A stretch of DNA of 64,000 nt from Campylobacter sputorum subsp. sputorum. Its GTDB lineage: Bacteria > Campylobacterota > Campylobacteria > Campylobacterales > Campylobacteraceae. Numbering within the stretch: the first letter of the stretch is position 1; every line of letters begins with the position of its first letter. Location: the NCBI RefSeq assembly GCF_008245005.1, contig NZ_CP043427.1, forward strand, positions 620,001 to 684,000, in the 5' to 3' direction. Under the pieces are notes generated by a model. It did not search any database and was not told where the DNA came from. It saw only the letters and a list, made by a program, of their open reading frames with translations. Made by a program: the position numbers and the translations under genes. Shown here in pieces: positions 1-64,000 of this stretch.

Positions 1-537
1 ACCAGTTACTCTTGACTTATTATTATAAAGCCCTAGTCCTAAAACTATATTTTTGATTTCAATGTCAACTTTATTGTTTTTAGTAAATATTCTATACTCT
101 CTTTCATATTCCCACATTTTATGTTTTGTTGTTAAAATTTGCTCTATATCTTGCAAACTTATAGTTTCAATATCTTCAAAAGCTAAATGTGTGCCGTAAC
201 GAATAGGTTTAATATCTAAACTTTCTTGATTTTTTAATGCAAATTCTATTCTAACTCCTATATTTGAATTTCCATAATGTGCCCACATTAGCATATCATC
301 TTGAAAATTTATCTCATCTTTACTACTAAAAGAACAGATATTTTTACCTGATTTTTGTTTATAAATATTTGTAGCTTGTTTTTTATCAAAATTTTTAACA
401 TAATAAAGCCCCTCATTTATATCGTTAAATCTTGTAAAATTACTAGCATGAAGCTCTTCTTTCCAAATAATTTCTAAAATTCTCTCAAAATATTTTTTAG
501 TTCCAAGTGGTCTGTATTTATAAAACAAATTTGACAT
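1..537 (-). CDS. DUF2971 family protein, 3' end cut by window edge
   Basis: Reading the minus strand from ATG at 537 gives 179 open codons running off the window edge, so the C-terminus is missing. The protein starts MSNLFYKYRPL and has the DUF2971 pattern: an N-terminal LYKY-like segment, LHASNFTRFND near residues 29-39, and MLMWAHYGNSNIGVRIEF near 82-99. No function is established for DUF2971; members often sit in variable or phage-related genome regions. An AAAAGGATAAAT-type ribosome site precedes the start. The small lipoprotein gene lies upstream on the same strand with an 11-nt gap, so the two may be co-transcribed. Family call is from motif memory. Confidence 0.72.
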   Translation of the reverse strand, partial: MSNLFYKYRPLGTKKYFERILEIIWKEELHASNFTRFNDINEGLYYVKNFDKKQATNIYKQKSGKNICSFSSKDEINFQDDMLMWAHYGNSNIGVRIEFALKNQESLDIKPIRYGTHLAFEDIETISLQDIEQILTTKHKMWEYEREYRIFTKNNKVDIEIKNIVLGLGLYNNKSRVTG

Positions 538-548
538 ATTTATCCTTT

Positions 549-1007
549 TTAATAAGCATATCTTGATTTAAAATTATAATATGGATCCAAACTTTGATTT
601 ATACCATCTAGACTTCTATTCATTTGTTGCATTTGATTATACATTTGCATATTGTAAGTAGATTGTTGCATTTGCTCGTTTGTTCGTGCTAAATTATTGT
701 TAAAATTTTGAATAGACATATTTAAATTTTCCCAGCCTTGTTGTGCTTGTTGTTGTTCATATCTATATTGTGCCAATTCTTCTGCAGTTGCAGGATGCTT
801 TACCATACCATTTAAATTTCCGTTTTTATCGACACAATGTATAATATCAGGATTATTTCCATAGTATTTGAATTGTGAGCAGTCATCATCGGCATTAAAC
901 CAATAATATTTTCCGTTATGTCCTGCTTGTTTATAGCCACTATATGCACAACCTGTTAAAATAAGTATATTACAAATTAAAGTTAAGCATAAAATATTCT
1001 TTTTCAT
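549..1007 (-). CDS. small putative lipoprotein of unknown function
   Basis: This encodes 152 residues. The N-terminus has a basic MKK, a hydrophobic stretch and the lipobox ILTGC, predicting lipidation at Cys20 and export to the cell envelope. The mature part begins with an aromatic, Gly-rich segment (about 21-60) and continues into a Gln/Asn/Met-rich region (about 80-145) likely to be helical or disordered. An AAGGAG ribosome site lies just before the ATG. I do not recognise a named family. It precedes the DUF2971 gene on the same strand. Low-complexity composition makes homology calls unreliable. Confidence 0.7.
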   Translation of the reverse strand: MKKNILCLTLICNILILTGCAYSGYKQAGHNGKYYWFNADDDCSQFKYYGNNPDIIHCVDKNGNLNGMVKHPATAEELAQYRYEQQQAQQGWENLNMSIQNFNNNLARTNEQMQQSTYNMQMYNQMQQMNRSLDGINQSLDPYYNFKSRYAY

Positions 1008-1141
1008 TATTTTCTCCTTTTTAAAAATTATTTCTTATATTATATGAAATAAAGTCTAAATATTTTATAAATTTACGACTTAATATCGTTGTTAATTGTT
1101 TATTGCTTAAAAGATAAATTTGCTTGAAAAAAGGTAAATTT

Positions 1142-1336
1142 ATGAAATATACACAAAGAGACAAAGCAAGAATTTTAAGAATAACCACAAGAACACTTCA
1201 AAGGTGGCGAACCACTAAGCCAGAACTATACGCTATAATTGAGGCTAGTTTTATGTTAAGAGAGGCTATTAAAAAAGATGAAGATGCTATGAGTGAAGTA
1301 AAAAATATCATCAAAGATGCTTTGCCGCAACAATAG
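1142..1336 (+). CDS. small putative HTH DNA-binding protein
   Basis: This encodes 64 residues from ATG 1142, which has AAAGG about eight bases upstream. A longer reading from TTG 1124 lacks a usable ribosome site and was rejected. The N-terminal half (YTQRDKARILRITTRTLQRW, residues 3-22) reads like a helix-turn-helix: basic, with short helices around a turn and the TLQRW recognition-helix look of small MerR/phage-type regulators. The C-terminal half is a charged helix. No partner gene is obvious, since flanking genes are on the other strand or in separate units. Function is inferred from pattern only; it could also be a small protein of another kind. Confidence 0.5.
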   Translation: MKYTQRDKARILRITTRTLQRWRTTKPELYAIIEASFMLREAIKKDEDAMSEVKNIIKDALPQQ

Positions 1337-1378
1337 CTTTGCATTAGTATATTTATTTAATTTAATATCTCTATTTTA

Positions 1379-1786
1379 TTAAATTTGCCAAATGAGTTTT
1401 TTGCCAAATCCAAGTGTGTTGTCTGTAAATTTGATCCAAGTTAAGTTTATTTCATACATATCGCTTGGGTAGGCTATGGCATAAGGAAATTTTTTGTAGT
1501 AAATTTGTTTATTTTCATCAGATGTTTTTTTTATGATACCTAAAGCTTGAATTCCTTTTATTTTTCCAATTATTTTTGTATCTAGAGCTATACATATTGA
1601 TACATTTTGATTTAAATTTATCGCTTTTATGTGTGCTGTTTGTTCGCTACTGGCGATTATTATCCTATAATTTTTTTCATCATAGGCATAAAATGCACTG
1701 CATGCATAGGGCTTATTTTCAATTATCACGCCAAGCGTGAGTAGTTGCATTTTATGTAAAAATTTTACTATTTTTTCATCCATCAT
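1379..1786 (-). CDS. YhbP/UPF0306-like flavin-binding split-barrel protein
   Basis: This encodes 135 residues. The C-terminal motif IKFTDNTLGFGKKLIW is nearly identical to the end of E. coli YhbP (UPF0306), which belongs to the pyridoxamine 5'-phosphate oxidase-like split-barrel fold. The N-terminal part (about 10-60) has the expected strand pattern with CSAFYAYDE. Biochemical role is not established; members of this fold often bind FMN or a related cofactor. It is alone on the minus strand between plus-strand genes. Two adjacent ATG codons (1786 and 1783) are possible starts, and the ribosome site is weak. Confidence 0.75.
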   Translation of the reverse strand: MMDEKIVKFLHKMQLLTLGVIIENKPYACSAFYAYDEKNYRIIIASSEQTAHIKAINLNQNVSICIALDTKIIGKIKGIQALGIIKKTSDENKQIYYKKFPYAIAYPSDMYEINLTWIKFTDNTLGFGKKLIWQI

Positions 1787-1820
1787 TTTATCTTTATATT
1801 TTTTGTAAATTTATCAAATT

Positions 1821-1838
1821 TTGGTACTAAATTTGCTT
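1821..1838 (+). promoter_or_regulatory. sigma-54 (RpoN) promoter
   Basis: The bases TTGGTAC then TAAAT then TTGCTT match the RpoN consensus. The GG at 1823-1824 and the GC at 1835-1836 are exactly 12 bases apart. The predicted start of transcription is near 1848, followed by AAGGAG at 1871-1876 and the ATG at 1883. In Campylobacter, RpoN drives middle flagellar genes. The flgL gene at the right end of this window has the same promoter architecture. Confidence 0.75.
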
Positions 1839-1882
1839 AATAAAAACTAGCTTTTGACGATTTACATAGCAAGGAGTTCTAA

Positions 1883-2398
1883 ATGCAAACCAATAAAATG
1901 TCAAATCTATCAATGAATAATTTTGATTTTAATTTCAAAACAAGTTCAGGAGATAATATATCTTTATCTATGTATGATAATAAGTCTATGAATCTCAAAA
2001 GCTCTAAGGACGGCAATTCTCGACTCACTGAGTTTACATTAACTCATGAATACGGATATAATTTTAAATATGAGGGTAATGGTATAGATCAAAATGATAT
2101 AAAAGAGATTAATGAGGCTTTAAGCAAGATTAAGCCTATGATGGAAAAGTTTTTGCAAAATGTTAAAGATGGCGAAAAATTTGGTAATTCGAATTATACA
2201 AATTTAGCAAATGAGATTAAAAATATGCTGCCTGAAATAAAAAATGAAAATCATAAAAATATGGTTAGTGATAATGTTTTAAAGCTATTTGACAAGCTGC
2301 TAAAACAAAATAAAGCTGATGAAAATATGCTAAAAAATGCAAATAAACTTTTTGAAAATTTATTACAAAGATTTGATAGTTTTAGTTTATATGTTTAA
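1883..2398 (+). CDS. unknown protein with sigma-54 promoter, probably flagellar regulon
   Basis: This encodes 171 hydrophilic residues with no signal peptide or membrane segment. Residues 15-70 are Ser/Asn/Tyr-rich with likely beta strands (FNFKTSSGDNISLSMYDN, then LTHEYGYNFKYEGNG). Residues 75-165 are mostly amphipathic helix. The start is fixed by AAGGAG seven bases upstream. The promoter is a clear RpoN site, which in Campylobacter usually marks flagellar or flagella-co-expressed genes. It resembles in style the small sigma-54-dependent unknowns of C. jejuni, but I cannot assign an ortholog with certainty. The following dut gene lies about 60 bases downstream and appears separately transcribed or read through. 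Confidence 0.75.
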   Translation: MQTNKMSNLSMNNFDFNFKTSSGDNISLSMYDNKSMNLKSSKDGNSRLTEFTLTHEYGYNFKYEGNGIDQNDIKEINEALSKIKPMMEKFLQNVKDGEKFGNSNYTNLANEIKNMLPEIKNENHKNMVSDNVLKLFDKLLKQNKADENMLKNANKLFENLLQRFDSFSLYV

Positions 2399-2460
2399 AT
2401 TTATATAAATATTCATATTTAATTGTTATAATTTTATAAAAAAATGGAGATTTGTATAAT

Positions 2461-3153
2461 ATGGATTACATTAAAATGCTAAAAACTATGCTTGATATGC
2501 AGCAGCGTTTAAACGACCAAACTTGTGGCGAAGGCTGGGAGAGTGGATATACTAAAGATGGAAAACTTATAAGTTGGAAAAGATGCATTTATATGGAGTG
2601 TGCAGAGCTGATAAATAGTTTTTCTTGGAAACATTGGAAAAATATTTCTCAAAGTGCTGATATGCAAAACGCTAGAATAGAAGTTGTTGATATTTGGCAT
2701 TTTATAATGAGTTTGATGCTTGAATATTATACATCCAATAGTATTGGAGATAAAGATATTTTAAGTGAGCATATATCAAGCGTTAGCGGATTTAGTAAAT
2801 TTTGCAATGGATCTTATATAGGCGGTTCACATTCTGATTATGAAATAGTAAATGATATAGAGTCTTTGATTCATAAATGTAGCGGATTTAGCTATAAACT
2901 AGAAGATATTTTAACAAATTATTTTAGAATAGCACTTAGTTGCGGTGTAAATTTAAATGTTTTATTTAAGCTTTATATAGGCAAAAATGTTTTAAATCGT
3001 TTCAGACAAGAACATGGTTATAAAGATGGAAAATATAAAAAATATTGGAATGGCAAAGAAGATAACGAGATAATGAATGCTATATTAGATAGTGGGATTA
3101 TCGAAGAGGATGAAATTTACAACGTCCTTGAAAAAGAGTATCAAAAATCATAA
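2461..3153 (+). CDS. dut: dimeric dUTPase
   Basis: This encodes 230 residues of the all-alpha, dimeric dUTP diphosphatase family typical of Campylobacter, which converts dUTP to dUMP and diphosphate and keeps uracil out of DNA. Family motifs are visible: WESGYTKDGKLISWKRCIYME near residues 22-42, with metal-ligand acidic residues in YMECAEL, then SFSWKHWK and VEVVDIWHF-like VVDIWHF (about 78-84). Start ATG 2461 is preferred over TTG 2452 because GGAGA lies at the right distance and the N-terminus then aligns with the C. jejuni protein as I remember it. The stop overlaps the next gene's ATG by one base, indicating translational coupling. Confidence 0.92.
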   Translation: MDYIKMLKTMLDMQQRLNDQTCGEGWESGYTKDGKLISWKRCIYMECAELINSFSWKHWKNISQSADMQNARIEVVDIWHFIMSLMLEYYTSNSIGDKDILSEHISSVSGFSKFCNGSYIGGSHSDYEIVNDIESLIHKCSGFSYKLEDILTNYFRIALSCGVNLNVLFKLYIGKNVLNRFRQEHGYKDGKYKKYWNGKEDNEIMNAILDSGIIEEDEIYNVLEKEYQKS

Positions 3154-3875
3154 TGATTAAAATTTTTCAAATAAGCATAAGAGAGTTTTTAACTAAGAAA
3201 TTTATTTTACTTTCTATATTGCCACTTATTGTTTCAGTTTTAATACTCGGTGGATTTTTGGTTTTTGGTGGCATAGAATTTTTTAGTATGCTAAGCGATG
3301 GTGCTGAAAGCGGTGATTTTTCTTTCATTGACGAGGCACAATATCCACTTTTAACTTCCATTTTAGCTTTTGCTTTGACAAAATGGGTTATTATATTTAT
3401 ATTTTATATGTTTGGTGCTTTTTTTGTAGTTATTATTTCTATAGTTATAGCACTTATTGTCGCTGGATTTCTTACTCCTATCGTTACAAATCATTTGAAT
3501 CAAAAATACTATCATTATCATAGATTTGAAGAAATTAGTTTTTTAAAATCTTTAAAATTAATGATGATTGTTTTGCTTAAAGTTTGTCTTTTTTTACTTA
3601 TAAGTATTCCATTTTTATTTATTCCTTTAATAAATCTTATTGTTGTAAATATTCCATTTTTTTATCTATATTATAAATTTATGTTACTAGATGTAGGCTC
3701 AAATGCATTAAATAAAAATGATTTTGAGATTTTGTGGTTAAGAGATGGTGGAAATGACTTTAAATTATCTTGTTTGGTATTTTATATAGTTAGTTTAGTG
3801 CCGTTTTTAGGGCTTTTTTTACAACTATTTTTTGTTATTTTTCTTTCAAATTTGATATATAAAAAACACAATTAA
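3153..3875 (+). CDS. EI24-type integral membrane protein
   Basis: This encodes 240 very hydrophobic residues with about five membrane segments (near 17-40, 65-110, 130-170 and 205-232). The overall layout matches the EI24/CysZ-like membrane family. In C. jejuni a membrane protein also follows dut, so the pairing is conserved. The ATG overlaps the dut stop (TAATG). Substrate or function is unknown; CysZ relatives are linked to sulfate import, but that role is not supported here by context. Confidence 0.7.
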   Translation: MIKIFQISIREFLTKKFILLSILPLIVSVLILGGFLVFGGIEFFSMLSDGAESGDFSFIDEAQYPLLTSILAFALTKWVIIFIFYMFGAFFVVIISIVIALIVAGFLTPIVTNHLNQKYYHYHRFEEISFLKSLKLMMIVLLKVCLFLLISIPFLFIPLINLIVVNIPFFYLYYKFMLLDVGSNALNKNDFEILWLRDGGNDFKLSCLVFYIVSLVPFLGLFLQLFFVIFLSNLIYKKHN

Positions 3876-3964
3876 ATATATTTTATTATAAAAATTGATT
3901 TAAATCATGTAAAAATTTGATTTTAAATATTAAAATTACGCAAAATTTATATAAAGGAATTTAA

Positions 3965-4162
3965 ATGGTACAAAATGGCGTAGTTATATGCAATGTTTGC
4001 GGTATTAGAAGCGATAAAGAAAGTGATATAGTTTATATTTTGGCTACTAAAAATGGCGAAAAAGTAGATATTTGCACATCTTGTATGCCTAGTGTCATAC
4101 ATGGCTCAGGTCTTGTTGTAAAGAGTAATGATGAAATAAAACAAGAGTTTTTGTCTAATTAA
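3965..4162 (+). CDS. small two-CxxC putative metal-binding protein
   Basis: This encodes 65 residues with two Cys pairs, C9-x2-C12 and C37-x2-C40, spaced like a zinc ribbon or a rubredoxin-like iron site. AAAGGA lies before the ATG. It sits directly upstream of desulforubrerythrin, with an independent promoter between them, so a link with redox or metal handling is possible but only inferred. The protein is too short for a catalytic domain. I do not recognise a named family. Confidence 0.65.
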   Translation: MVQNGVVICNVCGIRSDKESDIVYILATKNGEKVDICTSCMPSVIHGSGLVVKSNDEIKQEFLSN

Positions 4163-4188
4163 ATTAATATGTTTTTAGGTTATTTTAG

Positions 4189-4209
4189 TATAATAAAATA
4201 TATTTTATT
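4189..4209 (+). promoter_or_regulatory. rrc promoter -10 and overlapping 18-bp palindrome
   Basis: TATAAT at 4189-4194 is a consensus -10 box. It runs into AATAAAATA/TATTTTATT at 4192-4209, a perfect 18-bp palindrome of A and T only covering the likely transcription start. AAGGAG for rrc follows at about 4213-4218. Peroxide and iron regulators of Campylobacter bind AT-rich palindromes at such positions, so it is a candidate operator. Chance palindromes are common in AT-rich DNA. Confidence 0.5.
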
Positions 4210-4223
4210 TAAAAGGAGACTTA

Positions 4224-4868
4224 ATGAGACAGTATGAAACTTATAGATGCCCAAAATGTGGAAATGTTATAGAAATACAAGAAGTTGGCGGAGGTTCATT
4301 AACCTGTTGCGGCGTAGAAATGGAACTCGTTACAAAAGATTTAACATCTGTAAATTTAATGAAAGCTTTTGCTGGCGAATCAATGGCTAGAAATAAATAC
4401 GATTTGTATGGCGATATAGCAAAAGAAGCTGGATATCACGCTATAGCAAGACATTTTTATGAAGCAGCAGAAAATGAAAAATGGCACGCTAGAGCTGAAT
4501 ATAAAAAATATAATGAAATTCAAGGTTTGCCACTAGATAAAATGGATAAAAATCTTATATCCGCTGCTGATGGCGAGAGGTATGAGCATACAACTATGTA
4601 TCCGGATTTTGCAAAAATAGCAGAAGATGAAGGCAAAAAAGATATAGCTAGACTTTTTAACGCTATTGCAAAAGTTGAAGTTGAGCATGAAAGAGAGTAT
4701 TTAGAACTTAAAAAAATGCTAGAAGCTGATGGATTTTTCCAAAGTGATGAAGAAGATGTTTGGGTTTGTGAAGTTTGTGGTCATGTACATCGTGGAAAAA
4801 AAGCACCAGGAGCCTGTCCTCTTTGCAAGGCACCAAAAGAATACTTCAAAAGGGAATTTCTTGGATAG
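4224..4868 (+). CDS. rrc: desulforubrerythrin (rubrerythrin-rubredoxin type non-heme iron protein)
   Basis: This encodes 214 residues in three parts. An N-terminal desulforedoxin-like iron site has C9-x2-C12 and the CC pair at about 28-29. A central four-helix rubrerythrin domain (about 45-170) carries the di-iron ligand motifs ESMARNKY, EAAENEKWHARAE and KVEVEHEREY. A C-terminal rubredoxin domain carries CEVCGHVHRG and CPLCKAPKEYF. It matches C. jejuni Rrc along its length as I remember it. The family reduces hydrogen peroxide in the cytoplasm and protects against oxidative stress. It has its own promoter and is followed by a hairpin, so it is probably monocistronic. Confidence 0.95.
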   Translation: MRQYETYRCPKCGNVIEIQEVGGGSLTCCGVEMELVTKDLTSVNLMKAFAGESMARNKYDLYGDIAKEAGYHAIARHFYEAAENEKWHARAEYKKYNEIQGLPLDKMDKNLISAADGERYEHTTMYPDFAKIAEDEGKKDIARLFNAIAKVEVEHEREYLELKKMLEADGFFQSDEEDVWVCEVCGHVHRGKKAPGACPLCKAPKEYFKREFLG

Positions 4869-4870
4869 TT

Positions 4871-4892
4871 TTTTGGTGCAAATGCACCAAAA
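4871..4892 (+). terminator. hairpin downstream of rrc
   Basis: TTTTGGTGCA, two A residues, then TGCACCAAAA form a perfect 10-bp inverted repeat with a minimal loop, starting two bases after the rrc stop. The T-run is on the 5' side of the stem rather than after it, so it is not a textbook intrinsic terminator for the plus strand. Position still suggests a 3'-end structure. Confidence 0.55.
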
Positions 4893-4964
4893 ACTCTAAA
4901 TTTAAATTTATTACTACAAAATACTTTTTAACTAAATTTAATTAAAAAATTTGCTAAATTTCAT

Positions 4965-4970
4965 TATAAT
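4965..4970 (+). promoter_or_regulatory. galU promoter -10 box
   Basis: TATAAT lies 25 bases before the galU ATG, in a T-rich stretch, which is the usual Campylobacter sigma-70 promoter form (good -10, poor -35). AAGGAG at 4984-4989 follows. Confidence 0.5.
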
Positions 4971-4994
4971 TTCTTATTATACTAAGGAGTTAAA

Positions 4995-5825
4995 ATGATT
5001 CAAACTTGTCTTTTTCCAGCAGCTGGCTATGGAACTAGATTTTTACCAGCTACAAAATCACTTCCAAAAGAGATGTTGCCTATTTTGACAAAACCACTTA
5101 TACATTATGGTGTTGATGAAGCACTTGAAGCAAATATGAATAATATGGCATTTGTAACAGGAAGAGGGAAAAGAGCTTTAGAGGATTATTTCGATATTAG
5201 TTATGAGCTTGAGCATCAAATAGCTGGGACAAGCAAAGAGCATCTTTTAACAGAGATTCGAAATTTAATGAGTGCTTGTTCTTTTACTTTTACTAGACAA
5301 GAAAATATGAAAGGTCTTGGAGATGCGATATATACAGGAAAAACACTCGTCAAAAGTGAGCCATTTGGTGTTATTTTAGCAGATGATTTATGTATAAATG
5401 AAAATGGCGATGGCGTGTTATCTCAAATGGTTAAGATTTACGAAAAATACCGCTGTTCTATAGTTGCAGTTATGGAAGTTGAGAAAGATGAAGTTGATAA
5501 ATATGGTATTATAGATGGTAAATTTATAGAAGATGACTTGATAATGGTTTCAAATATGGTTGAAAAGCCAACATCACAAGAAGCACCAAGCAATCTAGCG
5601 ATAATTGGAAGATATATTTTAACACCAGATATTTTTGATATGATAGAGCAAACAAAACCTGGGAAAAATGGAGAGATTCAAATAACTGATGCACTTTTGA
5701 AACAGGCAAACAATGGAATGGTTTTGGCGTATAAATTTAAAGGCAAGAGATTTGACTGCGGTTCTTTAAAAGGTTATGTAGAAGCTACAAACTATTTTTA
5801 TGAGAACATATATGGTAAACAATAA
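4995..5825 (+). CDS. galU: UTP-glucose-1-phosphate uridylyltransferase
   Basis: This encodes 276 residues of the nucleotidyltransferase family. GYGTRFLPATK near residues 12-22 is the nucleotide-binding loop, followed by SLPKEMLPI. VEKP at about 190 and the FDCGSLKGYVEA segment near 253-264 are further GalU signatures. It makes UDP-glucose from UTP and glucose 1-phosphate in the cytoplasm for surface polysaccharide synthesis. It overlaps pgi by 14 bases (5812-5825), so the two are co-translated; galU-pgi adjacency is also found in C. jejuni. Confidence 0.95.
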   Translation: MIQTCLFPAAGYGTRFLPATKSLPKEMLPILTKPLIHYGVDEALEANMNNMAFVTGRGKRALEDYFDISYELEHQIAGTSKEHLLTEIRNLMSACSFTFTRQENMKGLGDAIYTGKTLVKSEPFGVILADDLCINENGDGVLSQMVKIYEKYRCSIVAVMEVEKDEVDKYGIIDGKFIEDDLIMVSNMVEKPTSQEAPSNLAIIGRYILTPDIFDMIEQTKPGKNGEIQITDALLKQANNGMVLAYKFKGKRFDCGSLKGYVEATNYFYENIYGKQ

Positions 5826-7032
5826 AATTTATTTTAAATTTTCCCCCCTAGAAGATATTAATGAATTTTCAAAAAGAATGAATGATGAGTTTAATGCCGG
5901 AGAGATAGGGTATTATCATCTGCCAGAGCTTGGCTATGAAGCTATAAATGTGTTAAAAAAATTTGATGATAAATTTAGTAAATTTAATACAATAGTTCTT
6001 ATGGGGATAGGTGGATCTTCGCTTGGCGTGCAAACCGTTTATGAGATGCTAAATTTAAAAAGCTCAAAGAAAATTATTTTTTTAGACAATTTAGATCCAT
6101 TTGAATTCTATAAAAAAACCAAAGATATAGTCTTTAATGAAACATTATTTTTAATTTCTAGTAAGTCTGGCACTACAATAGAGCCAATTTCTATTTTTAA
6201 ATGTGTGGTTGAAAAATTTAATGTCAAAGACTTTAGTTGCAATTTTGCAGCTATAACTGATTTGGGATCGCCTTTAGAAAATTTCGCAAAAAAACATGAT
6301 ATTTCTGTTTTTTATATACCAAAAAATGTTGGCGGAAGATTTAGTGTGCTTAGTATGATAGGTCTTGTTCCATTGTATTTTTGCGGTTTTGATGTTATTT
6401 CCTTGCTTGATGGTGCTAAGGCTTGTAAAAAAAATTTTTTAGAAGATCAAAATGACACAATACTTCAAAAAGCATATCACTATGCTACGCATAAAAACGC
6501 AACTATAAATGTTTTGTTTAGTTATTGTGATAGATTTGATAAATTTAATGATTGGTATGTGCAGCTTTGGGCGGAATCACTTGGTAAGAAAAAGGGATAT
6601 CAGCGCATAGGACTTACTCCGGTTGGTTTGGTTGGCTCTAGGGATCAGCACTCTTTTTTACAACTCATTATGGATGGCGTAAAAGATAAAACAGTAACTT
6701 TTATAAAAGTTTTAAATCATGATCAAAATATTAACATTGCAAATATTAAATTTGATTTTTTACAAGATTGTGATTTTGTAAATTCATACTCTTTGCAAGA
6801 TGTATTAAATACGCAATGCGAAGCTAGTTTAAAAGCTATAATCGCTGAAGGAATAAGTATTGATTTGATTGAAGTTGATAAAATAGATGAATGGCATATA
6901 GGGTATTTGCTTTATTATTTTGAACTTTTAACTTCTGCGACTGGAATTATGCTTGGAATTAATACTTATGATCAGCCAGGCGTTGAAGTTGGTAAAAGAA
7001 TACTTAAAAAAATGCTTTTACCGCTTAGTTAA
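5812..7032 (+). CDS. pgi: glucose-6-phosphate isomerase
   Basis: This encodes 406 residues, the short Campylobacter form. Motifs seen are MGIGGSSLGVQ (about 67-77), the sugar-phosphate-binding SSKSGTTIEPIS, GGRFSVLS, the catalytic-region RDQHSFLQLIMDG, and the C-terminal YDQPGVEVGK. It interconverts glucose 6-phosphate and fructose 6-phosphate; in Campylobacter this serves gluconeogenesis and sugar supply rather than glucose breakdown. ATG 5812 is preferred to ATG 5800 because the resulting MVNNKIYFKF aligns with the C. jejuni start. A run of six C residues occurs at 5843-5848, unusual for this AT-rich DNA. Confidence 0.95.
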   Translation: MVNNKIYFKFSPLEDINEFSKRMNDEFNAGEIGYYHLPELGYEAINVLKKFDDKFSKFNTIVLMGIGGSSLGVQTVYEMLNLKSSKKIIFLDNLDPFEFYKKTKDIVFNETLFLISSKSGTTIEPISIFKCVVEKFNVKDFSCNFAAITDLGSPLENFAKKHDISVFYIPKNVGGRFSVLSMIGLVPLYFCGFDVISLLDGAKACKKNFLEDQNDTILQKAYHYATHKNATINVLFSYCDRFDKFNDWYVQLWAESLGKKKGYQRIGLTPVGLVGSRDQHSFLQLIMDGVKDKTVTFIKVLNHDQNINIANIKFDFLQDCDFVNSYSLQDVLNTQCEASLKAIIAEGISIDLIEVDKIDEWHIGYLLYYFELLTSATGIMLGINTYDQPGVEVGKRILKKMLLPLS

Positions 7033-7055
7033 ATAAATTTACAAATAGCCGATTT
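7030..7055 (+). promoter_or_regulatory. possible sigma-28 (FliA) promoter
   Basis: TAAA at 7030-7033 and GCCGATTT at 7048-7055 resemble the FliA consensus (TAAA then GCCGATAA), with a gap one base short of ideal. It lies about 30 bases before the ATG at 7084. The match is partial, so this is a candidate only. Confidence 0.35.
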
Positions 7056-7083
7056 ATATGAAAATACATTAAGGAGAATGGAT

Positions 7084-7746
7084 ATGAAAATAAATGATTT
7101 AAATGCTTCATATATGAGAGATGTTTCTACAAATTTAACAAATAAGCCAGAGAATAAACTTGTCGATAAACAAGAGCAAAATTCACATAAATTAGAAAAA
7201 CAAGAAGAGATGAAAAAACATTTTAGTGAGCTTAGCTCCATCGGTGCAAAAGGCATTTCAAATGCTTATTTTATGCAGTTTCAAGCACAAACTTTTAGTT
7301 TTTCAAATGGTAGTTTTTCTTTTCAAAGTTTTTCATTTGGCATAAGCAGTGATAATAGTGGCGATTTTTTAAGCTTTTTGCAAAATCCAACAAATAAAGT
7401 AAAAGGACTTTTATCTGGTATAGATTTGTCTCAAATTGGATATAATGGCAAACCAATCCATACTTTAAGCCAAGATGAGGCAAAAGCACTTGTTAGCGAA
7501 GATGGTTTTTTTGGAATAACTAAAACATCTGAGAGAATAGCTGATTTTGTTATAAATGGTGCAGGAAATGATTTGGAAAAATTAAAAGCAGGTAAAGATG
7601 GTATGTTAAGAGGTTTCGAGCAAGCAGAACAAATGTGGGGTGGAAAACTTCCAGATATATCACAAGAAACAATGCAAAAAGCTCTTGCAAAAATAGATGA
7701 AAAAATATCTGCTCTAGGAGGCAATTCTCTTGATATTCAAGCTTAG
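7084..7746 (+). CDS. conserved Campylobacterota protein of unknown function
   Basis: This encodes 220 residues from ATG 7084; AAGGAG at 7071-7076 is correctly spaced for this codon but too close to ATG 7078. The N-terminal third is polar with coiled-coil potential (DKQEQNSHKLEKQEEMKKHF). A Ser/Phe-rich segment follows (about 70-100). The C-terminal third has a recurring Campylobacterota pattern: GYNGKPIHTLSQDEAKALV, then DGFFGITKTSERIADFVING, then FEQAEQMWGGKLP. Such proteins are often labelled hydrogenase-4 component G, but no hydrogenase gene is near, and I would not trust that label. A possible FliA promoter hints at flagellar co-regulation. Confidence 0.7.
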   Translation: MKINDLNASYMRDVSTNLTNKPENKLVDKQEQNSHKLEKQEEMKKHFSELSSIGAKGISNAYFMQFQAQTFSFSNGSFSFQSFSFGISSDNSGDFLSFLQNPTNKVKGLLSGIDLSQIGYNGKPIHTLSQDEAKALVSEDGFFGITKTSERIADFVINGAGNDLEKLKAGKDGMLRGFEQAEQMWGGKLPDISQETMQKALAKIDEKISALGGNSLDIQA

Positions 7747-8158
7747 TTTATCTATTTTTTTGGCATTATTTATGGTTGGTTGCAGTAGCTTTTTTGGACA
7801 AAACGATCAAAAACCGCCTAAGCAACCAATCGTCCAAAAACAAGTTCAAAAAAATCAAATTCAAACAAAAATGATTAAAGGTTATGTCAAGTCTTTGCAA
7901 TTTACAGACAAAGGTTGGCTATATAATATAATAGGCATAGATACTACGAATAATAAATTGCCAAGTGCTACTGCATATGCTAAAAAAATTTATTATAATG
8001 AAAAAGATTTAGTGTATGCTATTATAAAAGGCGATAGAATTTCTGAAATGTATTTGATAAATGCTTCAAATTCAAGGCATCCTGTTGTTAAAAAAAGCAA
8101 TCGTTCTACGAAAAAAATTATTATTCCTGTGCCAGAAAGTGAGAATATATCTTTTTAG
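7730..8158 (+). CDS. putative lipoprotein of unknown function
   Basis: This encodes 142 residues from a TTG start that overlaps the previous gene by 17 bases. The first 18 residues form a lipoprotein signal ending in MVGC (lipidated Cys18). A Gln/Lys-rich linker (about 25-48) precedes a small folded domain (about 50-115, with GYVKSLQFTDKGWLYNI) and a basic tail. No family recognised. The overlap suggests translational coupling with the upstream unknown, and a terminator hairpin follows at 8244. Confidence 0.65.
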   Translation: MIFKLSLSIFLALFMVGCSSFFGQNDQKPPKQPIVQKQVQKNQIQTKMIKGYVKSLQFTDKGWLYNIIGIDTTNNKLPSATAYAKKIYYNEKDLVYAIIKGDRISEMYLINASNSRHPVVKKSNRSTKKIIIPVPESENISF

Positions 8159-8243
8159 GTTGCCGTTTGTTTATCCTCAGATAGTATCATTTCAATGTGC
8201 AATAGAACAATAAATGAAGTTTAGCTAGAACTCCTTTCTTTAT

Positions 8244-8270
8244 GGGAAGATTTAATCTTCCCTAATTTCT
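8244..8270 (+). terminator. intrinsic terminator
   Basis: GGGAAGA, a TTTAA loop and TCTTCCC form a perfect 7-bp stem, followed by a T-rich stretch. It ends the galU-to-lipoprotein run and separates it from ccsBA. Confidence 0.8.
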
Positions 8271-8353
8271 TTTTTATTTCTACCAAGTTTTATATTTTAT
8301 TTAATAAAAAATGTTATTATCCTTAGTTGATTTGTAAATTTTAAGGATATATA

Positions 8354-11300
8354 ATGAATAAAATCATATCTGGTTTTTTAGGTATGGGATCTGCGATAAC
8401 CATGCTTCTTATTTATGCTGTATCTTGCGGAACAGCTACTATAATAGAAAATAATTACGATACTCCAACTGCTTGGTCGGCTGTTTATGGAGCAACTTGG
8501 TTTGCTTTATTGCAACTTTTACTTGGCATAAATTTGCTTTATAATATTTTTAGATACAAGCTTATTACACTTAAGAAATTGCCATCTTTTCTCTTTCATT
8601 TTTCATTTATAATTATTTTAATTGGTGCTGGCATTACTAGATATTTTGGCTTTGAGGGTGTTGTTCACATAAGAAATGGCGAAAGCACCGATGAGCTTTG
8701 GACTTCTGCTGTTTATTTGCAGTTGATTGCAGATGATGGAAAGAATTTATACCAAGATAATGAAGAAAAACATATATCTCTAAAAGGAGATAATGATTTT
8801 TCTATGAGCGTAGATGTAAATGGCAAAAAAGCCACATATAAATATAAAGATTATATACGCAGTGCGGATTTTGCTTTTACTGATAGTAAAGATGGAAAAC
8901 CTGTTATAAATTTAATAATTTCTGGAAATGGAAGTTCAAATGAACTTGTTTTGGAAGATAATACTTCAAACATAATTGATGGAATTGAATTTGCATTCAA
9001 TAAAGAACCAAATAGTGATAAGTTTGTTAAATTTACATTAAAAGATGATAAATGGCTATTTACTTCAAATGAGCAAATATCATATTTTACAATGAGCGAA
9101 AACGCAAAAGATAGCTTTGATGCTAACTCTATAAACGAATTTAAAACTATGAGACTTTATACTGTTTCTGGTATAAATTTCGCTCCTAAATTTCTTTCTA
9201 AAAGTGCTTCTAAAAAACTTGTTAGCGTAGATGGCGGAAACGATGCTATGATTGGGGAGCTTGAATTTAACGGAGAAAAACAAGATGTTCCTTTATTTAC
9301 AAATGGAAAGGTTTATTCTACTCATGTTGGCGGTGTTGAATTTGTTACCAAGGCTGGTTCATTAAAGCACACTATGCCATTTGTAATGCATCTAAATGCA
9401 TTTAAGCTAGATAGATACCCTGGTTCAAATTCTCCTATGAGCTATTCTAGTGATATTACTATTTTTGATAAAAATGGAAATAAAATTATGGATTATTTGA
9501 TTTATATGAATAATGTTTTGGATTTTAATGGTCATAGATTTTTTCAAAGTTCTTATGATATGGACGAAAGAGGGACTATACTATCTGTAAATAAAGATCC
9601 AGGTAAAATTCCCACTTATATAGGTTATTTTTTATTAGGTCTTGGCTTTTTCTTAAATTTAATAAGTCCTTATAGTAGGTTTAGAAAGCTTGCAAATTTA
9701 GTAAATTCAGAAGCTACTAAAACTCTTTCTTTAATGTTTGCTATATTTTTGGCATTTACAGGGGTAAATTTAAAAGCTTCTGATGTTCCAAGTATAGATA
9801 AAAATCACGCAAAAGAATTATCATCTTTGCTTGTTCAAAGTGCGGATGGTAGAATAAAGCCATTTGATACTGTGGGCTATGAAGTTTTAAATAAGATTTA
9901 TAGAAGCTCATCTTTTAATGGTATGAGTCCAACAGAAGTTATGCTTTCTATGATGTTAAATAGCGATTATTGGCAAGAAGCTCCTTTGATTGCCATTTCA
10001 AATAAAGAGTTAAAAAAGCTTCTTGGTGTTGATGAAAATGCAAAATATGCGAAATTTAGTGATTTTTTTACTATTAGTGATGGAAAGATGTCTTATAAGT
10101 TAGCTAAAATAGTTGAATTAACAAATAGAAAAAATCCTGCAACTCGCGGAATGTTTGATAAAGATGTGATAAAGGTTGATGAAAGGGTAAATATATTATA
10201 TATGGTGTTTATGGGCGAAATTTTTAGAATTTTCCCAAAAATAGATGATCCAAATAATACTTGGTATTCTCCAGCGGCTGCTATTATGAGTTTTCCTAAA
10301 GAAGAATCAAATCAAGTTGCTAGTATTTTACAAAATTATTTTAGAAGTATAATAGATGCGCAATCCTCTGGTGATTGGAAGCAAGCAAATGATGCGCTTA
10401 ATGTATTAAAAGAATATCAATCAAAATATGGTGCAAGTATTCTTATAGATCAAAAAAAGATAGATATGGAGTTACTTTTAAACAAATACAATATATTTGA
10501 TAGATTGTCGCCTTTTTATCTAATTTCTGGGCTTATTTTACTAGCTGTAGTTTTTATAAAAATGGTAAGACCAAAAACAAATGTTTTATATCCTTTTAGA
10601 TTTGTATATTTTTTAAATTTAGTATTATTTTTAGCACTTACTGCCGGGCTTGGTATGAGATGGTATGTTTCACAACACGCTCCTTGGTCAAATGCATATG
10701 AGTCACTTATATATGTAGCTTGGGCGATGGCTTTATCTGGACTGATATTTGCAAAAAGAAGTCCAGTTACCATAGCTCTTACATCTATTTTAACTGGCGT
10801 GACTTTGTTTGTAGCTCATCTTAGTTGGCTTGATCCACAAATCACAACGCTAGTTCCTGTTTTGAACTCATATTGGTTAACTATACATGTTTCTGTAATT
10901 ACTGCTAGTTACGGATTTTTAGGACTTTGTGCTCTTCTTGGTATATTTACACTGATTTTAATGTGTTTTCAAGGTAAAAAAGAAAATAAAGAAATATCAA
11001 GAAATATTCTTGAGGCAACAAGAATAAATGAGATGTCTATGATATTTGGTATAAGTTTATTAACTCTTGGAAACTTTCTTGGTGGTGTTTGGGCAAACGA
11101 AAGCTGGGGAAGATACTGGGGCTGGGATTCAAAAGAAACTTGGGCTTTGATATCTATAATTGTTTATGCGGTTGTTTTGCATTTAAGATTTATTCCTAAG
11201 TTAAACAATCAATATGCTTTTGGCGTTGCTTCATCTTTTGCATATTGGTCTATAATAATGACATATTTTGGAGTAAATTTTTATTTAAGCGGAATGCACT

Positions 11301-11416
11301 CTTATGCAGCAGGAGATCCTGTGCCAGTTCCAAATTTTATTGGCATTATAGCTACAGTTATGATTATAATTACCTTGATTGCTTCAAGGGGTATTAAATT
11401 TGCTAAAAAACTATAA
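8354..11416 (+). CDS. ccsBA: fused cytochrome c synthase CcsBA (System II)
   Basis: This encodes 1020 residues. The N-terminal part is CcsB/ResB-like: membrane segments near 10-35, 45-75 and 80-95, a large periplasmic region, and a segment near 425-445. A second hydrophobic anchor near 455-470 leads to another periplasmic stretch. The C-terminal CcsA part (about 715-1020) is polytopic and contains the heme-handling WWD domain, visible as WGRYWGWDSKETWAL near residue 920. The protein exports heme and attaches it to CXXCH motifs of periplasmic c-type cytochromes. Fusion of the two subunits is normal for Campylobacter and Helicobacter. It is preceded by AAGGAT and followed closely by a short membrane gene. 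Confidence 0.96.
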   Translation: MNKIISGFLGMGSAITMLLIYAVSCGTATIIENNYDTPTAWSAVYGATWFALLQLLLGINLLYNIFRYKLITLKKLPSFLFHFSFIIILIGAGITRYFGFEGVVHIRNGESTDELWTSAVYLQLIADDGKNLYQDNEEKHISLKGDNDFSMSVDVNGKKATYKYKDYIRSADFAFTDSKDGKPVINLIISGNGSSNELVLEDNTSNIIDGIEFAFNKEPNSDKFVKFTLKDDKWLFTSNEQISYFTMSENAKDSFDANSINEFKTMRLYTVSGINFAPKFLSKSASKKLVSVDGGNDAMIGELEFNGEKQDVPLFTNGKVYSTHVGGVEFVTKAGSLKHTMPFVMHLNAFKLDRYPGSNSPMSYSSDITIFDKNGNKIMDYLIYMNNVLDFNGHRFFQSSYDMDERGTILSVNKDPGKIPTYIGYFLLGLGFFLNLISPYSRFRKLANLVNSEATKTLSLMFAIFLAFTGVNLKASDVPSIDKNHAKELSSLLVQSADGRIKPFDTVGYEVLNKIYRSSSFNGMSPTEVMLSMMLNSDYWQEAPLIAISNKELKKLLGVDENAKYAKFSDFFTISDGKMSYKLAKIVELTNRKNPATRGMFDKDVIKVDERVNILYMVFMGEIFRIFPKIDDPNNTWYSPAAAIMSFPKEESNQVASILQNYFRSIIDAQSSGDWKQANDALNVLKEYQSKYGASILIDQKKIDMELLLNKYNIFDRLSPFYLISGLILLAVVFIKMVRPKTNVLYPFRFVYFLNLVLFLALTAGLGMRWYVSQHAPWSNAYESLIYVAWAMALSGLIFAKRSPVTIALTSILTGVTLFVAHLSWLDPQITTLVPVLNSYWLTIHVSVITASYGFLGLCALLGIFTLILMCFQGKKENKEISRNILEATRINEMSMIFGISLLTLGNFLGGVWANESWGRYWGWDSKETWALISIIVYAVVLHLRFIPKLNNQYAFGVASSFAYWSIIMTYFGVNFYLSGMHSYAAGDPVPVPNFIGIIATVMIIITLIASRGIKFAKKL

Positions 11417-11425
11417 GGATAGTTA

Positions 11426-11906
11426 TTGGAAAATGATAATAACTCGATTATTTATATTGTTATATTTTCTATAATTATATTCTTATTTGTCATTGCCATT
11501 ATTTATATAACATTTTTTGATAATGACAATGACAAAAATAGCATTAAAAAAGATGAATATTATGTATTAGACAAAGTTCTTAAAAATAAAAAAGATAAAA
11601 CTATAAATATAGACGATATGATAACAGTTGTATCAAAAGATAATTTAAGAAAAAATGATCTTTTTTTTGGCTTTGCAATACTATATAAATAATTTTGAAA
11701 TACCAAAAGAAGACGAATTAGAACTAAACAAATATATGCTTTTTGTTTTTTTAGTATCTAGCCATAGAAGTGCTGATGCAAAACTTATAGCTTATATGAG
11801 CATTACTTTAAGGAAATTGTATCCGCATCACTCTGCTAGAATAGAGATAGAAGAGCAAAAAGGCATAGAATATCGCAAGAAAAGATATAATTTGGGAAAT
11901 TTATAA
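11426..11906 (+). pseudogene. small membrane protein gene, frameshifted at a T8 tract
   Basis: Two overlapping open frames look like one gene. The first (TTG 11426, with AAGGAT upstream) gives a membrane anchor (about 9-30) and stops at 11692. The second continues in the next frame to 11906 with a soluble helical domain (NNFEIPKEDELELNKYMLF, then SSHRSADAKLIAY). The frames meet at eight T residues, 11661-11668. Removing one T would give a single 159-residue protein. So this is either a slippage-controlled gene, a true inactivating mutation or a sequence error. It follows ccsBA by nine bases and its 3' end overlaps the convergent uppP gene by six bases. Family not recognised. Confidence 0.65.
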
Positions 11907-12677
11907 TATAAATAATAAAAATATTAGTCCTACTGCTATTCTATATATCCCAAAAGGTATATAGTCAAATTTACTTACAAATTTTAAAAATATTTTTATA
12001 GAAAGTATTGCTACTACAAAAGCCACAATGCCTCCTAATAAAAATATAAAAATATTATCCATATTTTCAATAAATATAGCTCTGTTTTTATAAGAATCAT
12101 AAATGGTTGCAGCAAACATTGTTGGTATTGCTAGTAAAAAACTAAAAGTTGCAGCTGTTTTTCTATCAAGTCCAGCTAAAAGTCCAGTTATGATTGTCGC
12201 GCCACTTCTTGATGTGCCAGGCACCATAGCAAGGCATTGTGATAAGCCTATTAAAAAAGATTGTTTATAGCTTACATCATCTAGTGTTGTTGTAGTTGTT
12301 TTTATTTTTTCTTTTTTGTTAAAAATTTCAACTATTATAAAAATAATGCCCCAAAATATAAGCATATAAGCTACTACATCTGGAGAAAAAAGCTCTTTGA
12401 TGTATTTATGAAGTAAAAAACCTATTGCACCAGTTGGAACAAAACCTATGGCTAATTTTATCCATATATTTATATCTTGTTTTAATTTGCTAAAATATAT
12501 AAAAACTACTGCTAAAATAGAACCAAGTTGTATTGAAACTTCAAAGCATGTTAATGTTGGAGTTTGTTGTAAATTTAAAAGCTTTGAGGCTAATATTAAA
12601 TGCCCTGTTGAGCTAACTGGCAAAAATTCAGTTAAACCCTCAACTATGCCAAGTATTATTGTGCTTATTATGTCCAT
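11901..12677 (-). CDS. uppP: undecaprenyl-diphosphate phosphatase
   Basis: This encodes 258 residues, with seven to eight membrane segments. Both catalytic signatures are present: EGLTEFLPVSSTGH near residues 13-26 and PGTSRSGAT near 153-161. It recycles undecaprenyl diphosphate to the monophosphate lipid carrier for peptidoglycan and surface glycan export; overexpression in other bacteria gives bacitracin resistance. Its start overlaps the thiE end by ten bases, so the two are co-translated. Confidence 0.95.
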   Translation of the reverse strand: MDIISTIILGIVEGLTEFLPVSSTGHLILASKLLNLQQTPTLTCFEVSIQLGSILAVVFIYFSKLKQDINIWIKLAIGFVPTGAIGFLLHKYIKELFSPDVVAYMLIFWGIIFIIVEIFNKKEKIKTTTTTLDDVSYKQSFLIGLSQCLAMVPGTSRSGATIITGLLAGLDRKTAATFSFLLAIPTMFAATIYDSYKNRAIFIENMDNIFIFLLGGIVAFVVAILSIKIFLKFVSKFDYIPFGIYRIAVGLIFLLFIL

Positions 12678-13282
12678 TGATGTATTTTCTTTCTTAAATT
12701 TGCTATATTTTCTTTTATTGAGTTTGGTTTATAGATAGCTTCTATCATTGCTATCATATCTGGCTTTTTTGTTGCAACATCTGCTATGTTGCCTTGGTTT
12801 ATGCCTCCTATTATGCAAATTGGTAGCGATACTTTTTCTTTTGCCTGAGAAATAATTTCTATACCGCTAAGCAAGGCATTTGGTTTAGTCGCGCTTTTAA
12901 AAGCAGCGCCAAATGCAACATAGCCAGCACCGATATTTTGGGCATTTATGGCTAAATTTATATCATTATAGCAACTTACTCCGATTATAAACTCATTTCC
13001 TAAAAACTCTTTTGTATTTTTTAACATGGCGTCATCTTTTCCGATATGAACGCCATGAGCTTTTAATTTTTTGGTTAAATTTACATTATCATTTATGATA
13101 AGCTTTGCATTAAAATCTTCGCAAAGTGATATGAGATTTTTGATGATTTCTTCGTTTTGTATGCTTTTTTTACTCCTATATTGTATAAATTTTACACCAT
13201 TTTGTAAAATTTCTAAAACTTGATTTTTTATAGTTTCATCTGGAGTTAAAATATCATCTGTTATTGCATAAATCTCAGACAC
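12668..13282 (-). CDS. thiE: thiamine-phosphate synthase
   Basis: This encodes 204 residues starting at GTG. The TIM-barrel motifs of ThiE are seen in order: QYRSK, IINDNVNL, HIGKDDA, IGVSCYN, GYVAFGAAFKSATKP and IIGGIN. The enzyme joins the pyrimidine and thiazole units to form thiamine monophosphate. No other thiamine gene is in the window and no TPP riboswitch was seen upstream. It could in principle be a TenI-like relative, but the substrate-loop residues favour ThiE. Confidence 0.88.
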   Translation of the reverse strand: MSEIYAITDDILTPDETIKNQVLEILQNGVKFIQYRSKKSIQNEEIIKNLISLCEDFNAKLIINDNVNLTKKLKAHGVHIGKDDAMLKNTKEFLGNEFIIGVSCYNDINLAINAQNIGAGYVAFGAAFKSATKPNALLSGIEIISQAKEKVSLPICIIGGINQGNIADVATKKPDMIAMIEAIYKPNSIKENIANLRKKIHQWT

Positions 13283-13314
13283 TTTGGGCTCTTTTAATAC
13301 GAAAATACTTGAAT

Positions 13315-14043
13315 TTATTTTAATTCATACTGTTTAAGAAGTTTTTCATATGTTCCATCTTGTTTCATTTTATCAACTTCTTCATTTATTTTTTTGATTA
13401 ACTCTGTGTGTTTGTTTTTATCAAATGCTATGGAAAAACCCTCGCTACCATCTGGTTCTTTTAAAAATTCAGCCAAATCATCATTTTTGTTTAAATATCC
13501 ATAACCTATAGAACTATCAACAAGAACCGCGTCTACTTTGTTATTTTTAAGTGCCATTATTGAGTTAAAAATATCTTTTGTTGGAACTACTTTAGAGCCT
13601 TTGATTTCTCTAGCTGCTATTTCTTGAACTGTGCCAAGTTGAACTCCTATTTTTTTACCTTTTAAATCATATTTTGAATTTATTGCAGTATTAGATGATT
13701 TTTTTATAAATAAATTCTCTGTTGTGTAATAAGGATTTGTAAAATCTACAGCTTTAATTCTTTGAGGAGTTGCACTCATAGCAGCAGCTATCGCATCTAT
13801 TTTACCGCTTTTTAAAGCAGGTATTAAAGCATCAAAACCCATATTTACTATCTCATATTTAAAGCCAATCCTTTTGCTTAATTCATCGATTAAATCTATA
13901 TCAAAACCAGTTATTTTTGAATTTTGATCTATGTATTCAAAAGGAGGATATGTAGCATTAGTTCCAACTTTTAAAATATCATTAGCATTTATACATGTAG
14001 CTAAAAACAAACTAGCTAATAAGCATTTAAAAAACTTTTTCAT
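13315..14043 (-). CDS. amino acid ABC transporter substrate-binding protein
   Basis: This encodes 242 residues of the solute-binding family 3 type. A signal peptide (residues 1-21) ends near CINA. The mature part has GTNATYPPFEYID, GFDIDLIDEL and the DFTNPYYTTENLFIKK stretch typical of polar amino acid binders of the HisJ/ArtJ/GlnH group. It captures an amino acid in the periplasm for the neighbouring permease and ATPase. Exact substrate cannot be read from the sequence. The gene order permease, ATPase, binding protein on one strand forms a complete importer. Confidence 0.9.
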   Translation of the reverse strand: MKKFFKCLLASLFLATCINANDILKVGTNATYPPFEYIDQNSKITGFDIDLIDELSKRIGFKYEIVNMGFDALIPALKSGKIDAIAAAMSATPQRIKAVDFTNPYYTTENLFIKKSSNTAINSKYDLKGKKIGVQLGTVQEIAAREIKGSKVVPTKDIFNSIMALKNNKVDAVLVDSSIGYGYLNKNDDLAEFLKEPDGSEGFSIAFDKNKHTELIKKINEEVDKMKQDGTYEKLLKQYELK

Positions 14044-14056
14044 TTTTTATCCTTTG

Positions 14057-14785
14057 TTAATGGTTTAAAATTTTATTTAAAAATTCTTTTAATCTTTCAT
14101 TTTGTGGATTTTCAAAAACATTTTTGGGAGTGTCATCAACTGCTATAATTCCACCTTCCATAAAAAATATCCTATTTGCAACATTTCTAGCAAAACCCAT
14201 TTCGTGAGTTACAACTAGCATTGTTAATCCTTCTTTTGCAACTTCTTGCATTATATGTAAAACTTCACCTATCATTTCAGGATCAAGTGCTGAAGTTGGT
14301 TCATCAAATAAAATAACATCAGGATTCATTGCCAAGCTTCTTGCTATTGCAATTCTTTGTTTTTGTCCACCGCTTAATTTGTGTGGAAATTCATCTTTTT
14401 TATCTTCAAGACCAACTTTCCTTAATAGCTCTATTGCCTTACTTTGTGCTTCTTCTTTACTATAAATTCCTGCTTTTATCGGAGCTAGGGTTAAATTTGA
14501 TAAAACACTTTTGTTTGCAAAAAGGTTAAAGTGTTGAAAAACCATACTAACTTTTTGTCTTATTTTGTTTATATTTGTACTTTTTAATGTTATATCTTGA
14601 TTTTTAATAAATATATGCCCACTATCTGGCTCTTCAAGCTTGTTTATGCATCTTAAAAATGTACTTTTTCCACCACCACTTGGACCTATTATGGCTACAA
14701 CTTCACCTTTTTTTATATCTGTTGATATATTGTTTAAAACTGATAAATTTCCATATTTTTTACAAAGATTTTCTATTTTAATCAT
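14057..14785 (-). CDS. amino acid ABC transporter ATP-binding protein (GlnQ-like)
   Basis: This encodes 242 residues. Walker A is GPSGGGKST near residues 34-42, the signature is LSGGQKQRIAIARSL near 137-151, and Walker B with the catalytic Glu is VILFDEPTSALDPE near 157-170. An H-loop His is in VVTHEMGFA. It powers import together with the flanking permease and binding protein. Its start overlaps the permease end by eight bases. Confidence 0.93.
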   Translation of the reverse strand: MIKIENLCKKYGNLSVLNNISTDIKKGEVVAIIGPSGGGKSTFLRCINKLEEPDSGHIFIKNQDITLKSTNINKIRQKVSMVFQHFNLFANKSVLSNLTLAPIKAGIYSKEEAQSKAIELLRKVGLEDKKDEFPHKLSGGQKQRIAIARSLAMNPDVILFDEPTSALDPEMIGEVLHIMQEVAKEGLTMLVVTHEMGFARNVANRIFFMEGGIIAVDDTPKNVFENPQNERLKEFLNKILNH

Positions 14786-15485
14786 TTTTATTTAACCTTG
14801 TTTCTAGCATTTTTGCTAAAAAAGAAAATATCTTAACGCTTATATAGTAAATTACCGCAGCAAAAAGTATCGGTTTTGCTGTAAAAAGCGTAGCTTGTAA
14901 GCTTTGTGCATTCATGGTTAAATCAAAAATTCCTATCATTCCAACAACAGAAGTTTCTTTGAAAAGTGATATAAACTCATTTGCAAGTGCTGGAAGTATA
15001 TTTTTTATAGCTTGCGGAAAAATTATCTCTTTCATAGAAGTTTTATAGTCTAGCCCCATAGCTCTTGCGGCTTCCATCTGTCCGTTATCAACGCCATTTA
15101 TACCAGATCTTACTATTTCAGCAACATAGGCTGAGCTATTTAACCCAAGAGCTATAATGGCTGCATATATATTGTTGCTCCAAGTGGCAAACACAACAAA
15201 GCTAAAAACCATAAGTTGTATTAAAACAGGTGTTCCTCTTATTATGTCTATATACTCATCTATAATAAAACTTAGTATTTTTATATTTATAAATTTTAAA
15301 AAAGCTAAAATAAAACCTAAAACTATACCTATGGTAATTCCACCAATTGTAAGTATGAGCGTTGTATTGTAGCTCTCTAAATAACTTAATGCTTGGTCGC
15401 TACTAATTTCATCTGGATATGTAAAGTATACACCTAGTGTAGCTATAAGCATAAAAACAATAAATTTTAAAATTTTTTCATTCAA
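14778..15485 (-). CDS. amino acid ABC transporter permease
   Basis: This encodes 235 residues starting at TTG 15485, with AAAAGG about nine bases upstream; an ATG four bases further in is out of frame. Five membrane segments are apparent. The cytoplasmic coupling loop is SAYVAEIVRSGINGVDNGQMEAARAMG-like, read here as EIVRSGINGVDNGQMEAARA, with the EAA motif of polar amino acid permeases. Only one permease gene is present, so the channel is probably a homodimer. First gene of the three-gene importer operon. Confidence 0.92.
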   Translation of the reverse strand: MNEKILKFIVFMLIATLGVYFTYPDEISSDQALSYLESYNTTLILTIGGITIGIVLGFILAFLKFINIKILSFIIDEYIDIIRGTPVLIQLMVFSFVVFATWSNNIYAAIIALGLNSSAYVAEIVRSGINGVDNGQMEAARAMGLDYKTSMKEIIFPQAIKNILPALANEFISLFKETSVVGMIGIFDLTMNAQSLQATLFTAKPILFAAVIYYISVKIFSFLAKMLETRLNKND

Positions 15486-15665
15486 TTATTTATACCTTTT
15501 TGAAAAATAAAATATAAAACAAAAGACTACAATAAATTTAATATTATTTTGCTTAATTTATCTTGTTTTCAAGTAAATAGTAAATTTTATCATAAAGAAA
15601 AATTTAACTTTTATTTTGATAGTATAAATATAGCTGTCAAAAATTAAATACAAAAAAGGAGAAAT

Positions 15666-17165
15666 ATGGATGATTTTTATATATATTTAGCTATTGTTAT
15701 TTACTTAGGTATTCTTATTTATATAGGAAAAAGAAATTACAATAAAGACGCGGGGGTTGACGAATTTATCTTAGATAATCGTGGTTTAGGCCCAGTTTTA
15801 ACAGCTCTTTCAGCTGGAGCTTCTGATATGAGCGGATGGATGATTTTAGGTCTTCCTGGGGTTTTGTATGCAACTGGACTTTGTAATATATGGATAGCCA
15901 TAGGATTAAGTATCGGTGCATGGGCGAATTATAAAATTTTAGCAAAAAGACTTAGAGTATATACTGAGGTTGCTGGAGATAGTTCTACTATACCTGATTT
16001 TTTCGAAAATAGATTTAGAGATAATACAAAAACAATAAGATTTGTATCTGGAATTATAATCTTAGTATTTTACACTCTTTATGTTAGTAGTGGGATTATA
16101 GCTGGTGGAAAAACATTTGAAAGTTTTTTTGGTATCAATTTTGCTTTTGGGGCTATATTTACACTTTTTGTTGTTGTGGTTTATACATTTTTTGGTGGAT
16201 TTAAGGCTGTTTGTGAGACAGATGCCTTTCAAGGAGTTCTTATGTTTGCTATACTTGTTTTAATACCAAGTGTTGCTTATTTTAACATAAATATACCAGA
16301 TGGCAGTTCATTTATAGGAGAGGTTAAAAAATATAGCTCGGAGATTGGATTAAATCATTTAAATATATTTGAAGGGCAGAGCTTTTTAGGTATCATTGGT
16401 CTTCTTGCCTGGGGGCTTGGATATTTTGGGCAGCCGCATATCATAGTTCGTTTTATGGCAATAAGAAGCATAGATGAGATTGCAAGAGCAAGATTTGTAG
16501 GAATTTCTTGGATGATAATAGGCTTGATTGGAGCTATTGCTAGTGGGCTTATTGGTTTTGTGTATTTTTCTTCCAATGGGATTACTTTGCAAGATTCAGA
16601 GACTGTATTGTTGGAGCTTGGTTCTACTCTTTTCCATCCATTTATAGTTGGTGTTATTATTTCAGCAGTACTTGCTGCTGTTATGAGTACTATTTCTAGT
16701 CAGCTTTTGGTTTGTTCTAGTTCTGCTACGCAAGATTTTTTATTTCAATTTTATCAAAAAGATTTAAGTGACAAATCTAAAACTCTTATAAGCCGGTTGG
16801 CTGTTATTTTGATAGGTATTGTTGCCACATTTATAGCATTTATGCTTGATGATACTGTATTAAAAGTTGTTGGATATGCGTGGGCTGGTTTTGGTGCTAG
16901 TTTTGGCCCGGCACTGCTTTTTGCACTATATTCTAGTAAAACTACTACAATTTCTGCATTAAGTGGTATGATAGCTGGTGGATTTAGTGTTATTATATGG
17001 ATATCTTTTGGATTTAGTCAATATATATATGAGTTATTTCCAGGATTTATAATTTCTAGTTTGGTTATCATGATTGTAAATTATTTTAATTCTATGCATG
17101 ATAAAGATTCAAAAAAAGCTGAAAAAATTCTTAATGAATTTGATGAATTTAAAGAACAAATTTAA
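15666..17165 (+). CDS. putP: sodium/proline symporter
   Basis: This encodes 499 residues with about 13 membrane segments, belonging to the sodium:solute symporter family. GASDMSGWMILGLPG near residues 51-65 is the PutP substrate and sodium-site segment, and GLGYFGQPHIIVRFMAIRS near 250-268 is a second family signature. It imports proline for use as carbon, nitrogen or compatible solute. AAGGAG lies just before the ATG. No putA is adjacent. About 180 bases upstream of the start show only AT-rich promoter-like sequence. Confidence 0.94.
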   Translation: MDDFYIYLAIVIYLGILIYIGKRNYNKDAGVDEFILDNRGLGPVLTALSAGASDMSGWMILGLPGVLYATGLCNIWIAIGLSIGAWANYKILAKRLRVYTEVAGDSSTIPDFFENRFRDNTKTIRFVSGIIILVFYTLYVSSGIIAGGKTFESFFGINFAFGAIFTLFVVVVYTFFGGFKAVCETDAFQGVLMFAILVLIPSVAYFNINIPDGSSFIGEVKKYSSEIGLNHLNIFEGQSFLGIIGLLAWGLGYFGQPHIIVRFMAIRSIDEIARARFVGISWMIIGLIGAIASGLIGFVYFSSNGITLQDSETVLLELGSTLFHPFIVGVIISAVLAAVMSTISSQLLVCSSSATQDFLFQFYQKDLSDKSKTLISRLAVILIGIVATFIAFMLDDTVLKVVGYAWAGFGASFGPALLFALYSSKTTTISALSGMIAGGFSVIIWISFGFSQYIYELFPGFIISSLVIMIVNYFNSMHDKDSKKAEKILNEFDEFKEQI

Positions 17166-17229
17166 TAAAAATTTAATTAAGTAAAATTATGTTAGAATTT
17201 CACTTAATTTTAATTTATAGAAGGTAGAA

Positions 17230-18159
17230 ATGCACGGTTATAAAATTTTTTCTGGCAATGCGAATTTAGAGTTTTCTAAAAAGATTTCAAAATACCTTTC
17301 TTTGCCTTTGAGTGAAGCTAATATAAAAAAATTTAGTGATGGCGAGATAAGTGTGCAAGTTGGTGAAAGTGTAAGGGGTAAGGATGTGTTTGTTATACAG
17401 CCAACTTGTAGTCCTGTAAATGTGAATTTAATGGAACTTTTGGTTTTAACAGATGCACTAAGAAGAAGTAGTGCAAATTCTATAACTGCTATTGTGCCTT
17501 ATTTTGGCTATGCGAGACAGGATAGAAAAGCCGCTCCTAGAGTGCCAATTACAGCAAAACTTGTTGCAAATATGATGCAAGCAGCTGGCATAAGTAGAGT
17601 TGTAACTATGGATTTGCACGCTGGACAAATTCAAGGTTTTTTTGATATACCGGTTGATAACTTATATGGTTCTATTTTGTTTACAGAATATGTTAAAAAT
17701 AAACATTTTAAAAATCCAATAGTAGCAAGTCCTGATATAGGCGGTGTTGCCAGAGCAAGAGCACTAGCAAAAAACTTAAATTTGGATATAGTTATAGTTG
17801 ATAAGCGTCGCGAAAAAGCAAATGAAAGTGAAGTTATGAATATAATAGGGGATGTAAATGGCAAAGATGTCATTTTAGTAGATGATATGATAGATACTGC
17901 TGGAACTATCGTAAAGGCAGCTTCTGCTCTTAAAGCTCGTGGTGCAACGAGCGTAATGGCTTTTTGTACGCATGCTGTTCTTAGTGGACCTGCTTATGAG
18001 AGATTGCAAAAAGGCGAGTTAGATGAACTGGTTATAACAGATACAATACCTTTAAAACAAGATTGCGATAAGATAAAGATTCTTTCAGCTGCACCGCTTT
18101 TTGCTGAAGTTATAAGAAGAGTTTATAATAACGAAAGCGTAAATAGCTTATTTTTATAA
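17230..18159 (+). CDS. prs: ribose-phosphate pyrophosphokinase
   Basis: This encodes 309 residues, the usual length of class I PRPP synthase. Motifs include FSDGEISVQVGESVRGKDVF near 35-54, YFGYARQDRK near 96-105, and the PRPP-binding loop VDDMIDTAGT near 217-226. It transfers diphosphate from ATP to ribose 5-phosphate, feeding the purine, pyrimidine, histidine and NAD routes, including the pur and hisG genes elsewhere in this window. A TAGAAT -10-like box lies near 17193. Confidence 0.96.
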   Translation: MHGYKIFSGNANLEFSKKISKYLSLPLSEANIKKFSDGEISVQVGESVRGKDVFVIQPTCSPVNVNLMELLVLTDALRRSSANSITAIVPYFGYARQDRKAAPRVPITAKLVANMMQAAGISRVVTMDLHAGQIQGFFDIPVDNLYGSILFTEYVKNKHFKNPIVASPDIGGVARARALAKNLNLDIVIVDKRREKANESEVMNIIGDVNGKDVILVDDMIDTAGTIVKAASALKARGATSVMAFCTHAVLSGPAYERLQKGELDELVITDTIPLKQDCDKIKILSAAPLFAEVIRRVYNNESVNSLFL

Positions 18160-18165
18160 TCAAAT

Positions 18166-18191
18166 TTAGAGTTTGCATATACAAACTCTAA
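18166..18191. terminator. bidirectional hairpin between prs and hpf
   Basis: TTAGAGTTTG, loop CATATA, CAAACTCTAA form a perfect 10-bp stem in the 38-base gap between the convergent prs and hpf genes. Position and symmetry fit a shared terminator, although no long T-run follows on the plus strand. Confidence 0.65.
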
Positions 18192-18197
18192 TATATC

Positions 18198-18725
18198 TTA
18201 GTATAATCCAAATTTACCATCTTTTCTTTTATATATTACTCTTAATTTTGCATCCATATCGTTAAATACAAAGAACTGATCAGTGCTATTTTTTAGTTTT
18301 TCTAGAGCCTCTTCTATCTCTAATGGTTTGTATAATTCAAGATCTATTGGAACTATTTCATCTGTATCTTCTATCTTTTCTTCGCTTACTTGTGCCACAC
18401 TTGCTTTTTGGTCATCTTTGTTTTTATGAGTTGTTATTTTATCGTGTTCTCTTCTTAAAACTTTTGATGCTCTCTCGCTTGCAAGATCAATAGCTGCGTA
18501 TAAATCCTTATCTTTTTGAGATATAACGATTGTATCTTTTCTTGCTAAATTTATAGCAAAATCTACATTGAAGCCTCTTTTATTTTTCTTTTCATCTGCT
18601 GATATAACGCATCTTATAGCAATGATATCAAGATTGTATTTTTCTAGCGATTCAAATGCATTTTCTATATAGTCTTTTATGGGTTTGGTAAGCTCAAATT
18701 GTCTTCCTACTATGCTTATATTCAT
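18198..18725 (-). CDS. hpf: ribosome hibernation-promoting factor, long form
   Basis: This encodes 175 residues. The N-terminal HPF/YfiA domain (about 1-95) starts MNISIVGRQFELTKPIKDYI and ends with a basic helix. A charged linker (about 100-125) connects to the C-terminal dimerisation domain (about 128-175) with FFVFNDMDAKLRVIYKRKDGKFGLY-type sequence typical of long HPF. Long HPF binds the 30S subunit and joins two 70S ribosomes into an inactive 100S dimer in stationary phase. AAAGGAG precedes the ATG. Confidence 0.92.
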   Translation of the reverse strand: MNISIVGRQFELTKPIKDYIENAFESLEKYNLDIIAIRCVISADEKKNKRGFNVDFAINLARKDTIVISQKDKDLYAAIDLASERASKVLRREHDKITTHKNKDDQKASVAQVSEEKIEDTDEIVPIDLELYKPLEIEEALEKLKNSTDQFFVFNDMDAKLRVIYKRKDGKFGLY

Positions 18726-18755
18726 ATTTACACTCCTTTAAATTTAATATATTTG

Positions 18756-18761
18756 ATTATA
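18756..18761 (-). promoter_or_regulatory. hpf promoter -10 box
   Basis: On the minus strand TATAAT lies about 30 bases before the hpf ATG, preceded by AT-rich sequence and no clear -35 box. It falls between hpf and the end of the pseudopilin cluster. Confidence 0.45.
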
Positions 18762-18779
18762 TCATAAAATTTAGAAAAA

Positions 18780-19295
18780 TTACGGGGTATTTTTATTGAT
18801 TGGCTTTGGTTTGATAGCTATCTTTGTAAAATTTAGCGGCTGAGTAATTCTTCTGTGAAATGTTATTGGCTCATTTGTTATATTTTCTGAAGTTTTTACT
18901 ACAATATCAATGATAGCAACTTGATATTTGTCATTTATTGGATTATTCTTGTCATCATAAAATATATTTATATCGCCATTATATGCTGTTTCGCAATCAT
19001 TTGGGAGATTATTTCCTATATATCTTATACTTACATTTATATTATATTGTGGATGTTTGTCATCTGGATATGTTGAGGTTATTTTATTTATGCAATTTTG
19101 ATTAAAATTATGAGCTTGTATGGCTAAGATAGCATGTTCTGCTGCACTTATGGCTAAAAGTTCAGCTTCTTCTCTTAGGTAAATATCTGAGCTATTTTTT
19201 ACGCTATTTGATGCTATGGATAAACTAAGCATCCCTATAGTTGCTATTAATACAACAAAAATTACTGCAGTAATAAGTGCAAAACCTTTTTTCAT
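18780..19295 (-). CDS. PilX/GspK-like minor pseudopilin
   Basis: This encodes 171 residues. The N-terminus is MKKGFALITAVIFVVLIATI: a short basic leader, Gly before the predicted prepilin peptidase cut, Phe after it and a hydrophobic helix (about 5-28). The conserved Glu at mature position 5 is missing (FALIT), as in PilX and GspK tip pseudopilins. A polar, Cys-containing globular part follows. Last gene of the cluster, overlapping the previous pseudopilin by one base (TAATG type). Likely role: a tip component of a type IV pilus-like fibre; this is inferred from family features and context. Confidence 0.75.
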   Translation of the reverse strand: MKKGFALITAVIFVVLIATIGMLSLSIASNSVKNSSDIYLREEAELLAISAAEHAILAIQAHNFNQNCINKITSTYPDDKHPQYNINVSIRYIGNNLPNDCETAYNGDINIFYDDKNNPINDKYQVAIIDIVVKTSENITNEPITFHRRITQPLNFTKIAIKPKPINKNTP

Positions 19296-20233
19296 TAATA
19301 AACCGCCTTTGTTTTACAAACTGTAAAGTCTATCTCGTCTGTATCAAGAGTTCTCATACATAATTTCATAACTATAACTCCGCTTTGTGTTTGTGTAAAT
19401 TTAAACAGACTAACATTTTGTGCTAGTAAGCTTTTTTGAGCTTTGTCGTGATTTATATCTTCCCAAGGTTGATAACCATAGTAAAGATATAAATCAAAAA
19501 TATTTTCACCGCTTTTTTGATTTTTATTTTTTTCTCCATAATCTTGTGTTTTTTCTGGAACTACCGCATAAGCTGTATTTAAAAGATAATACATATCACT
19601 TACTTCATTCATGCCATCTGGAATTATTATAGTGATATTATCATCATCTTTTATCTCTCCTGAAGCTATTTTATTATGCAATTTGTCTTTATATCCAAAA
19701 TCTTTTTTTATATCTGGTTTTTGATTTGTTATAAAAAATATACCAAATTTATCAGAATACACATTTTTTAAAGTATTTTTAAAAGTTTCATCAAATTTAG
19801 AACCAGGAGATGTGAAAGTTGTTTCATTTAATGCGGTTGGCTTGGTAAAATTTAAGTCAGAAACACCACTCCAGCCAACCTTGTTGTCTGTTTTGTGAGT
19901 TAAAATTTGAGTTTCATATGATTTGCCTATCCATTCTAGTGCGTATTTTTTATCATCTTCTGGTCTATCATCTTTTATAGATAGTATTGTATCTGTAAGT
20001 TTGTCGCTCTCTTTTTCAACAAGTCTTGCTATTTCAGATCCTTTTAGTCTATGGCTTAGCCTTTTTGAGATTTGTTCTAAAGCTATATCTGTTTTATACT
20101 CAAGCTCATTTATAGAGCGAGTGTGTATATAGTTTTTATATACATTTGCTAGTAAATCTGAGCTAATTAAAGCTAAAATTGCCATTATAACTATTACAAA
20201 TACAACTTCTACTAAAGTAAATGCTTTTTTCAT
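19295..20233 (-). CDS. PilW-like minor pseudopilin
   Basis: This encodes 312 residues. The leader MKKA is followed by FTLVEVVFVIVIMAILALI, a type III signal with Glu5 intact (Ala instead of Gly at -1). The large globular region (about 40-312) is hydrophilic. Length and order resemble PilW among the type IV pilus minor pilins. It lies three bases after the upstream pseudopilin and overlaps the next by one. The prepilin peptidase and assembly ATPase are not in this window. Confidence 0.78.
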   Translation of the reverse strand: MKKAFTLVEVVFVIVIMAILALISSDLLANVYKNYIHTRSINELEYKTDIALEQISKRLSHRLKGSEIARLVEKESDKLTDTILSIKDDRPEDDKKYALEWIGKSYETQILTHKTDNKVGWSGVSDLNFTKPTALNETTFTSPGSKFDETFKNTLKNVYSDKFGIFFITNQKPDIKKDFGYKDKLHNKIASGEIKDDDNITIIIPDGMNEVSDMYYLLNTAYAVVPEKTQDYGEKNKNQKSGENIFDLYLYYGYQPWEDINHDKAQKSLLAQNVSLFKFTQTQSGVIVMKLCMRTLDTDEIDFTVCKTKAVY

Positions 20234-20236
20234 ATG

Positions 20237-20959
20237 TTAATTTATCTCTCTTGTTATGATATGCGATGGTGCGACATTTGAGCTATAAGCTCTTAGGATT
20301 ATGTTTGTATCATCGTTTGTGCATTCGCCAGTTTTTACATTTTCTATAAAACAAGTATGTAGTTCTATTTGTTTGATATTTGTAGTATCTTTTGCTTGTG
20401 GTACGTTAAAGTTAAATTTAATATTTTTATCATCTATATAGCTATCATCTTTCAAATTATCATCCACATAGCTAACTTTAAATATAGTTTTTATAGGAAT
20501 TATAATATCTCTAACGCCTCTTTGATCGGTTGGATTTTCTATATTTAACTCAGTTTCATAATTATGAAGATGGTCTAATCCATCAAAATTTGCACTAAAA
20601 GCTGGAATGCTTGCTTGTTTATTTATGTAAGCATTAATTGGTAAATTTTGTCTAGTTTTGTTATTTTCGTAATCTTGTGTAAAATCTCCATCTTCTTTTA
20701 TAGCATTTTTTAAACCTTCTGCTGTGCTATTTGTTAATGTAACTCTAGGAAATATATCTGTTTCGTCCATAGAATTACTATCCCAAGGCATAGAAAACAT
20801 TAAATGCATTTGCATTTTAGATGAAAGTATGGCTTCTTGTTTTAATGCATGTAAATTTGAAATAGTGCTTTGTGAGATTATGGTCGGTATAGCAATCATA
20901 CTTAATCCCATTATAACTATGGCTAAAACCACTTCTATTATAGAAAAAGCTCTTTTCAT
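20237..20959 (-). CDS. PilV-like minor pseudopilin
   Basis: This encodes 240 residues from ATG 20959, whose A overlaps the TAA of the large protein gene; an in-frame TTG six bases upstream is less likely. The leader MKRA is followed by FSIIEVVLAIVIMGLSMIAI, with Glu5 present. The globular domain ends in a Cys pair region (LHTCFIENVKTGECTND) that may form a disulfide. It is tightly coupled to the 1672-residue gene, implying the proteins function together. Confidence 0.78.
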   Translation of the reverse strand: MKRAFSIIEVVLAIVIMGLSMIAIPTIISQSTISNLHALKQEAILSSKMQMHLMFSMPWDSNSMDETDIFPRVTLTNSTAEGLKNAIKEDGDFTQDYENNKTRQNLPINAYINKQASIPAFSANFDGLDHLHNYETELNIENPTDQRGVRDIIIPIKTIFKVSYVDDNLKDDSYIDDKNIKFNFNVPQAKDTTNIKQIELHTCFIENVKTGECTNDDTNIILRAYSSNVAPSHIITREIN

Positions 20960-23900
20960 TACCAAAATATCCTATTTGAGTTTTTATTTAAATTTTTATC
21001 AAATTTTTTTTCATCGTCTGTATCTTTCGTTCCTAATACTTTACCGACACTATTTCTGCCTTCGTCACTCTCAACTGAACCCACAGAACCATCTCCAAAC
21101 CATAGGTTTTCATTGTCTTTCATAAACTCTACATTAAATTTCTCATGATGTTTAAGATATGTTGGCGTTTTAAGTGTTATTGTGTCATCTTTTACATTAT
21201 TATTATCGGATTTTATTATTATATTGTGCGTAAAATCTTTTTTATCTAACGGATAGTATATATCACTTTTATCTGTATCTGTTTTTGTTCTAGTTTCACT
21301 GCTATTTGTTGCTTTAAATTCATAAATATCGCCATTAACTTGTCCTTTGTTTGCTGGTACATAATCAGGCGTTTTATACCAATCTAATATAATTGGCACT
21401 GTGTTATTATAGCTTGTGTTTATATCAAATATATCGCAATTTTGTGTGCAATATGTTGTGTAATATACGCTGTTTTTCACGCCACTTCGTAATCCTTTTA
21501 CATCTTTTGCATAAGCACTTCCGTAGTAAAACAGTGCACTTTCATTATCGTCGTGGTTATAATAATGGATATTAATGTTTGTAGGCATATTAAAAGGATT
21601 TTCTATATTTTTATCTTTAATTTCTAGTCTATTTTCATCAGATACAAGCCAAAGTGAATTTGGGATAAAATCTCTTATAAAAATTTTTGTAGGATTCATA
21701 GGATTTTCGTTTCTTTCTAGGTTAAATCCTATCATAACTGAAGTTGCTCCAGTTCTTTTAAGAGGTTGTTTTTTGTAATCTTTGTCTATAAATTCAATGC
21801 TATCATTAAAGAAATTTTTGCTTATTTGCACTAAAGCACTTTTATCATCAAATTTATCATTTGTTTTGTCTGCAAAAGTAAATTCATCCCACTTTACATC
21901 ATTTCTTTTTACATCAGTTGTTTTATATGAATTTCTATCTATATTAAAATTTCTCTTTTTATCTTCATTTATATCTGTATCAGTTGTATATGGCGAGATT
22001 ATTTTTATGAAACATTTTTCTGTTGTGTTTGTGTCTTTACAAAAATTTTGTGAGCTTTTTTGATTATAAAAGCCAACCACATTAAAAGAAATTTTATCAG
22101 TATCTAGGAATTTTTGTTTATCTAAAGGTATACTTTCTTCTGTTAGCATATCCCTTATATCTTTTGATAGTAAATTTTCTTCTTTATATTTAATGTAGTT
22201 TTTAAATTCATCTTTTTGGTTTATAACTTTTTCTAAATGAGTATTTTCTTTGTAATTATCATAAGTTGCGTTAAATGCTGTTATGGCATTTTTCATTAGT
22301 GATGTTTCTTTTGAAGAAAGCGTTTTTACATCATTGTTTTGGATATTGTCTTTATATTTAAAATTTCTATCCCCAATATAACTTAAATTTAAAATTATAT
22401 CTTTTGCATAGCAACTATTTGTAAAGTTAGGATAAGAATTTCCATTTCCATCAGATGCAGCTATGATTAGCTGAAGTTTTGCACTCATTTGATTTTCTAT
22501 GTTTATTTTTGGACTTTTGTTATTATACGTTTTATTTACATCTTGCATTAAGTCATTGTAGTATGTAAAACCGCCTTTTAATGACTCTTTGTTTATATTG
22601 CTTTGATTTAAAATTCTAGTTACATATATATCAAAATTGTTTGGAATAAATTCAATATATTTTGGATTTAATGCTTGTATGCTACAATCTACAAGCTCAT
22701 CTGCAAATTCATTATTTATCACAAAATCTTTAGATGCATCTTGATCAGCTATATCCGGTCTGCATTGATAACCATAATTTTTTAAGTTTTGAGATAAGGC
22801 TATTTTTTCTTCAGCAGTTAATTTGTTTTTATTATTCTTGTAAATATTTATGAAATTTATAGCTGTCCAGTATGGATCTTTGAGTAAATTTTCAAATTTC
22901 ATAACATTGTCATATTTAAGATATAAATCTTCACTATCATTTATCAATATCCCATTTATTTTTAAATTTTCTTTTACACTGTCTGTTTGATTTTGATATT
23001 TTATTTGACTATCTCTAAAAGTTATTCTTAGGATATCAGGATCAATAGTGCTATCTTTTCCTAAAGATAAATTTTCATCATTTTTGCAATTCATAGAGTT
23101 GTTTGTTATGGCTCTTAAAAGCGTGAAGTTGTGAAATGGCTGTGTTTTATATGTGGTTTCTATGAGATTATAATAGTTTGTATTTTTTGCGTTTGCTAAT
23201 GTGTATGTATATTTGTCACCTTGTTTATTTGATATATTTAAAGCTATAGGTGTGGCATTTATTTTATAAATACTGCTGGAATTTAGTATAGTTGTGCTAT
23301 CTAATATGCTTACATTTGCATCGTTTATAAAAAATTTAATAGGCATATTTATTTTGTTATTGTCATCTGTTTTTATTAGTTCTTTCGTGTAGTCTTTATT
23401 TGGTTTTATTGCCAGCTTTGGTGTTCTTTGTGGAAAATTTGTATAATCTATTTCTTCGAAAGTCATATAAAATCCAGCCGGTTTTATAGCAAATGGATTG
23501 TTTGAGCTTTTTATACCTTTTAAAATATCTTCTGATTTTATAGATAAATCATAAGCGTTAAAATACATATGACTTGTTATATTGTTGGATGTAAAATTCT
23601 TATGCAAAACAAAACAAGCTGCGGTAACATCATTCGGATCTGTTGTTAGCTTCAAGTTATCTTTGCCATTAGAATATACTAATTCTTCTTTTTCAACATT
23701 ATTTATCGGCAAGTTTCCTGTTGTAAGATTTTGCTCATTAGAATATAGATTGTTTAAATCATCTTCATTAAATTTATTGCCTAGTTTATATTTAAGAAGT
23801 TCTTTATCATCTATTTTGTTGTAAGTTACATATACATTTTGTGATTGAGTAGACGGGTATGCATTTCCTGCTTCTACTTTGGCACCTATTACGCAGTATT

Positions 23901-25977
23901 CATACCCGATTTTATTACTATTTTTTTCATAAGGTTTGAGCGGTGCACCGCCTGCTATTTTTGTCCTAAGGGGGCTGTTCCAAAGCCAGTTAAAATCGTA
24001 TTTTGCTTTATTTGCTTTGTGGGCTTCGGCAAATTGTCTTTCTACAACTTTTAGCGTATATGTCTCTTGCTTTGATGAGCCACAATCAGTTGATTTTATG
24101 CTTACATTTGCAATTTGATGAACATTTGAGTATCCATATCTTTTTGTTGAAGCCGCAAAAGCTACTTTAAATTTTCCAGATTTTGGCAAATAAGATGTTA
24201 TATCTTGTTTGTCTATAATTATTTTATCATCTCTGCTTACGCTTATAAGTGTATTTCCTGTGGTAGAATCAAGTGTTATTTTAAATCTCCCAGCATGATA
24301 ATCATCTGTTTTTGGATTACCATCGCCTAGTTTGTATGTTTGCTTACTTGTTATAAATGGTGCATTTTGATTTACAGATCCTCTTATGGTTATAGAGTTA
24401 GAAAGATTATTTTGACCGCCACTTAGACCATTAGCATTTTGTGCGAAATCTTGTGCTTGATGCAAGCCTATTGCTAGTAAGCCATTTGTAAATTTTGTAT
24501 TTTTAGATAAATAACCCATGCCTGCTAGAATGTCTATAGAATCAGCATTAGCTAGTCTTGGTTTATCTATGCTAGCATCATATAAAATAACAGCCATTCC
24601 AATACCGCCATTCTCTTGTATCTCTGTTGCAATTCCAACTTTTGGCAGTATTCTCTCTCCGATATAATAAGTATTGGGCTGTTTTTCTCCACCCCAAGCA
24701 TAATAATCAAACTCTATAATGGTTTTACTTTTTGAAATATTTATACCCTTACCATTTTCTCCTAAACTAATATTTGCTATCCCTCCAATCTTACTTGGTC
24801 CACCGTGATTTATAGTAAGTCTTTTTGTGCCGTTGTTTCTTGCTTCTGTATTCCAATCAATTTTTATATCCAGCTTATCCACCATTGCATCGTAATCATT
24901 GTAAGGAGAATATTTTCCAGCTGATGTATAAGCACTTATTCTTTTCCATCCAAATCCTGCTGGAGACTTATCTTGCGGATCTTCTTTTATACATTCTCCT
25001 ACACCCATCTTACTGACTATTTCTATTCTTGTTGAATCATATGGTTGTTTTAAAATTGCTCCTATTTCTTCGTCTGTTGTGCTTTCTATAGATTTTGATG
25101 GTGTTATTTGTGAGATTTGGATATTAAATGTTTTTCTAGTATTGGTATTGTTGTAATTTTTTAAAATTTCTACTTTTAATATCGCTTTTGTTTCGTTTTT
25201 TGGTATTGTAATGGTATCGTTTAAAATTTTATAGTCTATGTTGTTTTTTGCTGTTTCATCTTGAACATTAAATTTAATTGTTATATCATCTTTTAGTTGA
25301 GTGCTTAAATTTATAGGGATTTCTATAATTTCGCTACCTGTGCTTGGTTCATTTAGTGAGTAAAAATTTTTTTCAAATGATGCTTCTGCTATTTTATATG
25401 GGAATAAGTTTTCTGTTGGGACAGGTTCATTAGGAATGTTTGGATCTACATCTTTAAACATTAAACTAAAATATCTATCATTACAAGCAGGTGCTCCTAC
25501 AAATGTATAAATTTTAATTTTATGTAATCCTGGACTTAGTTTATCTAATTTAACTCCATTTTTAGTATTTGGACCCCATGCACTATTATAAGACCAAGCG
25601 CCTGACTTGTCTAAAGGATGACCACAACCACGCGAATTTGTATCAAATTTTGTATTTTCATCTACTGCCACTCTTGTGGTTACAGTTCCTCGATTAATTA
25701 TTAATTGTTTATTTTCTGGTATATTAATATATCTGCTCCACACAATACCCCAATTGTCATTTCTCTTTACAGCATTTGTTGAGCCAATACCGTCAAAGGG
25801 AGCACATATTGGTTTGTTGTCCCAAGAAAAATTTATAGTTGGATCTATTGTTGTTTTAAGTTCTTCTCTATCTGCGCAATATGGATCTTTTGTATAATAA
25901 ATTCCTTTTAATCCTATTGCAAAGCTATTTATAGATGTTAAAAAAAACATAAGAAAAAAAAACATAAATTTATACAT
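20959..25977 (-). CDS. giant secreted protein with Calx-beta and MshQ-like lectin regions, putative pilus-tip adhesin
   Basis: This encodes 1672 residues from ATG 25977, which has AAAGGA seven bases upstream; the upstream in-frame extension has no ribosome site. Signal peptide 1-20 ends at SFA. Residues 25-180 look like a PA14-type beta domain with paired Cys. Residues 195-310 have a Calx-beta pattern (FYSLNEPSTG, NNIDYKI). Residues 415-630 follow the lectin segment of MSHA protein MshQ: GGIGMAVILYDASI, then NGLLAIGL and NSITIRGS. The rest is long, polar and Cys-containing without a visible membrane anchor. First gene of the pseudopilin operon, like PilY1 or MshQ next to minor pilins. Adhesin role is inferred. 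Confidence 0.75.
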   Translation of the reverse strand: MYKFMFFFLMFFLTSINSFAIGLKGIYYTKDPYCADREELKTTIDPTINFSWDNKPICAPFDGIGSTNAVKRNDNWGIVWSRYINIPENKQLIINRGTVTTRVAVDENTKFDTNSRGCGHPLDKSGAWSYNSAWGPNTKNGVKLDKLSPGLHKIKIYTFVGAPACNDRYFSLMFKDVDPNIPNEPVPTENLFPYKIAEASFEKNFYSLNEPSTGSEIIEIPINLSTQLKDDITIKFNVQDETAKNNIDYKILNDTITIPKNETKAILKVEILKNYNNTNTRKTFNIQISQITPSKSIESTTDEEIGAILKQPYDSTRIEIVSKMGVGECIKEDPQDKSPAGFGWKRISAYTSAGKYSPYNDYDAMVDKLDIKIDWNTEARNNGTKRLTINHGGPSKIGGIANISLGENGKGINISKSKTIIEFDYYAWGGEKQPNTYYIGERILPKVGIATEIQENGGIGMAVILYDASIDKPRLANADSIDILAGMGYLSKNTKFTNGLLAIGLHQAQDFAQNANGLSGGQNNLSNSITIRGSVNQNAPFITSKQTYKLGDGNPKTDDYHAGRFKITLDSTTGNTLISVSRDDKIIIDKQDITSYLPKSGKFKVAFAASTKRYGYSNVHQIANVSIKSTDCGSSKQETYTLKVVERQFAEAHKANKAKYDFNWLWNSPLRTKIAGGAPLKPYEKNSNKIGYEYCVIGAKVEAGNAYPSTQSQNVYVTYNKIDDKELLKYKLGNKFNEDDLNNLYSNEQNLTTGNLPINNVEKEELVYSNGKDNLKLTTDPNDVTAACFVLHKNFTSNNITSHMYFNAYDLSIKSEDILKGIKSSNNPFAIKPAGFYMTFEEIDYTNFPQRTPKLAIKPNKDYTKELIKTDDNNKINMPIKFFINDANVSILDSTTILNSSSIYKINATPIALNISNKQGDKYTYTLANAKNTNYYNLIETTYKTQPFHNFTLLRAITNNSMNCKNDENLSLGKDSTIDPDILRITFRDSQIKYQNQTDSVKENLKINGILINDSEDLYLKYDNVMKFENLLKDPYWTAINFINIYKNNKNKLTAEEKIALSQNLKNYGYQCRPDIADQDASKDFVINNEFADELVDCSIQALNPKYIEFIPNNFDIYVTRILNQSNINKESLKGGFTYYNDLMQDVNKTYNNKSPKINIENQMSAKLQLIIAASDGNGNSYPNFTNSCYAKDIILNLSYIGDRNFKYKDNIQNNDVKTLSSKETSLMKNAITAFNATYDNYKENTHLEKVINQKDEFKNYIKYKEENLLSKDIRDMLTEESIPLDKQKFLDTDKISFNVVGFYNQKSSQNFCKDTNTTEKCFIKIISPYTTDTDINEDKKRNFNIDRNSYKTTDVKRNDVKWDEFTFADKTNDKFDDKSALVQISKNFFNDSIEFIDKDYKKQPLKRTGATSVMIGFNLERNENPMNPTKIFIRDFIPNSLWLVSDENRLEIKDKNIENPFNMPTNINIHYYNHDDNESALFYYGSAYAKDVKGLRSGVKNSVYYTTYCTQNCDIFDINTSYNNTVPIILDWYKTPDYVPANKGQVNGDIYEFKATNSSETRTKTDTDKSDIYYPLDKKDFTHNIIIKSDNNNVKDDTITLKTPTYLKHHEKFNVEFMKDNENLWFGDGSVGSVESDEGRNSVGKVLGTKDTDDEKKFDKNLNKNSNRIFW

Positions 25978-26097
25978 TTTTATCCTTTTTTTAGTTTTAT
26001 AATTATGAGCTAAATATAGCATAATTTTCCATAATATATAATAAAACAAGTAGGTTAAGAATTTTATATTTTGTTTTAATATTTATAGTAAATAAGA

Positions 26098-26103
26098 TAT
26101 AAT
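26098..26103 (+). promoter_or_regulatory. promoter -10 box for the 26131 gene
   Basis: TATAAT lies 28 bases before the TTG start, after a T-rich stretch, with AGGAG at 26120-26124. The gap to the divergent giant protein gene therefore holds promoters for both directions. Confidence 0.5.
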
Positions 26104-26130
26104 ATACAAAATGCTATTTAGGAGAAAAAT

Positions 26131-26847
26131 TTGAAAAAAATTTTAGTTTTGCTTATTTTGTGCGTAAATTTTATATTTGGTGCTGATTTTTTTATGAAAG
26201 AAGTTGATTTAACTTTGCTAGATGTAAAGGATGGTTACGGAACTATTGCCGATAGTGATGATTTTGTTGTAGGTAGTAGCGGCGTTGTGATACATAGTTT
26301 TGATTCTCATAATGAAAGCATTATAGCTAGAGCTAGTGTTGTAGAAAAAAATGGTCAAACTGCTAAAATTCAGTTTGAACTTTTTTCTATGCTAGAACAA
26401 AATGCACTACCACTTCCAGGAGTTTTACCTGAGGCTGGAGATCATGTGAAATTGAATTTTTTATATTCTAGATCTTTAATAGTAGCTCCAAATAAAGAGA
26501 TTTATGATGAGGTTACAAATAGTTTTACAAGATTAACTTTTATACATCCAGATATAGTAGCTTCTTATCTAAACTATGAATTTAAGCCAAATCCAAGCAG
26601 AGATGATTTTAGAAAGATGTGTAATAAAAATTTAGCAGGTCTTATATTTTTTGCATTAGAAAATGAGAGTGTTTTTGTAGATTGCGGAAGTTTTAAGGTT
26701 ATAAAAAGGTTTAATAGTGGTCATATAGGTTATTATAATTTACCTTTTTATTCAAGAGTTGGCAAGATTGATACTGTTTTTTGGGATTTTTCAAGTGGAC
26801 AGATCAATAACTATGATGCTTATTATAGAAGTTTATTGAAAGAGTAA
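26131..26847 (+). CDS. plasminogen-binding N-terminal domain protein (PgbA/PgbB-like)
   Basis: This encodes 238 residues from a TTG start with AGGAG seven bases upstream. A signal peptide (1-18, ending FGA) precedes a domain that matches the N-terminal part of Helicobacter PgbA/PgbB: MKEVDLTLLDVKDGYGTI, then VGSSGVVIHSFD and ASVVEKNG. The Helicobacter proteins also carry a long Lys-rich plasminogen-binding tail that is absent here, so plasminogen binding should not be assumed. It lies two bases before glcD, an arrangement I recall from other Campylobacter. Confidence 0.75.
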   Translation: MKKILVLLILCVNFIFGADFFMKEVDLTLLDVKDGYGTIADSDDFVVGSSGVVIHSFDSHNESIIARASVVEKNGQTAKIQFELFSMLEQNALPLPGVLPEAGDHVKLNFLYSRSLIVAPNKEIYDEVTNSFTRLTFIHPDIVASYLNYEFKPNPSRDDFRKMCNKNLAGLIFFALENESVFVDCGSFKVIKRFNSGHIGYYNLPFYSRVGKIDTVFWDFSSGQINNYDAYYRSLLKE

Positions 26848-26849
26848 AA

Positions 26850-28232
26850 ATGATAACTAATTTACAAAAGAAATATTTTTTAGATTTACTTGGAGATGAA
26901 AACGCATATTTTGATGAGGCTCATAGAGTTGCGTATTGTTACGACGCGACTAAAAAAAGATATATGCCAGATGGAGTTTTGTTTCCAAGAAATGAAGAAG
27001 ATGTAAGCAAAATTTTAAAGTATTGTAATGAAAATAAAATTATAATTATTCCTCGCGGTGCAGGTAGCGGATTTACTGGAGGAGCTTTAGCTCATGAAGG
27101 TGGGATAATTTTAGCTTTTGAAAAGCATATGAATAAAATTTTAGAAATTGATATGGAAAATATGGTAGCAGTTGTTCAACCTGGATGTATAAATATCAAT
27201 CTTCAAAAAGAAGCGGGTAAAGTAGGGCTTTTTTATCCGCCAGATCCAGCTAGTGAAAATTATTCTACAATAGGCGGAAATGTGAGTGAAAATGCCGGAG
27301 GGATGAGAGCCGCAAAATATGGCATAACAAAAGATTTCGTTATGGCTTTAAGGGCAGTTTTGCCAAATGGAGACATTATAAGATGTGGCAAACGCACTAT
27401 AAAAGATGTAGCTGGGTATAATACCGCTGGAATTTTAATAGCAAGCGAGGGGACTTTGGCTGTGATTACTGAAATTACGCTAAAGCTTATCGCAAAGCCA
27501 AAATTTAAAAAAACTGCAATGGGTGTATTTAAAAGTGTTGATGACGCAATGAGGGCAGTTTATAAAACAATGGCAGCTGGTGTTACTCCTGTTGCTATGG
27601 AATTTTTAGATAATTTGAGTATAAGAGCTGTTGAGAATAAATTTAATAAAGGGTTGCCAAAAGAAGCGGGAGCTATACTTATAGCTGATGTTGATGGAAA
27701 TTTAGAAGTTTTGCTTGATAATGATTTAAAAGTTATAAATGAAGTTTTTAGTAAAAATGGTTGCATAGATTTTAAAATAGCAAAAAATGAAGAACAGAGT
27801 GCTGATTTGTGGTTTGCTAGAAGAAATTGTTCTCAAGCTATAACTTGCTATGGAAGTTTGAAATTAAATGAAGACATAACAGTTCCTAGATCAAAACTAC
27901 CAGAGCTTTTGTCTAAAATTTATGAAATTTCTAAAAAATATGATTTAACAATACCTTGTTTTGGGCATACTGGCGATGGCAATGTTCATACAAATGTGAT
28001 GGTAAATAAAGATAATGAAGATGAGGTTAAAAGGGGTTATGCTGCTATAGAAGAGATATTTAAAGTTACAATAGAGCTTGGTGGAACGCTTAGCGGAGAG
28101 CATGGAATAGGGCTAAGTAAAGCACCATATATGAAACTAGCTTTTAGCAATGCTGAAATGGAACTTTTTAGAACTATAAAAAAGGCATTTGATCCAAATA
28201 ATATACTAAATCCAAATAAAATGGGGCTATAA
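26850..28232 (+). CDS. glcD: FAD-linked glycolate/D-lactate dehydrogenase subunit GlcD
   Basis: This encodes 460 residues of the FAD-linked oxidase family. The PCMH-type FAD-binding domain (about 35-215) has IIPRGAGSGFTGGAL and YSTIGGNVSENAGGMRAAKYG. The C-terminal domain (about 220-460) has the GHTGDGNVHTNVMV His-rich motif and LSGEHGIGLSK. It oxidises a 2-hydroxy acid (glycolate or D-lactate) and passes electrons to the chain. No GlcE/GlcF or Fe-S partner is next to it, so substrate is uncertain. It converges on aroE with a 16-base gap. Confidence 0.88.
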   Translation: MITNLQKKYFLDLLGDENAYFDEAHRVAYCYDATKKRYMPDGVLFPRNEEDVSKILKYCNENKIIIIPRGAGSGFTGGALAHEGGIILAFEKHMNKILEIDMENMVAVVQPGCININLQKEAGKVGLFYPPDPASENYSTIGGNVSENAGGMRAAKYGITKDFVMALRAVLPNGDIIRCGKRTIKDVAGYNTAGILIASEGTLAVITEITLKLIAKPKFKKTAMGVFKSVDDAMRAVYKTMAAGVTPVAMEFLDNLSIRAVENKFNKGLPKEAGAILIADVDGNLEVLLDNDLKVINEVFSKNGCIDFKIAKNEEQSADLWFARRNCSQAITCYGSLKLNEDITVPRSKLPELLSKIYEISKKYDLTIPCFGHTGDGNVHTNVMVNKDNEDEVKRGYAAIEEIFKVTIELGGTLSGEHGIGLSKAPYMKLAFSNAEMELFRTIKKAFDPNNILNPNKMGL

Positions 28233-28248
28233 TTTTATTATAATCCCA

Positions 28249-29031
28249 TTAATTCAATACTTTTCTCATAGATTTTTCTACTTTTTCATTGTTTAGCTTG
28301 CCATCATTAAATATATTAAAAGCTAAAACAGCTTGATAAAGTAACATATCTAATCCATCTTTGTGTGTTATTTCATTTTTTTTGCATAAATTTAAAAATG
28401 GAGTTTGTTTATTGTAAATAACATCGTAAGCATACCTGCTTTGTTTTATAGTTGGTTCTAAAAGTTCTTTTGGCACAGGCAAAATATCTTCTTTTAATCC
28501 GGCACTTGTTGTATTTATCACTAAATCATACTTTGATATTTTAAAATCATCCCAAGTAAAGCAGTTTAAATCACTGAATTTAGCTAATTTTTCTTTGCTT
28601 CTATTTACTATATCAACTTGTATATTTTTTGTTTTTAGTATGTAAGATATAGCTTTTGCGGTCCCGCCAGCACCTATGATAAGGACTTTTTTTAAATTTT
28701 CAAAAGATTTTATAGATAGCAAAAATCCAGGAGCATCAGTGTTGTAACCTATGATTTTATTTGAGCGTTTAACAATGGTATTTACTGAGCCTATAGCTTT
28801 TGCGATTTTATCAAGCTCATCGCATTGTAATAGAGCTATTTCTTTATGTGGAACTGTTATATTTGCTCCACATAAATTTAAAGATTTGAAAGTTTCTATA
28901 AGTTTTGAGCCATCATTTAAGCAAACTCTTGTATAAACCGCATCTATATTTAAATCATAAAAGGCTATATTGTGGAGTCTAGGAGATATTGAGTGATCTA
29001 CTGGATTTCCAAATATAGCGTAAATATCCAT
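28249..29031 (-). CDS. aroE: shikimate dehydrogenase
   Basis: This encodes 260 residues. The substrate domain has FGNPVDHSISPRLHN near residues 6-20 and the catalytic Lys in NITVPHKE. The NADP domain has the GAGGTAKAI loop near 118-126 and NTTSAGL. It reduces 3-dehydroshikimate to shikimate in aromatic amino acid synthesis. The ATG overlaps the stop of the upstream SPOR gene by one base. Last gene of the long gatC-to-aroE minus-strand run. Confidence 0.95.
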   Translation of the reverse strand: MDIYAIFGNPVDHSISPRLHNIAFYDLNIDAVYTRVCLNDGSKLIETFKSLNLCGANITVPHKEIALLQCDELDKIAKAIGSVNTIVKRSNKIIGYNTDAPGFLLSIKSFENLKKVLIIGAGGTAKAISYILKTKNIQVDIVNRSKEKLAKFSDLNCFTWDDFKISKYDLVINTTSAGLKEDILPVPKELLEPTIKQSRYAYDVIYNKQTPFLNLCKKNEITHKDGLDMLLYQAVLAFNIFNDGKLNNEKVEKSMRKVLN

Positions 29032-29867
29032 TATTTTACTCTAAATATAAATGCGTTTGGATTTATTTTAGATCGTATATCTTTCAAGGCACCATCTACT
29101 TTGGCATTATCATATGATCCAACTAAAATTTTGTTTATTTTTTTACCATTTATCGTTGTTTCATAAACCTTGTAATCATATCCGTTATTTTTTAATTTCT
29201 TAAAAAGTTCGGTATTTGTATTTACTTTGGTTACCGATGCAACTTGTATATATGTTCCAGCACTTACTCCACTAGCATTAGAAGCACTTTTTGAAGTATT
29301 TGTTGTTTTTTTGTTGTTTATGCTAACTGATTGTTTTATAGGTTTAGTATCTTTTTTTGCCTCGGTTTTAGTTGTAGCTGTTGTGTCTTTTTTAGTGGTT
29401 GGTTTATTTTCTGTTTTAGTGTCTGTTGTTTTTGTAGCTACATCTTTTTTAGTTTCTTGTGTTTTAGGAGATTCTTCTTTTTGGACTACCGGTTGTGTTG
29501 GTAATGAATCTTTGTTGTTTATAGTTGCTTGTTGTCTTAATTCTTCTTTTTCTTTTAAATTTTTAACAATATCTTCAAAACTTTGTTTTTGAGATGAATT
29601 TTCATCTTGTAATATTGGAACTTGTTCAAAAATAGTATCATTTGGTTCGCTTTTTTGAACTGTTTCAATCTCAGGAGGTATAATAACTCTACCATCATTT
29701 TGTGCTGTATTATCTGAGCTATTTAACATTTTCATAACAAAAAGAATTATTAAAAATAAAATAACTAAAGAAGCTATTATAATCAGCAATTTTCTCATTT
29801 TACGAGAATTTGAACCATCATCTTTGTCATCTAAAACTAAGTCTTTTAATTCGTTGTTTTCTTCCAT
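29031..29867 (-). CDS. SPOR-domain membrane protein
   Basis: This encodes 278 residues. A cytoplasmic N-terminus (about 1-25) leads to one membrane helix (about 27-46), then a long Thr/Lys/Pro-rich periplasmic linker (about 90-195), and a C-terminal SPOR domain (about 203-278: GTYIQVASVTKVNTNTELF, KILVGSYDNAKVDGALKDIR). SPOR domains bind stripped septal peptidoglycan, so the protein probably acts in cell division or envelope maintenance. The repetitive KTET-type linker is low complexity. C. jejuni has an equivalent at this position before aroE. Confidence 0.88.
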   Translation of the reverse strand: MEENNELKDLVLDDKDDGSNSRKMRKLLIIIASLVILFLIILFVMKMLNSSDNTAQNDGRVIIPPEIETVQKSEPNDTIFEQVPILQDENSSQKQSFEDIVKNLKEKEELRQQATINNKDSLPTQPVVQKEESPKTQETKKDVATKTTDTKTENKPTTKKDTTATTKTEAKKDTKPIKQSVSINNKKTTNTSKSASNASGVSAGTYIQVASVTKVNTNTELFKKLKNNGYDYKVYETTINGKKINKILVGSYDNAKVDGALKDIRSKINPNAFIFRVK

Positions 29868-29879
29868 ATTTTCTCCTTT

Positions 29880-30422
29880 TTACATATGCTTAGCCCAAGA
29901 AGCTCCGCGTTCTTTTTGATAAAGCTCATAAGGCAGTGTAAGTATATTAAATTCTTTAGGAACATCAAGAGTTGGAAAAACTTTCCACTCTTTCATCATT
30001 TTAGCATTTAAGAGCATAGAAAGCCTATTTGCAATCTGACAACCTTCTTCAAAAGTAGTATGTCCTTTGTGTATATAAAGGTGTAGATGCCCTGGCGTCT
30101 TTGTAGTATAAGCTGTAAAATTCATATAGCCTTCTTCTCTAAAAAGAAGCTGAGCTCTGTGCCAAAATCTATCTGGCATTCTGCCGTTATAATCAAAGAC
30201 TATATTTTCAACTTTATTAAATTTATTTACCAAAGAATGAGCTACTGTGATTTCATTATTTAAATGTTTTTGCATGATATTAAAATCAAGTGGTTCATCA
30301 ATACGCTCAAATTTATCAAAAAATACTCTACCTTTATATTCTGTTTTTTGAACTATCGTATCTCTTTTTATATAATAATGGTCTTTTATTATCTTTATAA
30401 GTGCAAGATCTATTGTTTGCAT
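29880..30422 (-). CDS. DUF1882 family protein
   Basis: This encodes 180 residues of a family restricted to Campylobacterota as far as I know. Features are an acidic/aromatic N-terminus, FTAYTTKTPGHLHLYIHKGH near 118-137 and a conserved C-terminal LPYELYQKERG. There are no membrane segments. The ATG overlaps the glyA stop by one base. Function is unknown; tight coupling with glyA and the SPOR gene is conserved with C. jejuni. Confidence 0.85.
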   Translation of the reverse strand: MQTIDLALIKIIKDHYYIKRDTIVQKTEYKGRVFFDKFERIDEPLDFNIMQKHLNNEITVAHSLVNKFNKVENIVFDYNGRMPDRFWHRAQLLFREEGYMNFTAYTTKTPGHLHLYIHKGHTTFEEGCQIANRLSMLLNAKMMKEWKVFPTLDVPKEFNILTLPYELYQKERGASWAKHM

Positions 30423-31669
30423 TAAAACATAGCCTTGTCATATATTATAAATTTAGAAGCCAATTCTTCTAGCTCTTTTCTTATATTTTGTTGCAAAGAT
30501 TCGTTTGTTATATCATCTAAAACATCGGCTATTTTATTTGCTATAAACTCAAACTCTTTTTCTTTCATTCCTCTTGCTGTTAGAGCAGGGCTTCCTATAC
30601 GAATACCACTTGTTATAAATGGACTTCTTGTTTCTCCTGGAACTGTATTTTTATTTACTGTAATTCCAGCATTTCCTAAAGCATGATCAGCGTCTTTTCC
30701 GCTAAAAGATTTATTTAAAAAGCTTACCAAGATTAAGTGATTGTCTGTTCCGCCACTTACTAAATCATATCCTCTTTTCATCATTACATCGCCAAGCATT
30801 TTAGCATTTGCTTTTACTTGTTTTGCATATACTTTCCATTCATCGCTAAGATTGTGTTTGAAGCCAACTGCTTTTGCTGCTATAACATGCATAAGTGGTC
30901 CACCTTGAATTCCAGGGAATATGCTTGAGTTTACCTTTTTTGCAATCTCTTCATCATTTGTCATAATTATACCGCCTCTTGGACCTCGTAAAGTTTTATG
31001 AGTTGTTGAGCTTACAACATGACAATGCGGAAATGGACTTTGGTGTTCTCCTGCTACAACTAGACCTGCAATATGTGCAACATCCGCAAAAAGATACGCA
31101 CCAACGCTATCTGCAATACTTCTAAATTTAGCAAAATCAATCTCTCTTGCATACGCACTTGCACCACAAACTATCATTTTTGGTTTAACAATTTGTGCTA
31201 TTTCTTGGACTTTATCATAATTTATTCTTCCATCTAATTCAACGCCATAAAAAAAGCTTTCATAGTATTTTCCGCTACTTGAAACTTTTGCTCCATGAGT
31301 TAAATGTCCGCCATGACTTAAATCCATTCCTAGGATTTTGTCACCTGGTTTTAAAAGTGCTCCGTAAACTCCTTGATTTGCTTGACTTCCTGAGTTTGGT
31401 TGAACATTTGCAAATTTGCAATTAAAAAGTTTTTTACATCTTTCTATGGCTATTTCTTCGACGCCATCTACAAATTCACAACCACCATAATATCTCTTTC
31501 CTGGGTATCCTTCGGCGTATTTGTTTGTAAATATCGAACCCATAACTTCCATAACATCTGGATATGTGAAGTTTTCACTAGCTATCATCTCCAACCCATA
31601 AGTCTGTCTTTTTAACTCTTTATTTGCAAGATCGAAAATTTCTTTATCAAATTGCTCTAAATTTGACAT
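30422..31669 (-). CDS. glyA: serine hydroxymethyltransferase
   Basis: This encodes 415 residues, the standard length. It has [14 protein letters not shown]-type sequence near 27-37, [19 protein letters not shown] near 50-68, and the PLP-lysine motif [14 protein letters not shown] near 220-233. It interconverts serine and glycine with tetrahydrofolate, the main source of one-carbon units. It lies directly after lysS, sharing a base at the junction. Confidence 0.97.
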
Positions 31670-33189
31670 TATTGCTCCTTTTGTAAATCTGAATCTAAAT
31701 TTTTTATTGGTTTCATTGCTGGAAAAAGTATAACATCTCTTATAGATACTTTATCTAGCAACAACATAACAAGTCTATCAATTCCAAGCCCCCAACCAGC
31801 TGTTGGCGGCATAGCATAACCTAGTGCTTTTACATAATCTTCATCCATCTCGTGAGCTTCATCATCGCCAGCATTTTTTGCATCAATTTGAGCTTTAAAT
31901 CTATTGTATTGATCAAGTGGGTCATTAAGCTCATTGAATGCATTTGCAAGCTCTCTTCCTGCTATGAAAAGTTCAAATCTTTCTGCAATATTTGAATCTT
32001 TATCGCTTCTTCTTGAAAGAGGGCTAATGGATATTGGAAAATCAATTATAAATGTTGGATTTATAAGTTTATCTTCTACATAGTTATCAAAAAGCTCAGC
32101 TTGTAAGTGTCCTAAATCAAGTTTATCATTTGCTTCAAATCCATCTTGTTTTAGTTTTGCTAATATCTGTTCTTTATCATTTATAATTTCTTTTGAAATT
32201 CCGCCAATATCACTAAGTGCATCAAGATACTTAATTCTTGCAAAAGGTTTTGAAAAGTCAATATCTCTTCCATCAAATTTTATAATTTTTTCTAGATTTA
32301 ATTTATCCAAAAGCTCTTTAAATAGCTCTTCTGTTAAATCCATTACTTCAAAATAATCGTGCCAAGCCCAGTAAAACTCAATGCTAGTAAACTCAGGATT
32401 ATGTGTTAAATCCATACCTTCATTTCTAAAACAGCGATTTATCTCAAAAACGGCTTCCATTCCACCGACAACTAGCCTTTTTAAGTATAATTCAGGTGCT
32501 ATTTTTAAGTATCTATCCACATCTAAGGCATTGTGATGAGTTATAAAAGGTTTTGCATTAGCTCCACCTGCTATAGGGTGCATCATAGGTGTTTCAACTT
32601 CCAAAAAACCTCTTTCTTCAAAAAATCTTCTAATTATCTTAATAATAAAAGATCTTTTTTCAAAAGTTTCCCTTACTTCTGAGTTCATTATCATATCAAG
32701 ATATCTTTGGCGATATCGCATTTCTTTATCTGTTAAACCATGAAATTTCTCTGGAAGCGGCGATATACTTTTTGAAGCTAAAGTTATATCACTGGCATGT
32801 AAGCTAAATTCTCCGGTTTTAGTTATAAATGCATAGCCTTTTACTGTTATTATATCTCCAACTTCTATATTTTTTTTACTAAAAGAGTATTTTTCCTCGC
32901 CAATACTATCTCTTGAAAAATATATCTGAATATTTCCGCTTTGATCTTCGATGTTTGCAAAAGTTGATTTTCCGGCAACTCTTTTTAGTTTTACTCTTCC
33001 AGCTAATGTAACTGAGTTTTCTTCACTCTCTCTTTTTTCTTCTGTATTTTTTATGTGAGCAAATTTACTTTTAAATTCGCTTATATTTATATCTTTTTTT
33101 AAAAAATGTGGATATGGATTTATACCGATATCATTTATGTCTTTTATTTTTTGTATTCTTTGTTCTTCAAATTGTGTATCAAAAATCAC
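31669..33189 (-). CDS. lysS: lysyl-tRNA synthetase, class II
   Basis: This encodes 506 residues from a GTG start that overlaps the fur stop (GTGA). An N-terminal OB-fold anticodon-binding domain (about 55-150, with [20 protein letters not shown]) is followed by the class II catalytic core: [20 protein letters not shown], the motif 2 segment [20 protein letters not shown], and motif 3 [13 protein letters not shown]. It charges tRNA-Lys. The fur-lysS-glyA order is as in C. jejuni. Confidence 0.97.
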
Positions 33190-33653
33190 TTATTACCTCT
33201 CTTTTTTTGGCAGTTTTTGCATATCCCATATAGCTGCATAATATGACCTGTGAGTTCAAATCCGTGCTCTTTTGCTATAGCAATTTGTCTTTTTTCTATG
33301 GCTGCATCTTCAAATTCTATTATAAGACCGCAATGTTTGCATATCATATGATCATGGTGTGGTTTTGTAGCAAGTTCAAATTTCTTACCTTGTGAGCCAA
33401 AAGTAATTGTAGTTACCATTTCAGCTTCTTCTAATAAATTTAAAGTCCTATAAACAGTAGCTATACCTAAGTTTAATTCAGGGTATTTTTCTTTTATGAG
33501 CAAATATATATTTTCTGGCGTAAAGTGTTCATCGGATTTATAAAGAGTTTTTACTAAAATTTCTCTTTGTTTTGTAAATTTAAGACCATTTTCCTTTAAA
33601 ATTTTTTTGAAATTGTCAATAAGCGTGTCGTATTCTATATTTTCTATCAACAT
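33186..33653 (-). CDS. fur: ferric uptake regulator
   Basis: This encodes 155 residues. The winged-helix domain (about 15-90) contains [16 protein letters not shown] and [15 protein letters not shown]. The dimerisation domain has the metal ligands in [13 protein letters not shown], and a second structural CxxC in CKNCQ. Both Cys pairs predict the structural zinc site. With Fe2+ it represses iron uptake and can also act without metal in Campylobacter. It overlaps cvpA by one base upstream and lysS by four downstream. Fur rather than PerR is chosen from the lysS-linked position and length. Confidence 0.93.
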
Positions 33654-34246
33654 TATTTCTCCTTAGTTAGGTTTTGATCATACAAACTTATATTATCATC
33701 TAGAGTTAAATTTTGATCATCTAAATTTTGTATCTTAACATTAAAATCATCTTTTATTTTGTCTATATTTATGTTCATTATCCATTTTCCGCATTCAAGC
33801 ATTGTTTCATATACTACACTTCCTCTAAGAATTGGTTCTATTTTTGAATTTAACACATATATATTTGCAATAACAACAAATATTACAGAAAATATCAAAA
33901 AAACTTTAGCACAACCAAATACCAGACCGCCAAGTCTATCAAAAAAGCCTAAAGCGCTTGCTCTTAGAAATTTTGTAAGTATATTTCCAACTATCAAACA
34001 AGCTAACCAAAAAACTATAAATGAGGCTATAAAAGCTATAAATGATAGCATTTGTTTATTGTCTGTTTGATACAAATATGTGCTTATAAGTTCTTGTGCG
34101 CCATCAAATCTAGTGGCAAATATAATACCGCCTATTATACCGATTAGTCCAAAAATTTCTTTTATAAGACCATTTATAGCACCTTTTATGCCAACTAGTA
34201 TAATTATACCAAGTATTATTGCATCAAACCAATTAACTACGCTCAT
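33653..34246 (-). CDS. CvpA family membrane protein
   Basis: This encodes 197 residues. Four membrane segments lie in the first 130 residues, with the CvpA pattern [20 protein letters not shown] at the start and the [10 protein letters not shown] motif near 104-113. A charged C-terminal tail follows. CvpA in E. coli supports colicin V production and envelope homeostasis; its biochemical role here is unknown. Start overlaps the pilT stop by four bases. Confidence 0.87.
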
Positions 34247-35328
34247 ATATTTTCCATTAATGCTTTTAGTTCATTTGGGCTTGTTGAGTATCTCAAAGCT
34301 ATCTCTTTTGATATTTCTCTTGCTTTTAATAATTTTATCATATTTTGAGTTTGTGTTACCATTCCGCTTTCGATTTGACCTAGTTGCATTTGAGAATAAA
34401 TTTGATGAATTTTATTTTCTCTAATCAAATTTGAAATAGCTGAGTTATTTATAAGTATCTCATGGCAAACAGCTCTACCTTCGCCAATTTTTGGTATCAA
34501 TGCTTGAGATATTACAGCCGTAAGCGATATAGAAAGCATACTTCTAATTTGAGCTTGTTTCCCAGCTTCAAAGCTATCTATTATTCTGTTTATTGTCTGC
34601 ATAGCTGAGTTTGTGTGAAGTGTTCCAAGGACTAGATGCCCAGATTCAGCTGCTGTTATAGCTATGGAAATAGTTTCTTCATCTCTGAGCTCGCCTATTA
34701 GAATGACATCTGGATCTTGTCTTAGGGCGTATTTTAAAGCATTTTTATAATTATGTGTATCTGTGCCAATATTTCTAAGTGAAAAAACAGATCTTTTGTT
34801 TTTATGTATAAACTCAACTGGATCTTCTATAGTTATTATATGTTTTCTATATTTTAAATTTATCTCATTTAACATAGCTGCTAGTGTGGTGGATTTTCCA
34901 GATCCTGTTGGACCACTAACTAAGATAAGTCCTTTTTCTCTTTTGATGACATCTTTTAAAATGTTTGGTGCCTTAATATCATCTAAAGAAGGTATTTCTA
35001 ATGGAATTATACGAAAGGCTGCTGCCATATTACCATTTCCGGTATAATAATAATTACCTCTAAATCTACCTATATTAGGAAGTTCTATGGCAAAATCAAG
35101 CTCTTTTTGCTCTTCAAGTATGCTTCTTTGTTCATCTGAAATTAATGTATAGCAAAGGTGCTGTATATCTTTTCCATTTAATACTTGTAAATCTAGAGGT
35201 TTTAATGTCCCATCAACTCTAATTTGTGGTTCACTATTAGATACTAAATGCAAATCACTTGCTCTATGAGCCACAACTGTTCTTAAAAGTGTTTCAACAT
35301 CAAAGTCTAAGCTGAGTTTTTCTTCCAA
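34243..35328 (-). CDS. pilT: PilT-type retraction ATPase
   Basis: This encodes 361 residues from a TTG start with AAAGGAT about eight bases upstream. The N-terminal PAS-like domain (about 1-100) has RASDLHLV. The ATPase core has Walker A GPTGSGKST near 138-146, the Asp box IITIEDPVEFIH, Walker B LRQDPDVILIGELRDEET and the His box GHLVLGTLHTNSA. The PilT-specific AIRNLIRE motif is seen as AISNLIRE near 299-306. It powers pilus retraction at the inner membrane. Its location between gatC and cvpA is not the C. jejuni order. The extension ATPase and platform protein are elsewhere. Confidence 0.92.
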   Translation of the reverse strand: MEEKLSLDFDVETLLRTVVAHRASDLHLVSNSEPQIRVDGTLKPLDLQVLNGKDIQHLCYTLISDEQRSILEEQKELDFAIELPNIGRFRGNYYYTGNGNMAAAFRIIPLEIPSLDDIKAPNILKDVIKREKGLILVSGPTGSGKSTTLAAMLNEINLKYRKHIITIEDPVEFIHKNKRSVFSLRNIGTDTHNYKNALKYALRQDPDVILIGELRDEETISIAITAAESGHLVLGTLHTNSAMQTINRIIDSFEAGKQAQIRSMLSISLTAVISQALIPKIGEGRAVCHEILINNSAISNLIRENKIHQIYSQMQLGQIESGMVTQTQNMIKLLKAREISKEIALRYSTSPNELKALMENI

Positions 35329-35339
35329 ATACTATCCTT

Positions 35340-35630
35340 TTACTCTATGATTTTTGGTACAACAAAAAAATTGCCATCACTATTTGGGTTATTTTTTAGT
35401 ATAATTTCTATTGTATCTTGATCATTTTTAGGTTCGTCATTTCTTAGTATTAATCCATTGTTTATATTATTTACTGTTTGCTCTACGCTATCTAAATCAA
35501 GTTCGTTTAAATTTTCTACAAAAGATACAATTTCAGTGAGTTGTTTTGATATTTCTTGGCGTTTATCATCGCTTATTTTAAGAGAGCTTAGTTTCTCTAT
35601 CTTAGTAAATAAAGAGTCATTTATAGTCAT
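35340..35630 (-). CDS. gatC: Asp/Glu-tRNA amidotransferase subunit C
   Basis: This encodes 96 residues: ITEIVSFVENLNELDL near 26-41 and the C-terminal LRNDEP motif, both typical of GatC. It stabilises the GatAB complex that converts misacylated Glu-tRNA-Gln or Asp-tRNA-Asn. It is the first gene of the long minus-strand run; the gap before it contains a minus-strand TATAAT-like box. Confidence 0.92.
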   Translation of the reverse strand: MTINDSLFTKIEKLSSLKISDDKRQEISKQLTEIVSFVENLNELDLDSVEQTVNNINNGLILRNDEPKNDQDTIEIILKNNPNSDGNFFVVPKIIE

Positions 35631-35750
35631 ATTTTACCTTAAATATTAAAAAATTGAAATTATTATAACACATTTATCTTTAACTTAGGGCTGTTTTAAA
35701 ATTATTTATGCTACAATTAAGCCAAAATTTTTATTAGCAAGGATTAGACA

Positions 35751-36311
35751 TTGGCTTTAAAAGATAATTTACAGTCCATAAAATCAGAAATTAGCTCCGA
35801 AGAGCAGTTTTTGGAAAATATGATAAAAGGCGAGAGATTTTTTCATAAGTATTTTAAATCTATAATCATAATATTAGTTGTGGCACTTAGTGCTTTTGTT
35901 ATATATAAATTTGTTGAATACAAAAAAGAATCAGATATAATTAGTGCAAATGAAGCTTATAATAGGCTTTTTCAAAATAAAGAGCAAAAAGGCGATAAAG
36001 AACTATTAAAAGAAAAAGCACCATCTTTGTATGCAATGTATATTTTATCTGATACAAATAGTAGCTCAAATTTAGAAGAGCTAAAAAATTTAAAAGGTGT
36101 TGACCCATTTTTGATTGATTTGGCTAAATTTAAAACCAATAAAAACAATGATACCCTACTACTTAATTACGCAGCACTGCTAAAAGGTTTTGAGTTTATA
36201 AAAAATGGTGATTTTGGAAAGGCAGACATAGAGTTTTCAAAAATTCCAATGGATTCAAACTTACAAAAAATTATAAAAAATTTAAAACACTATAATGGAA
36301 CACAAAAATGA
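35751..36311 (+). CDS. YfgM-like membrane-anchored TPR protein
   Basis: This encodes 186 residues from a TTG start preceded by AAGGAT. A cytoplasmic N-terminus (about 1-34) and a single membrane helix (about 37-56) precede a helical periplasmic region with TPR-like repeats (about 60-180). This layout matches YfgM (TPR_21 type), an ancillary SecYEG partner in E. coli. The next gene is a beta-propeller lipoprotein, as yfgM is next to bamB in E. coli, which strengthens the call. It overlaps that gene by four bases. Confidence 0.7.
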   Translation: MALKDNLQSIKSEISSEEQFLENMIKGERFFHKYFKSIIIILVVALSAFVIYKFVEYKKESDIISANEAYNRLFQNKEQKGDKELLKEKAPSLYAMYILSDTNSSSNLEELKNLKGVDPFLIDLAKFKTNKNNDTLLLNYAALLKGFEFIKNGDFGKADIEFSKIPMDSNLQKIIKNLKHYNGTQK

Positions 36312-37312
36312 AAAAAAATTTATTATTAATAGTATTTGTATGTGCATTTTTTATATCAGGATGTACAACAAAAAGACAATATTTTGAGCCAGAAAATGTT
36401 ACTGGTGAAATGAAATTTACATCTCAATTGTCATCAGAAATAGTCTCAACAAGTATTAATGGGGCTATCTTAGAAGATGGAACTGTTATTAGTTTAAATG
36501 GTATTGAAAAAAATTTAAAAGTTTCAAAAGATGTATCCCTGTTAGACCATACAAATGATACTTTCATCATATCAAAACTTAATGGCGAAATTTATGTTAT
36601 AGATAATAATGGTAAAACTATATTTTCTAAAAAATTTCCAGTTGCTATAGTTAGTGCTGCAACTGATGGGGAATTACTTGCTACTCTTAGCTCTGAAAAT
36701 GACATACAGCTAATAAATATAAATACAAATGAAACTTTGTTAGATTATAAATCTAGTATAGCATATGCACAAGATTCTCGTATGGCACCTCCATATTTTA
36801 TGAGCTCTCTTATAATTTTCCCAACACTTGATGGAAAAATTATTGTTGTAGAAAAACAAAGCGGAAGAATCATAAGAGATGTTGTTGTTAGCAATGAGCC
36901 GTTTTTTAACAATATTATATATTTAGATGTTGTAGGAGATAGAATGTTTGCTGCAACTGCAACAAAAATAATTATGATAAGTCCAACTATAACAACAAAT
37001 CATAGAGGGGAAATAAAAAATATCAAAATATATAATAACAATGTTTTTATTTTTGAAAAAGATGGAAATATAATCAAAGCCGATTTGGATTTAAGAAGAA
37101 TAAAAAGCAAAGATTTTCCATTTGCTATATTTTCAAATGTAGCTGTAAAAAATGGTTTTTTATATGCTCTTGAAAAAAATGGACATATCATAAAAATTGA
37201 TGAAAATTTGGAAAATTCAGAAATTTACAAACTAGATGATGAGGTTGAAAATAGAAGTTTTGTATCTAAAGATGGCATATATTACGATGATAGATATTTA
37301 GAAATAAAATAA
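36308..37312 (+). CDS. BamB-like beta-propeller lipoprotein
   Basis: This encodes 334 residues. The signal ends in the lipobox ISGC (Cys19). The mature part has repeated blade-like units of roughly 40 residues, such as DTFIISKLNGEIYVIDNNG, PTLDGKIIVVEKQSGRI and GFLYALEKNGHIIKIDEN, consistent with a PQQ/BamB-type propeller. BamB helps outer-membrane protein assembly at BamA. A C. jejuni lipoprotein occupies the same place upstream of coaX. Assignment as functional BamB is an inference from fold and the YfgM neighbour. Confidence 0.68.
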   Translation: MKKNLLLIVFVCAFFISGCTTKRQYFEPENVTGEMKFTSQLSSEIVSTSINGAILEDGTVISLNGIEKNLKVSKDVSLLDHTNDTFIISKLNGEIYVIDNNGKTIFSKKFPVAIVSAATDGELLATLSSENDIQLININTNETLLDYKSSIAYAQDSRMAPPYFMSSLIIFPTLDGKIIVVEKQSGRIIRDVVVSNEPFFNNIIYLDVVGDRMFAATATKIIMISPTITTNHRGEIKNIKIYNNNVFIFEKDGNIIKADLDLRRIKSKDFPFAIFSNVAVKNGFLYALEKNGHIIKIDENLENSEIYKLDDEVENRSFVSKDGIYYDDRYLEIK

Positions 37313-37317
37313 TAATC

Positions 37318-37650
37318 ATGGAAAAAGAAATTTGTAAGCTTTTTGAAGATAAAAAGATACTTTTAAAAAATTTAAAAGATATTGACCTTTCTAAATTTAC
37401 AAAAAAAAGAACATATAAGTGCTATTATGGTGTAGATACTAAGAGTTTTTATACTATAGTTTTAATCAGAAATGCTAAAAGTAGATTTTTGTTAAAAGAG
37501 TTTGAATTTATAGAAGAATTGCATTTTCAAATTTGCACTAAAACTGGCGTAAATATTAAAAAACTTATATGTTTTTATAACTCTGATATTTGCTCAAAAA
37601 CTTTAAATGCATTTAAACAAAAAGGTTGGAAAAGTTATGCTTTTGTGTAA
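37318..37650 (+). CDS. conserved unknown protein before coaX
   Basis: This encodes 110 residues, basic and Cys-containing (four Cys in the last half), with FTKKRTYKCYYGVDTKSFY near 28-46 and a helical-plus-strand pattern. No signal or membrane segment. Position between the lipoprotein gene and coaX is shared with C. jejuni. The end overlaps coaX by 14 bases. No family or function recognised. Confidence 0.72.
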   Translation: MEKEICKLFEDKKILLKNLKDIDLSKFTKKRTYKCYYGVDTKSFYTIVLIRNAKSRFLLKEFEFIEELHFQICTKTGVNIKKLICFYNSDICSKTLNAFKQKGWKSYAFV

Positions 37651-38257
37651 TGTTGGAAATACAAACGCAAATTTTTTTGATGATGGCAAGATAAGTAGTA
37701 TGGATATAGCTAACTTTATGTCTTATGTGCCAAAAGAAAAAGTGTATATTATAAATGTTAATGAGTCTGTAAAAGATAAAATTAGTTCAAATTCAAATTT
37801 TATAGACTTAGAACCATATTTCGAGTTAGAGTGTGATTATGTTGGACTTGGTGTGGATAGGATAGCAAATTGCTATGCTATAAGCGATGGAGCTATTGTT
37901 GATGCTGGAAGTGCTATTACTATAGATATTATGTATCAAGGCGTTCATCTTGGCGGTACTATACTTCCGGGTCTTTCTTTTTTACAAAAGGCTTATAGTT
38001 CAATTTCTCCAAGGCTTAATGTTGGATTAAATACGCAAATAAGTTTGGATTCTTTTCCTCAAAATACATTAAATGCTGTTAGTTACGGCACAATATTGCC
38101 TATAGTTTTAATCGTGGAATATATGTCAAAAGGTAAAAAGATATTTTTTACAGGTGGTGACGGCGAGTTTTTTATAAAATTTTTTGACAAAGCTATATAT
38201 GATAAAACCGCTTCATTTCGAGGAATGTTAAAAATTATAAAAGAAAAAGGATTGTAA
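37637..38257 (+). CDS. coaX: type III pantothenate kinase
   Basis: This encodes 206 residues from ATG 37637, chosen because MLLCNVGNTNANF puts the conserved N-terminal nucleotide loop at the start, as in the family. Other motifs are GLGVDRIANCYA near 72-83, the catalytic Asp in VDAGSAITIDI near 91-101 and GGTILPGL near 108-115. It phosphorylates pantothenate, the first step of coenzyme A synthesis. The stop overlaps the hisG start (TAATG). Confidence 0.93.
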   Translation: MLLCNVGNTNANFFDDGKISSMDIANFMSYVPKEKVYIINVNESVKDKISSNSNFIDLEPYFELECDYVGLGVDRIANCYAISDGAIVDAGSAITIDIMYQGVHLGGTILPGLSFLQKAYSSISPRLNVGLNTQISLDSFPQNTLNAVSYGTILPIVLIVEYMSKGKKIFFTGGDGEFFIKFFDKAIYDKTASFRGMLKIIKEKGL

Positions 38258-38871
38258 TGTTAACAGTTGCACTTCCAAAGGGTAGAATCGCTGATGACAC
38301 TTTGAAAATTTTTAGCGAAATTTTTAGCGATGATTTTTTATTTGAAGACAGAAAACTTATACTTCAAAAAGGAAATTTTAAATTTCTTATGGTAAGAAAT
38401 CAAGATATTCCGGTTTATGTTACAAACGGGGCTGCGGATATTGGCGTTGTTGGTCTTGATGTGTTAGAGGAGCATAAACCAGAAGTTGTTAGGCTTTTGG
38501 ATTTAGGTATCGGAAAATGCAGGGTTTGTGTTGGTATAAGACAAAATGAAGAGCTTGATTACTCGCTTCCTGAGATAAAAGTAGCGACAAAAATGCCAAA
38601 TATATCAAAAACATATTTTGCTAAAAAAGCAATTGCTGCAAATATAATCAAACTTTATGGATCTATTGAATTAGCCCCACTTGTCGGACTTGCTGATATT
38701 ATAGTGGATGTTGTTGAAACTGGAGCTACGATGAAGCAAAATGGTCTTAAAGTGGCTGAAACTATAATGGATAGCTCAGCCCATCTTATAGCAAATAAAA
38801 CTAGCTATATCGTAAAAAGAGATGAAGTTTTTAATCTTTTTTATAAAATTTCAAATATCGTAAAATCATAA
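38257..38871 (+). CDS. hisG: ATP phosphoribosyltransferase, short form
   Basis: This encodes 204 residues, the catalytic domains only: VALPKGRIADDTLKIF near 4-19, AADIGVVGLDVL near 59-70, and the PRPP-binding segment IVDVVETGATMKQNGL near 149-164. It lacks the C-terminal regulatory domain of long HisG. Short HisG enzymes work as complexes with HisZ, which is not in this window. It catalyses the first step of histidine synthesis. It converges on the bioDA gene with a six-base overlap. Confidence 0.93.
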   Translation: MLTVALPKGRIADDTLKIFSEIFSDDFLFEDRKLILQKGNFKFLMVRNQDIPVYVTNGAADIGVVGLDVLEEHKPEVVRLLDLGIGKCRVCVGIRQNEELDYSLPEIKVATKMPNISKTYFAKKAIAANIIKLYGSIELAPLVGLADIIVDVVETGATMKQNGLKVAETIMDSSAHLIANKTSYIVKRDEVFNLFYKISNIVKS

Positions 38872-40830
38872 ATAAGCTCCTTCTTTTATACATTTATAAA
38901 TAGCATTAGAAATTTTTTCTATATCGTTTTTATCGAAGTTAAAGTGCGGCATTGTGTAAATTAGCTTTCCAAAAGGTCTTAACCAAACACCTTCTTTAAC
39001 AAAAAATTCTTGAATGCGTTCCATATTTACATCTGTTTTTAGCTCAACAACACCGATTGCTCCAAGAACTCTAACATCTTTTACTATATCAAATTCTTTG
39101 CATTTTTCAAGAGAATTTTTTAGCCATATGCTTATATTTCGCACATTTTCTTTCCAATTTGAGTTAAGCAGAGTATTGATACTTTCTAGTGCCACGCTGC
39201 AAGCCATCGCATTTGCCATAAATGTTGGTCCATGCATAAAAGGTAGATTATTTTCTGATACTCCATGAGCTATTTTTTTATTTGCTATGGTTACGCCAAA
39301 GCTCATAAATCCGGCTGTTATAGCTTTTCCAAGACATACTATATCAGGCGTTACTTTTGCTAAATCCATAGCAAACATTTCCCCGGTTCTACCAAAACCA
39401 GTTGCAATTTCATCAAATATCAAAACAATATCTTCTTTATCGCAAATATCTCTTATAAATTTAAGATATTTTTTATTGTAAAACCGCATTCCACCGGCAC
39501 CTTGAACTATAGGCTCAAGTATGATAGCAGCTATTTCATCTTTATGCTCTTTTAGTTTTATTTTTAAATCATCTAAGAAACTCTCTTTAAACTGCTCATC
39601 ATAAGCACATTTTGGTTTTTCAAAAAATATCTGTTTTGCAAGTGTATTTTTAAAAAGTGAGTGCATACCATTTATCGGGTCGCAAACGCTCATAGCTCCA
39701 AAAGTGTCGCCATGATAACCTCCAAAAGGGGTTAAAATTTTTGTTTTCTTAGGGTTTTTGTTATACTGATATTGAAGTGCCATTTTTATGGCAACTTCTA
39801 CGCTAACTGAACCTGAGTCGCTATAAAAAATGTGTTCTAAACTTGATGGCAATATTTCAATTAGTTTTTTGCCTAAATTTATGGCAGGTTCGTGCGTAAT
39901 TCCGCCAAACATCACATGAGAAAATTTATTTATTTGTGAAATTGCAGCCTTGTTGATATTTTCTTTATTGTAACCATGCCACACAGCCCACCATGAACTC
40001 ATAGCATCTAGTAGTTTGCCTTGATTTGTAAAGATATGTTTATCGTAAGCATAATTAACAAAATATGTTTTTAGCGGCTCTAACATAGAAGTATATGGGT
40101 GCCAAAGATGATTTTTATCAAATTTACTATCAAATTTATACTCATCATTTTGAATGTTTAAATCGTTTAAAAACTCACTAAAATCTACCTCTTTTACGAG
40201 TGTGTTGAATGTTTTGTTTTGGATATATGGTATTGTTATTAGTGCAATATCGTATTTTTCTTTTATGAAATTTATATTACTAATAGCGATTTTATCATTT
40301 AAATTTGTTTTATTCATAACAATGCAAGCTATATCTATGCCATTATTTTGACAAAATTCAATATTTAAAATAGCATTATTTAGGGCTCCAAGTTTATTTT
40401 CAACCACTAAAATTACACTAATTCCTAGCATTTTGATAAGGTGGGAGAAATTTTGTTCTTTATTAAGCGGTACCAAAATACCACCAGCTCCCTCAATAAG
40501 CGTAATATCTGAGCTTTGCATATGTTTTATACAATAATCATAAACTTTATTTATGTCAATACTACTTTTTTCTAAATTTGCTGCAAAATCCGGAGAAGCT
40601 GGATATTTAAAAGTATAAACTGGCATAAAACAGTTATTTTTATCAACGCTCATATATGAGGTTATATCGCTAGTTTGCGGTATTTCCTCGCTACTTTCAA
40701 AGCCTGTTTCAATTGGCTTTATAGCTCTTGTATTTATCCCTAGAGATATAAATTTAGCTAATAGCAGCGTAGTAAAAAATGTTTTTCCTACATCTGTACC
40801 TGTTGCTGTTATAAAATACGATTTTTTCAT
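38866..40830 (-). CDS. bioDA: fused dethiobiotin synthetase - DAPA aminotransferase (BioD-BioA)
   Basis: This encodes 654 residues in one frame with two complete enzymes. Residues 1-215 are BioD: the P-loop GTDVGKT (11-17), KPIETGFE and EGAGGILVPL. Residues 235-654 are BioA: HLWHPYTSM, SSWWAVWHGY, the PLP-site GGYHGDTFGAMSV, FDEIATGFGRTG, and the Schiff-base Lys502 in CLGKAITAGF. Together they convert KAPA to DAPA and then to dethiobiotin, so fusion joins two consecutive steps of biotin synthesis. The order BioD then BioA is like the plant BIO3-BIO1 protein. No other bio gene is nearby. Start has AAGGAAG upstream. Confidence 0.95.
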   Translation of the reverse strand: MKKSYFITATGTDVGKTFFTTLLLAKFISLGINTRAIKPIETGFESSEEIPQTSDITSYMSVDKNNCFMPVYTFKYPASPDFAANLEKSSIDINKVYDYCIKHMQSSDITLIEGAGGILVPLNKEQNFSHLIKMLGISVILVVENKLGALNNAILNIEFCQNNGIDIACIVMNKTNLNDKIAISNINFIKEKYDIALITIPYIQNKTFNTLVKEVDFSEFLNDLNIQNDEYKFDSKFDKNHLWHPYTSMLEPLKTYFVNYAYDKHIFTNQGKLLDAMSSWWAVWHGYNKENINKAAISQINKFSHVMFGGITHEPAINLGKKLIEILPSSLEHIFYSDSGSVSVEVAIKMALQYQYNKNPKKTKILTPFGGYHGDTFGAMSVCDPINGMHSLFKNTLAKQIFFEKPKCAYDEQFKESFLDDLKIKLKEHKDEIAAIILEPIVQGAGGMRFYNKKYLKFIRDICDKEDIVLIFDEIATGFGRTGEMFAMDLAKVTPDIVCLGKAITAGFMSFGVTIANKKIAHGVSENNLPFMHGPTFMANAMACSVALESINTLLNSNWKENVRNISIWLKNSLEKCKEFDIVKDVRVLGAIGVVELKTDVNMERIQEFFVKEGVWLRPFGKLIYTMPHFNFDKNDIEKISNAIYKCIKEGAYL

Positions 40831-40884
40831 ATTATACTTCCTTTAGTTAAGCAAGGATTATACTACAAAAATCTAAAATTGCTA

Positions 40885-41754
40885 TTAGCGTTTTGCAAGT
40901 TGATATAAGCAAACTCCTTCTCTAAGCCCATCATCTATGACTATAAATTCTCTATCTTTAAAATTTTTAAGCATATTTGTAAGTAAAATACATCCAGCTA
41001 TCATAAGAATTTGCCTATCTTTTCCTAGCAGTTTTGTTGCCAAATTTACATCTAAAAGTGATATTTCATTGATAGCGTTTTTTATCTCTTCGTAGCTTAA
41101 TTTTGTTCCATTTACTAAATTTGCATCATAACTTTGATAATCCATTTTAAGCTTTAATGCAGCCAAAGTTGTAGGAACTCCAGAGGTTAAAACAACTTTG
41201 TCAAAATTGAATTTTTGTATAAATTTAGTAGCATTTTTTACGACACAATCAGCATTTTCTTGCATTTTTTCTAAAGAATTAAACTCATTAAAAAATGTAA
41301 CTATACCAAATTTAAAACTCTTAAAATTATCCCCAAAAGATATCTCGCTGCTTCCGCCACCCAAATCTATAAAAAGTGCATTTTTATCATAAATTTGAAG
41401 TTTTTCTAATCTATTTTTTATGGCAAGTGCGGTAAGTTTTGCCTCGCTTTCGCCTGAAATTATTTCAAATTTAATGCCAAATTTGGCATAAATTTCCCTA
41501 AAAAACTCATCACTATCACTTGCCATTCTAAAAGCTTCAGTTGCAACTGCCTTGCTTTTGCAAAGATCATATTTATGTGTAAATTTCTCAAGTGCTGACA
41601 TTATACGCTTTTTTGCTTCATTATCGAGTTTTCCATCTTTTTTTAAATTTCTTGCTGAGCCAACTATAGCCTCGCTTGAGCTAACGATATTTTTATTTTC
41701 ATCCATAACGCAAATTCTAAGCGTATTTGATCCTAAATCTATGCTACTTACCAT
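40885..41754 (-). CDS. Ppx/GppA family phosphatase, short form
   Basis: This encodes 289 residues with the actin-like ATPase fold. The phosphate loop SIDLGSNTLRICV is near 4-16, AVATEAFRMA near 64-73, and ALFIDLGGGSSEISFG near 125-140. It covers only the two N-terminal domains of exopolyphosphatase/guanosine pentaphosphate phosphatase, lacking the HD domain of E. coli Ppx. It likely cleaves polyphosphate or pppGpp. Four bases separate it from clpB on the same strand. Confidence 0.87.
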   Translation of the reverse strand: MVSSIDLGSNTLRICVMDENKNIVSSSEAIVGSARNLKKDGKLDNEAKKRIMSALEKFTHKYDLCKSKAVATEAFRMASDSDEFFREIYAKFGIKFEIISGESEAKLTALAIKNRLEKLQIYDKNALFIDLGGGSSEISFGDNFKSFKFGIVTFFNEFNSLEKMQENADCVVKNATKFIQKFNFDKVVLTSGVPTTLAALKLKMDYQSYDANLVNGTKLSYEEIKNAINEISLLDVNLATKLLGKDRQILMIAGCILLTNMLKNFKDREFIVIDDGLREGVCLYQLAKR

Positions 41755-41758
41755 ATAT

Positions 41759-44332
<2,574 letters not shown>

Positions 44333-44362
44333 TTTTAATCCTTTTATATTTATAATGCTGAT

Positions 44363-44392
44363 ATTATATAATTTTAGTCTAATAATGTCAAG
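44363..44392 (-). promoter_or_regulatory. clpB promoter with HspR/HAIR-like inverted repeat
   Basis: On the minus strand TTGACA (44391-44386) and TATAAT (44368-44363) are separated by exactly 17 bases, a full consensus sigma-70 promoter. The -35 is part of CTTGACA, seven bases, ACTAAAA (44392-44372), which matches the HAIR operator CTTGAGT-N7-ACTCAAG at 10 of 14 positions with correct spacing. HspR represses clpB in Campylobacter, so this is a plausible degenerate operator. Confidence 0.6.
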
Positions 44393-44524
44393 TTTATTTA
44401 ATAAATATTTTTAACTATGCATAATTTTTTTAAATTAAAATAGTAAAAATAAAAATATTTTTATATCTTTTTTAGGGAATTAAGACTAAAATATTGTTTT
44501 AAAATAGAGCTAGGAGTATTAAAG

Positions 44525-45832
44525 TTGAAATTTTCAAAAGATGGTTTAAGGTTGAGCTTGGTTGGAGCTATAGTATTTTTTGTATTATGCATAACAGAGC
44601 TTTTTGCAAAAGAAGATAGCGTTATTATTAAAAATACAGAATCTTTGGCAAAAATGACAAAAGTAATGTCTATAGTTGAAAACTATTATGTAGATGATTT
44701 AAATTTAAGCGATATCATAGATAAATCTATTTCTGGGCTTTTATCAAATTTAGATGCACACTCTGGTTATCTTGATGAAAAATCATACAAAGATATGCAA
44801 GTTCAAACGAGTGGCGAGTTTGGCGGACTTGGCATAACAGTTGGTATGAAAGATGGTGCACTTACGGTTATTGCCCCTATTGATGATACACCTGCTTATA
44901 AAGCTGGTGTAAAAGCTGGTGATGTTATTTTAATGATAGATGGAAATTCTACTATAAATACAAATTTAGAAGAAGCCGTTAAAAAAATGCGTGGCGAACC
45001 AAAAACAGACATAACTCTTACGCTTGTTAGAAAAGGTGAGCCAAAACCGATTGAAGTTAAGATAACAAGAGATATTATAAAAGTTGATTCTGTTAAAGCT
45101 AAAATGATAGAAGATGAAAATATACTTTACATAAGAGTTTCGAATTTTGATCAAAATGTAGAAAAAAAAGTCGTAGAAGCAGTTAAAAAGTATCCAAAAG
45201 TAAAAGGAATTGTTTTAGACCTTAGAAATAATCCTGGCGGGCTTTTAGATCAGGCTGTAAATCTTACAAATGTGTTTGTAAAAGATGGGGTTATAGTTTC
45301 TCAAAAAGGCAGAAATTCCAATGAAAATGTGATTTTTAATGCAAAAGCTTCTAAAAAAATAACAGACACACCTCTTGCTGTTTTAGTAAATGGTGGAAGT
45401 GCAAGTGCAAGCGAGATTGTAAGCGGTTCGCTTCAAGATCATAAAAGAGCTATTATTATAGGTGAAAATACATTTGGAAAAAGTAGCGTTCAAATGGTAA
45501 TGCCTCTTGGTAAATCAGAAGCTATAAGGCTTACTATAGCAAGGTATTATCTGCCAAGTGGCAGAACTATACAAGCTGTTGGTGTAAAACCAGATCTTGT
45601 AGTTTATCCTGGAGCTGTTCCAAGAAAAGAGTTTGATTTTAACATAAAAGAGAGTGATTTAAAACAACATTTACAAAGTGAGCTTGAAAAAGTTGAGAAA
45701 TCAGATAAAACCGATAATAAAACAGAAGAAGATAAAAAAGATATGATAACAAAAACTCAGGTTATGGAAGATATACAGCTTAAAACTGCTATAGATACTA
45801 TTAAAATTCAAAATATACAAATTAATCATTAA
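44525..45832 (+). CDS. ctpA: C-terminal processing protease (S41 family)
   Basis: This encodes 435 residues from a TTG start with TAGGAG upstream. A signal anchor (about 12-30) precedes a PDZ domain (about 95-175, [19 protein letters not shown]) and the S41 protease core. The catalytic Ser lies in [10 protein letters not shown] near 300, and the Lys in FGKSSVQMV near 325. A Lys/Asp/Glu-rich tail (about 385-420) follows. It trims or degrades periplasmic proteins. It heads the ctpA-pur run and is divergent from clpB, as in C. jejuni. Confidence 0.94.
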
Positions 45833-45848
45833 GGAAAGGAGATTAAAA

Positions 45849-46568
45849 ATGAAAATCACAAAAAAAGATATGATTTACGAGGGAAAAGGTAAAAAAATGT
45901 GGTCTGTTAATGAAGACCAGGATTATTTGATAGCTGAATTTAAAGATGATTTAACTGCTTTTAATGGTGAAAAAAAATCAAGCGAGAGTGGTAAAGGTGC
46001 GTTAAATAATAAAATAAGCACACAGCTTTTTAAACTTCTTGAATCAAACGGTATAAAAACAGCTCTTGTTGAGACTATAAGCGATACTGAACAAGTTGTT
46101 AGAAAATGTCAAATAGTTCCACTTGAAATTATTGTAAGAAATATAGCCACAGGCTCTCTTACAAAAAGACTTGGTATAAAAGAAGGCACAGTGCTTCCAT
46201 TTTCTTTAGTTGAGTTTTGTTATAAAGACGATGATTTGGGCGATCCGATACTAAATGATGAGCATTGTATAATACTTGGCGCCGTAAAAACTCAAGATGA
46301 TTTGGAAAAATTAAAATCAATAGCTAGAAAAATTAACTCAATACTATTTAAATTTTTTGAAGAAAAAAATCTTAAATTAGTTGATTTTAAGATAGAACTA
46401 GGTGTAGATAAAGATGGAAATATCCTTTTGGCTGATGAAATAAGTCCAGATAGTTGTCGTTTTTGGGATGCTACAACAAATGAAAAACTAGACAAAGATA
46501 GATTTAGACAAAACATTGGCAATGTAAAAGTCGCTTATGAAGAAGTTTTGAGAAGAATTTTATCTTAA
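45849..46568 (+). CDS. purC: phosphoribosylaminoimidazole-succinocarboxamide synthase
   Basis: This encodes 239 residues of standard SAICAR synthetase: YEGKGKKMW near 11-19, [15 protein letters not shown]-type sequence, [11 protein letters not shown] near 96-106, and [12 protein letters not shown] near 196-207. It joins aspartate to CAIR in purine synthesis. AAGGAG precedes the start. Followed at eight bases by purS. Confidence 0.96.
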
Positions 46569-46576
46569 GGTTTGTA

Positions 46577-46813
46577 ATGAAAGTAGTTGTAAATGTAAGA
46601 TTAAAAAGCGGAGTTTTAGATCCACAAGGCAAGGCAGTAGAGCATGCTCTTGCCTCTCTTGGTTTTGATAGCATAAATAGTGTTAGGATTGGCAAGCAAA
46701 TAGTTTTAGATGTAAAAGAAGCAGATGAAAACGATATCAAAAAAGATATAGAAAAAATGTGCGAAGAACTGCTTGCAAATACAGTTATAGAAGATTATGA
46801 GATAGTATTATGA
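46577..46813 (+). CDS. purS: FGAM synthase subunit PurS
   Basis: This encodes 78 residues: KVVVNVRLKSGVLDPQGKAV near 2-21 and the short GIGK-like segment RIGKQIVLDV. Typical PurS length. It bridges PurL and PurQ in the three-part formylglycinamidine synthase and helps channel ammonia. The stop overlaps the purQ ATG by four bases. PurL is not in this window. Confidence 0.95.
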   Translation: MKVVVNVRLKSGVLDPQGKAVEHALASLGFDSINSVRIGKQIVLDVKEADENDIKKDIEKMCEELLANTVIEDYEIVL

Positions 46814-47475
46814 AAGTAGCCATTATAAATTTCCCAGGCACAAACTGCGAGAGAGACACAAAATACGCTTTTGATAAACTAGATTGTCAAACTGAAATTT
46901 TGTGGCATAAAGAAGATAGCATAAATGCTGATTTGGTAGTTTTACCTGGTGGATTTAGTTACGGAGATTATCTAAGAACTGCAGCTATTGCTAAATTTAG
47001 TCCTATTATGAAAGCTGTTGTAGAACATGCTAAAAAAGGTGGTTATGTTTTAGGAATTTGCAATGGCTTTCAAATGTTACTAGAGTTAAAGCTTTTAGAT
47101 GGAGCAATGAATAGAAATATAGGTCTTTCTTTCATATCTAAGTTTCATTATCTTAGAGTTGTTAGTAATTCAAATAAATTTCTTTCTAAATTTAACATTA
47201 ATGATATTTTAAATATTCCTATAGCACACGGCGAGGGAAATTATTTTGTTGATGAATATAGCTTAAAAGCTATGTATGATAACGAGCAAGTTTTGCTTAA
47301 ATACTGCGATGAGTTTGGAAATTCGCTAAATCCAAATGGATCAGTTGATGATATTGCTGGAATTTGTGATAAAAATAAAAAGATTTTTGGTCTTATGCCC
47401 CATCCTGAAAGAGCCGTAGAAAAGATTCTAGGAAGTGAAGATGGTATAAATATGCTAAAAGGACTCTTATATTGA
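46810..47475 (+). CDS. purQ: FGAM synthase glutaminase subunit PurQ
   Basis: This encodes 221 residues of class I glutamine amidotransferase. FPGTNCERD near 8-16, LPGGFSYGDYLR near 46-57, the catalytic Cys in GICNGFQMLLEL near 82-93, and the His/Glu pair in MPHPERAVE near 196-204. It supplies ammonia to PurL. Translationally coupled to purS before it and to the next gene, which starts within its stop codon. Confidence 0.96.
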   Translation: MKVAIINFPGTNCERDTKYAFDKLDCQTEILWHKEDSINADLVVLPGGFSYGDYLRTAAIAKFSPIMKAVVEHAKKGGYVLGICNGFQMLLELKLLDGAMNRNIGLSFISKFHYLRVVSNSNKFLSKFNINDILNIPIAHGEGNYFVDEYSLKAMYDNEQVLLKYCDEFGNSLNPNGSVDDIAGICDKNKKIFGLMPHPERAVEKILGSEDGINMLKGLLY

Positions 47476-48767
47476 GATTTTTTTTAGTATCTATACTTTT
47501 CATATCAACTCTTTTTGGCGAACCTAGTGTATTTGATATGTTTAATGAGGCGTTATCTAAAGAAAATACTCAAAAGGATGAAAAAGATACAAAAATTTTA
47601 GATCTTTTTAAATCTACACAAAAAGATTCACAGGCAGATAAAAAAACGCAACAAAACAACCAAAATAATCAAATTAGCGTAGAAGAGATGCAAAGCGTAG
47701 CTCCAACTGATGAGGTAAATTTAAATTTAAAAGATGAACAAATTTACGAAAAAGTTGAACCAGTTAAAATAAATTTAAATGTATTAAATATGCCAAAAAG
47801 CGTATTGCAAAATGAGATTTTTAAATTTGATGTTATCGCAGATATTAGCGATAATATAGATATATCTATGCATACAGACATAACAACATCATCAAATTTA
47901 GAAATTTTAAATCCTAATTTTGAGTGGATTGATGTAGGAAATGGCAAGTATAAAGCTACAATTTGGTCTGTGATAAAAAATAGCTCAAATTCTAACATAA
48001 ACTTAAAACTAACTTTAAATAAAAATGGCGAATTTTATCAGTCTGCTTCTATATCTCCGCAATTTCCAAAGATAAGCATATTAAATACAAATTCAAATTT
48101 CTCGCAAATAGTTGCAGACGATTTGAAGATTTTGAAGTATAAAACAAGTCATTTTGATGATAAAAATTACATAATGGTTGTTGAAGCAAGAGTAAAAAAC
48201 GGCGATTTGTCGCTTTTTCATTTAAACAATAAACACATAATAAAGCAAGGCGTTGATTCTATAAAAGGCGATTATAGCAATCAAAGTGCATTTTATTTTG
48301 TAACATTTGACCCTGCTTTAAAAAGCTTGGATTTTAACTACTACAATACAAAATCAAAGAAATTTGAGAACTTCTCTTTGAAAGTTGAAGTTGAAGGCGA
48401 TGATATAAGCACTCAAATAGGATTAAATCCACAAGAAAGCGAGTTTAAATTTTATAAAGATTTGCTTGTGTATTCTTTGATACTTTTCTTTGCTGCTATG
48501 TTTGTGTGGAAAAGAAAGTATTATATGCTTGTTTTAAGCGTTCTTTTTATAGCAATTGCCATTTATAGCTATAATCCTTTTGGTAAAGCAACACTTATGG
48601 CAAACTCAAATGTTCAGATTATCCCAACAGAAAGATCTACTATTTTTTATATATCAAAAAATAATGAAAGCGTAAAGATACTTGGTAGCAAAGATGATTA
48701 TAAAAAAATCCTTATGAAAGATGATCAAATAGGATGGGTAAAAAGTGAAACTTTGGTTAAAAATTAG
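47472..48767 (+). CDS. membrane protein with C-terminal SH3-like region
   Basis: This encodes 431 residues from a TTG overlapping the purQ stop (TTGA). A signal peptide (1-17) is followed by a Lys/Asp/Gln-rich linker (about 25-75), a beta-rich periplasmic region (about 100-320, BatD-like in style: PKSVLQNEIFKFDVIADI), two membrane helices (about 332-370), and a short SH3-like tail (about 380-430, VKILGSKDDYKKILMKDDQIGWVK). Position between purQ and plsC is shared with C. jejuni. Function unknown; it has no visible link with purine synthesis. Confidence 0.72.
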   Translation: MRFFLVSILFISTLFGEPSVFDMFNEALSKENTQKDEKDTKILDLFKSTQKDSQADKKTQQNNQNNQISVEEMQSVAPTDEVNLNLKDEQIYEKVEPVKINLNVLNMPKSVLQNEIFKFDVIADISDNIDISMHTDITTSSNLEILNPNFEWIDVGNGKYKATIWSVIKNSSNSNINLKLTLNKNGEFYQSASISPQFPKISILNTNSNFSQIVADDLKILKYKTSHFDDKNYIMVVEARVKNGDLSLFHLNNKHIIKQGVDSIKGDYSNQSAFYFVTFDPALKSLDFNYYNTKSKKFENFSLKVEVEGDDISTQIGLNPQESEFKFYKDLLVYSLILFFAAMFVWKRKYYMLVLSVLFIAIAIYSYNPFGKATLMANSNVQIIPTERSTIFYISKNNESVKILGSKDDYKKILMKDDQIGWVKSETLVKN

Positions 48768-49422
48768 AGCTTTTATTTATAGTGTTGAGTTTATTCTCTC
48801 TGTGTTATTGGTTATACTACTAATGAGTATATTTAGAAAACATAATCATAAAATAAGACTCATTTGGGCTAAATTTCAACTCGCTTTTATAGGCATTAAA
48901 ATAGATTTTCATGGTAGTTTTGACAATAGTGCAAATATGATTTTGATGAATCATCAAAGTTTGCTTGATATCATAGTTTTAGAAAGTATTTATCCAAGAA
49001 ATTTAAGCTGGATTGCCAAAAAAGAAATAGGGGAAATTCCCATAATAGGGCTTATTTTAAAACTACCAAAAATGATACCAATTGATCGTAAAAATCCAAG
49101 ATCTATAGTAGGGCTTTTAAAAGATGTAAAAGATAGATTAAATGATGGTAGAATCATAGCTATATTTCCAGAAGGAACAAGGAGTAGGGGAGATAAACTT
49201 CTTAAATTTCAAACTGGTGCTAAGGTTTTAACTCAAAAACTAAGCTTAAGCGTCCAACCCATCGTTCTTGTAAATACTAGAAAAATTATGGATAGTCAAG
49301 GTTTTAAGTTAAGCAAAGGAACTATAAAAGTTATAGCTCTTGATAAAGTTGATACTAGCGATGAAAATTGGCTTGAAAAAACTAGGGTAAAAATGCAAGA
49401 GTGTTTAAATAAAAATATATGA
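48745..49422 (+). CDS. plsC: 1-acylglycerol-3-phosphate O-acyltransferase
   Basis: This encodes 225 residues from a GTG start overlapping the previous gene by 23 bases. One N-terminal membrane helix (about 10-30), the catalytic NHQSLLD (H-x4-D motif, about 69-75), the glycerol-phosphate site FPEGTRSRG near 136-144 and a later VQPIVLVNT segment are all present. It makes phosphatidic acid from lysophosphatidic acid at the inner membrane. Confidence 0.92.
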   Translation: MKLWLKIRAFIYSVEFILSVLLVILLMSIFRKHNHKIRLIWAKFQLAFIGIKIDFHGSFDNSANMILMNHQSLLDIIVLESIYPRNLSWIAKKEIGEIPIIGLILKLPKMIPIDRKNPRSIVGLLKDVKDRLNDGRIIAIFPEGTRSRGDKLLKFQTGAKVLTQKLSLSVQPIVLVNTRKIMDSQGFKLSKGTIKVIALDKVDTSDENWLEKTRVKMQECLNKNI

Positions 49423-49790
49423 ATATAGCTTCATTTTTTGCTGTTGGATTTGGCGGTTTTATAGGCGCTGTGCTTAGATTTTATGTTGGTATTTTATGCA
49501 TTAAGCTTTTGCCAACATACTTTTATTTTTCTACTTTTATAGTAAATTTAATATCTTCATTTTTTATAGGATTTTTTCTAAGTTTTCTTATATCATCAAA
49601 TTTAAAAAATTTCATAATTGTTGGAATTTTGGGTGGACTTAGCACATTTTCCACATTTAGTTACGAAAATTTTATATATTTACAAAATGGCGAATTTATG
49701 AAGTTATGTATAAATATCTTTTTAAATGTTTTATTGTGCCTAACTTTTTGTTATATAGGAAATTTCGTCGCTAAAGCATTTTGCATTTAA
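49419..49790 (+). CDS. crcB: fluoride exporter CrcB/Fluc
   Basis: This encodes 123 residues with four membrane helices. GFGGFIGAVLRF near 9-20, NLISSFFIGFF near 43-53 and GILGGLSTFSTFSYE near 70-84 are the channel signatures, including the Phe-box and the central Na+ site sequence. It functions as an antiparallel dimer exporting fluoride. It overlaps plsC by four bases; no fluoride riboswitch is visible, consistent with its internal operon position. Confidence 0.94.
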   Translation: MNIASFFAVGFGGFIGAVLRFYVGILCIKLLPTYFYFSTFIVNLISSFFIGFFLSFLISSNLKNFIIVGILGGLSTFSTFSYENFIYLQNGEFMKLCINIFLNVLLCLTFCYIGNFVAKAFCI

Positions 49791-49884
49791 AAGATACAAC
49801 GCTTTTATCAATAAAGCCATTTATCGGCGTTTAAAATAAACTAGAATTTACACGCAAGTTTTTAGATTAAGCAAGAGTTTTTTA

Positions 49885-49905
49885 GAGATAGCTTTAAGCT
49901 ATCTC
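49885..49905. terminator. hairpin between convergent crcB and SYLF genes
   Basis: GAGATAGC, TTTAA, GCTATCTC form a perfect 8-bp stem (extendable to ten bases with a tight loop) just outside the 3' end of the minus-strand gene. No long T-run follows on the plus strand; on the minus strand the following bases are A-rich. Likely a shared 3'-end structure. Confidence 0.5.
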
Positions 49906-49909
49906 AAAT

Positions 49910-50587
49910 TTATCTGAAATTATGTTCTGTTCCGAAGTATTTTTCTAAAATTTTCTTAAGAGCCTTTGTTTGAACTGACTCTTTTGGAGAGTTATTTAGT
50001 ATATCCTCATAATCATACATTCTCTCATAGTAGTCGTTTGTATCTTGATTGTTTATTCTCATCATAGCACTATCGATACTTGCTCCTACAAATACACCTT
50101 TATTATCACTACTACTTCTTATATATGTTGCAAGTTCTCCCATCTCGTTTTTATAGCCACTTCCAACTCCATTTACAAAAGTTGCATTTGCATTTGCTTC
50201 TAGTGTTATTTGAGAGTCAAAAAAGTTTTTAAATGATCTTGATGTGTAAAATAGCATTATAACATCGCTTGATTGATATCCAAGTTGCAAACCAAGTCCA
50301 GCACCTCTATAGTCAAAAAACAGAGGAGAAGACCAAGTGTGATCGTGATTTTTCATCACAAAAATTCCTTTTCCACCTTGAAAAGATAGCACCGCACCAC
50401 CTTTTTCAAGTCCAGGTATAATCGCTATGGCTCTTACATTTTTCATATTTTTACTATTTGGAGTTATTTTTTTATCAATTGCAAAATCTTGCAATAAATT
50501 TGTAGCTGCATATACTCTTTGGTTTTGAACTATATCAGCGTTTAAAAAACTAACTAAAAATGTGGCTATGAGTAAAAGTTTTTTCAT
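49910..50587 (-). CDS. SYLF/Ysc84-domain exported protein
   Basis: This encodes 225 residues. A signal peptide (1-18) precedes a SYLF lipid-binding domain: KNVRAIAIIPGLEKGGAVLS near 48-67, PLFFDYRGAGLGLQLGYQSS near 89-108 and the GVFVGASIDSAMM segment near 170. SYLF domains bind phosphoinositides or membranes in eukaryotes; the bacterial periplasmic role is not known. It is a single gene between crcB and the pseudopilin gene. Confidence 0.88.
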   Translation of the reverse strand: MKKLLLIATFLVSFLNADIVQNQRVYAATNLLQDFAIDKKITPNSKNMKNVRAIAIIPGLEKGGAVLSFQGGKGIFVMKNHDHTWSSPLFFDYRGAGLGLQLGYQSSDVIMLFYTSRSFKNFFDSQITLEANANATFVNGVGSGYKNEMGELATYIRSSSDNKGVFVGASIDSAMMRINNQDTNDYYERMYDYEDILNNSPKESVQTKALKKILEKYFGTEHNFR

Positions 50588-50740
50588 TTTAAATTCCTTA
50601 AATCATATTTGTGTGTGATTATACACTTTTTTGCTTAATTTTTAGATAAATTTAAGCAAACTTTCATCACATTTGTAATACAATTGCTGAGCATTTTATA
50701 TAAGAGTATGTAAGATGAAATTTATATTAAGGAGAAAACC

Positions 50741-51301
50741 ATGAAAAAAGGTTTTACTATGATTGAGTTGATCTTCGTGATCGTTATTTTAGGTATTTTA
50801 GCAGCAGTTGCTATCCCAAGACTTTCAGCAACTAGAGATGATGCTGAGGCTGTAAAAGCAGCTACAAATCTTTCAACTATTATAAGTGATTTAGGTGCTT
50901 ATTATACTTCCCAAGGGGCTTTTTCTAGTGAGTTATCGCAAATGACAAATGTTCAACTTACAGCAACACAAAAGGGTGCTGATGATGGCGATGGTGCACA
51001 AGGAAATTTGGCAGCAGCTGGAATTGATTGTCTTAAAGTTGTATTACATAAAGAAAATCCTATAAATGAAACTGTAGTTAATAGTGGTAAACCAGCTTAT
51101 ATAGCAGTTACAGCTCTAAATACCGACAAACCTATGTGTAAAAAAATTCATAGTATGGGATCAATTGATAAGATTTTAAAAGGTAAATTTAGTTATTCAG
51201 GTGTCACAACTGCTAAAACGAGTAGCAAAGCTGCCGTAATAGGCAATGTTGAAAGTAATTTAGGAGAGTTTGCAGTAAGTGGAATGGGTGTTAAATTCTA
51301 A
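50741..51301 (+). CDS. major-type pseudopilin / type IV pilin-like protein
   Basis: This encodes 186 residues. The type III signal MKKG is followed by FTMIELIFVIVILGILAAVA with Glu5 present and a long N-terminal helix. The globular part is Ala/Ser/Thr-rich with two Cys (in GIDCLKV and KPMCKKIHS) that could form the D-loop disulfide. AAGGAG lies eight bases before the ATG and a strong terminator follows, suggesting a well-expressed single gene. Either the main pilin of the type IV pilus-like system or a pseudopilin of the Campylobacter DNA uptake (Cts) system; sequence alone cannot decide. Confidence 0.82.
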   Translation: MKKGFTMIELIFVIVILGILAAVAIPRLSATRDDAEAVKAATNLSTIISDLGAYYTSQGAFSSELSQMTNVQLTATQKGADDGDGAQGNLAAAGIDCLKVVLHKENPINETVVNSGKPAYIAVTALNTDKPMCKKIHSMGSIDKILKGKFSYSGVTTAKTSSKAAVIGNVESNLGEFAVSGMGVKF

Positions 51302-51330
51302 TTTATTATTAGAAATTTTATAAACACTAC

Positions 51331-51355
51331 AAGCCCCTTTTTAAGGGGCTTTTTA
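51331..51355 (+). terminator. strong intrinsic terminator after the pseudopilin gene
   Basis: AAGCCCCTT, TTT, AAGGGGCTT form a perfect 9-bp GC-rich stem followed by TTT, 30 bases past the stop. It is the clearest terminator in the window. Confidence 0.9.
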
Positions 51356-51626
51356 AATTTAAAATATAAAATCCTTTTTCTATAAGAATTCCTAAATATT
51401 TTTGTATAAAAGTTTCAAATTTTTCTAAATTTATTTAAATTTATAAAAATCAATATTTTAATTTATTTTGACTAAAATTAAATTTTACTACTTCTAATTA
51501 ATCTAATCAATGTGAGGGAAATTTTTGTTTTTTGTGATTATGGAGGAGTTTAGCAACCGCTATTTTAGCACAAATATATTGCTGTAAATCCTTAAAGTTA
51601 CTTACAAAATTTTATTTTATAAAAAA
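51356..51626. other. intergenic stretch without a recognised gene
   Basis: AT-rich DNA between the pseudopilin terminator and the broken toxin gene; the whole gap from 51302 is 325 bases. The only slightly GC-richer part is 51510-51590, where ATG at 51539 opens a 15-codon frame (MEEFSNRYFSTNILL) without a usable ribosome site. I see no RNA structure or mobile element end here; it may be a remnant of former sequence beside the toxin-antitoxin pair. Confidence 0.5.
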
Positions 51627-51897
51627 CTAATCAAAAAGCTCACTATGACTTCCTAAATCAACAAGAGTTAATACTAAAATCTTATTTTCTTTTCTATAAA
51701 TTAGTAAAAAATCAGGTCTTATATGGCATTCTTCGTGGTTTTTATATGCTATGATTTTTATATCTTTTATCTAAAATTTCACCATTTGTTAACATATTGA
51801 CGACTTTTTTTAACTCATTTACTAAGTCTTTATCGTGTTTTATTTTTTTAAAAGATTTTTTGAAGTTTTTTGTATATGCGACTTTAAATTTAGTCAT
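51627..51897 (-). pseudogene. RelE/YafQ-family toxin gene, frameshifted
   Basis: From ATG 51897 the frame reads MTKFKVAYTKNFKKSFKKI and stops after 51 codons, at DKRYKNHSI. The next frame continues with YKNHEECHIRPDFLLIYRK and ends in SHSELFD at 51627. The joined pieces have the whole YafQ signature: an N-terminal helix pair, CHI-x-PD-x-LLIY and the terminal HSELF. A few bases appear to be missing near 51740, so the toxin should be inactive as written. It overlaps the antitoxin gene by eight bases, the usual order antitoxin then toxin. Confidence 0.72.
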
Positions 51898-52102
51898 TTT
51901 CTAGCTCATCAAAAAGCTTATCAATGTTTGTGTAAAATTTAAATTTACTAGGATTTTTTATAATTTCATCACTTTGTTTTATAGCTTCTAAAAGCTCATT
52001 TGATGGATTTGTGATAATCTTATAAGACTTAGTTAACTTTTGATTTATAGCATTTAACATAGCAATCAAACTTGCGTCTGCATTTGGTATGGTTATAATC
52101 AT
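51890..52102 (-). CDS. antitoxin of a RelBE/YafQ-type pair
   Basis: This encodes 70 residues: a short beta-strand start (MIITIPNADASLIAMLNAIN) like other RelB/DinJ/YefM-group antitoxins, then acidic and helical, ending ...FDELEND. The stop overlaps the toxin start (ATGACTAA). It is intact while its toxin is frameshifted. The exact antitoxin family is uncertain; identification relies on the downstream toxin remnant and the overlap. Confidence 0.65.
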   Translation of the reverse strand: MIITIPNADASLIAMLNAINQKLTKSYKIITNPSNELLEAIKQSDEIIKNPSKFKFYTNIDKLFDELEND

Positions 52103-52278
52103 ATTTTTCCTTTTTTTGCTTTCATTATACTAAATTTCTTTTAAATTATTACTTTAAATTTGTGTATTACGCAATGGAATTTAAGGTAAGTTTTATTATA
52201 ATAATTGGTTTAGATGATTTCAAAGTTTTAATTTAGATAATTGCAAAAATAGATACAAAATATAGCAAGGCAGGGAAT

Positions 52279-52350
52279 TTGATTTTTAAAGATTACACAA
52301 TCTTGTTTAGAAATTTTGTTAATTTAAAAGCAAAATTTATGGAAAATTAA
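52279..52350 (+). other. 23-codon upstream frame, in phase with the following gene
   Basis: TTG 52279 has a good AAGGCAGGGA ribosome site and reads MIFKDYTILFRNFVNLKAKF to a TAA at 52348-52350. The next codon, in the same frame, is the ATG of the transferase gene. A TATAAT box lies at 52197-52202. This could be a leader peptide, or the original N-terminus of the transferase cut by a nonsense change. Confidence 0.5.
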
Positions 52351-53820
52351 ATGATTTCAATTTCGTTTTTTATCTTATCTTTACTATTTTTATTTTTTGT
52401 AAAACATAAATTTATTAAGATTTTTGGGGTTGCTTTTTGCTTTTTATTTTGCTTAGTTAGTATTTTTAATGTCTTATTGTTTCACTACACTGGAAGTTAC
52501 TTAAATTTTGGAAATTTAAATATCTTTTTAATTAGCATTAAAGGAGCACCACTTTTAAGTTTTTATAAACAGATTTTATTTATTTTAGCCCTTGTTTTTG
52601 CTACTGTTTTATTTAGTGTTATAGTTTGTAAAAGAGTTAATTCTTTTAAAAAGAGTTTTAAATTTGCAAATATTTTGTGGGGAATTTCCGTGGTTTTAGC
52701 CATTTGTTTTAATCCGCTTACAAACTCGCTTTTGCAAATGTATATAATCTTAAACTTTCAGTATCATCCAGCTTTTATTAAGAAATTTAGTGAAATTTAT
52801 AAAAAGCCAGTTTTTCAAAAACCTTTAAAAAATAAAAATATAGTTTATATTTATTTGGAGAGTTTTAGTAGAAATTTCACTACTAAATTTGAAAACTTAA
52901 CGCCAAATATCAATGCTTTATCAAATAGACTTGAATTTTCTAATATAAATCAAATAAATAATGGTGCTAGTATTACATTAGAGGGACTTTTTGCAAGTGC
53001 GTGTGGTTATCCTTACTCTGTTACAATATATGGCGAAAAAAAAGAAAAATATACAGATTTAATGGGAGCTAAACCAAATTTTAAAAACTCAAATATGATT
53101 TGTGCAAATGAGCTTTTAAAAAAGCTAGGGTATTATACTTATTTTATAAAAGGTGCTAGTTTAGAGTTTCAAAACACAAGAGGGTTTTTAGAATATATGA
53201 AGTATGATGAAATGCAAGGCAAAGAAGAGCTCTTAAAAAGAGGTGCGAAAAGCTTAAACGAGTGGGGCGTGGATGATGATGAAATGTTTGAGTTTGCCTT
53301 TGATGACTTTTTAAGACTTTCTCAAAGTAAGGATAAGTTTTTGCAAGTTGTATTAAATGTAGGAATGCATGTTCCAAGTGGCTTTATCTCAAAAAAATGT
53401 GAAAATTTAAAATACCTTGATGGCTCAAATTCTATGCTAAATGCTGCTAAATGCACTGACTTTTTGATTGGAGAGTTTGTAAATAAAATCAGGGCTTCAA
53501 AATACTCCAAAAATACAATCATAGTTATGCAAAGCGATCATTTGTTGCCTTATAGTGTCGTTGATGGAATGAGTGATGAAAAAATGGGAGATTTTAAACT
53601 ATTTTTTACGATTTTGGATGATGATATAAATGGCACAAAAATAGTGCAAAATTATGGTTCATCGCTTGATACTTTTACTACTTTTTTGGGCTATATGGGG
53701 ATAAGTGATGAGATGAATTTGGGTAGAAATATCTTAAAAGAAAAGTCAATCAACAAAAGTATCCCAGATCTATTTTATCAAGGTGCAATGATGATAGGCG
53801 ATAGCGTAGAGTATAAGTAG
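52351..53820 (+). CDS. OpgB-like phosphoglycerol transferase (alkaline phosphatase superfamily)
   Basis: This encodes 489 residues. Four membrane helices occupy about 1-145. A periplasmic sulfatase-like domain follows (about 165-460): IVYIYLESFSRN with the first metal site, then NNGASITLEGLFASACGYP, where the Thr is the likely nucleophile as in OpgB (GTGWTIAGMVASQCG). WGVDDDEMFEFAFDDF, NVGMHVPSGFIS and MQSDHLLPY supply further metal ligands. OpgB moves phosphoglycerol from phosphatidylglycerol to periplasmic glucans; the acceptor here is unknown. LtaS-like and phosphoethanolamine transferases are alternatives, but motifs favour OpgB. ATG 52351 has a weak ribosome site. Confidence 0.8.
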   Translation: MISISFFILSLLFLFFVKHKFIKIFGVAFCFLFCLVSIFNVLLFHYTGSYLNFGNLNIFLISIKGAPLLSFYKQILFILALVFATVLFSVIVCKRVNSFKKSFKFANILWGISVVLAICFNPLTNSLLQMYIILNFQYHPAFIKKFSEIYKKPVFQKPLKNKNIVYIYLESFSRNFTTKFENLTPNINALSNRLEFSNINQINNGASITLEGLFASACGYPYSVTIYGEKKEKYTDLMGAKPNFKNSNMICANELLKKLGYYTYFIKGASLEFQNTRGFLEYMKYDEMQGKEELLKRGAKSLNEWGVDDDEMFEFAFDDFLRLSQSKDKFLQVVLNVGMHVPSGFISKKCENLKYLDGSNSMLNAAKCTDFLIGEFVNKIRASKYSKNTIIVMQSDHLLPYSVVDGMSDEKMGDFKLFFTILDDDINGTKIVQNYGSSLDTFTTFLGYMGISDEMNLGRNILKEKSINKSIPDLFYQGAMMIGDSVEYK

Positions 53821-53834
53821 TTTTAAAAACAAAG

Positions 53835-54470
53835 CTATCTTAATCTTTTCTCTCTATCTTTATAATCGATCATTAGATTTTTTATAAATTCATAAAATTC
53901 TTTTTTATGATGTGGATATATTAGGTGCGTTAGCTCGTGTAAGATGACATACTCTATCAAATCCGCATCTTTAAAAATCAAATTTAAATTTAAATTTATA
54001 TAACCTTTTTTGGTATTGCAACTTCCCCAACGCGTCGACATTTTGCGTATGCAAATGCGGTTTATGGGTTTTTTGATATGTGGTTTGTATAAATTTATAT
54101 AATGCGTAAAAATTTCTATAGCTTTTTGTTTTAGAAATTTTTCTAAATTTGCTTCATTTTTGGTTATTAAAGTGTCTTTTATAAACTCTGTTTTTTTAGT
54201 ATTTTCATCAAATTTAAGGTTATAAATTTCACCTAAAAAGCTAATTTTATCCTTTGGTAAAAGATTTGATTTTATTTTTGATAAAGTTTTTTCTAGCCAC
54301 TCTTTGTGTTTGTTTAGCATTTCATAGACTAAATTTTCATTGAAATTATAGGGGATATTAAGCGAAATTTCGCCAGTTTTACTAACTTTAAGTCGTGCGT
54401 ATTTTATCTTTTTTATCGTTATGAAAATTTCAAAGTTATGAAAATTTATACAAGTCTTTTGTTTTGCCAT
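53835..54470 (-). CDS. YgjP/M48-like metallopeptidase (DUF45)
   Basis: This encodes 211 residues. The zinc motif HELTHLIYPHHKKEFYEF near 177-194 matches the YgjP-like HE-x-x-H family, and RKMSTRWGSCNTKKGYINLN near 141-160 is the family's other signature. It is a putative zinc peptidase, cytoplasmic by lack of signal. Its start overlaps the end of the MATE gene by 25 bases. Substrate unknown. Confidence 0.88.
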   Translation of the reverse strand: MAKQKTCINFHNFEIFITIKKIKYARLKVSKTGEISLNIPYNFNENLVYEMLNKHKEWLEKTLSKIKSNLLPKDKISFLGEIYNLKFDENTKKTEFIKDTLITKNEANLEKFLKQKAIEIFTHYINLYKPHIKKPINRICIRKMSTRWGSCNTKKGYINLNLNLIFKDADLIEYVILHELTHLIYPHHKKEFYEFIKNLMIDYKDREKRLR

Positions 54471-55768
54471 TTTTTACTTTTCCATCTATAGGTATTTGCA
54501 AGTCCTCTTAGCCATTCATCACAAGCAAAACCAATCCAAACTCCTAAAATTCCCATTTGCATATAGATTCCAAGAAAATATCCAACAGGCAAAGAAACTC
54601 CCCACATAAAAATTATCCCCATTAAAAAAGGAAATTTTGCGTCACCACTTGCACGAAGAGAATTTACCATCACGATATTTAAAGTTCTGCCAAGCTCTAA
54701 AACAAGGCTTAGATAAAATAGTGGTCTCATTATATTTTTTAGCTCGTCATTTAAGTGGTATAGATTCATTATAAATTCTTTTGCTAACAAAACTATACAC
54801 AAAAATATCGCCGTGCTAAAAATACCAACTTTAAGTGCAAGAAATGCTTTTTTGTATGCTAAATTTAGCTCATTTGATCCAACAAGCCTTCCTACTATGA
54901 CTTCGTTTGCTATACTTATGGCACTTCCTCCAAAAAATATAAAAGCCGAAATTTGAAAGTATATAGTCTGAACGCTTAGCGAATTTTCGCCCATACTTGC
55001 TACAAAACTAAAAGCAACTAGATACTGACCTATCCAAAGCAGATTTTCGCCAGCACTTGGCATACCAACTGAGAGTATTTTTTGCAGTATAGAGAGTTTA
55101 AATTTAAAAAGCATTGCAAAATAAAATTTAAGTCCTATTATCCCAAATAACACAAAACACAGCATAAAAATACCGATAAATCTACCAAAAGCTGTTGAAA
55201 TTCCAACTCCAAGTAGCCCAAGATGAGGCATACCAAAAGGCTCGAATAAAACTATAGCGTTTCCTATAATGGTTATTAAATTTATTATGATAGAAACTAC
55301 TAAAATATGCATTGTATAGCCATAAACCCTAATTATAGTTGATATTAGTATGGCTATGGCATCTATGAAAAATACAACAGATAATGCCCTTAAATAATGT
55401 GTCGCATCTACTAAAAGTATGTCTGGGATGTTTAAAAGATGAAGTATTTCTTTTGAGAAAATAAAAACCAAAATGCCACAAATTAAGCCAAGCAGAGCAT
55501 TAAAAGATATACTTATATGAGTTGCTTTTAGTGCAATTAGTTTCAAATTTGCCCCGAGTGCTTGAGCTACAAAAACAGAGCACCCAACAGCTAAAAAACT
55601 AAACACAGTTACAAAAAGGCTAAAAATTTGATTTCCAGCTCCCATAGCTCCAACTAAATTTACATCTATAAGGCTTATCATATATGTATTTATGATTATA
55701 GTTGCAAGCTTTAAAATCATATCAAGATAGATTGGAAAAGCTAATTTGCTAAGAGAAAAAGTTTTCAA
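54446..55768 (-). CDS. MATE family efflux transporter
   Basis: This encodes 440 residues from a TTG start with GGAT upstream, with 12 membrane segments in two similar halves (about 1-215 and 225-440), including GAMGAGNQIFSLFVTVFSF near 40-58 and the second-half mirror NSLSVQTIYFQISAF near 258-272. It exports cationic compounds or drugs with Na+ or H+. Specific substrate cannot be told. A 25-base overlap with the YgjP-like gene indicates joint translation. Confidence 0.9.
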   Translation of the reverse strand: MKTFSLSKLAFPIYLDMILKLATIIINTYMISLIDVNLVGAMGAGNQIFSLFVTVFSFLAVGCSVFVAQALGANLKLIALKATHISISFNALLGLICGILVFIFSKEILHLLNIPDILLVDATHYLRALSVVFFIDAIAILISTIIRVYGYTMHILVVSIIINLITIIGNAIVLFEPFGMPHLGLLGVGISTAFGRFIGIFMLCFVLFGIIGLKFYFAMLFKFKLSILQKILSVGMPSAGENLLWIGQYLVAFSFVASMGENSLSVQTIYFQISAFIFFGGSAISIANEVIVGRLVGSNELNLAYKKAFLALKVGIFSTAIFLCIVLLAKEFIMNLYHLNDELKNIMRPLFYLSLVLELGRTLNIVMVNSLRASGDAKFPFLMGIIFMWGVSLPVGYFLGIYMQMGILGVWIGFACDEWLRGLANTYRWKSKKWQNKRLV

Positions 55769-55804
55769 GTTTCATCCGTAAAAATGAGGTAAGAGCTAAT
55801 TTTA

Positions 55805-57142
55805 TCAAAAAAGTTTAAATTTAAAGCCTATTTGAGAGCCAACACCTTCTTTACTTAGTATGATTAATGAAATATCGTGAAGTTTAAGCATAAATTTAAC
55901 TATGTAAAGCCCCAATCCAAAAGAGTTATTCCAGTTGTTTTTATTTACGCGGTAAAATTTCTTTGTGACGAGTTTTATCTCATCTTGTGGTATGCCTATC
56001 CCTTTGTCAATAACCATAAATTTACCATTTTTTATCTCTATTAAAATATCGTCTTTTGAGTATTTAAGTGCATTTTCTACTAAATTTGCTATAACTTGCT
56101 CTATCATAGTTTTATCTGCATTCATAATGCTGTTATTATCGCTATTTATAATTATATTTCTATTTTGATATTTTTCTTGCAGACTTTGAGTTACTTCTTT
56201 TGCAAGTTGAGATATATCAAAATCCGTCTTTTTTATATTTATCTCTTCATCTTCTAAATTTATTTTTAATCTATCTATAAGATTTGTTAGTTTTATGCAG
56301 TTTTTTTCTATCTTGTTTGTAAATTTATTTTTTGTTGCTATGTCCATATTTGGATCATTTTGTATAGTTTGAATACTAGCTTGAATTATCGCAATTGGGT
56401 TTTTAAACTCGTGTGATATTGAGCTTAAAATTGCTTCAAGTTGCATATTTCTAAAGCGAATTTTGGCTGATTTTTTTCTATTTTTTTTATCCTTTTCTTG
56501 TAATTTTTCTTTTGTTAAATTTAAACTATCATATAATAGTTTTAGGTCGGTACTTTTTGTGTTTTCTAGAGCTACATTGTAATTGCTTTGTGAAATATTG
56601 CTTAAAAAGTCAATTATTTTATATATCTCTTTTTCTATGTGCGTTTGAAAAATTTTATATATGATAAAAAGAACTATAAAACATATAGAAGCTATGTTAA
56701 AACCTTTCTTTGTAAAAAGACTCATATCTGTTTTTGTTTGCTTTTTTTCTGAGGTAATTAATATGTTGTATTTTTTGTTTTGCAAATAAAATCCAAGCAT
56801 TTGTTTGGAATTTGGATTTAAAAATTCAAATATCTCTGCGGTTTTTAATTCTTTTATAAAAACTATATCTTTTAAGCTTTTATCGCTTAATACAATAGGC
56901 GAGTTTTCCTTATCGAAAATTCCTATATTTAGCTTTGTTTGTGCTGATATATAATCTATAAATTCTTGATTTAAATTTAAGCTTTCGTGATTTAGAATTT
57001 TGGAAATATTTGTAATTTTTTGTTGCTGTGAAATTTCCGTAGTATCTTTTTGGGTCTTGTATGAAAAAAATGTATATGTTCCAAATGTGATAAGAAAAAT
57101 GATGAAAAAATTAGCTAAAAAAAGATGATTTATTTTTAGCAC
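55805..57142 (-). CDS. sensor histidine kinase (PhosS-like by position)
   Basis: This encodes 445 residues from a GTG start. TM1 (about 7-27) and TM2 (about 148-164) bracket a periplasmic sensor of about 120 residues. A linker coiled coil leads to the H-box SISHEFKNPI with His244, the N-box NLVENALKYSK, G1 DKGIGIP and G2 FGLGLYIVKF. It overlaps the regulator gene by seven bases. In C. jejuni the phosphate-sensing pair phosRS lies next to an ABC-F gene and flgL, as here, so this is a likely PhosS ortholog; the signal remains unproven. Confidence 0.88.
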   Translation of the reverse strand: MLKINHLFLANFFIIFLITFGTYTFFSYKTQKDTTEISQQQKITNISKILNHESLNLNQEFIDYISAQTKLNIGIFDKENSPIVLSDKSLKDIVFIKELKTAEIFEFLNPNSKQMLGFYLQNKKYNILITSEKKQTKTDMSLFTKKGFNIASICFIVLFIIYKIFQTHIEKEIYKIIDFLSNISQSNYNVALENTKSTDLKLLYDSLNLTKEKLQEKDKKNRKKSAKIRFRNMQLEAILSSISHEFKNPIAIIQASIQTIQNDPNMDIATKNKFTNKIEKNCIKLTNLIDRLKINLEDEEINIKKTDFDISQLAKEVTQSLQEKYQNRNIIINSDNNSIMNADKTMIEQVIANLVENALKYSKDDILIEIKNGKFMVIDKGIGIPQDEIKLVTKKFYRVNKNNWNNSFGLGLYIVKFMLKLHDISLIILSKEGVGSQIGFKFKLF

Positions 57143-57801
57143 AAAATATACCCCTCGCCGCGGATGGATTTGATATAATTTTTATTTTTATTCGGATCTA
57201 TTTTTTCTCTTAGTCTTTTAATGGCTATATTTACTGTTTTATCGTTGGTATTTTCGCCATCCCATATAGTTTGAAGTAGGTAATCTCTGCTTAAAACTAC
57301 ATTTTTATTTTTGATAAGCTCTATTAGTAAATTTAGTTCAAGTTTGGTAAGCTCAATATGTTTATTTTCAATTAAAATTTCTCTACTTTGAGTATCTATG
57401 AAAATATCTCTATGCTCGTATATTTTGGAGTTTTTTGAAGTTCTTTTAAGAAGAGCTTTTATGCGGGCGATAAGTTCTTCTATATTAAAAGGTTTTGTTA
57501 TGTAATCATCTCCACCAGCGTCAAATCCTTGTAATTTTTCATTATTGGTTGTTTTTGCACTAAGAAAGATAACTGGAATAGTGTAGTTTTTTGCTCTTAA
57601 TTCCCTTACAAAATCACTTCCTTCTATACCTTTTAAATTTCTATCTACTATAAGAAGATCAACATTTTCTTCGTTTAAAAACTTTTCTACCTTTGTAGTA
57701 TTTAAAAATCCTACTACTTCATAACCAGCTTTTTGAAGATTGTATTCTAATAAATCTATAATGTCTTCTTCATCATCAATTACTGCTATGAGTTGTTTCA
57801 T
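57136..57801 (-). CDS. OmpR-family response regulator (PhosR-like by position)
   Basis: This encodes 221 residues. The receiver domain (about 1-115) has the acidic DDEED patch, the phosphoacceptor Asp53 in IVDRNLKG, Thr/Ser in FLSAKT and Lys103 in ITKPF. The C-terminal winged helix (about 130-221) ends in KSIRGEGYILC. GGAGCG precedes the ATG. It is co-transcribed with the kinase. PhosR is suggested by neighbours shared with C. jejuni, not by an obvious phosphate-box in the region. Confidence 0.92.
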   Translation of the reverse strand: MKQLIAVIDDEEDIIDLLEYNLQKAGYEVVGFLNTTKVEKFLNEENVDLLIVDRNLKGIEGSDFVRELRAKNYTIPVIFLSAKTTNNEKLQGFDAGGDDYITKPFNIEELIARIKALLKRTSKNSKIYEHRDIFIDTQSREILIENKHIELTKLELNLLIELIKNKNVVLSRDYLLQTIWDGENTNDKTVNIAIKRLREKIDPNKNKNYIKSIRGEGYILC

Positions 57802-57859
57802 AAGGCGCTCCTAAATTTATGTATTTTATCTAAAATATGTTTAATTATTCAATAAAGCT

Positions 57860-57881
57860 AAATTTAGTGCAAATTTAGTGC
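57860..57881. promoter_or_regulatory. perfect 11-bp tandem repeat, candidate response-regulator operator
   Basis: AAATTTAGTGC occurs twice head to tail, without a gap, in the divergent promoter region of the regulator and ABC-F genes. OmpR/PhoB-type regulators bind direct repeats with an 11-base period. The repeat covers the -35 area of a plus-strand promoter whose -10 (TATACAAT) is at 57888-57895. It does not match the GTTTC-type box I recall for C. jejuni PhosR. Confidence 0.5.
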
Positions 57882-57921
57882 TTTTTTTATACAATGTTTT
57901 AAATTTAAATAAGGTAAATAA

Positions 57922-59850
57922 GTGGCGATAATCGACATTATAGACGGAAGTAAAAAATTTGGTTCAAAAGTTATTTTAGATGCGATAAATTTTAGTATAA
58001 ATGATAAAGAAAGAATAGCAATAATAGGCAAAAATGGTGGCGGAAAATCCACTCTTATGAAAATATTGTGTTCTATTTACAGCCTTGATGATGGTAGAGT
58101 TATAACTCAAAATGGTATAAATATACAGATGTTTTCTCAAAACCCAACTTTTGATGAAAATATGAGCATAAAAGAAGTTTTAAAAAAAGAGTTAGATGAA
58201 ATTTTTGAAGCTAGAAAAGAGTATGAAAAAACTTTACATCTGATATCAGAAAATCCAAATAATAAAGAATTTTTAGCAACCGCTGATATGCTTATGAAAT
58301 TTATAGAAAGCAAAGATGGTTGGAATATAGAAAATAAAATTCAAAGAGTGCTTGAAAATTTTAAACTAAAAGAATTTGAAGATAGATCTATAATGAGCCT
58401 AAGTGGTGGCGAGATAAGGCGTGCTGCACTTGGCGCATTGATACTAAAAAAACCTGATGTAATGCTACTTGATGAACCTACAAATCATCTTGATGTTTAT
58501 ATGGTTAAATTTTTAGAAGATATGCTTCTTAACTCAAATCAAACTATAGTATTTATCTCTCATGATAGATATTTTATAGATAAGGTTGCAACTAGGGTTG
58601 TGGAGATAGAAGATGGTAAAATCACAAGTTTTAGTGGTGGATATAGTAATTATTTGATTAAAAAACAAGAAATACTTGAATCTTTAGCAAAAACTCATGA
58701 AACTCTTTTAAAACAGCTAAAAAGCGAAGAAGAGTGGTTAAGAAGAGGCGTAAAAGCAAGACTTAAAAGAAATGAAGGTAGAAAACAGCGTGTTTTTGCT
58801 ATGAGAGAAGAGGCAAAGAAAAATCCTGGCATAATACGAAAGGTTAAACTTGAGCTTCAAAGAGCTACTCAAAATTTTAATCAAAGCTCTAGCCAAAACC
58901 GCAAAAAAATGCTTTTTGAATGCAAAAATATCTCAAAAACTCTTGGCGGAAAAAACCTTATAGATGATTTTAGTACTAGAGTTTTACAAGGTGAGAGAAT
59001 AGGCATAGTTGGTAGAAATGGAAGCGGTAAAAGCACACTTTTAAAGCTACTTTTAGGAGAACTTGAACTAGATAGCGGAGAGATAAAAAGAGGAGATATA
59101 AATATAGGATATTTTGATCAAACAAGGCGAAATATAGATGAAGATAAAAGTTTGATAGAAAATTTTTGCCCAAATGGTGGCGATCACATAATGGTAAAGG
59201 GTCATTTTATGCATGTTTTTGGGTATCTTAAAAATTTTTTGTTTCCTAAAGAATTTTTAGATCAGCCAGTTAGTACATTAAGTGGTGGAGAAAAAAACCG
59301 CTTAGCACTGGCTAAACTTTTCACAAAAGAATACGAATGTTTAATCCTTGATGAGCCTACAAACGATCTTGATATTGCTACCATAAATATACTTGAAGAT
59401 TATTTGCTAAATTTTACAGGTGCAGTTATAATAGTAAGTCATGATAGATATTTTGTAGATAAGTTATCAACTAAACTTTGGGTTTTTGAAGATGGCACTA
59501 TAAATCAAACTCATATGGCTTATAGTGAGTATTTAGAATATGAAGATGAGTTAAAAGAGATAGATGAGATTTCATCAAATTTACAAAATGAAGAGGTAAA
59601 ACAAAAGCAAAAATCAAACGCAGTAAAACTTAGTTATAAGCAAAATAAAATTTTAGAAGAACATCCTGCTTTGATAGAAAATATAGAAAACAAGATAAAA
59701 GAGCTAAATCATGCACTATCTACGCCTCAAATTTATCAAGAAATAGGGCTTGAAAAACTATATAATGAGCTTGAATATTATAAAAAACAGCTTGAAAAGC
59801 TAGAAAATGAGTATTTTGAAGTTTTAGAGTTTAAGGAAAATTTATCTTGA
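57922..59850 (+). CDS. ABC-F family ATPase (Uup/EttA type)
   Basis: This encodes 642 residues from a GTG start with AAGG upstream. Two ABC cassettes lie without membrane domains: Walker A GKNGGGKST near 34-42 and GRNGSGKST near 363-371, each followed by LSGGE and DEPTN sequences. A long charged linker (about 245-330) joins them and a coiled-coil C-terminal extension (about 555-640) resembles Uup. ABC-F proteins act on ribosomes or nucleic acids, not in transport. Its stop overlaps the next gene's TTG start (TTGA). Confidence 0.92.
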   Translation: MAIIDIIDGSKKFGSKVILDAINFSINDKERIAIIGKNGGGKSTLMKILCSIYSLDDGRVITQNGINIQMFSQNPTFDENMSIKEVLKKELDEIFEARKEYEKTLHLISENPNNKEFLATADMLMKFIESKDGWNIENKIQRVLENFKLKEFEDRSIMSLSGGEIRRAALGALILKKPDVMLLDEPTNHLDVYMVKFLEDMLLNSNQTIVFISHDRYFIDKVATRVVEIEDGKITSFSGGYSNYLIKKQEILESLAKTHETLLKQLKSEEEWLRRGVKARLKRNEGRKQRVFAMREEAKKNPGIIRKVKLELQRATQNFNQSSSQNRKKMLFECKNISKTLGGKNLIDDFSTRVLQGERIGIVGRNGSGKSTLLKLLLGELELDSGEIKRGDINIGYFDQTRRNIDEDKSLIENFCPNGGDHIMVKGHFMHVFGYLKNFLFPKEFLDQPVSTLSGGEKNRLALAKLFTKEYECLILDEPTNDLDIATINILEDYLLNFTGAVIIVSHDRYFVDKLSTKLWVFEDGTINQTHMAYSEYLEYEDELKEIDEISSNLQNEEVKQKQKSNAVKLSYKQNKILEEHPALIENIENKIKELNHALSTPQIYQEIGLEKLYNELEYYKKQLEKLENEYFEVLEFKENLS

Positions 59851-60650
59851 AAAAATTACGAATTTGCATAATTCAAACTGATATAATTATGGGTAAAAGC
59901 GATAAAAATTATCATAATATAGTTAATAAAATGCAAGATGCAATGAATGTCAAACCAGATGTCATAGTTTTGCCTGAAACGCTAAATTTGGGCTTTTTTC
60001 CAAAAGAAAATTTATATAATCTTGCTGATAAAAATGGCGAAAAATCAAAAGAAATTTTTGGAGAATTTGCTAAAAAATATAGCGTAAATATCGTAGCTGG
60101 AAGTGTTATAAATTTAAAAAATAACAAAATTTACAATACAAATTATAGCTTTGATAGAAATGGAAATGTTATAAACGAGTATGACAAAATACACCTTTTT
60201 ACTCCATCAAAAGAGCATAATTACTTTGAAAATGGCGATAAAATAAGTTATTTTTACATAGATGGCATTAAATGTAGTTGTTTTATATGTTATGATTTGA
60301 GATTTCCGGAGATATTTAGAATAGCTGCTTTAAATGGCGTTAGTATCGTTTTTTTACCAGCCCAGTGGCCACTTAGCAGGAAAAATCATTTGCAAACATT
60401 GATAAAAGCAAGAGCGATAGAAAATCAAATTTTTATATGTTCATCTTGTGCTTGTGGGGGAGTATATGGAGGTATTTTAAGCGGACACTCAATGCTTGTA
60501 AATCCGCTTGGCGAGGAACTTATGAGTTTTGATGAAAAAGAAAATATACAAAGTTGCGATATAAATTTAGATGAAATTTTAGCAACAAAAGAAAAAATGA
60601 ATATATTAAATGATATTAAATTTAAAATCTACGACAGCTTTTTGCCATAG
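59847..60650 (+). CDS. carbon-nitrogen hydrolase, omega-amidase/Nit2-like
   Basis: This encodes 267 residues from a TTG start inside the ABC-F stop. The nitrilase catalytic triad is visible: Glu in LPETLNLGF near 42-50, Lys in EYDKIHLF near 111-118, and Cys in CYDLRFPE near 147-154. The CYDLRFPE form and overall length match YafV/Nit2, which hydrolyse alpha-ketoglutaramate. Partial alternatives are other amidases of the family. Cytoplasmic. Confidence 0.87.
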   Translation: MKKLRICIIQTDIIMGKSDKNYHNIVNKMQDAMNVKPDVIVLPETLNLGFFPKENLYNLADKNGEKSKEIFGEFAKKYSVNIVAGSVINLKNNKIYNTNYSFDRNGNVINEYDKIHLFTPSKEHNYFENGDKISYFYIDGIKCSCFICYDLRFPEIFRIAALNGVSIVFLPAQWPLSRKNHLQTLIKARAIENQIFICSSCACGGVYGGILSGHSMLVNPLGEELMSFDEKENIQSCDINLDEILATKEKMNILNDIKFKIYDSFLP

Positions 60651-60666
60651 ATTTTAAATTTTTAAG

Positions 60667-61233
60667 TTATTTTTCTACAGCTTCTACTTCTACTTGAATT
60701 TTTACTTCATCGCCAAGCATTACTGATTTTTCGCCAACTCCAAATTCTGTTCTATCTATCTTGCCTTCTAAAGAAAAGCCTATTTTGTTTTTACCATTTG
60801 AATCTTTTGTGATACCGCCAAACTCATAGTCCAAAGTTACAGGTTTTGTTATATTTTTTATAGTCAAATCGCCTTTTATTTTTCCCTCGTCGCTTCCATC
60901 TGCTATAAATTCTTTCATAACAAATTTCATATCAGGAAATTTGTTAGCATCAAAGTATTCAGCACTTCTTAAATGATCATCTCTTTTTTGTGTACCTGTG
61001 TCTATAGATGTTATTTTTATAACTGCATCCATTTTAAGTGGTTGTTTTTTTGATTCATCAAAATCAATTAACGCATTAAAATCAGTAAAATCGCCTTTTA
61101 CATTTGAAATTTGCATATGTTTGATTTTAAAACCAACAGATGTGTGTGCATTATCTAGGCTGTATTGAGCAGCAAATAATGCAGAGCTTGCAAAGAAAGC
61201 TGTTGTAATAAAAGCTAGGAGCATTTTTTTCAT
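60667..61233 (-). CDS. YceI family periplasmic protein
   Basis: This encodes 188 residues. A signal peptide (1-21, ending LFA) precedes the lipocalin-like YceI domain: YSLDNAHTSVGFKIKHMQIS near 24-43, DDHLRSAEYFDANKFPDMKF near 90-109, and GFSLEGKIDRTEFGVG near 155-170. YceI proteins bind isoprenoid-type lipids such as polyprenyl quinones and are often produced under stress. AAAGGAT precedes the ATG. C. jejuni has a close relative. Confidence 0.93.
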   Translation of the reverse strand: MKKMLLAFITTAFFASSALFAAQYSLDNAHTSVGFKIKHMQISNVKGDFTDFNALIDFDESKKQPLKMDAVIKITSIDTGTQKRDDHLRSAEYFDANKFPDMKFVMKEFIADGSDEGKIKGDLTIKNITKPVTLDYEFGGITKDSNGKNKIGFSLEGKIDRTEFGVGEKSVMLGDEVKIQVEVEAVEK

Positions 61234-61369
61234 TTTTTATCCTTTATTAATAAATTTTATTAATCATATATAATTATTATAAACAAAAATTAATTTTTAT
61301 ATCAATAATCTATAATTTTATTACAAATTCAAATAAATTTATATAGAATGCATATAAAAAAGGATTTTT

Positions 61370-61867
61370 ATGAAAGTAGCAATTATCATGTATGATAAGA
61401 TGAGTTTACTCTCTTTTTCTCAAATTTATGAGTTTTTTAAGAGAACAGATATAGCTTCTTTGAGTGTTGATTGTTGTGCTTTAAAATATGAGATAATAGA
61501 CGAGTTTGGATTAAAAATATTGCCAGATATCCACTCTGAGTCTCTTGATGGATATGATATAGTTGCCGTTCCTAGTGGTATTGGTGCTATGTCTTTAAGA
61601 TATGATGATATTTTTTTATCATGGATAAGAAGTGCTAGAAAAGCTAATTTGAAAATTTCTTGTGATATGGGTGCGTTTATATTTGGTGCTGCAAGAATGC
61701 TTGAAAATAATCAAGTATGTATAAGAGCAGGGTATATGAATGCTTTAAAAGAGTATTGTAATCCAAGCGATGGAAATGATTGTTTTTGCAAGGATGTATT
61801 TTCTTTTAGCGAATTTAATGATGATGTTATGTTTAAGCTTGAAAATTGCTTGTCTGAACTAATCTAA
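61370..61867 (+). CDS. DJ-1/PfpI-like protein with altered active site
   Basis: This encodes 165 residues. The fold pattern is DJ-1/PfpI: KVAIIMYDKMSLL at the start, YDIVAVPSGIGAMSLRYDD near 63-81, and SCDMGAFIFGAARML near 98-112. In the family the nucleophile Cys lies in VCTGAF; here that position is Asp, with a Cys one residue earlier. The protein is somewhat shorter than typical AraC-linked or PfpI members and Cys-rich near the end (CNPSDGNDCFC). It may be a non-catalytic relative. Single gene before tRNA-Leu. Confidence 0.72.
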   Translation: MKVAIIMYDKMSLLSFSQIYEFFKRTDIASLSVDCCALKYEIIDEFGLKILPDIHSESLDGYDIVAVPSGIGAMSLRYDDIFLSWIRSARKANLKISCDMGAFIFGAARMLENNQVCIRAGYMNALKEYCNPSDGNDCFCKDVFSFSEFNDDVMFKLENCLSELI

Positions 61868-61874
61868 ATTAAAA

Positions 61875-61961
61875 TGGTGCCCGAGGTCGGACTTGAACCG
61901 ACACAAGGTTGCCCTTACTAGATTTTGAGTCTAGCGCGTCTACCAGTTTCACCACTCGGGC
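61875..61961 (-). tRNA. tRNA-Leu (anticodon CAA)
   Basis: The minus strand folds as an 87-base class II tRNA: acceptor stem GCCCGAG pairing with CTCGGGC, D-arm with GGTAGACGC, anticodon stem CTAGA/TCTAG with loop CTCAAAA (anticodon CAA, reading TTG), a long variable arm, T-arm GGTTCAAGTCC, discriminator A and encoded CCA. Confidence 0.96.
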
Positions 61962-62016
61962 TTTTTAAAAAGTAAATTATGATTTTACTTTAAAAGATAT
62001 AAAAGTTTGTTTAAAT

Positions 62017-62757
62017 TTATAAAATTTCAAACAGATATTCTTCTTTGTGTTTAATTTTTTTGATATCTATTAGTTGTAGGTTTTGGAAATTTATCTTACC
62101 TAGCTCATTTAGATTTTGTAAATTTGCTATAGCAATTTGCCTTAGAGTTTCTCCTCTATAATGCTTTGCAAAATGGCTTACAACTTTGCCATTTTTTATA
62201 AATTTAAATGTAATATAAGGTTGTTTTATAGTATAAAAATTTTCATAAAAACTAGCTCTAAGGTCTATTATTTCGCTATTTTCTAAAAATTTATCTATTG
62301 ATGGTGAAAATTCTTCATTGTAAAATTTTTCAACTCTAAAATCTCCTATCTTTTCGCCTTGTTTTATTTTATAGTTTGGTATCTCATCTCCTAGTCTTAT
62401 AAATCCAAATAAATTTGAAAAAACAAAGACATTATCATCTATATATTTTTGGCATTTTTTATCTAAATTTTTGTATCTTAATGCGTCGTAAGCAACACCA
62501 CTATATCTTAAAACCGCTTTTATGACACCTTGTTTATAGATGTCATTTTTTAACTGATTTATATCATCAAGTTTTTTTAAACCAAACATTTTTGATAATT
62601 TTTCATCACTAGCAGTATTTATAAATTCGCTATATTTGTCTATGACAAATTTTCTCTTATCAAAAAGTTCTTCAAATATAAAAGACTTTTTGCTTATAAA
62701 TTTTTGTTTAGATAGTGTCGTTTTGGTTTCGCTTGGCGAAAACAGAATTTTTATCAT
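62017..62757 (-). CDS. yaaA: YaaA family peroxide stress protein
   Basis: This encodes 246 residues of the DUF328/UPF0246 family: ILFSPSETK at the start, VLRYSGVAYDALRY near 82-95, FSNLFGFIRLGDEIPNYKI near 112-130 and VVSHFAKHYRGETLRQIA near 191-208. E. coli YaaA lowers free iron and protects DNA during hydrogen peroxide stress. Single gene on the minus strand between tRNA-Leu and flgL. Slight divergence at the C-terminal motif. Confidence 0.88.
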   Translation of the reverse strand: MIKILFSPSETKTTLSKQKFISKKSFIFEELFDKRKFVIDKYSEFINTASDEKLSKMFGLKKLDDINQLKNDIYKQGVIKAVLRYSGVAYDALRYKNLDKKCQKYIDDNVFVFSNLFGFIRLGDEIPNYKIKQGEKIGDFRVEKFYNEEFSPSIDKFLENSEIIDLRASFYENFYTIKQPYITFKFIKNGKVVSHFAKHYRGETLRQIAIANLQNLNELGKINFQNLQLIDIKKIKHKEEYLFEIL

Positions 62758-62833
62758 GGCTTGTCCTTTGAAGTTATTATATCAAAATAAATTTTTTAAA
62801 ATTTATGTCGATATAAAAAATAGTGAAAATATT

Positions 62834-62851
62834 TTGGAACTAAAATTGCTT
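62834..62851 (+). promoter_or_regulatory. sigma-54 (RpoN) promoter of flgL
   Basis: TTGGAAC, five bases, TTGCTT: GG at 62836-62837 and GC at 62848-62849 are exactly 12 apart. The predicted start lies about 25 bases before the flgL ATG. RpoN control of flgL is the known Campylobacter arrangement. Confidence 0.85.
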
Positions 62852-62885
62852 AACTTATATTAAGTTGTATTTACAAGGATGAAAT

Positions 62886-64000
62886 ATGAGAATTACAAAT
62901 CAATTAACAAATACAGAAGTGCTAAGAAACTATCAAAATAGCGCTAGTGCGATAAATAAATTTAACGCTAAATTAACAAGTGGTTTAGAGATACAAAATT
63001 CATACGATGATAGTAGTGTTTATGTTGATGGCGTTAGACTTGATTATGAAATTTCAACTATAGATCAAGTTTCTGAGGCAGCAAAAAAGGCCATTCATTA
63101 CTCAAAAAATTCAGATAAAGCTCTTCAGGAATTTGTAAAACAGCTAGAAAATTTTAAAGTAAAACTTATACAAGCTGGAAACGAATCACATTCTTCCACT
63201 TCGCTCGGTGCTTTAGCAGATGAGCTTCAAGGTATCAAAAATTTCCTTGTTGATATAGCAAATACATCAATAAATGGTCAGTATCTATTTTCAGGTTCAA
63301 GTGTAACAACAAAACCAATTGGTCAAAATAACGCATATATGGGAAATAATGAAGAGGTAAAAGCAGTTGTTGGCTCTCATACAACCCTAGCTTACAATAT
63401 ACCAGGAGAAACTATCTTTTATGGAACAGATAGTGATTATTCTAAACATATCACAACAAACATTAAACTTACTGATAAAAGCGACGATGAAAATATAAAA
63501 CATTTAACAGCAGACAGTAAAATAATGCATTTGATTGGAAAAGATTATAAAGTAGATAGGAAGCTAGAAACTGTCATGGATTTTACAGATAAAAATAAAT
63601 ATCAAAATACTGTTTTTTATCTTCAAGGTGTAAAGCCAAACAATGAGAGTTTTAATGCAAAATTTGAAATGACTTCAGATGCTAGTATGCAAGATTTGAT
63701 GGATAAGATAGGCGAAGAGTTTGGTAATACTAAAAATAACAAAGTAGTAGATGTTTATTTAAATAAAGATGGTCAGATAAATATTGTTGATTTGAAAAAG
63801 GGAAACCAAGCGATTGATTTTTATATGGTAGCAGCTACTCAGCAAAGTGATGATGTAAATGTTATACCGGCAGGAACTAGCGGAATAGCCGGTAATGCAA
63901 ACACATTAGAAGAATTAGAACAGTTAAAAAACGATCCTAAAAATCATCTTTTAATAACGGAGTTTATAACCAGTAATTATACAGATAGCACTGGGGCTAA
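62886..64000 (+). CDS. flgL: flagellar hook-associated protein 3 (FlgL), cut by window edge
   Basis: From ATG 62886, with AAGGAT upstream, 371 codons stay open to the window edge. The flagellin-like N-terminal coiled-coil domain (about 1-140) starts MRITNQLTNTEVLRNYQNS and includes KLTSGLEIQN and the ANTSINGQYLFSGS motif near 128-141, typical of FlgL. The middle variable domain follows. The C-terminal half of the D0/D1 domain is outside the window. FlgL joins the hook to the filament. C. jejuni also has flgL next to the ABC-F gene; here several genes have been placed between them. Confidence 0.92.
   Translation, partial: MRITNQLTNTEVLRNYQNSASAINKFNAKLTSGLEIQNSYDDSSVYVDGVRLDYEISTIDQVSEAAKKAIHYSKNSDKALQEFVKQLENFKVKLIQAGNESHSSTSLGALADELQGIKNFLVDIANTSINGQYLFSGSSVTTKPIGQNNAYMGNNEEVKAVVGSHTTLAYNIPGETIFYGTDSDYSKHITTNIKLTDKSDDENIKHLTADSKIMHLIGKDYKVDRKLETVMDFTDKNKYQNTVFYLQGVKPNNESFNAKFEMTSDASMQDLMDKIGEEFGNTKNNKVVDVYLNKDGQINIVDLKKGNQAIDFYMVAATQQSDDVNVIPAGTSGIAGNANTLEELEQLKNDPKNHLLITEFITSNYTDSTGA

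Follow-up and report, generated by a model that had tools for sequence, protein, structure and literature searches.

Does a tightly packed block of four Campylobacter genes, encoding one giant secreted protein and three minor pilins, make the tip of a pilus, and if so, of which one? Pili in Campylobacter have been disputed, and the question becomes testable with a defined set of genes for a predicted tip adhesin as well as a retraction motor. In excerpts, a genome paper on C. showae describes the pilus genes of this species as remarkable and puts pili once seen in C. jejuni down to an artefact (PMC6567213). In a similar excerpt, the C. ureolyticus genome is annotated with MshL, MshM, PilT and a pseudopilin, and the motility of this species is ascribed to type IV pili (PMC3758288). 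According to a further extract, mshL is present in a C. jejuni lineage (PMC9490421). None of the titles and abstracts found in a literature search, in which subscription journals were thinly covered, describes this four-gene operon. As set out below, the operon probably supplies this genome's MSHA-type type IV pilus with its tip and priming complex, in which the giant protein is the proposed tip adhesin and its head an exchangeable part.

Gene organization

Within the window, i.e. the whole stretch of 64,000 nucleotides that was analysed, a minus-strand block running from 25977 to 18780 consists of the giant gene followed by V, W and X, with junctions of -1, +3 and -1 bases. The confirmed ORFs and these junctions bear out the tight four-gene operon described in the earlier note, and since the block recurs in related genomes, the arrangement is not due to chance. 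The giant (20959..25977, minus strand) is a divergent MshQ/DUF6701-type protein of 1672 residues and, as claimed before, secreted: its N-terminus, MYKFMFFFLMFFLTSINSFA, is a Sec-type signal when read by eye (residues 1-20, 25918..25977, minus strand). By order and size, V (20237..20959, 240 aa) is a PilV/GspI/MshD-like and W (19295..20233, 312 aa) a PilW/GspJ/MshO-like minor pilin, and X (18780..19295, 171 aa) is PilX/GspK/MshP-like, all three on the minus strand. The length of V is based on an ATG start; an alternative TTG at 20965 gives a 7-base overlap with the giant. The ribosome hibernation factor gene hpf (18198..18725, minus strand), located 54 bases after X, is a frequent neighbour of X and probably lies outside the pilus gene set. 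Between 18100 and 26200, the list of terminator-like sites has a single minus-strand entry, downstream of hpf; this is weak evidence, as the region has four such sites on both strands versus 2.5 expected.

Pseudopilin signals had been reported for all three small proteins. Both V and W carry prepilin signals with Glu5, and the N_methyl model scores over its cut-off of 21.2 bits on W (23.5 bits) but under it on V (18.0 bits), whereas the prepilin form of X, KKG/FALIT, was recognized by eye only and lacks Glu5. This residue is also missing in PilX and GspK. Two Cys near the C-terminus of W are invariant in 32 aligned rows. When compared to MshD/O/P-type pilins, W reached 95% over 249 columns, V 95% over 65 columns and X 23%; as these comparisons were made without control pilins, those of V and W indicate pilin kinship only, and the match of X to an MshP-like pilin is weak. 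None of the NCBIfam Gsp models exceeds its cut-off on the minor pilins, with GspK at 15.3 bits on X (cut-off 130) and no row at E <= 1 for GspI and GspJ.

The giant: a conserved base and a variable head

In an alignment of 27 giants, the N-terminal half is variable and the C-terminal half conserved, the latter with 14 invariant residues of which six are Cys (the close relatives L052, L056 and L065 were excluded from the 30 giants first aligned, for both alignments A1 and A2). About 1000 residues at the C-terminus had been left unassigned; based on family profiles, they are assigned here as a divergent DUF6701-like domain of the MshQ type, MshQ itself presumably carrying DUF6701 (PF20419). A profile of 25 giants from outside this genus matches the base of the window giant (residues 793-1672; 20962..23601, minus strand) with 91.1 bits, while the best of 500 shuffles scored 15.0 bits and one of them reached E 2e-4. 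These 91.1 bits are left after a composition correction of 99.7 bits, with 58.1 bits for the best single stretch, and the match spans residues 793-1262 and 1353-1672, leaving 1263-1352 uncovered. Using hhalign, the bases of the family, the window's included, align to deep Campylobacterota DUF6701 giants at 100% (E 3.4e-58). A profile of these deep giants gives 22.8 bits for the window giant, 20.3 bits for the sister and 103.5 to 260.4 bits for 28 giants outside this genus, compared to 5.5 bits for the best other ORF in the window and 2.8 bits for the best of 200 shuffles.

A direct search with Pfam PF20419 matched neither the window giant nor any control genome, and the window giant is therefore called a divergent DUF6701 relative, not a Pfam member; with HMMER filters on, a PF20419 match scoring 81 bits (L113) was dropped. 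Among 298 genomes of the phylum, PF20419 has matches in 17 at E 0.001, 16 of them over the Pfam cut-off. In the 18 regions around these matches, the DUF6701 giant is directly followed by V-W-X in ten, with the trio nearby in two and absent in six. A short pilin-motif scan of the genome contigs retrieved 14 loci, eight of which were tested: a DUF6701-type giant is present in six Campylobacterota loci and in a gammaproteobacterial MAG (L141), and in a Sulfurospirillum locus (L130) V-W-X follows a 667-aa protein without a DUF6701-type match. The L141 protein (1122 residues, DUF6701 350.6 bits) is encoded after four pilin-like genes, in what we read from the layout, and from the neighbours by eye, as an msh cluster. 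Its direct comparison to the family's giants was not significant and that to the deep Campylobacterota giants moderate (94.6%, E 7e-8); thus, the tie to MshQ is transitive, via the deep Campylobacterota.

The base ends in a conserved tail, NSNRIFW in the window (20962..20982, minus strand), whose terminal Trp is invariant in 27/27 aligned giants. The same Trp occurs in L195, a giant that does not adjoin V, and is missing in L115, L116, L119 and L123 (4/19 in alignment A3) as well as in L128, L135, L141 and L194. Its origin as a side effect of the giant overlapping the start codon of V was considered and ruled out, as the Trp is kept at +4, +1 and -1 junctions and in the unlinked L195. A predicted structure model of the base, made with seven sequences, had a mean pLDDT of 31.5, which is too low for use.

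The N-terminal half of the window giant yielded fewer assignments. Its sole Pfam match is a Calx-beta-like segment (residues 200-292; 25102..25380, minus strand) at 21.7 bits, under the cut-off of 27, and the same segment in the sister genome scores just over it (28.0 bits), so that the earlier Calx-beta claim stands weakly. In a PDB chain search with residues 1-662, the lone row was the Calx-beta of NCX1 at E 0.75, and separate searches with residues 20-196 and 310-642 gave no match. The latter segment (24052..25050, minus strand) had been interpreted as a lectin; its relatives are confined to the same genus among 573 ORFs of the fetched loci. Neither this MshQ-type lectin nor the PA14-like domain that had been proposed was recovered from the window giant by domain and PDB sequence searches. 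At E <= 0.01, Calx-beta was detected in 5/27 giants and PA14 in 3/27; six further giants had no Pfam match at E 0.01. The 19 deep Campylobacterota giants include DUF11 (five), Calx-beta (three), H-type lectin (two) and one each of laminin-G, CUB and sialidase-type domains, and the giant of a Hydrogenimonas MAG (L135) has a laminin-G domain at 77 bits. Lectin-type domains are thus found in the heads of some distant relatives of the window giant.

Sequence variation was compared between the parts of the operon. Among six genomes of genus g3 (15 pairs, W 86-96% identical), heads share 33-73% identity, bases 47-98% and V 80-97%; here, the giant changes faster than its neighbours and the head most. 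In 58 of the 84 pairs having W >= 50%, the identity of the head is lower than that of the base. Faster head evolution as a general rule was ruled out by the window's own pair (head 88%, base 82%, W 84% identity) and by the pair G019-G054 (head 90%, base 72%). One genome, G033, has two complete giants in tandem (1334 and 1400 residues), both starting with a signal-like sequence of their own. Their final base differs, the preceding 1939 bases are identical, the identity then ends abruptly and the heads are unlike. This pattern looks like recombination joining a shared base to different heads, suggesting that heads are swapped in this way in some species.

Distribution and links to the pilus machine

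The survey covered 153 genomes of one family, taken to be the Campylobacteraceae. A plain search with the giant revealed a full-length relative in the sister genome only and weak partial matches in nine others, and at those nine loci V, W, X and hpf lie downstream in the same order. Fifty loci were read, ten chosen by giant matches and 40 by W matches. The giant directly precedes V in 29 of them, with a 7-base overlap in 22 of the 28 loci measured by script; at the remaining 21, it is absent in 18 (six in g2, 12 in g4), another gene takes its place in one (g6) and two are located at contig ends. At the chosen cut-offs (W E <= 1e-8, PilT E <= 1e-90, giant base E <= 1e-3), W was detected in 88 genomes, the giant base in 88 and PilT in 101. 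W and the giant occur together in 80 genomes, W and PilT in 86, the giant and PilT in 86 and all three in 78, so the co-occurrence in related genomes that the earlier note had asked about is indeed observed. Pairwise, the three agree in 136-137/153 genomes, a figure uncorrected for relatedness, and W was found without the giant in 8/88 genomes and the giant without W at the cut-off in 8/88.

The gene set is thus widespread in the family and missing from one genus of 49 genomes. In this genus, g5, presumably the jejuni/coli/lari group, the giant, W and PilT are all absent at the chosen cut-offs, and an MshL-type secretin is matched in 47/49 genomes. Weak W matches in 15 g5 genomes (E 9e-5 to 1e-3) are read as other pilins, and the PilT-query matches in 49/49 (E 1e-30 to 1e-36) as the GspE-type ATPase. 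In g2, the giant is present in 13/16 genomes; in the six loci read, V does not have it as a neighbour. Genus g4 has it in 12/14, as open frames of 1703 to 3010 residues; nine of these lie no more than about 10 kb from W, two are far from it and one is on a different contig. All four g6 genomes have W, and no giant was found in any of them.

A single T2SSF platform protein is encoded in the window's genome; its operon encodes proteins of 504, 215, 144, 533, 579 and 413 residues. The 533-residue secretin of this operon matches the MshL model TIGR02519 with 258.9 bits (cut-off 250.2); no MshM-like gene, MshN or MshF was noticed by eye in that operon. Of the two PilT-family ATPases in the genome, the retraction ATPase inside the window (34243..35328, minus strand; TIGR01420 440.3 bits, cut-off 319.1) would, judging by co-occurrence, belong to the same pilus system. 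A GspG-like pilin (50741..51301, plus strand; 44.3 bits, under the cut-off of 88.85) is a candidate major pilin of the same machine. Further pilin genes are present elsewhere in the genome, among them a 235-residue pilin at C1:607962, which is GspH-like though under the GspH cut-off and matches the pilin after X in two Sulfurovum MAGs. In the Hydrogenimonas MAG, the genes for the giant, V, W, X and an H-like pilin run, in this order, into homologues of the 504-, 215- and 144-residue proteins and of the secretin; the ATPase homologue lies two ORFs further on (E values of 8.5e-17, 4.2e-6, 9.6e-6, 2.1e-75 and 3.8e-109, respectively). This gene run ties the four tip genes to the machine.

Proposed function and alternatives

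The family assignment, synteny and co-occurrence support the pilus-tip adhesin and the parallel to MSHA and MshQ suggested earlier, whereas the lectin part of that proposal is not supported for the window giant. In the probable scheme, V, W and X would assemble first, as a cap-like unit in the inner membrane, and the absence of Glu5 from X would be explained by there being no pilin above it. The giant would be exported by Sec, and its DUF6701-type base and conserved C-terminal tail may dock on the V/W/X cap. Carried on the tip of the fibre, it would then pass the MshL-type secretin, the N-terminal head, with its Calx-beta-like and other modules, might bind a surface or glycan, and PilT retraction would draw the cell toward the bound surface. 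In V. cholerae, according to excerpts of one study, loss of mshQ lowers surface MSHA, pili still form and retract without it, and MshQ is called a putative adhesin (PMC7096442). An extract of another paper lists MshQ as a protein of unknown function (PMC9815625). The operon also fits a gene-specific sweep over pilO and mshL which is reported, in excerpt, for rumen-wall Campylobacteraceae (PMC9894753).

Since the genome has one T2SSF platform protein, and a C. jejuni machine of this type takes up DNA according to an excerpted report (PMC10046745), the four genes could also be the tip of a Cts-like DNA-uptake machine. The giant would then catch DNA or a partner surface and serve mainly transformation, not adhesion. 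A pilin gene here precedes a putative priA (read by eye), as cj0683 does in C. jejuni in the same excerpt (PMC10046745). This explanation is nevertheless unlikely: g5 has the MshL-type secretin in nearly all genomes without the giant, W and PilT at the chosen cut-offs and, if g5 is the jejuni group, DNA uptake does not need these three. The lectin-type domains in the heads of some relatives argue in the same direction. Less probable still, V, W and X could be pseudopilins of a type II-like pseudopilus that secretes the giant as a free substrate, and the giant would then not sit at a fibre tip. The signal peptide and the resemblance of the gene order and of X to GspI/J/K would agree with such a role, the GspK score on X being far under its cut-off, but the secretin is MshL-type and the base and tail of the giant belong to a family encoded beside pilin genes. 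Moreover, PilT-family ATPases co-occur with the tip genes, and type II secretion systems are not known to have such ATPases.

With an adhesive MSHA-type pilus as the preferred reading, a history of the family can be put forward tentatively, at somewhat less than even chances. The ancestor of the family may have had an MSHA-type pilus that was retractable and bore a tip adhesin with exchangeable heads. In the jejuni-type lineage, the adhesive tip and the retraction motor would have been lost together, leaving the bare machine for DNA uptake. In some species, the head would have been swapped by recombination on a shared base. The proposed pilus system also links the Cts-type DNA-uptake machine to the MSHA pilus.

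Relation to known pilus systems

PilY1/PilC together with PilV-PilW-PilX forms a priming tip complex in Pseudomonas, Myxococcus and Neisseria. The operon resembles it in having a minor-pilin trio and a giant secreted protein, and would work alike, but PilY1/PilC and the window giant are not of the same family: PilY1 was ruled out as its identity, with no PilC/PilY1 domain match at E <= 1 (HMMER filters on). The Cts transformation machine of C. jejuni (CtsD secretin, CtsE, CtsF) is of the same machine kind; it differs in that g5, taken as the jejuni group, is without the giant, W and PilT at the chosen cut-offs. MshQ of the MSHA pilus in Vibrio and Shewanella is likewise exported and of large size, its gene lies next to those of minor pilins, and it combines a DUF6701-type base with a head that varies; an MshL-type secretin is shared as well. 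Unlike MshQ, the giant here is the first gene of its operon and not the last, lies below Pfam detection and has a head made up of a Calx-beta-like segment and parts without assignment, while the machine genes, in contrast to those of MSHA, are located elsewhere on the chromosome.

Two complete giants, i.e. large secreted proteins with a divergent MshQ/DUF6701-type base and a variable head, lie in tandem in genome G033 (L186:2985-11372). At their 3' ends, the two copies share an identical stretch of 1939 bases, and their heads are unlike each other. Within genome G050, a giant-bearing block is present twice on a single contig (L189 and L190), with a spacing of approximately 211 kb and with similar neighbours. 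Since this genome is listed with 6% contamination, one of these two blocks may be an artefact.

Among the DUF6701 giants surveyed in deeper Campylobacterota, locus L114 carries three in tandem (L114:4561-14623), two of them long and one of 720 aa, and no pilin genes were seen across the 18 kb region holding them. At another surveyed locus, L113, the DUF6701 match scored 81.4 bits by genome search, yet was dropped by hmmscan. Therefore, the lack of a Pfam match in such giants is weak evidence.

In a g9 genome, a giant of the same family is found close to two pilin genes (L191:2271-9207), with a nearby gene read as priA. The neighbour of the giant in the window, at 26131-26847 and divergent from it, encodes the N-terminal domain of PgbA, a plasminogen-binding protein (242.5 bits to PF15436).
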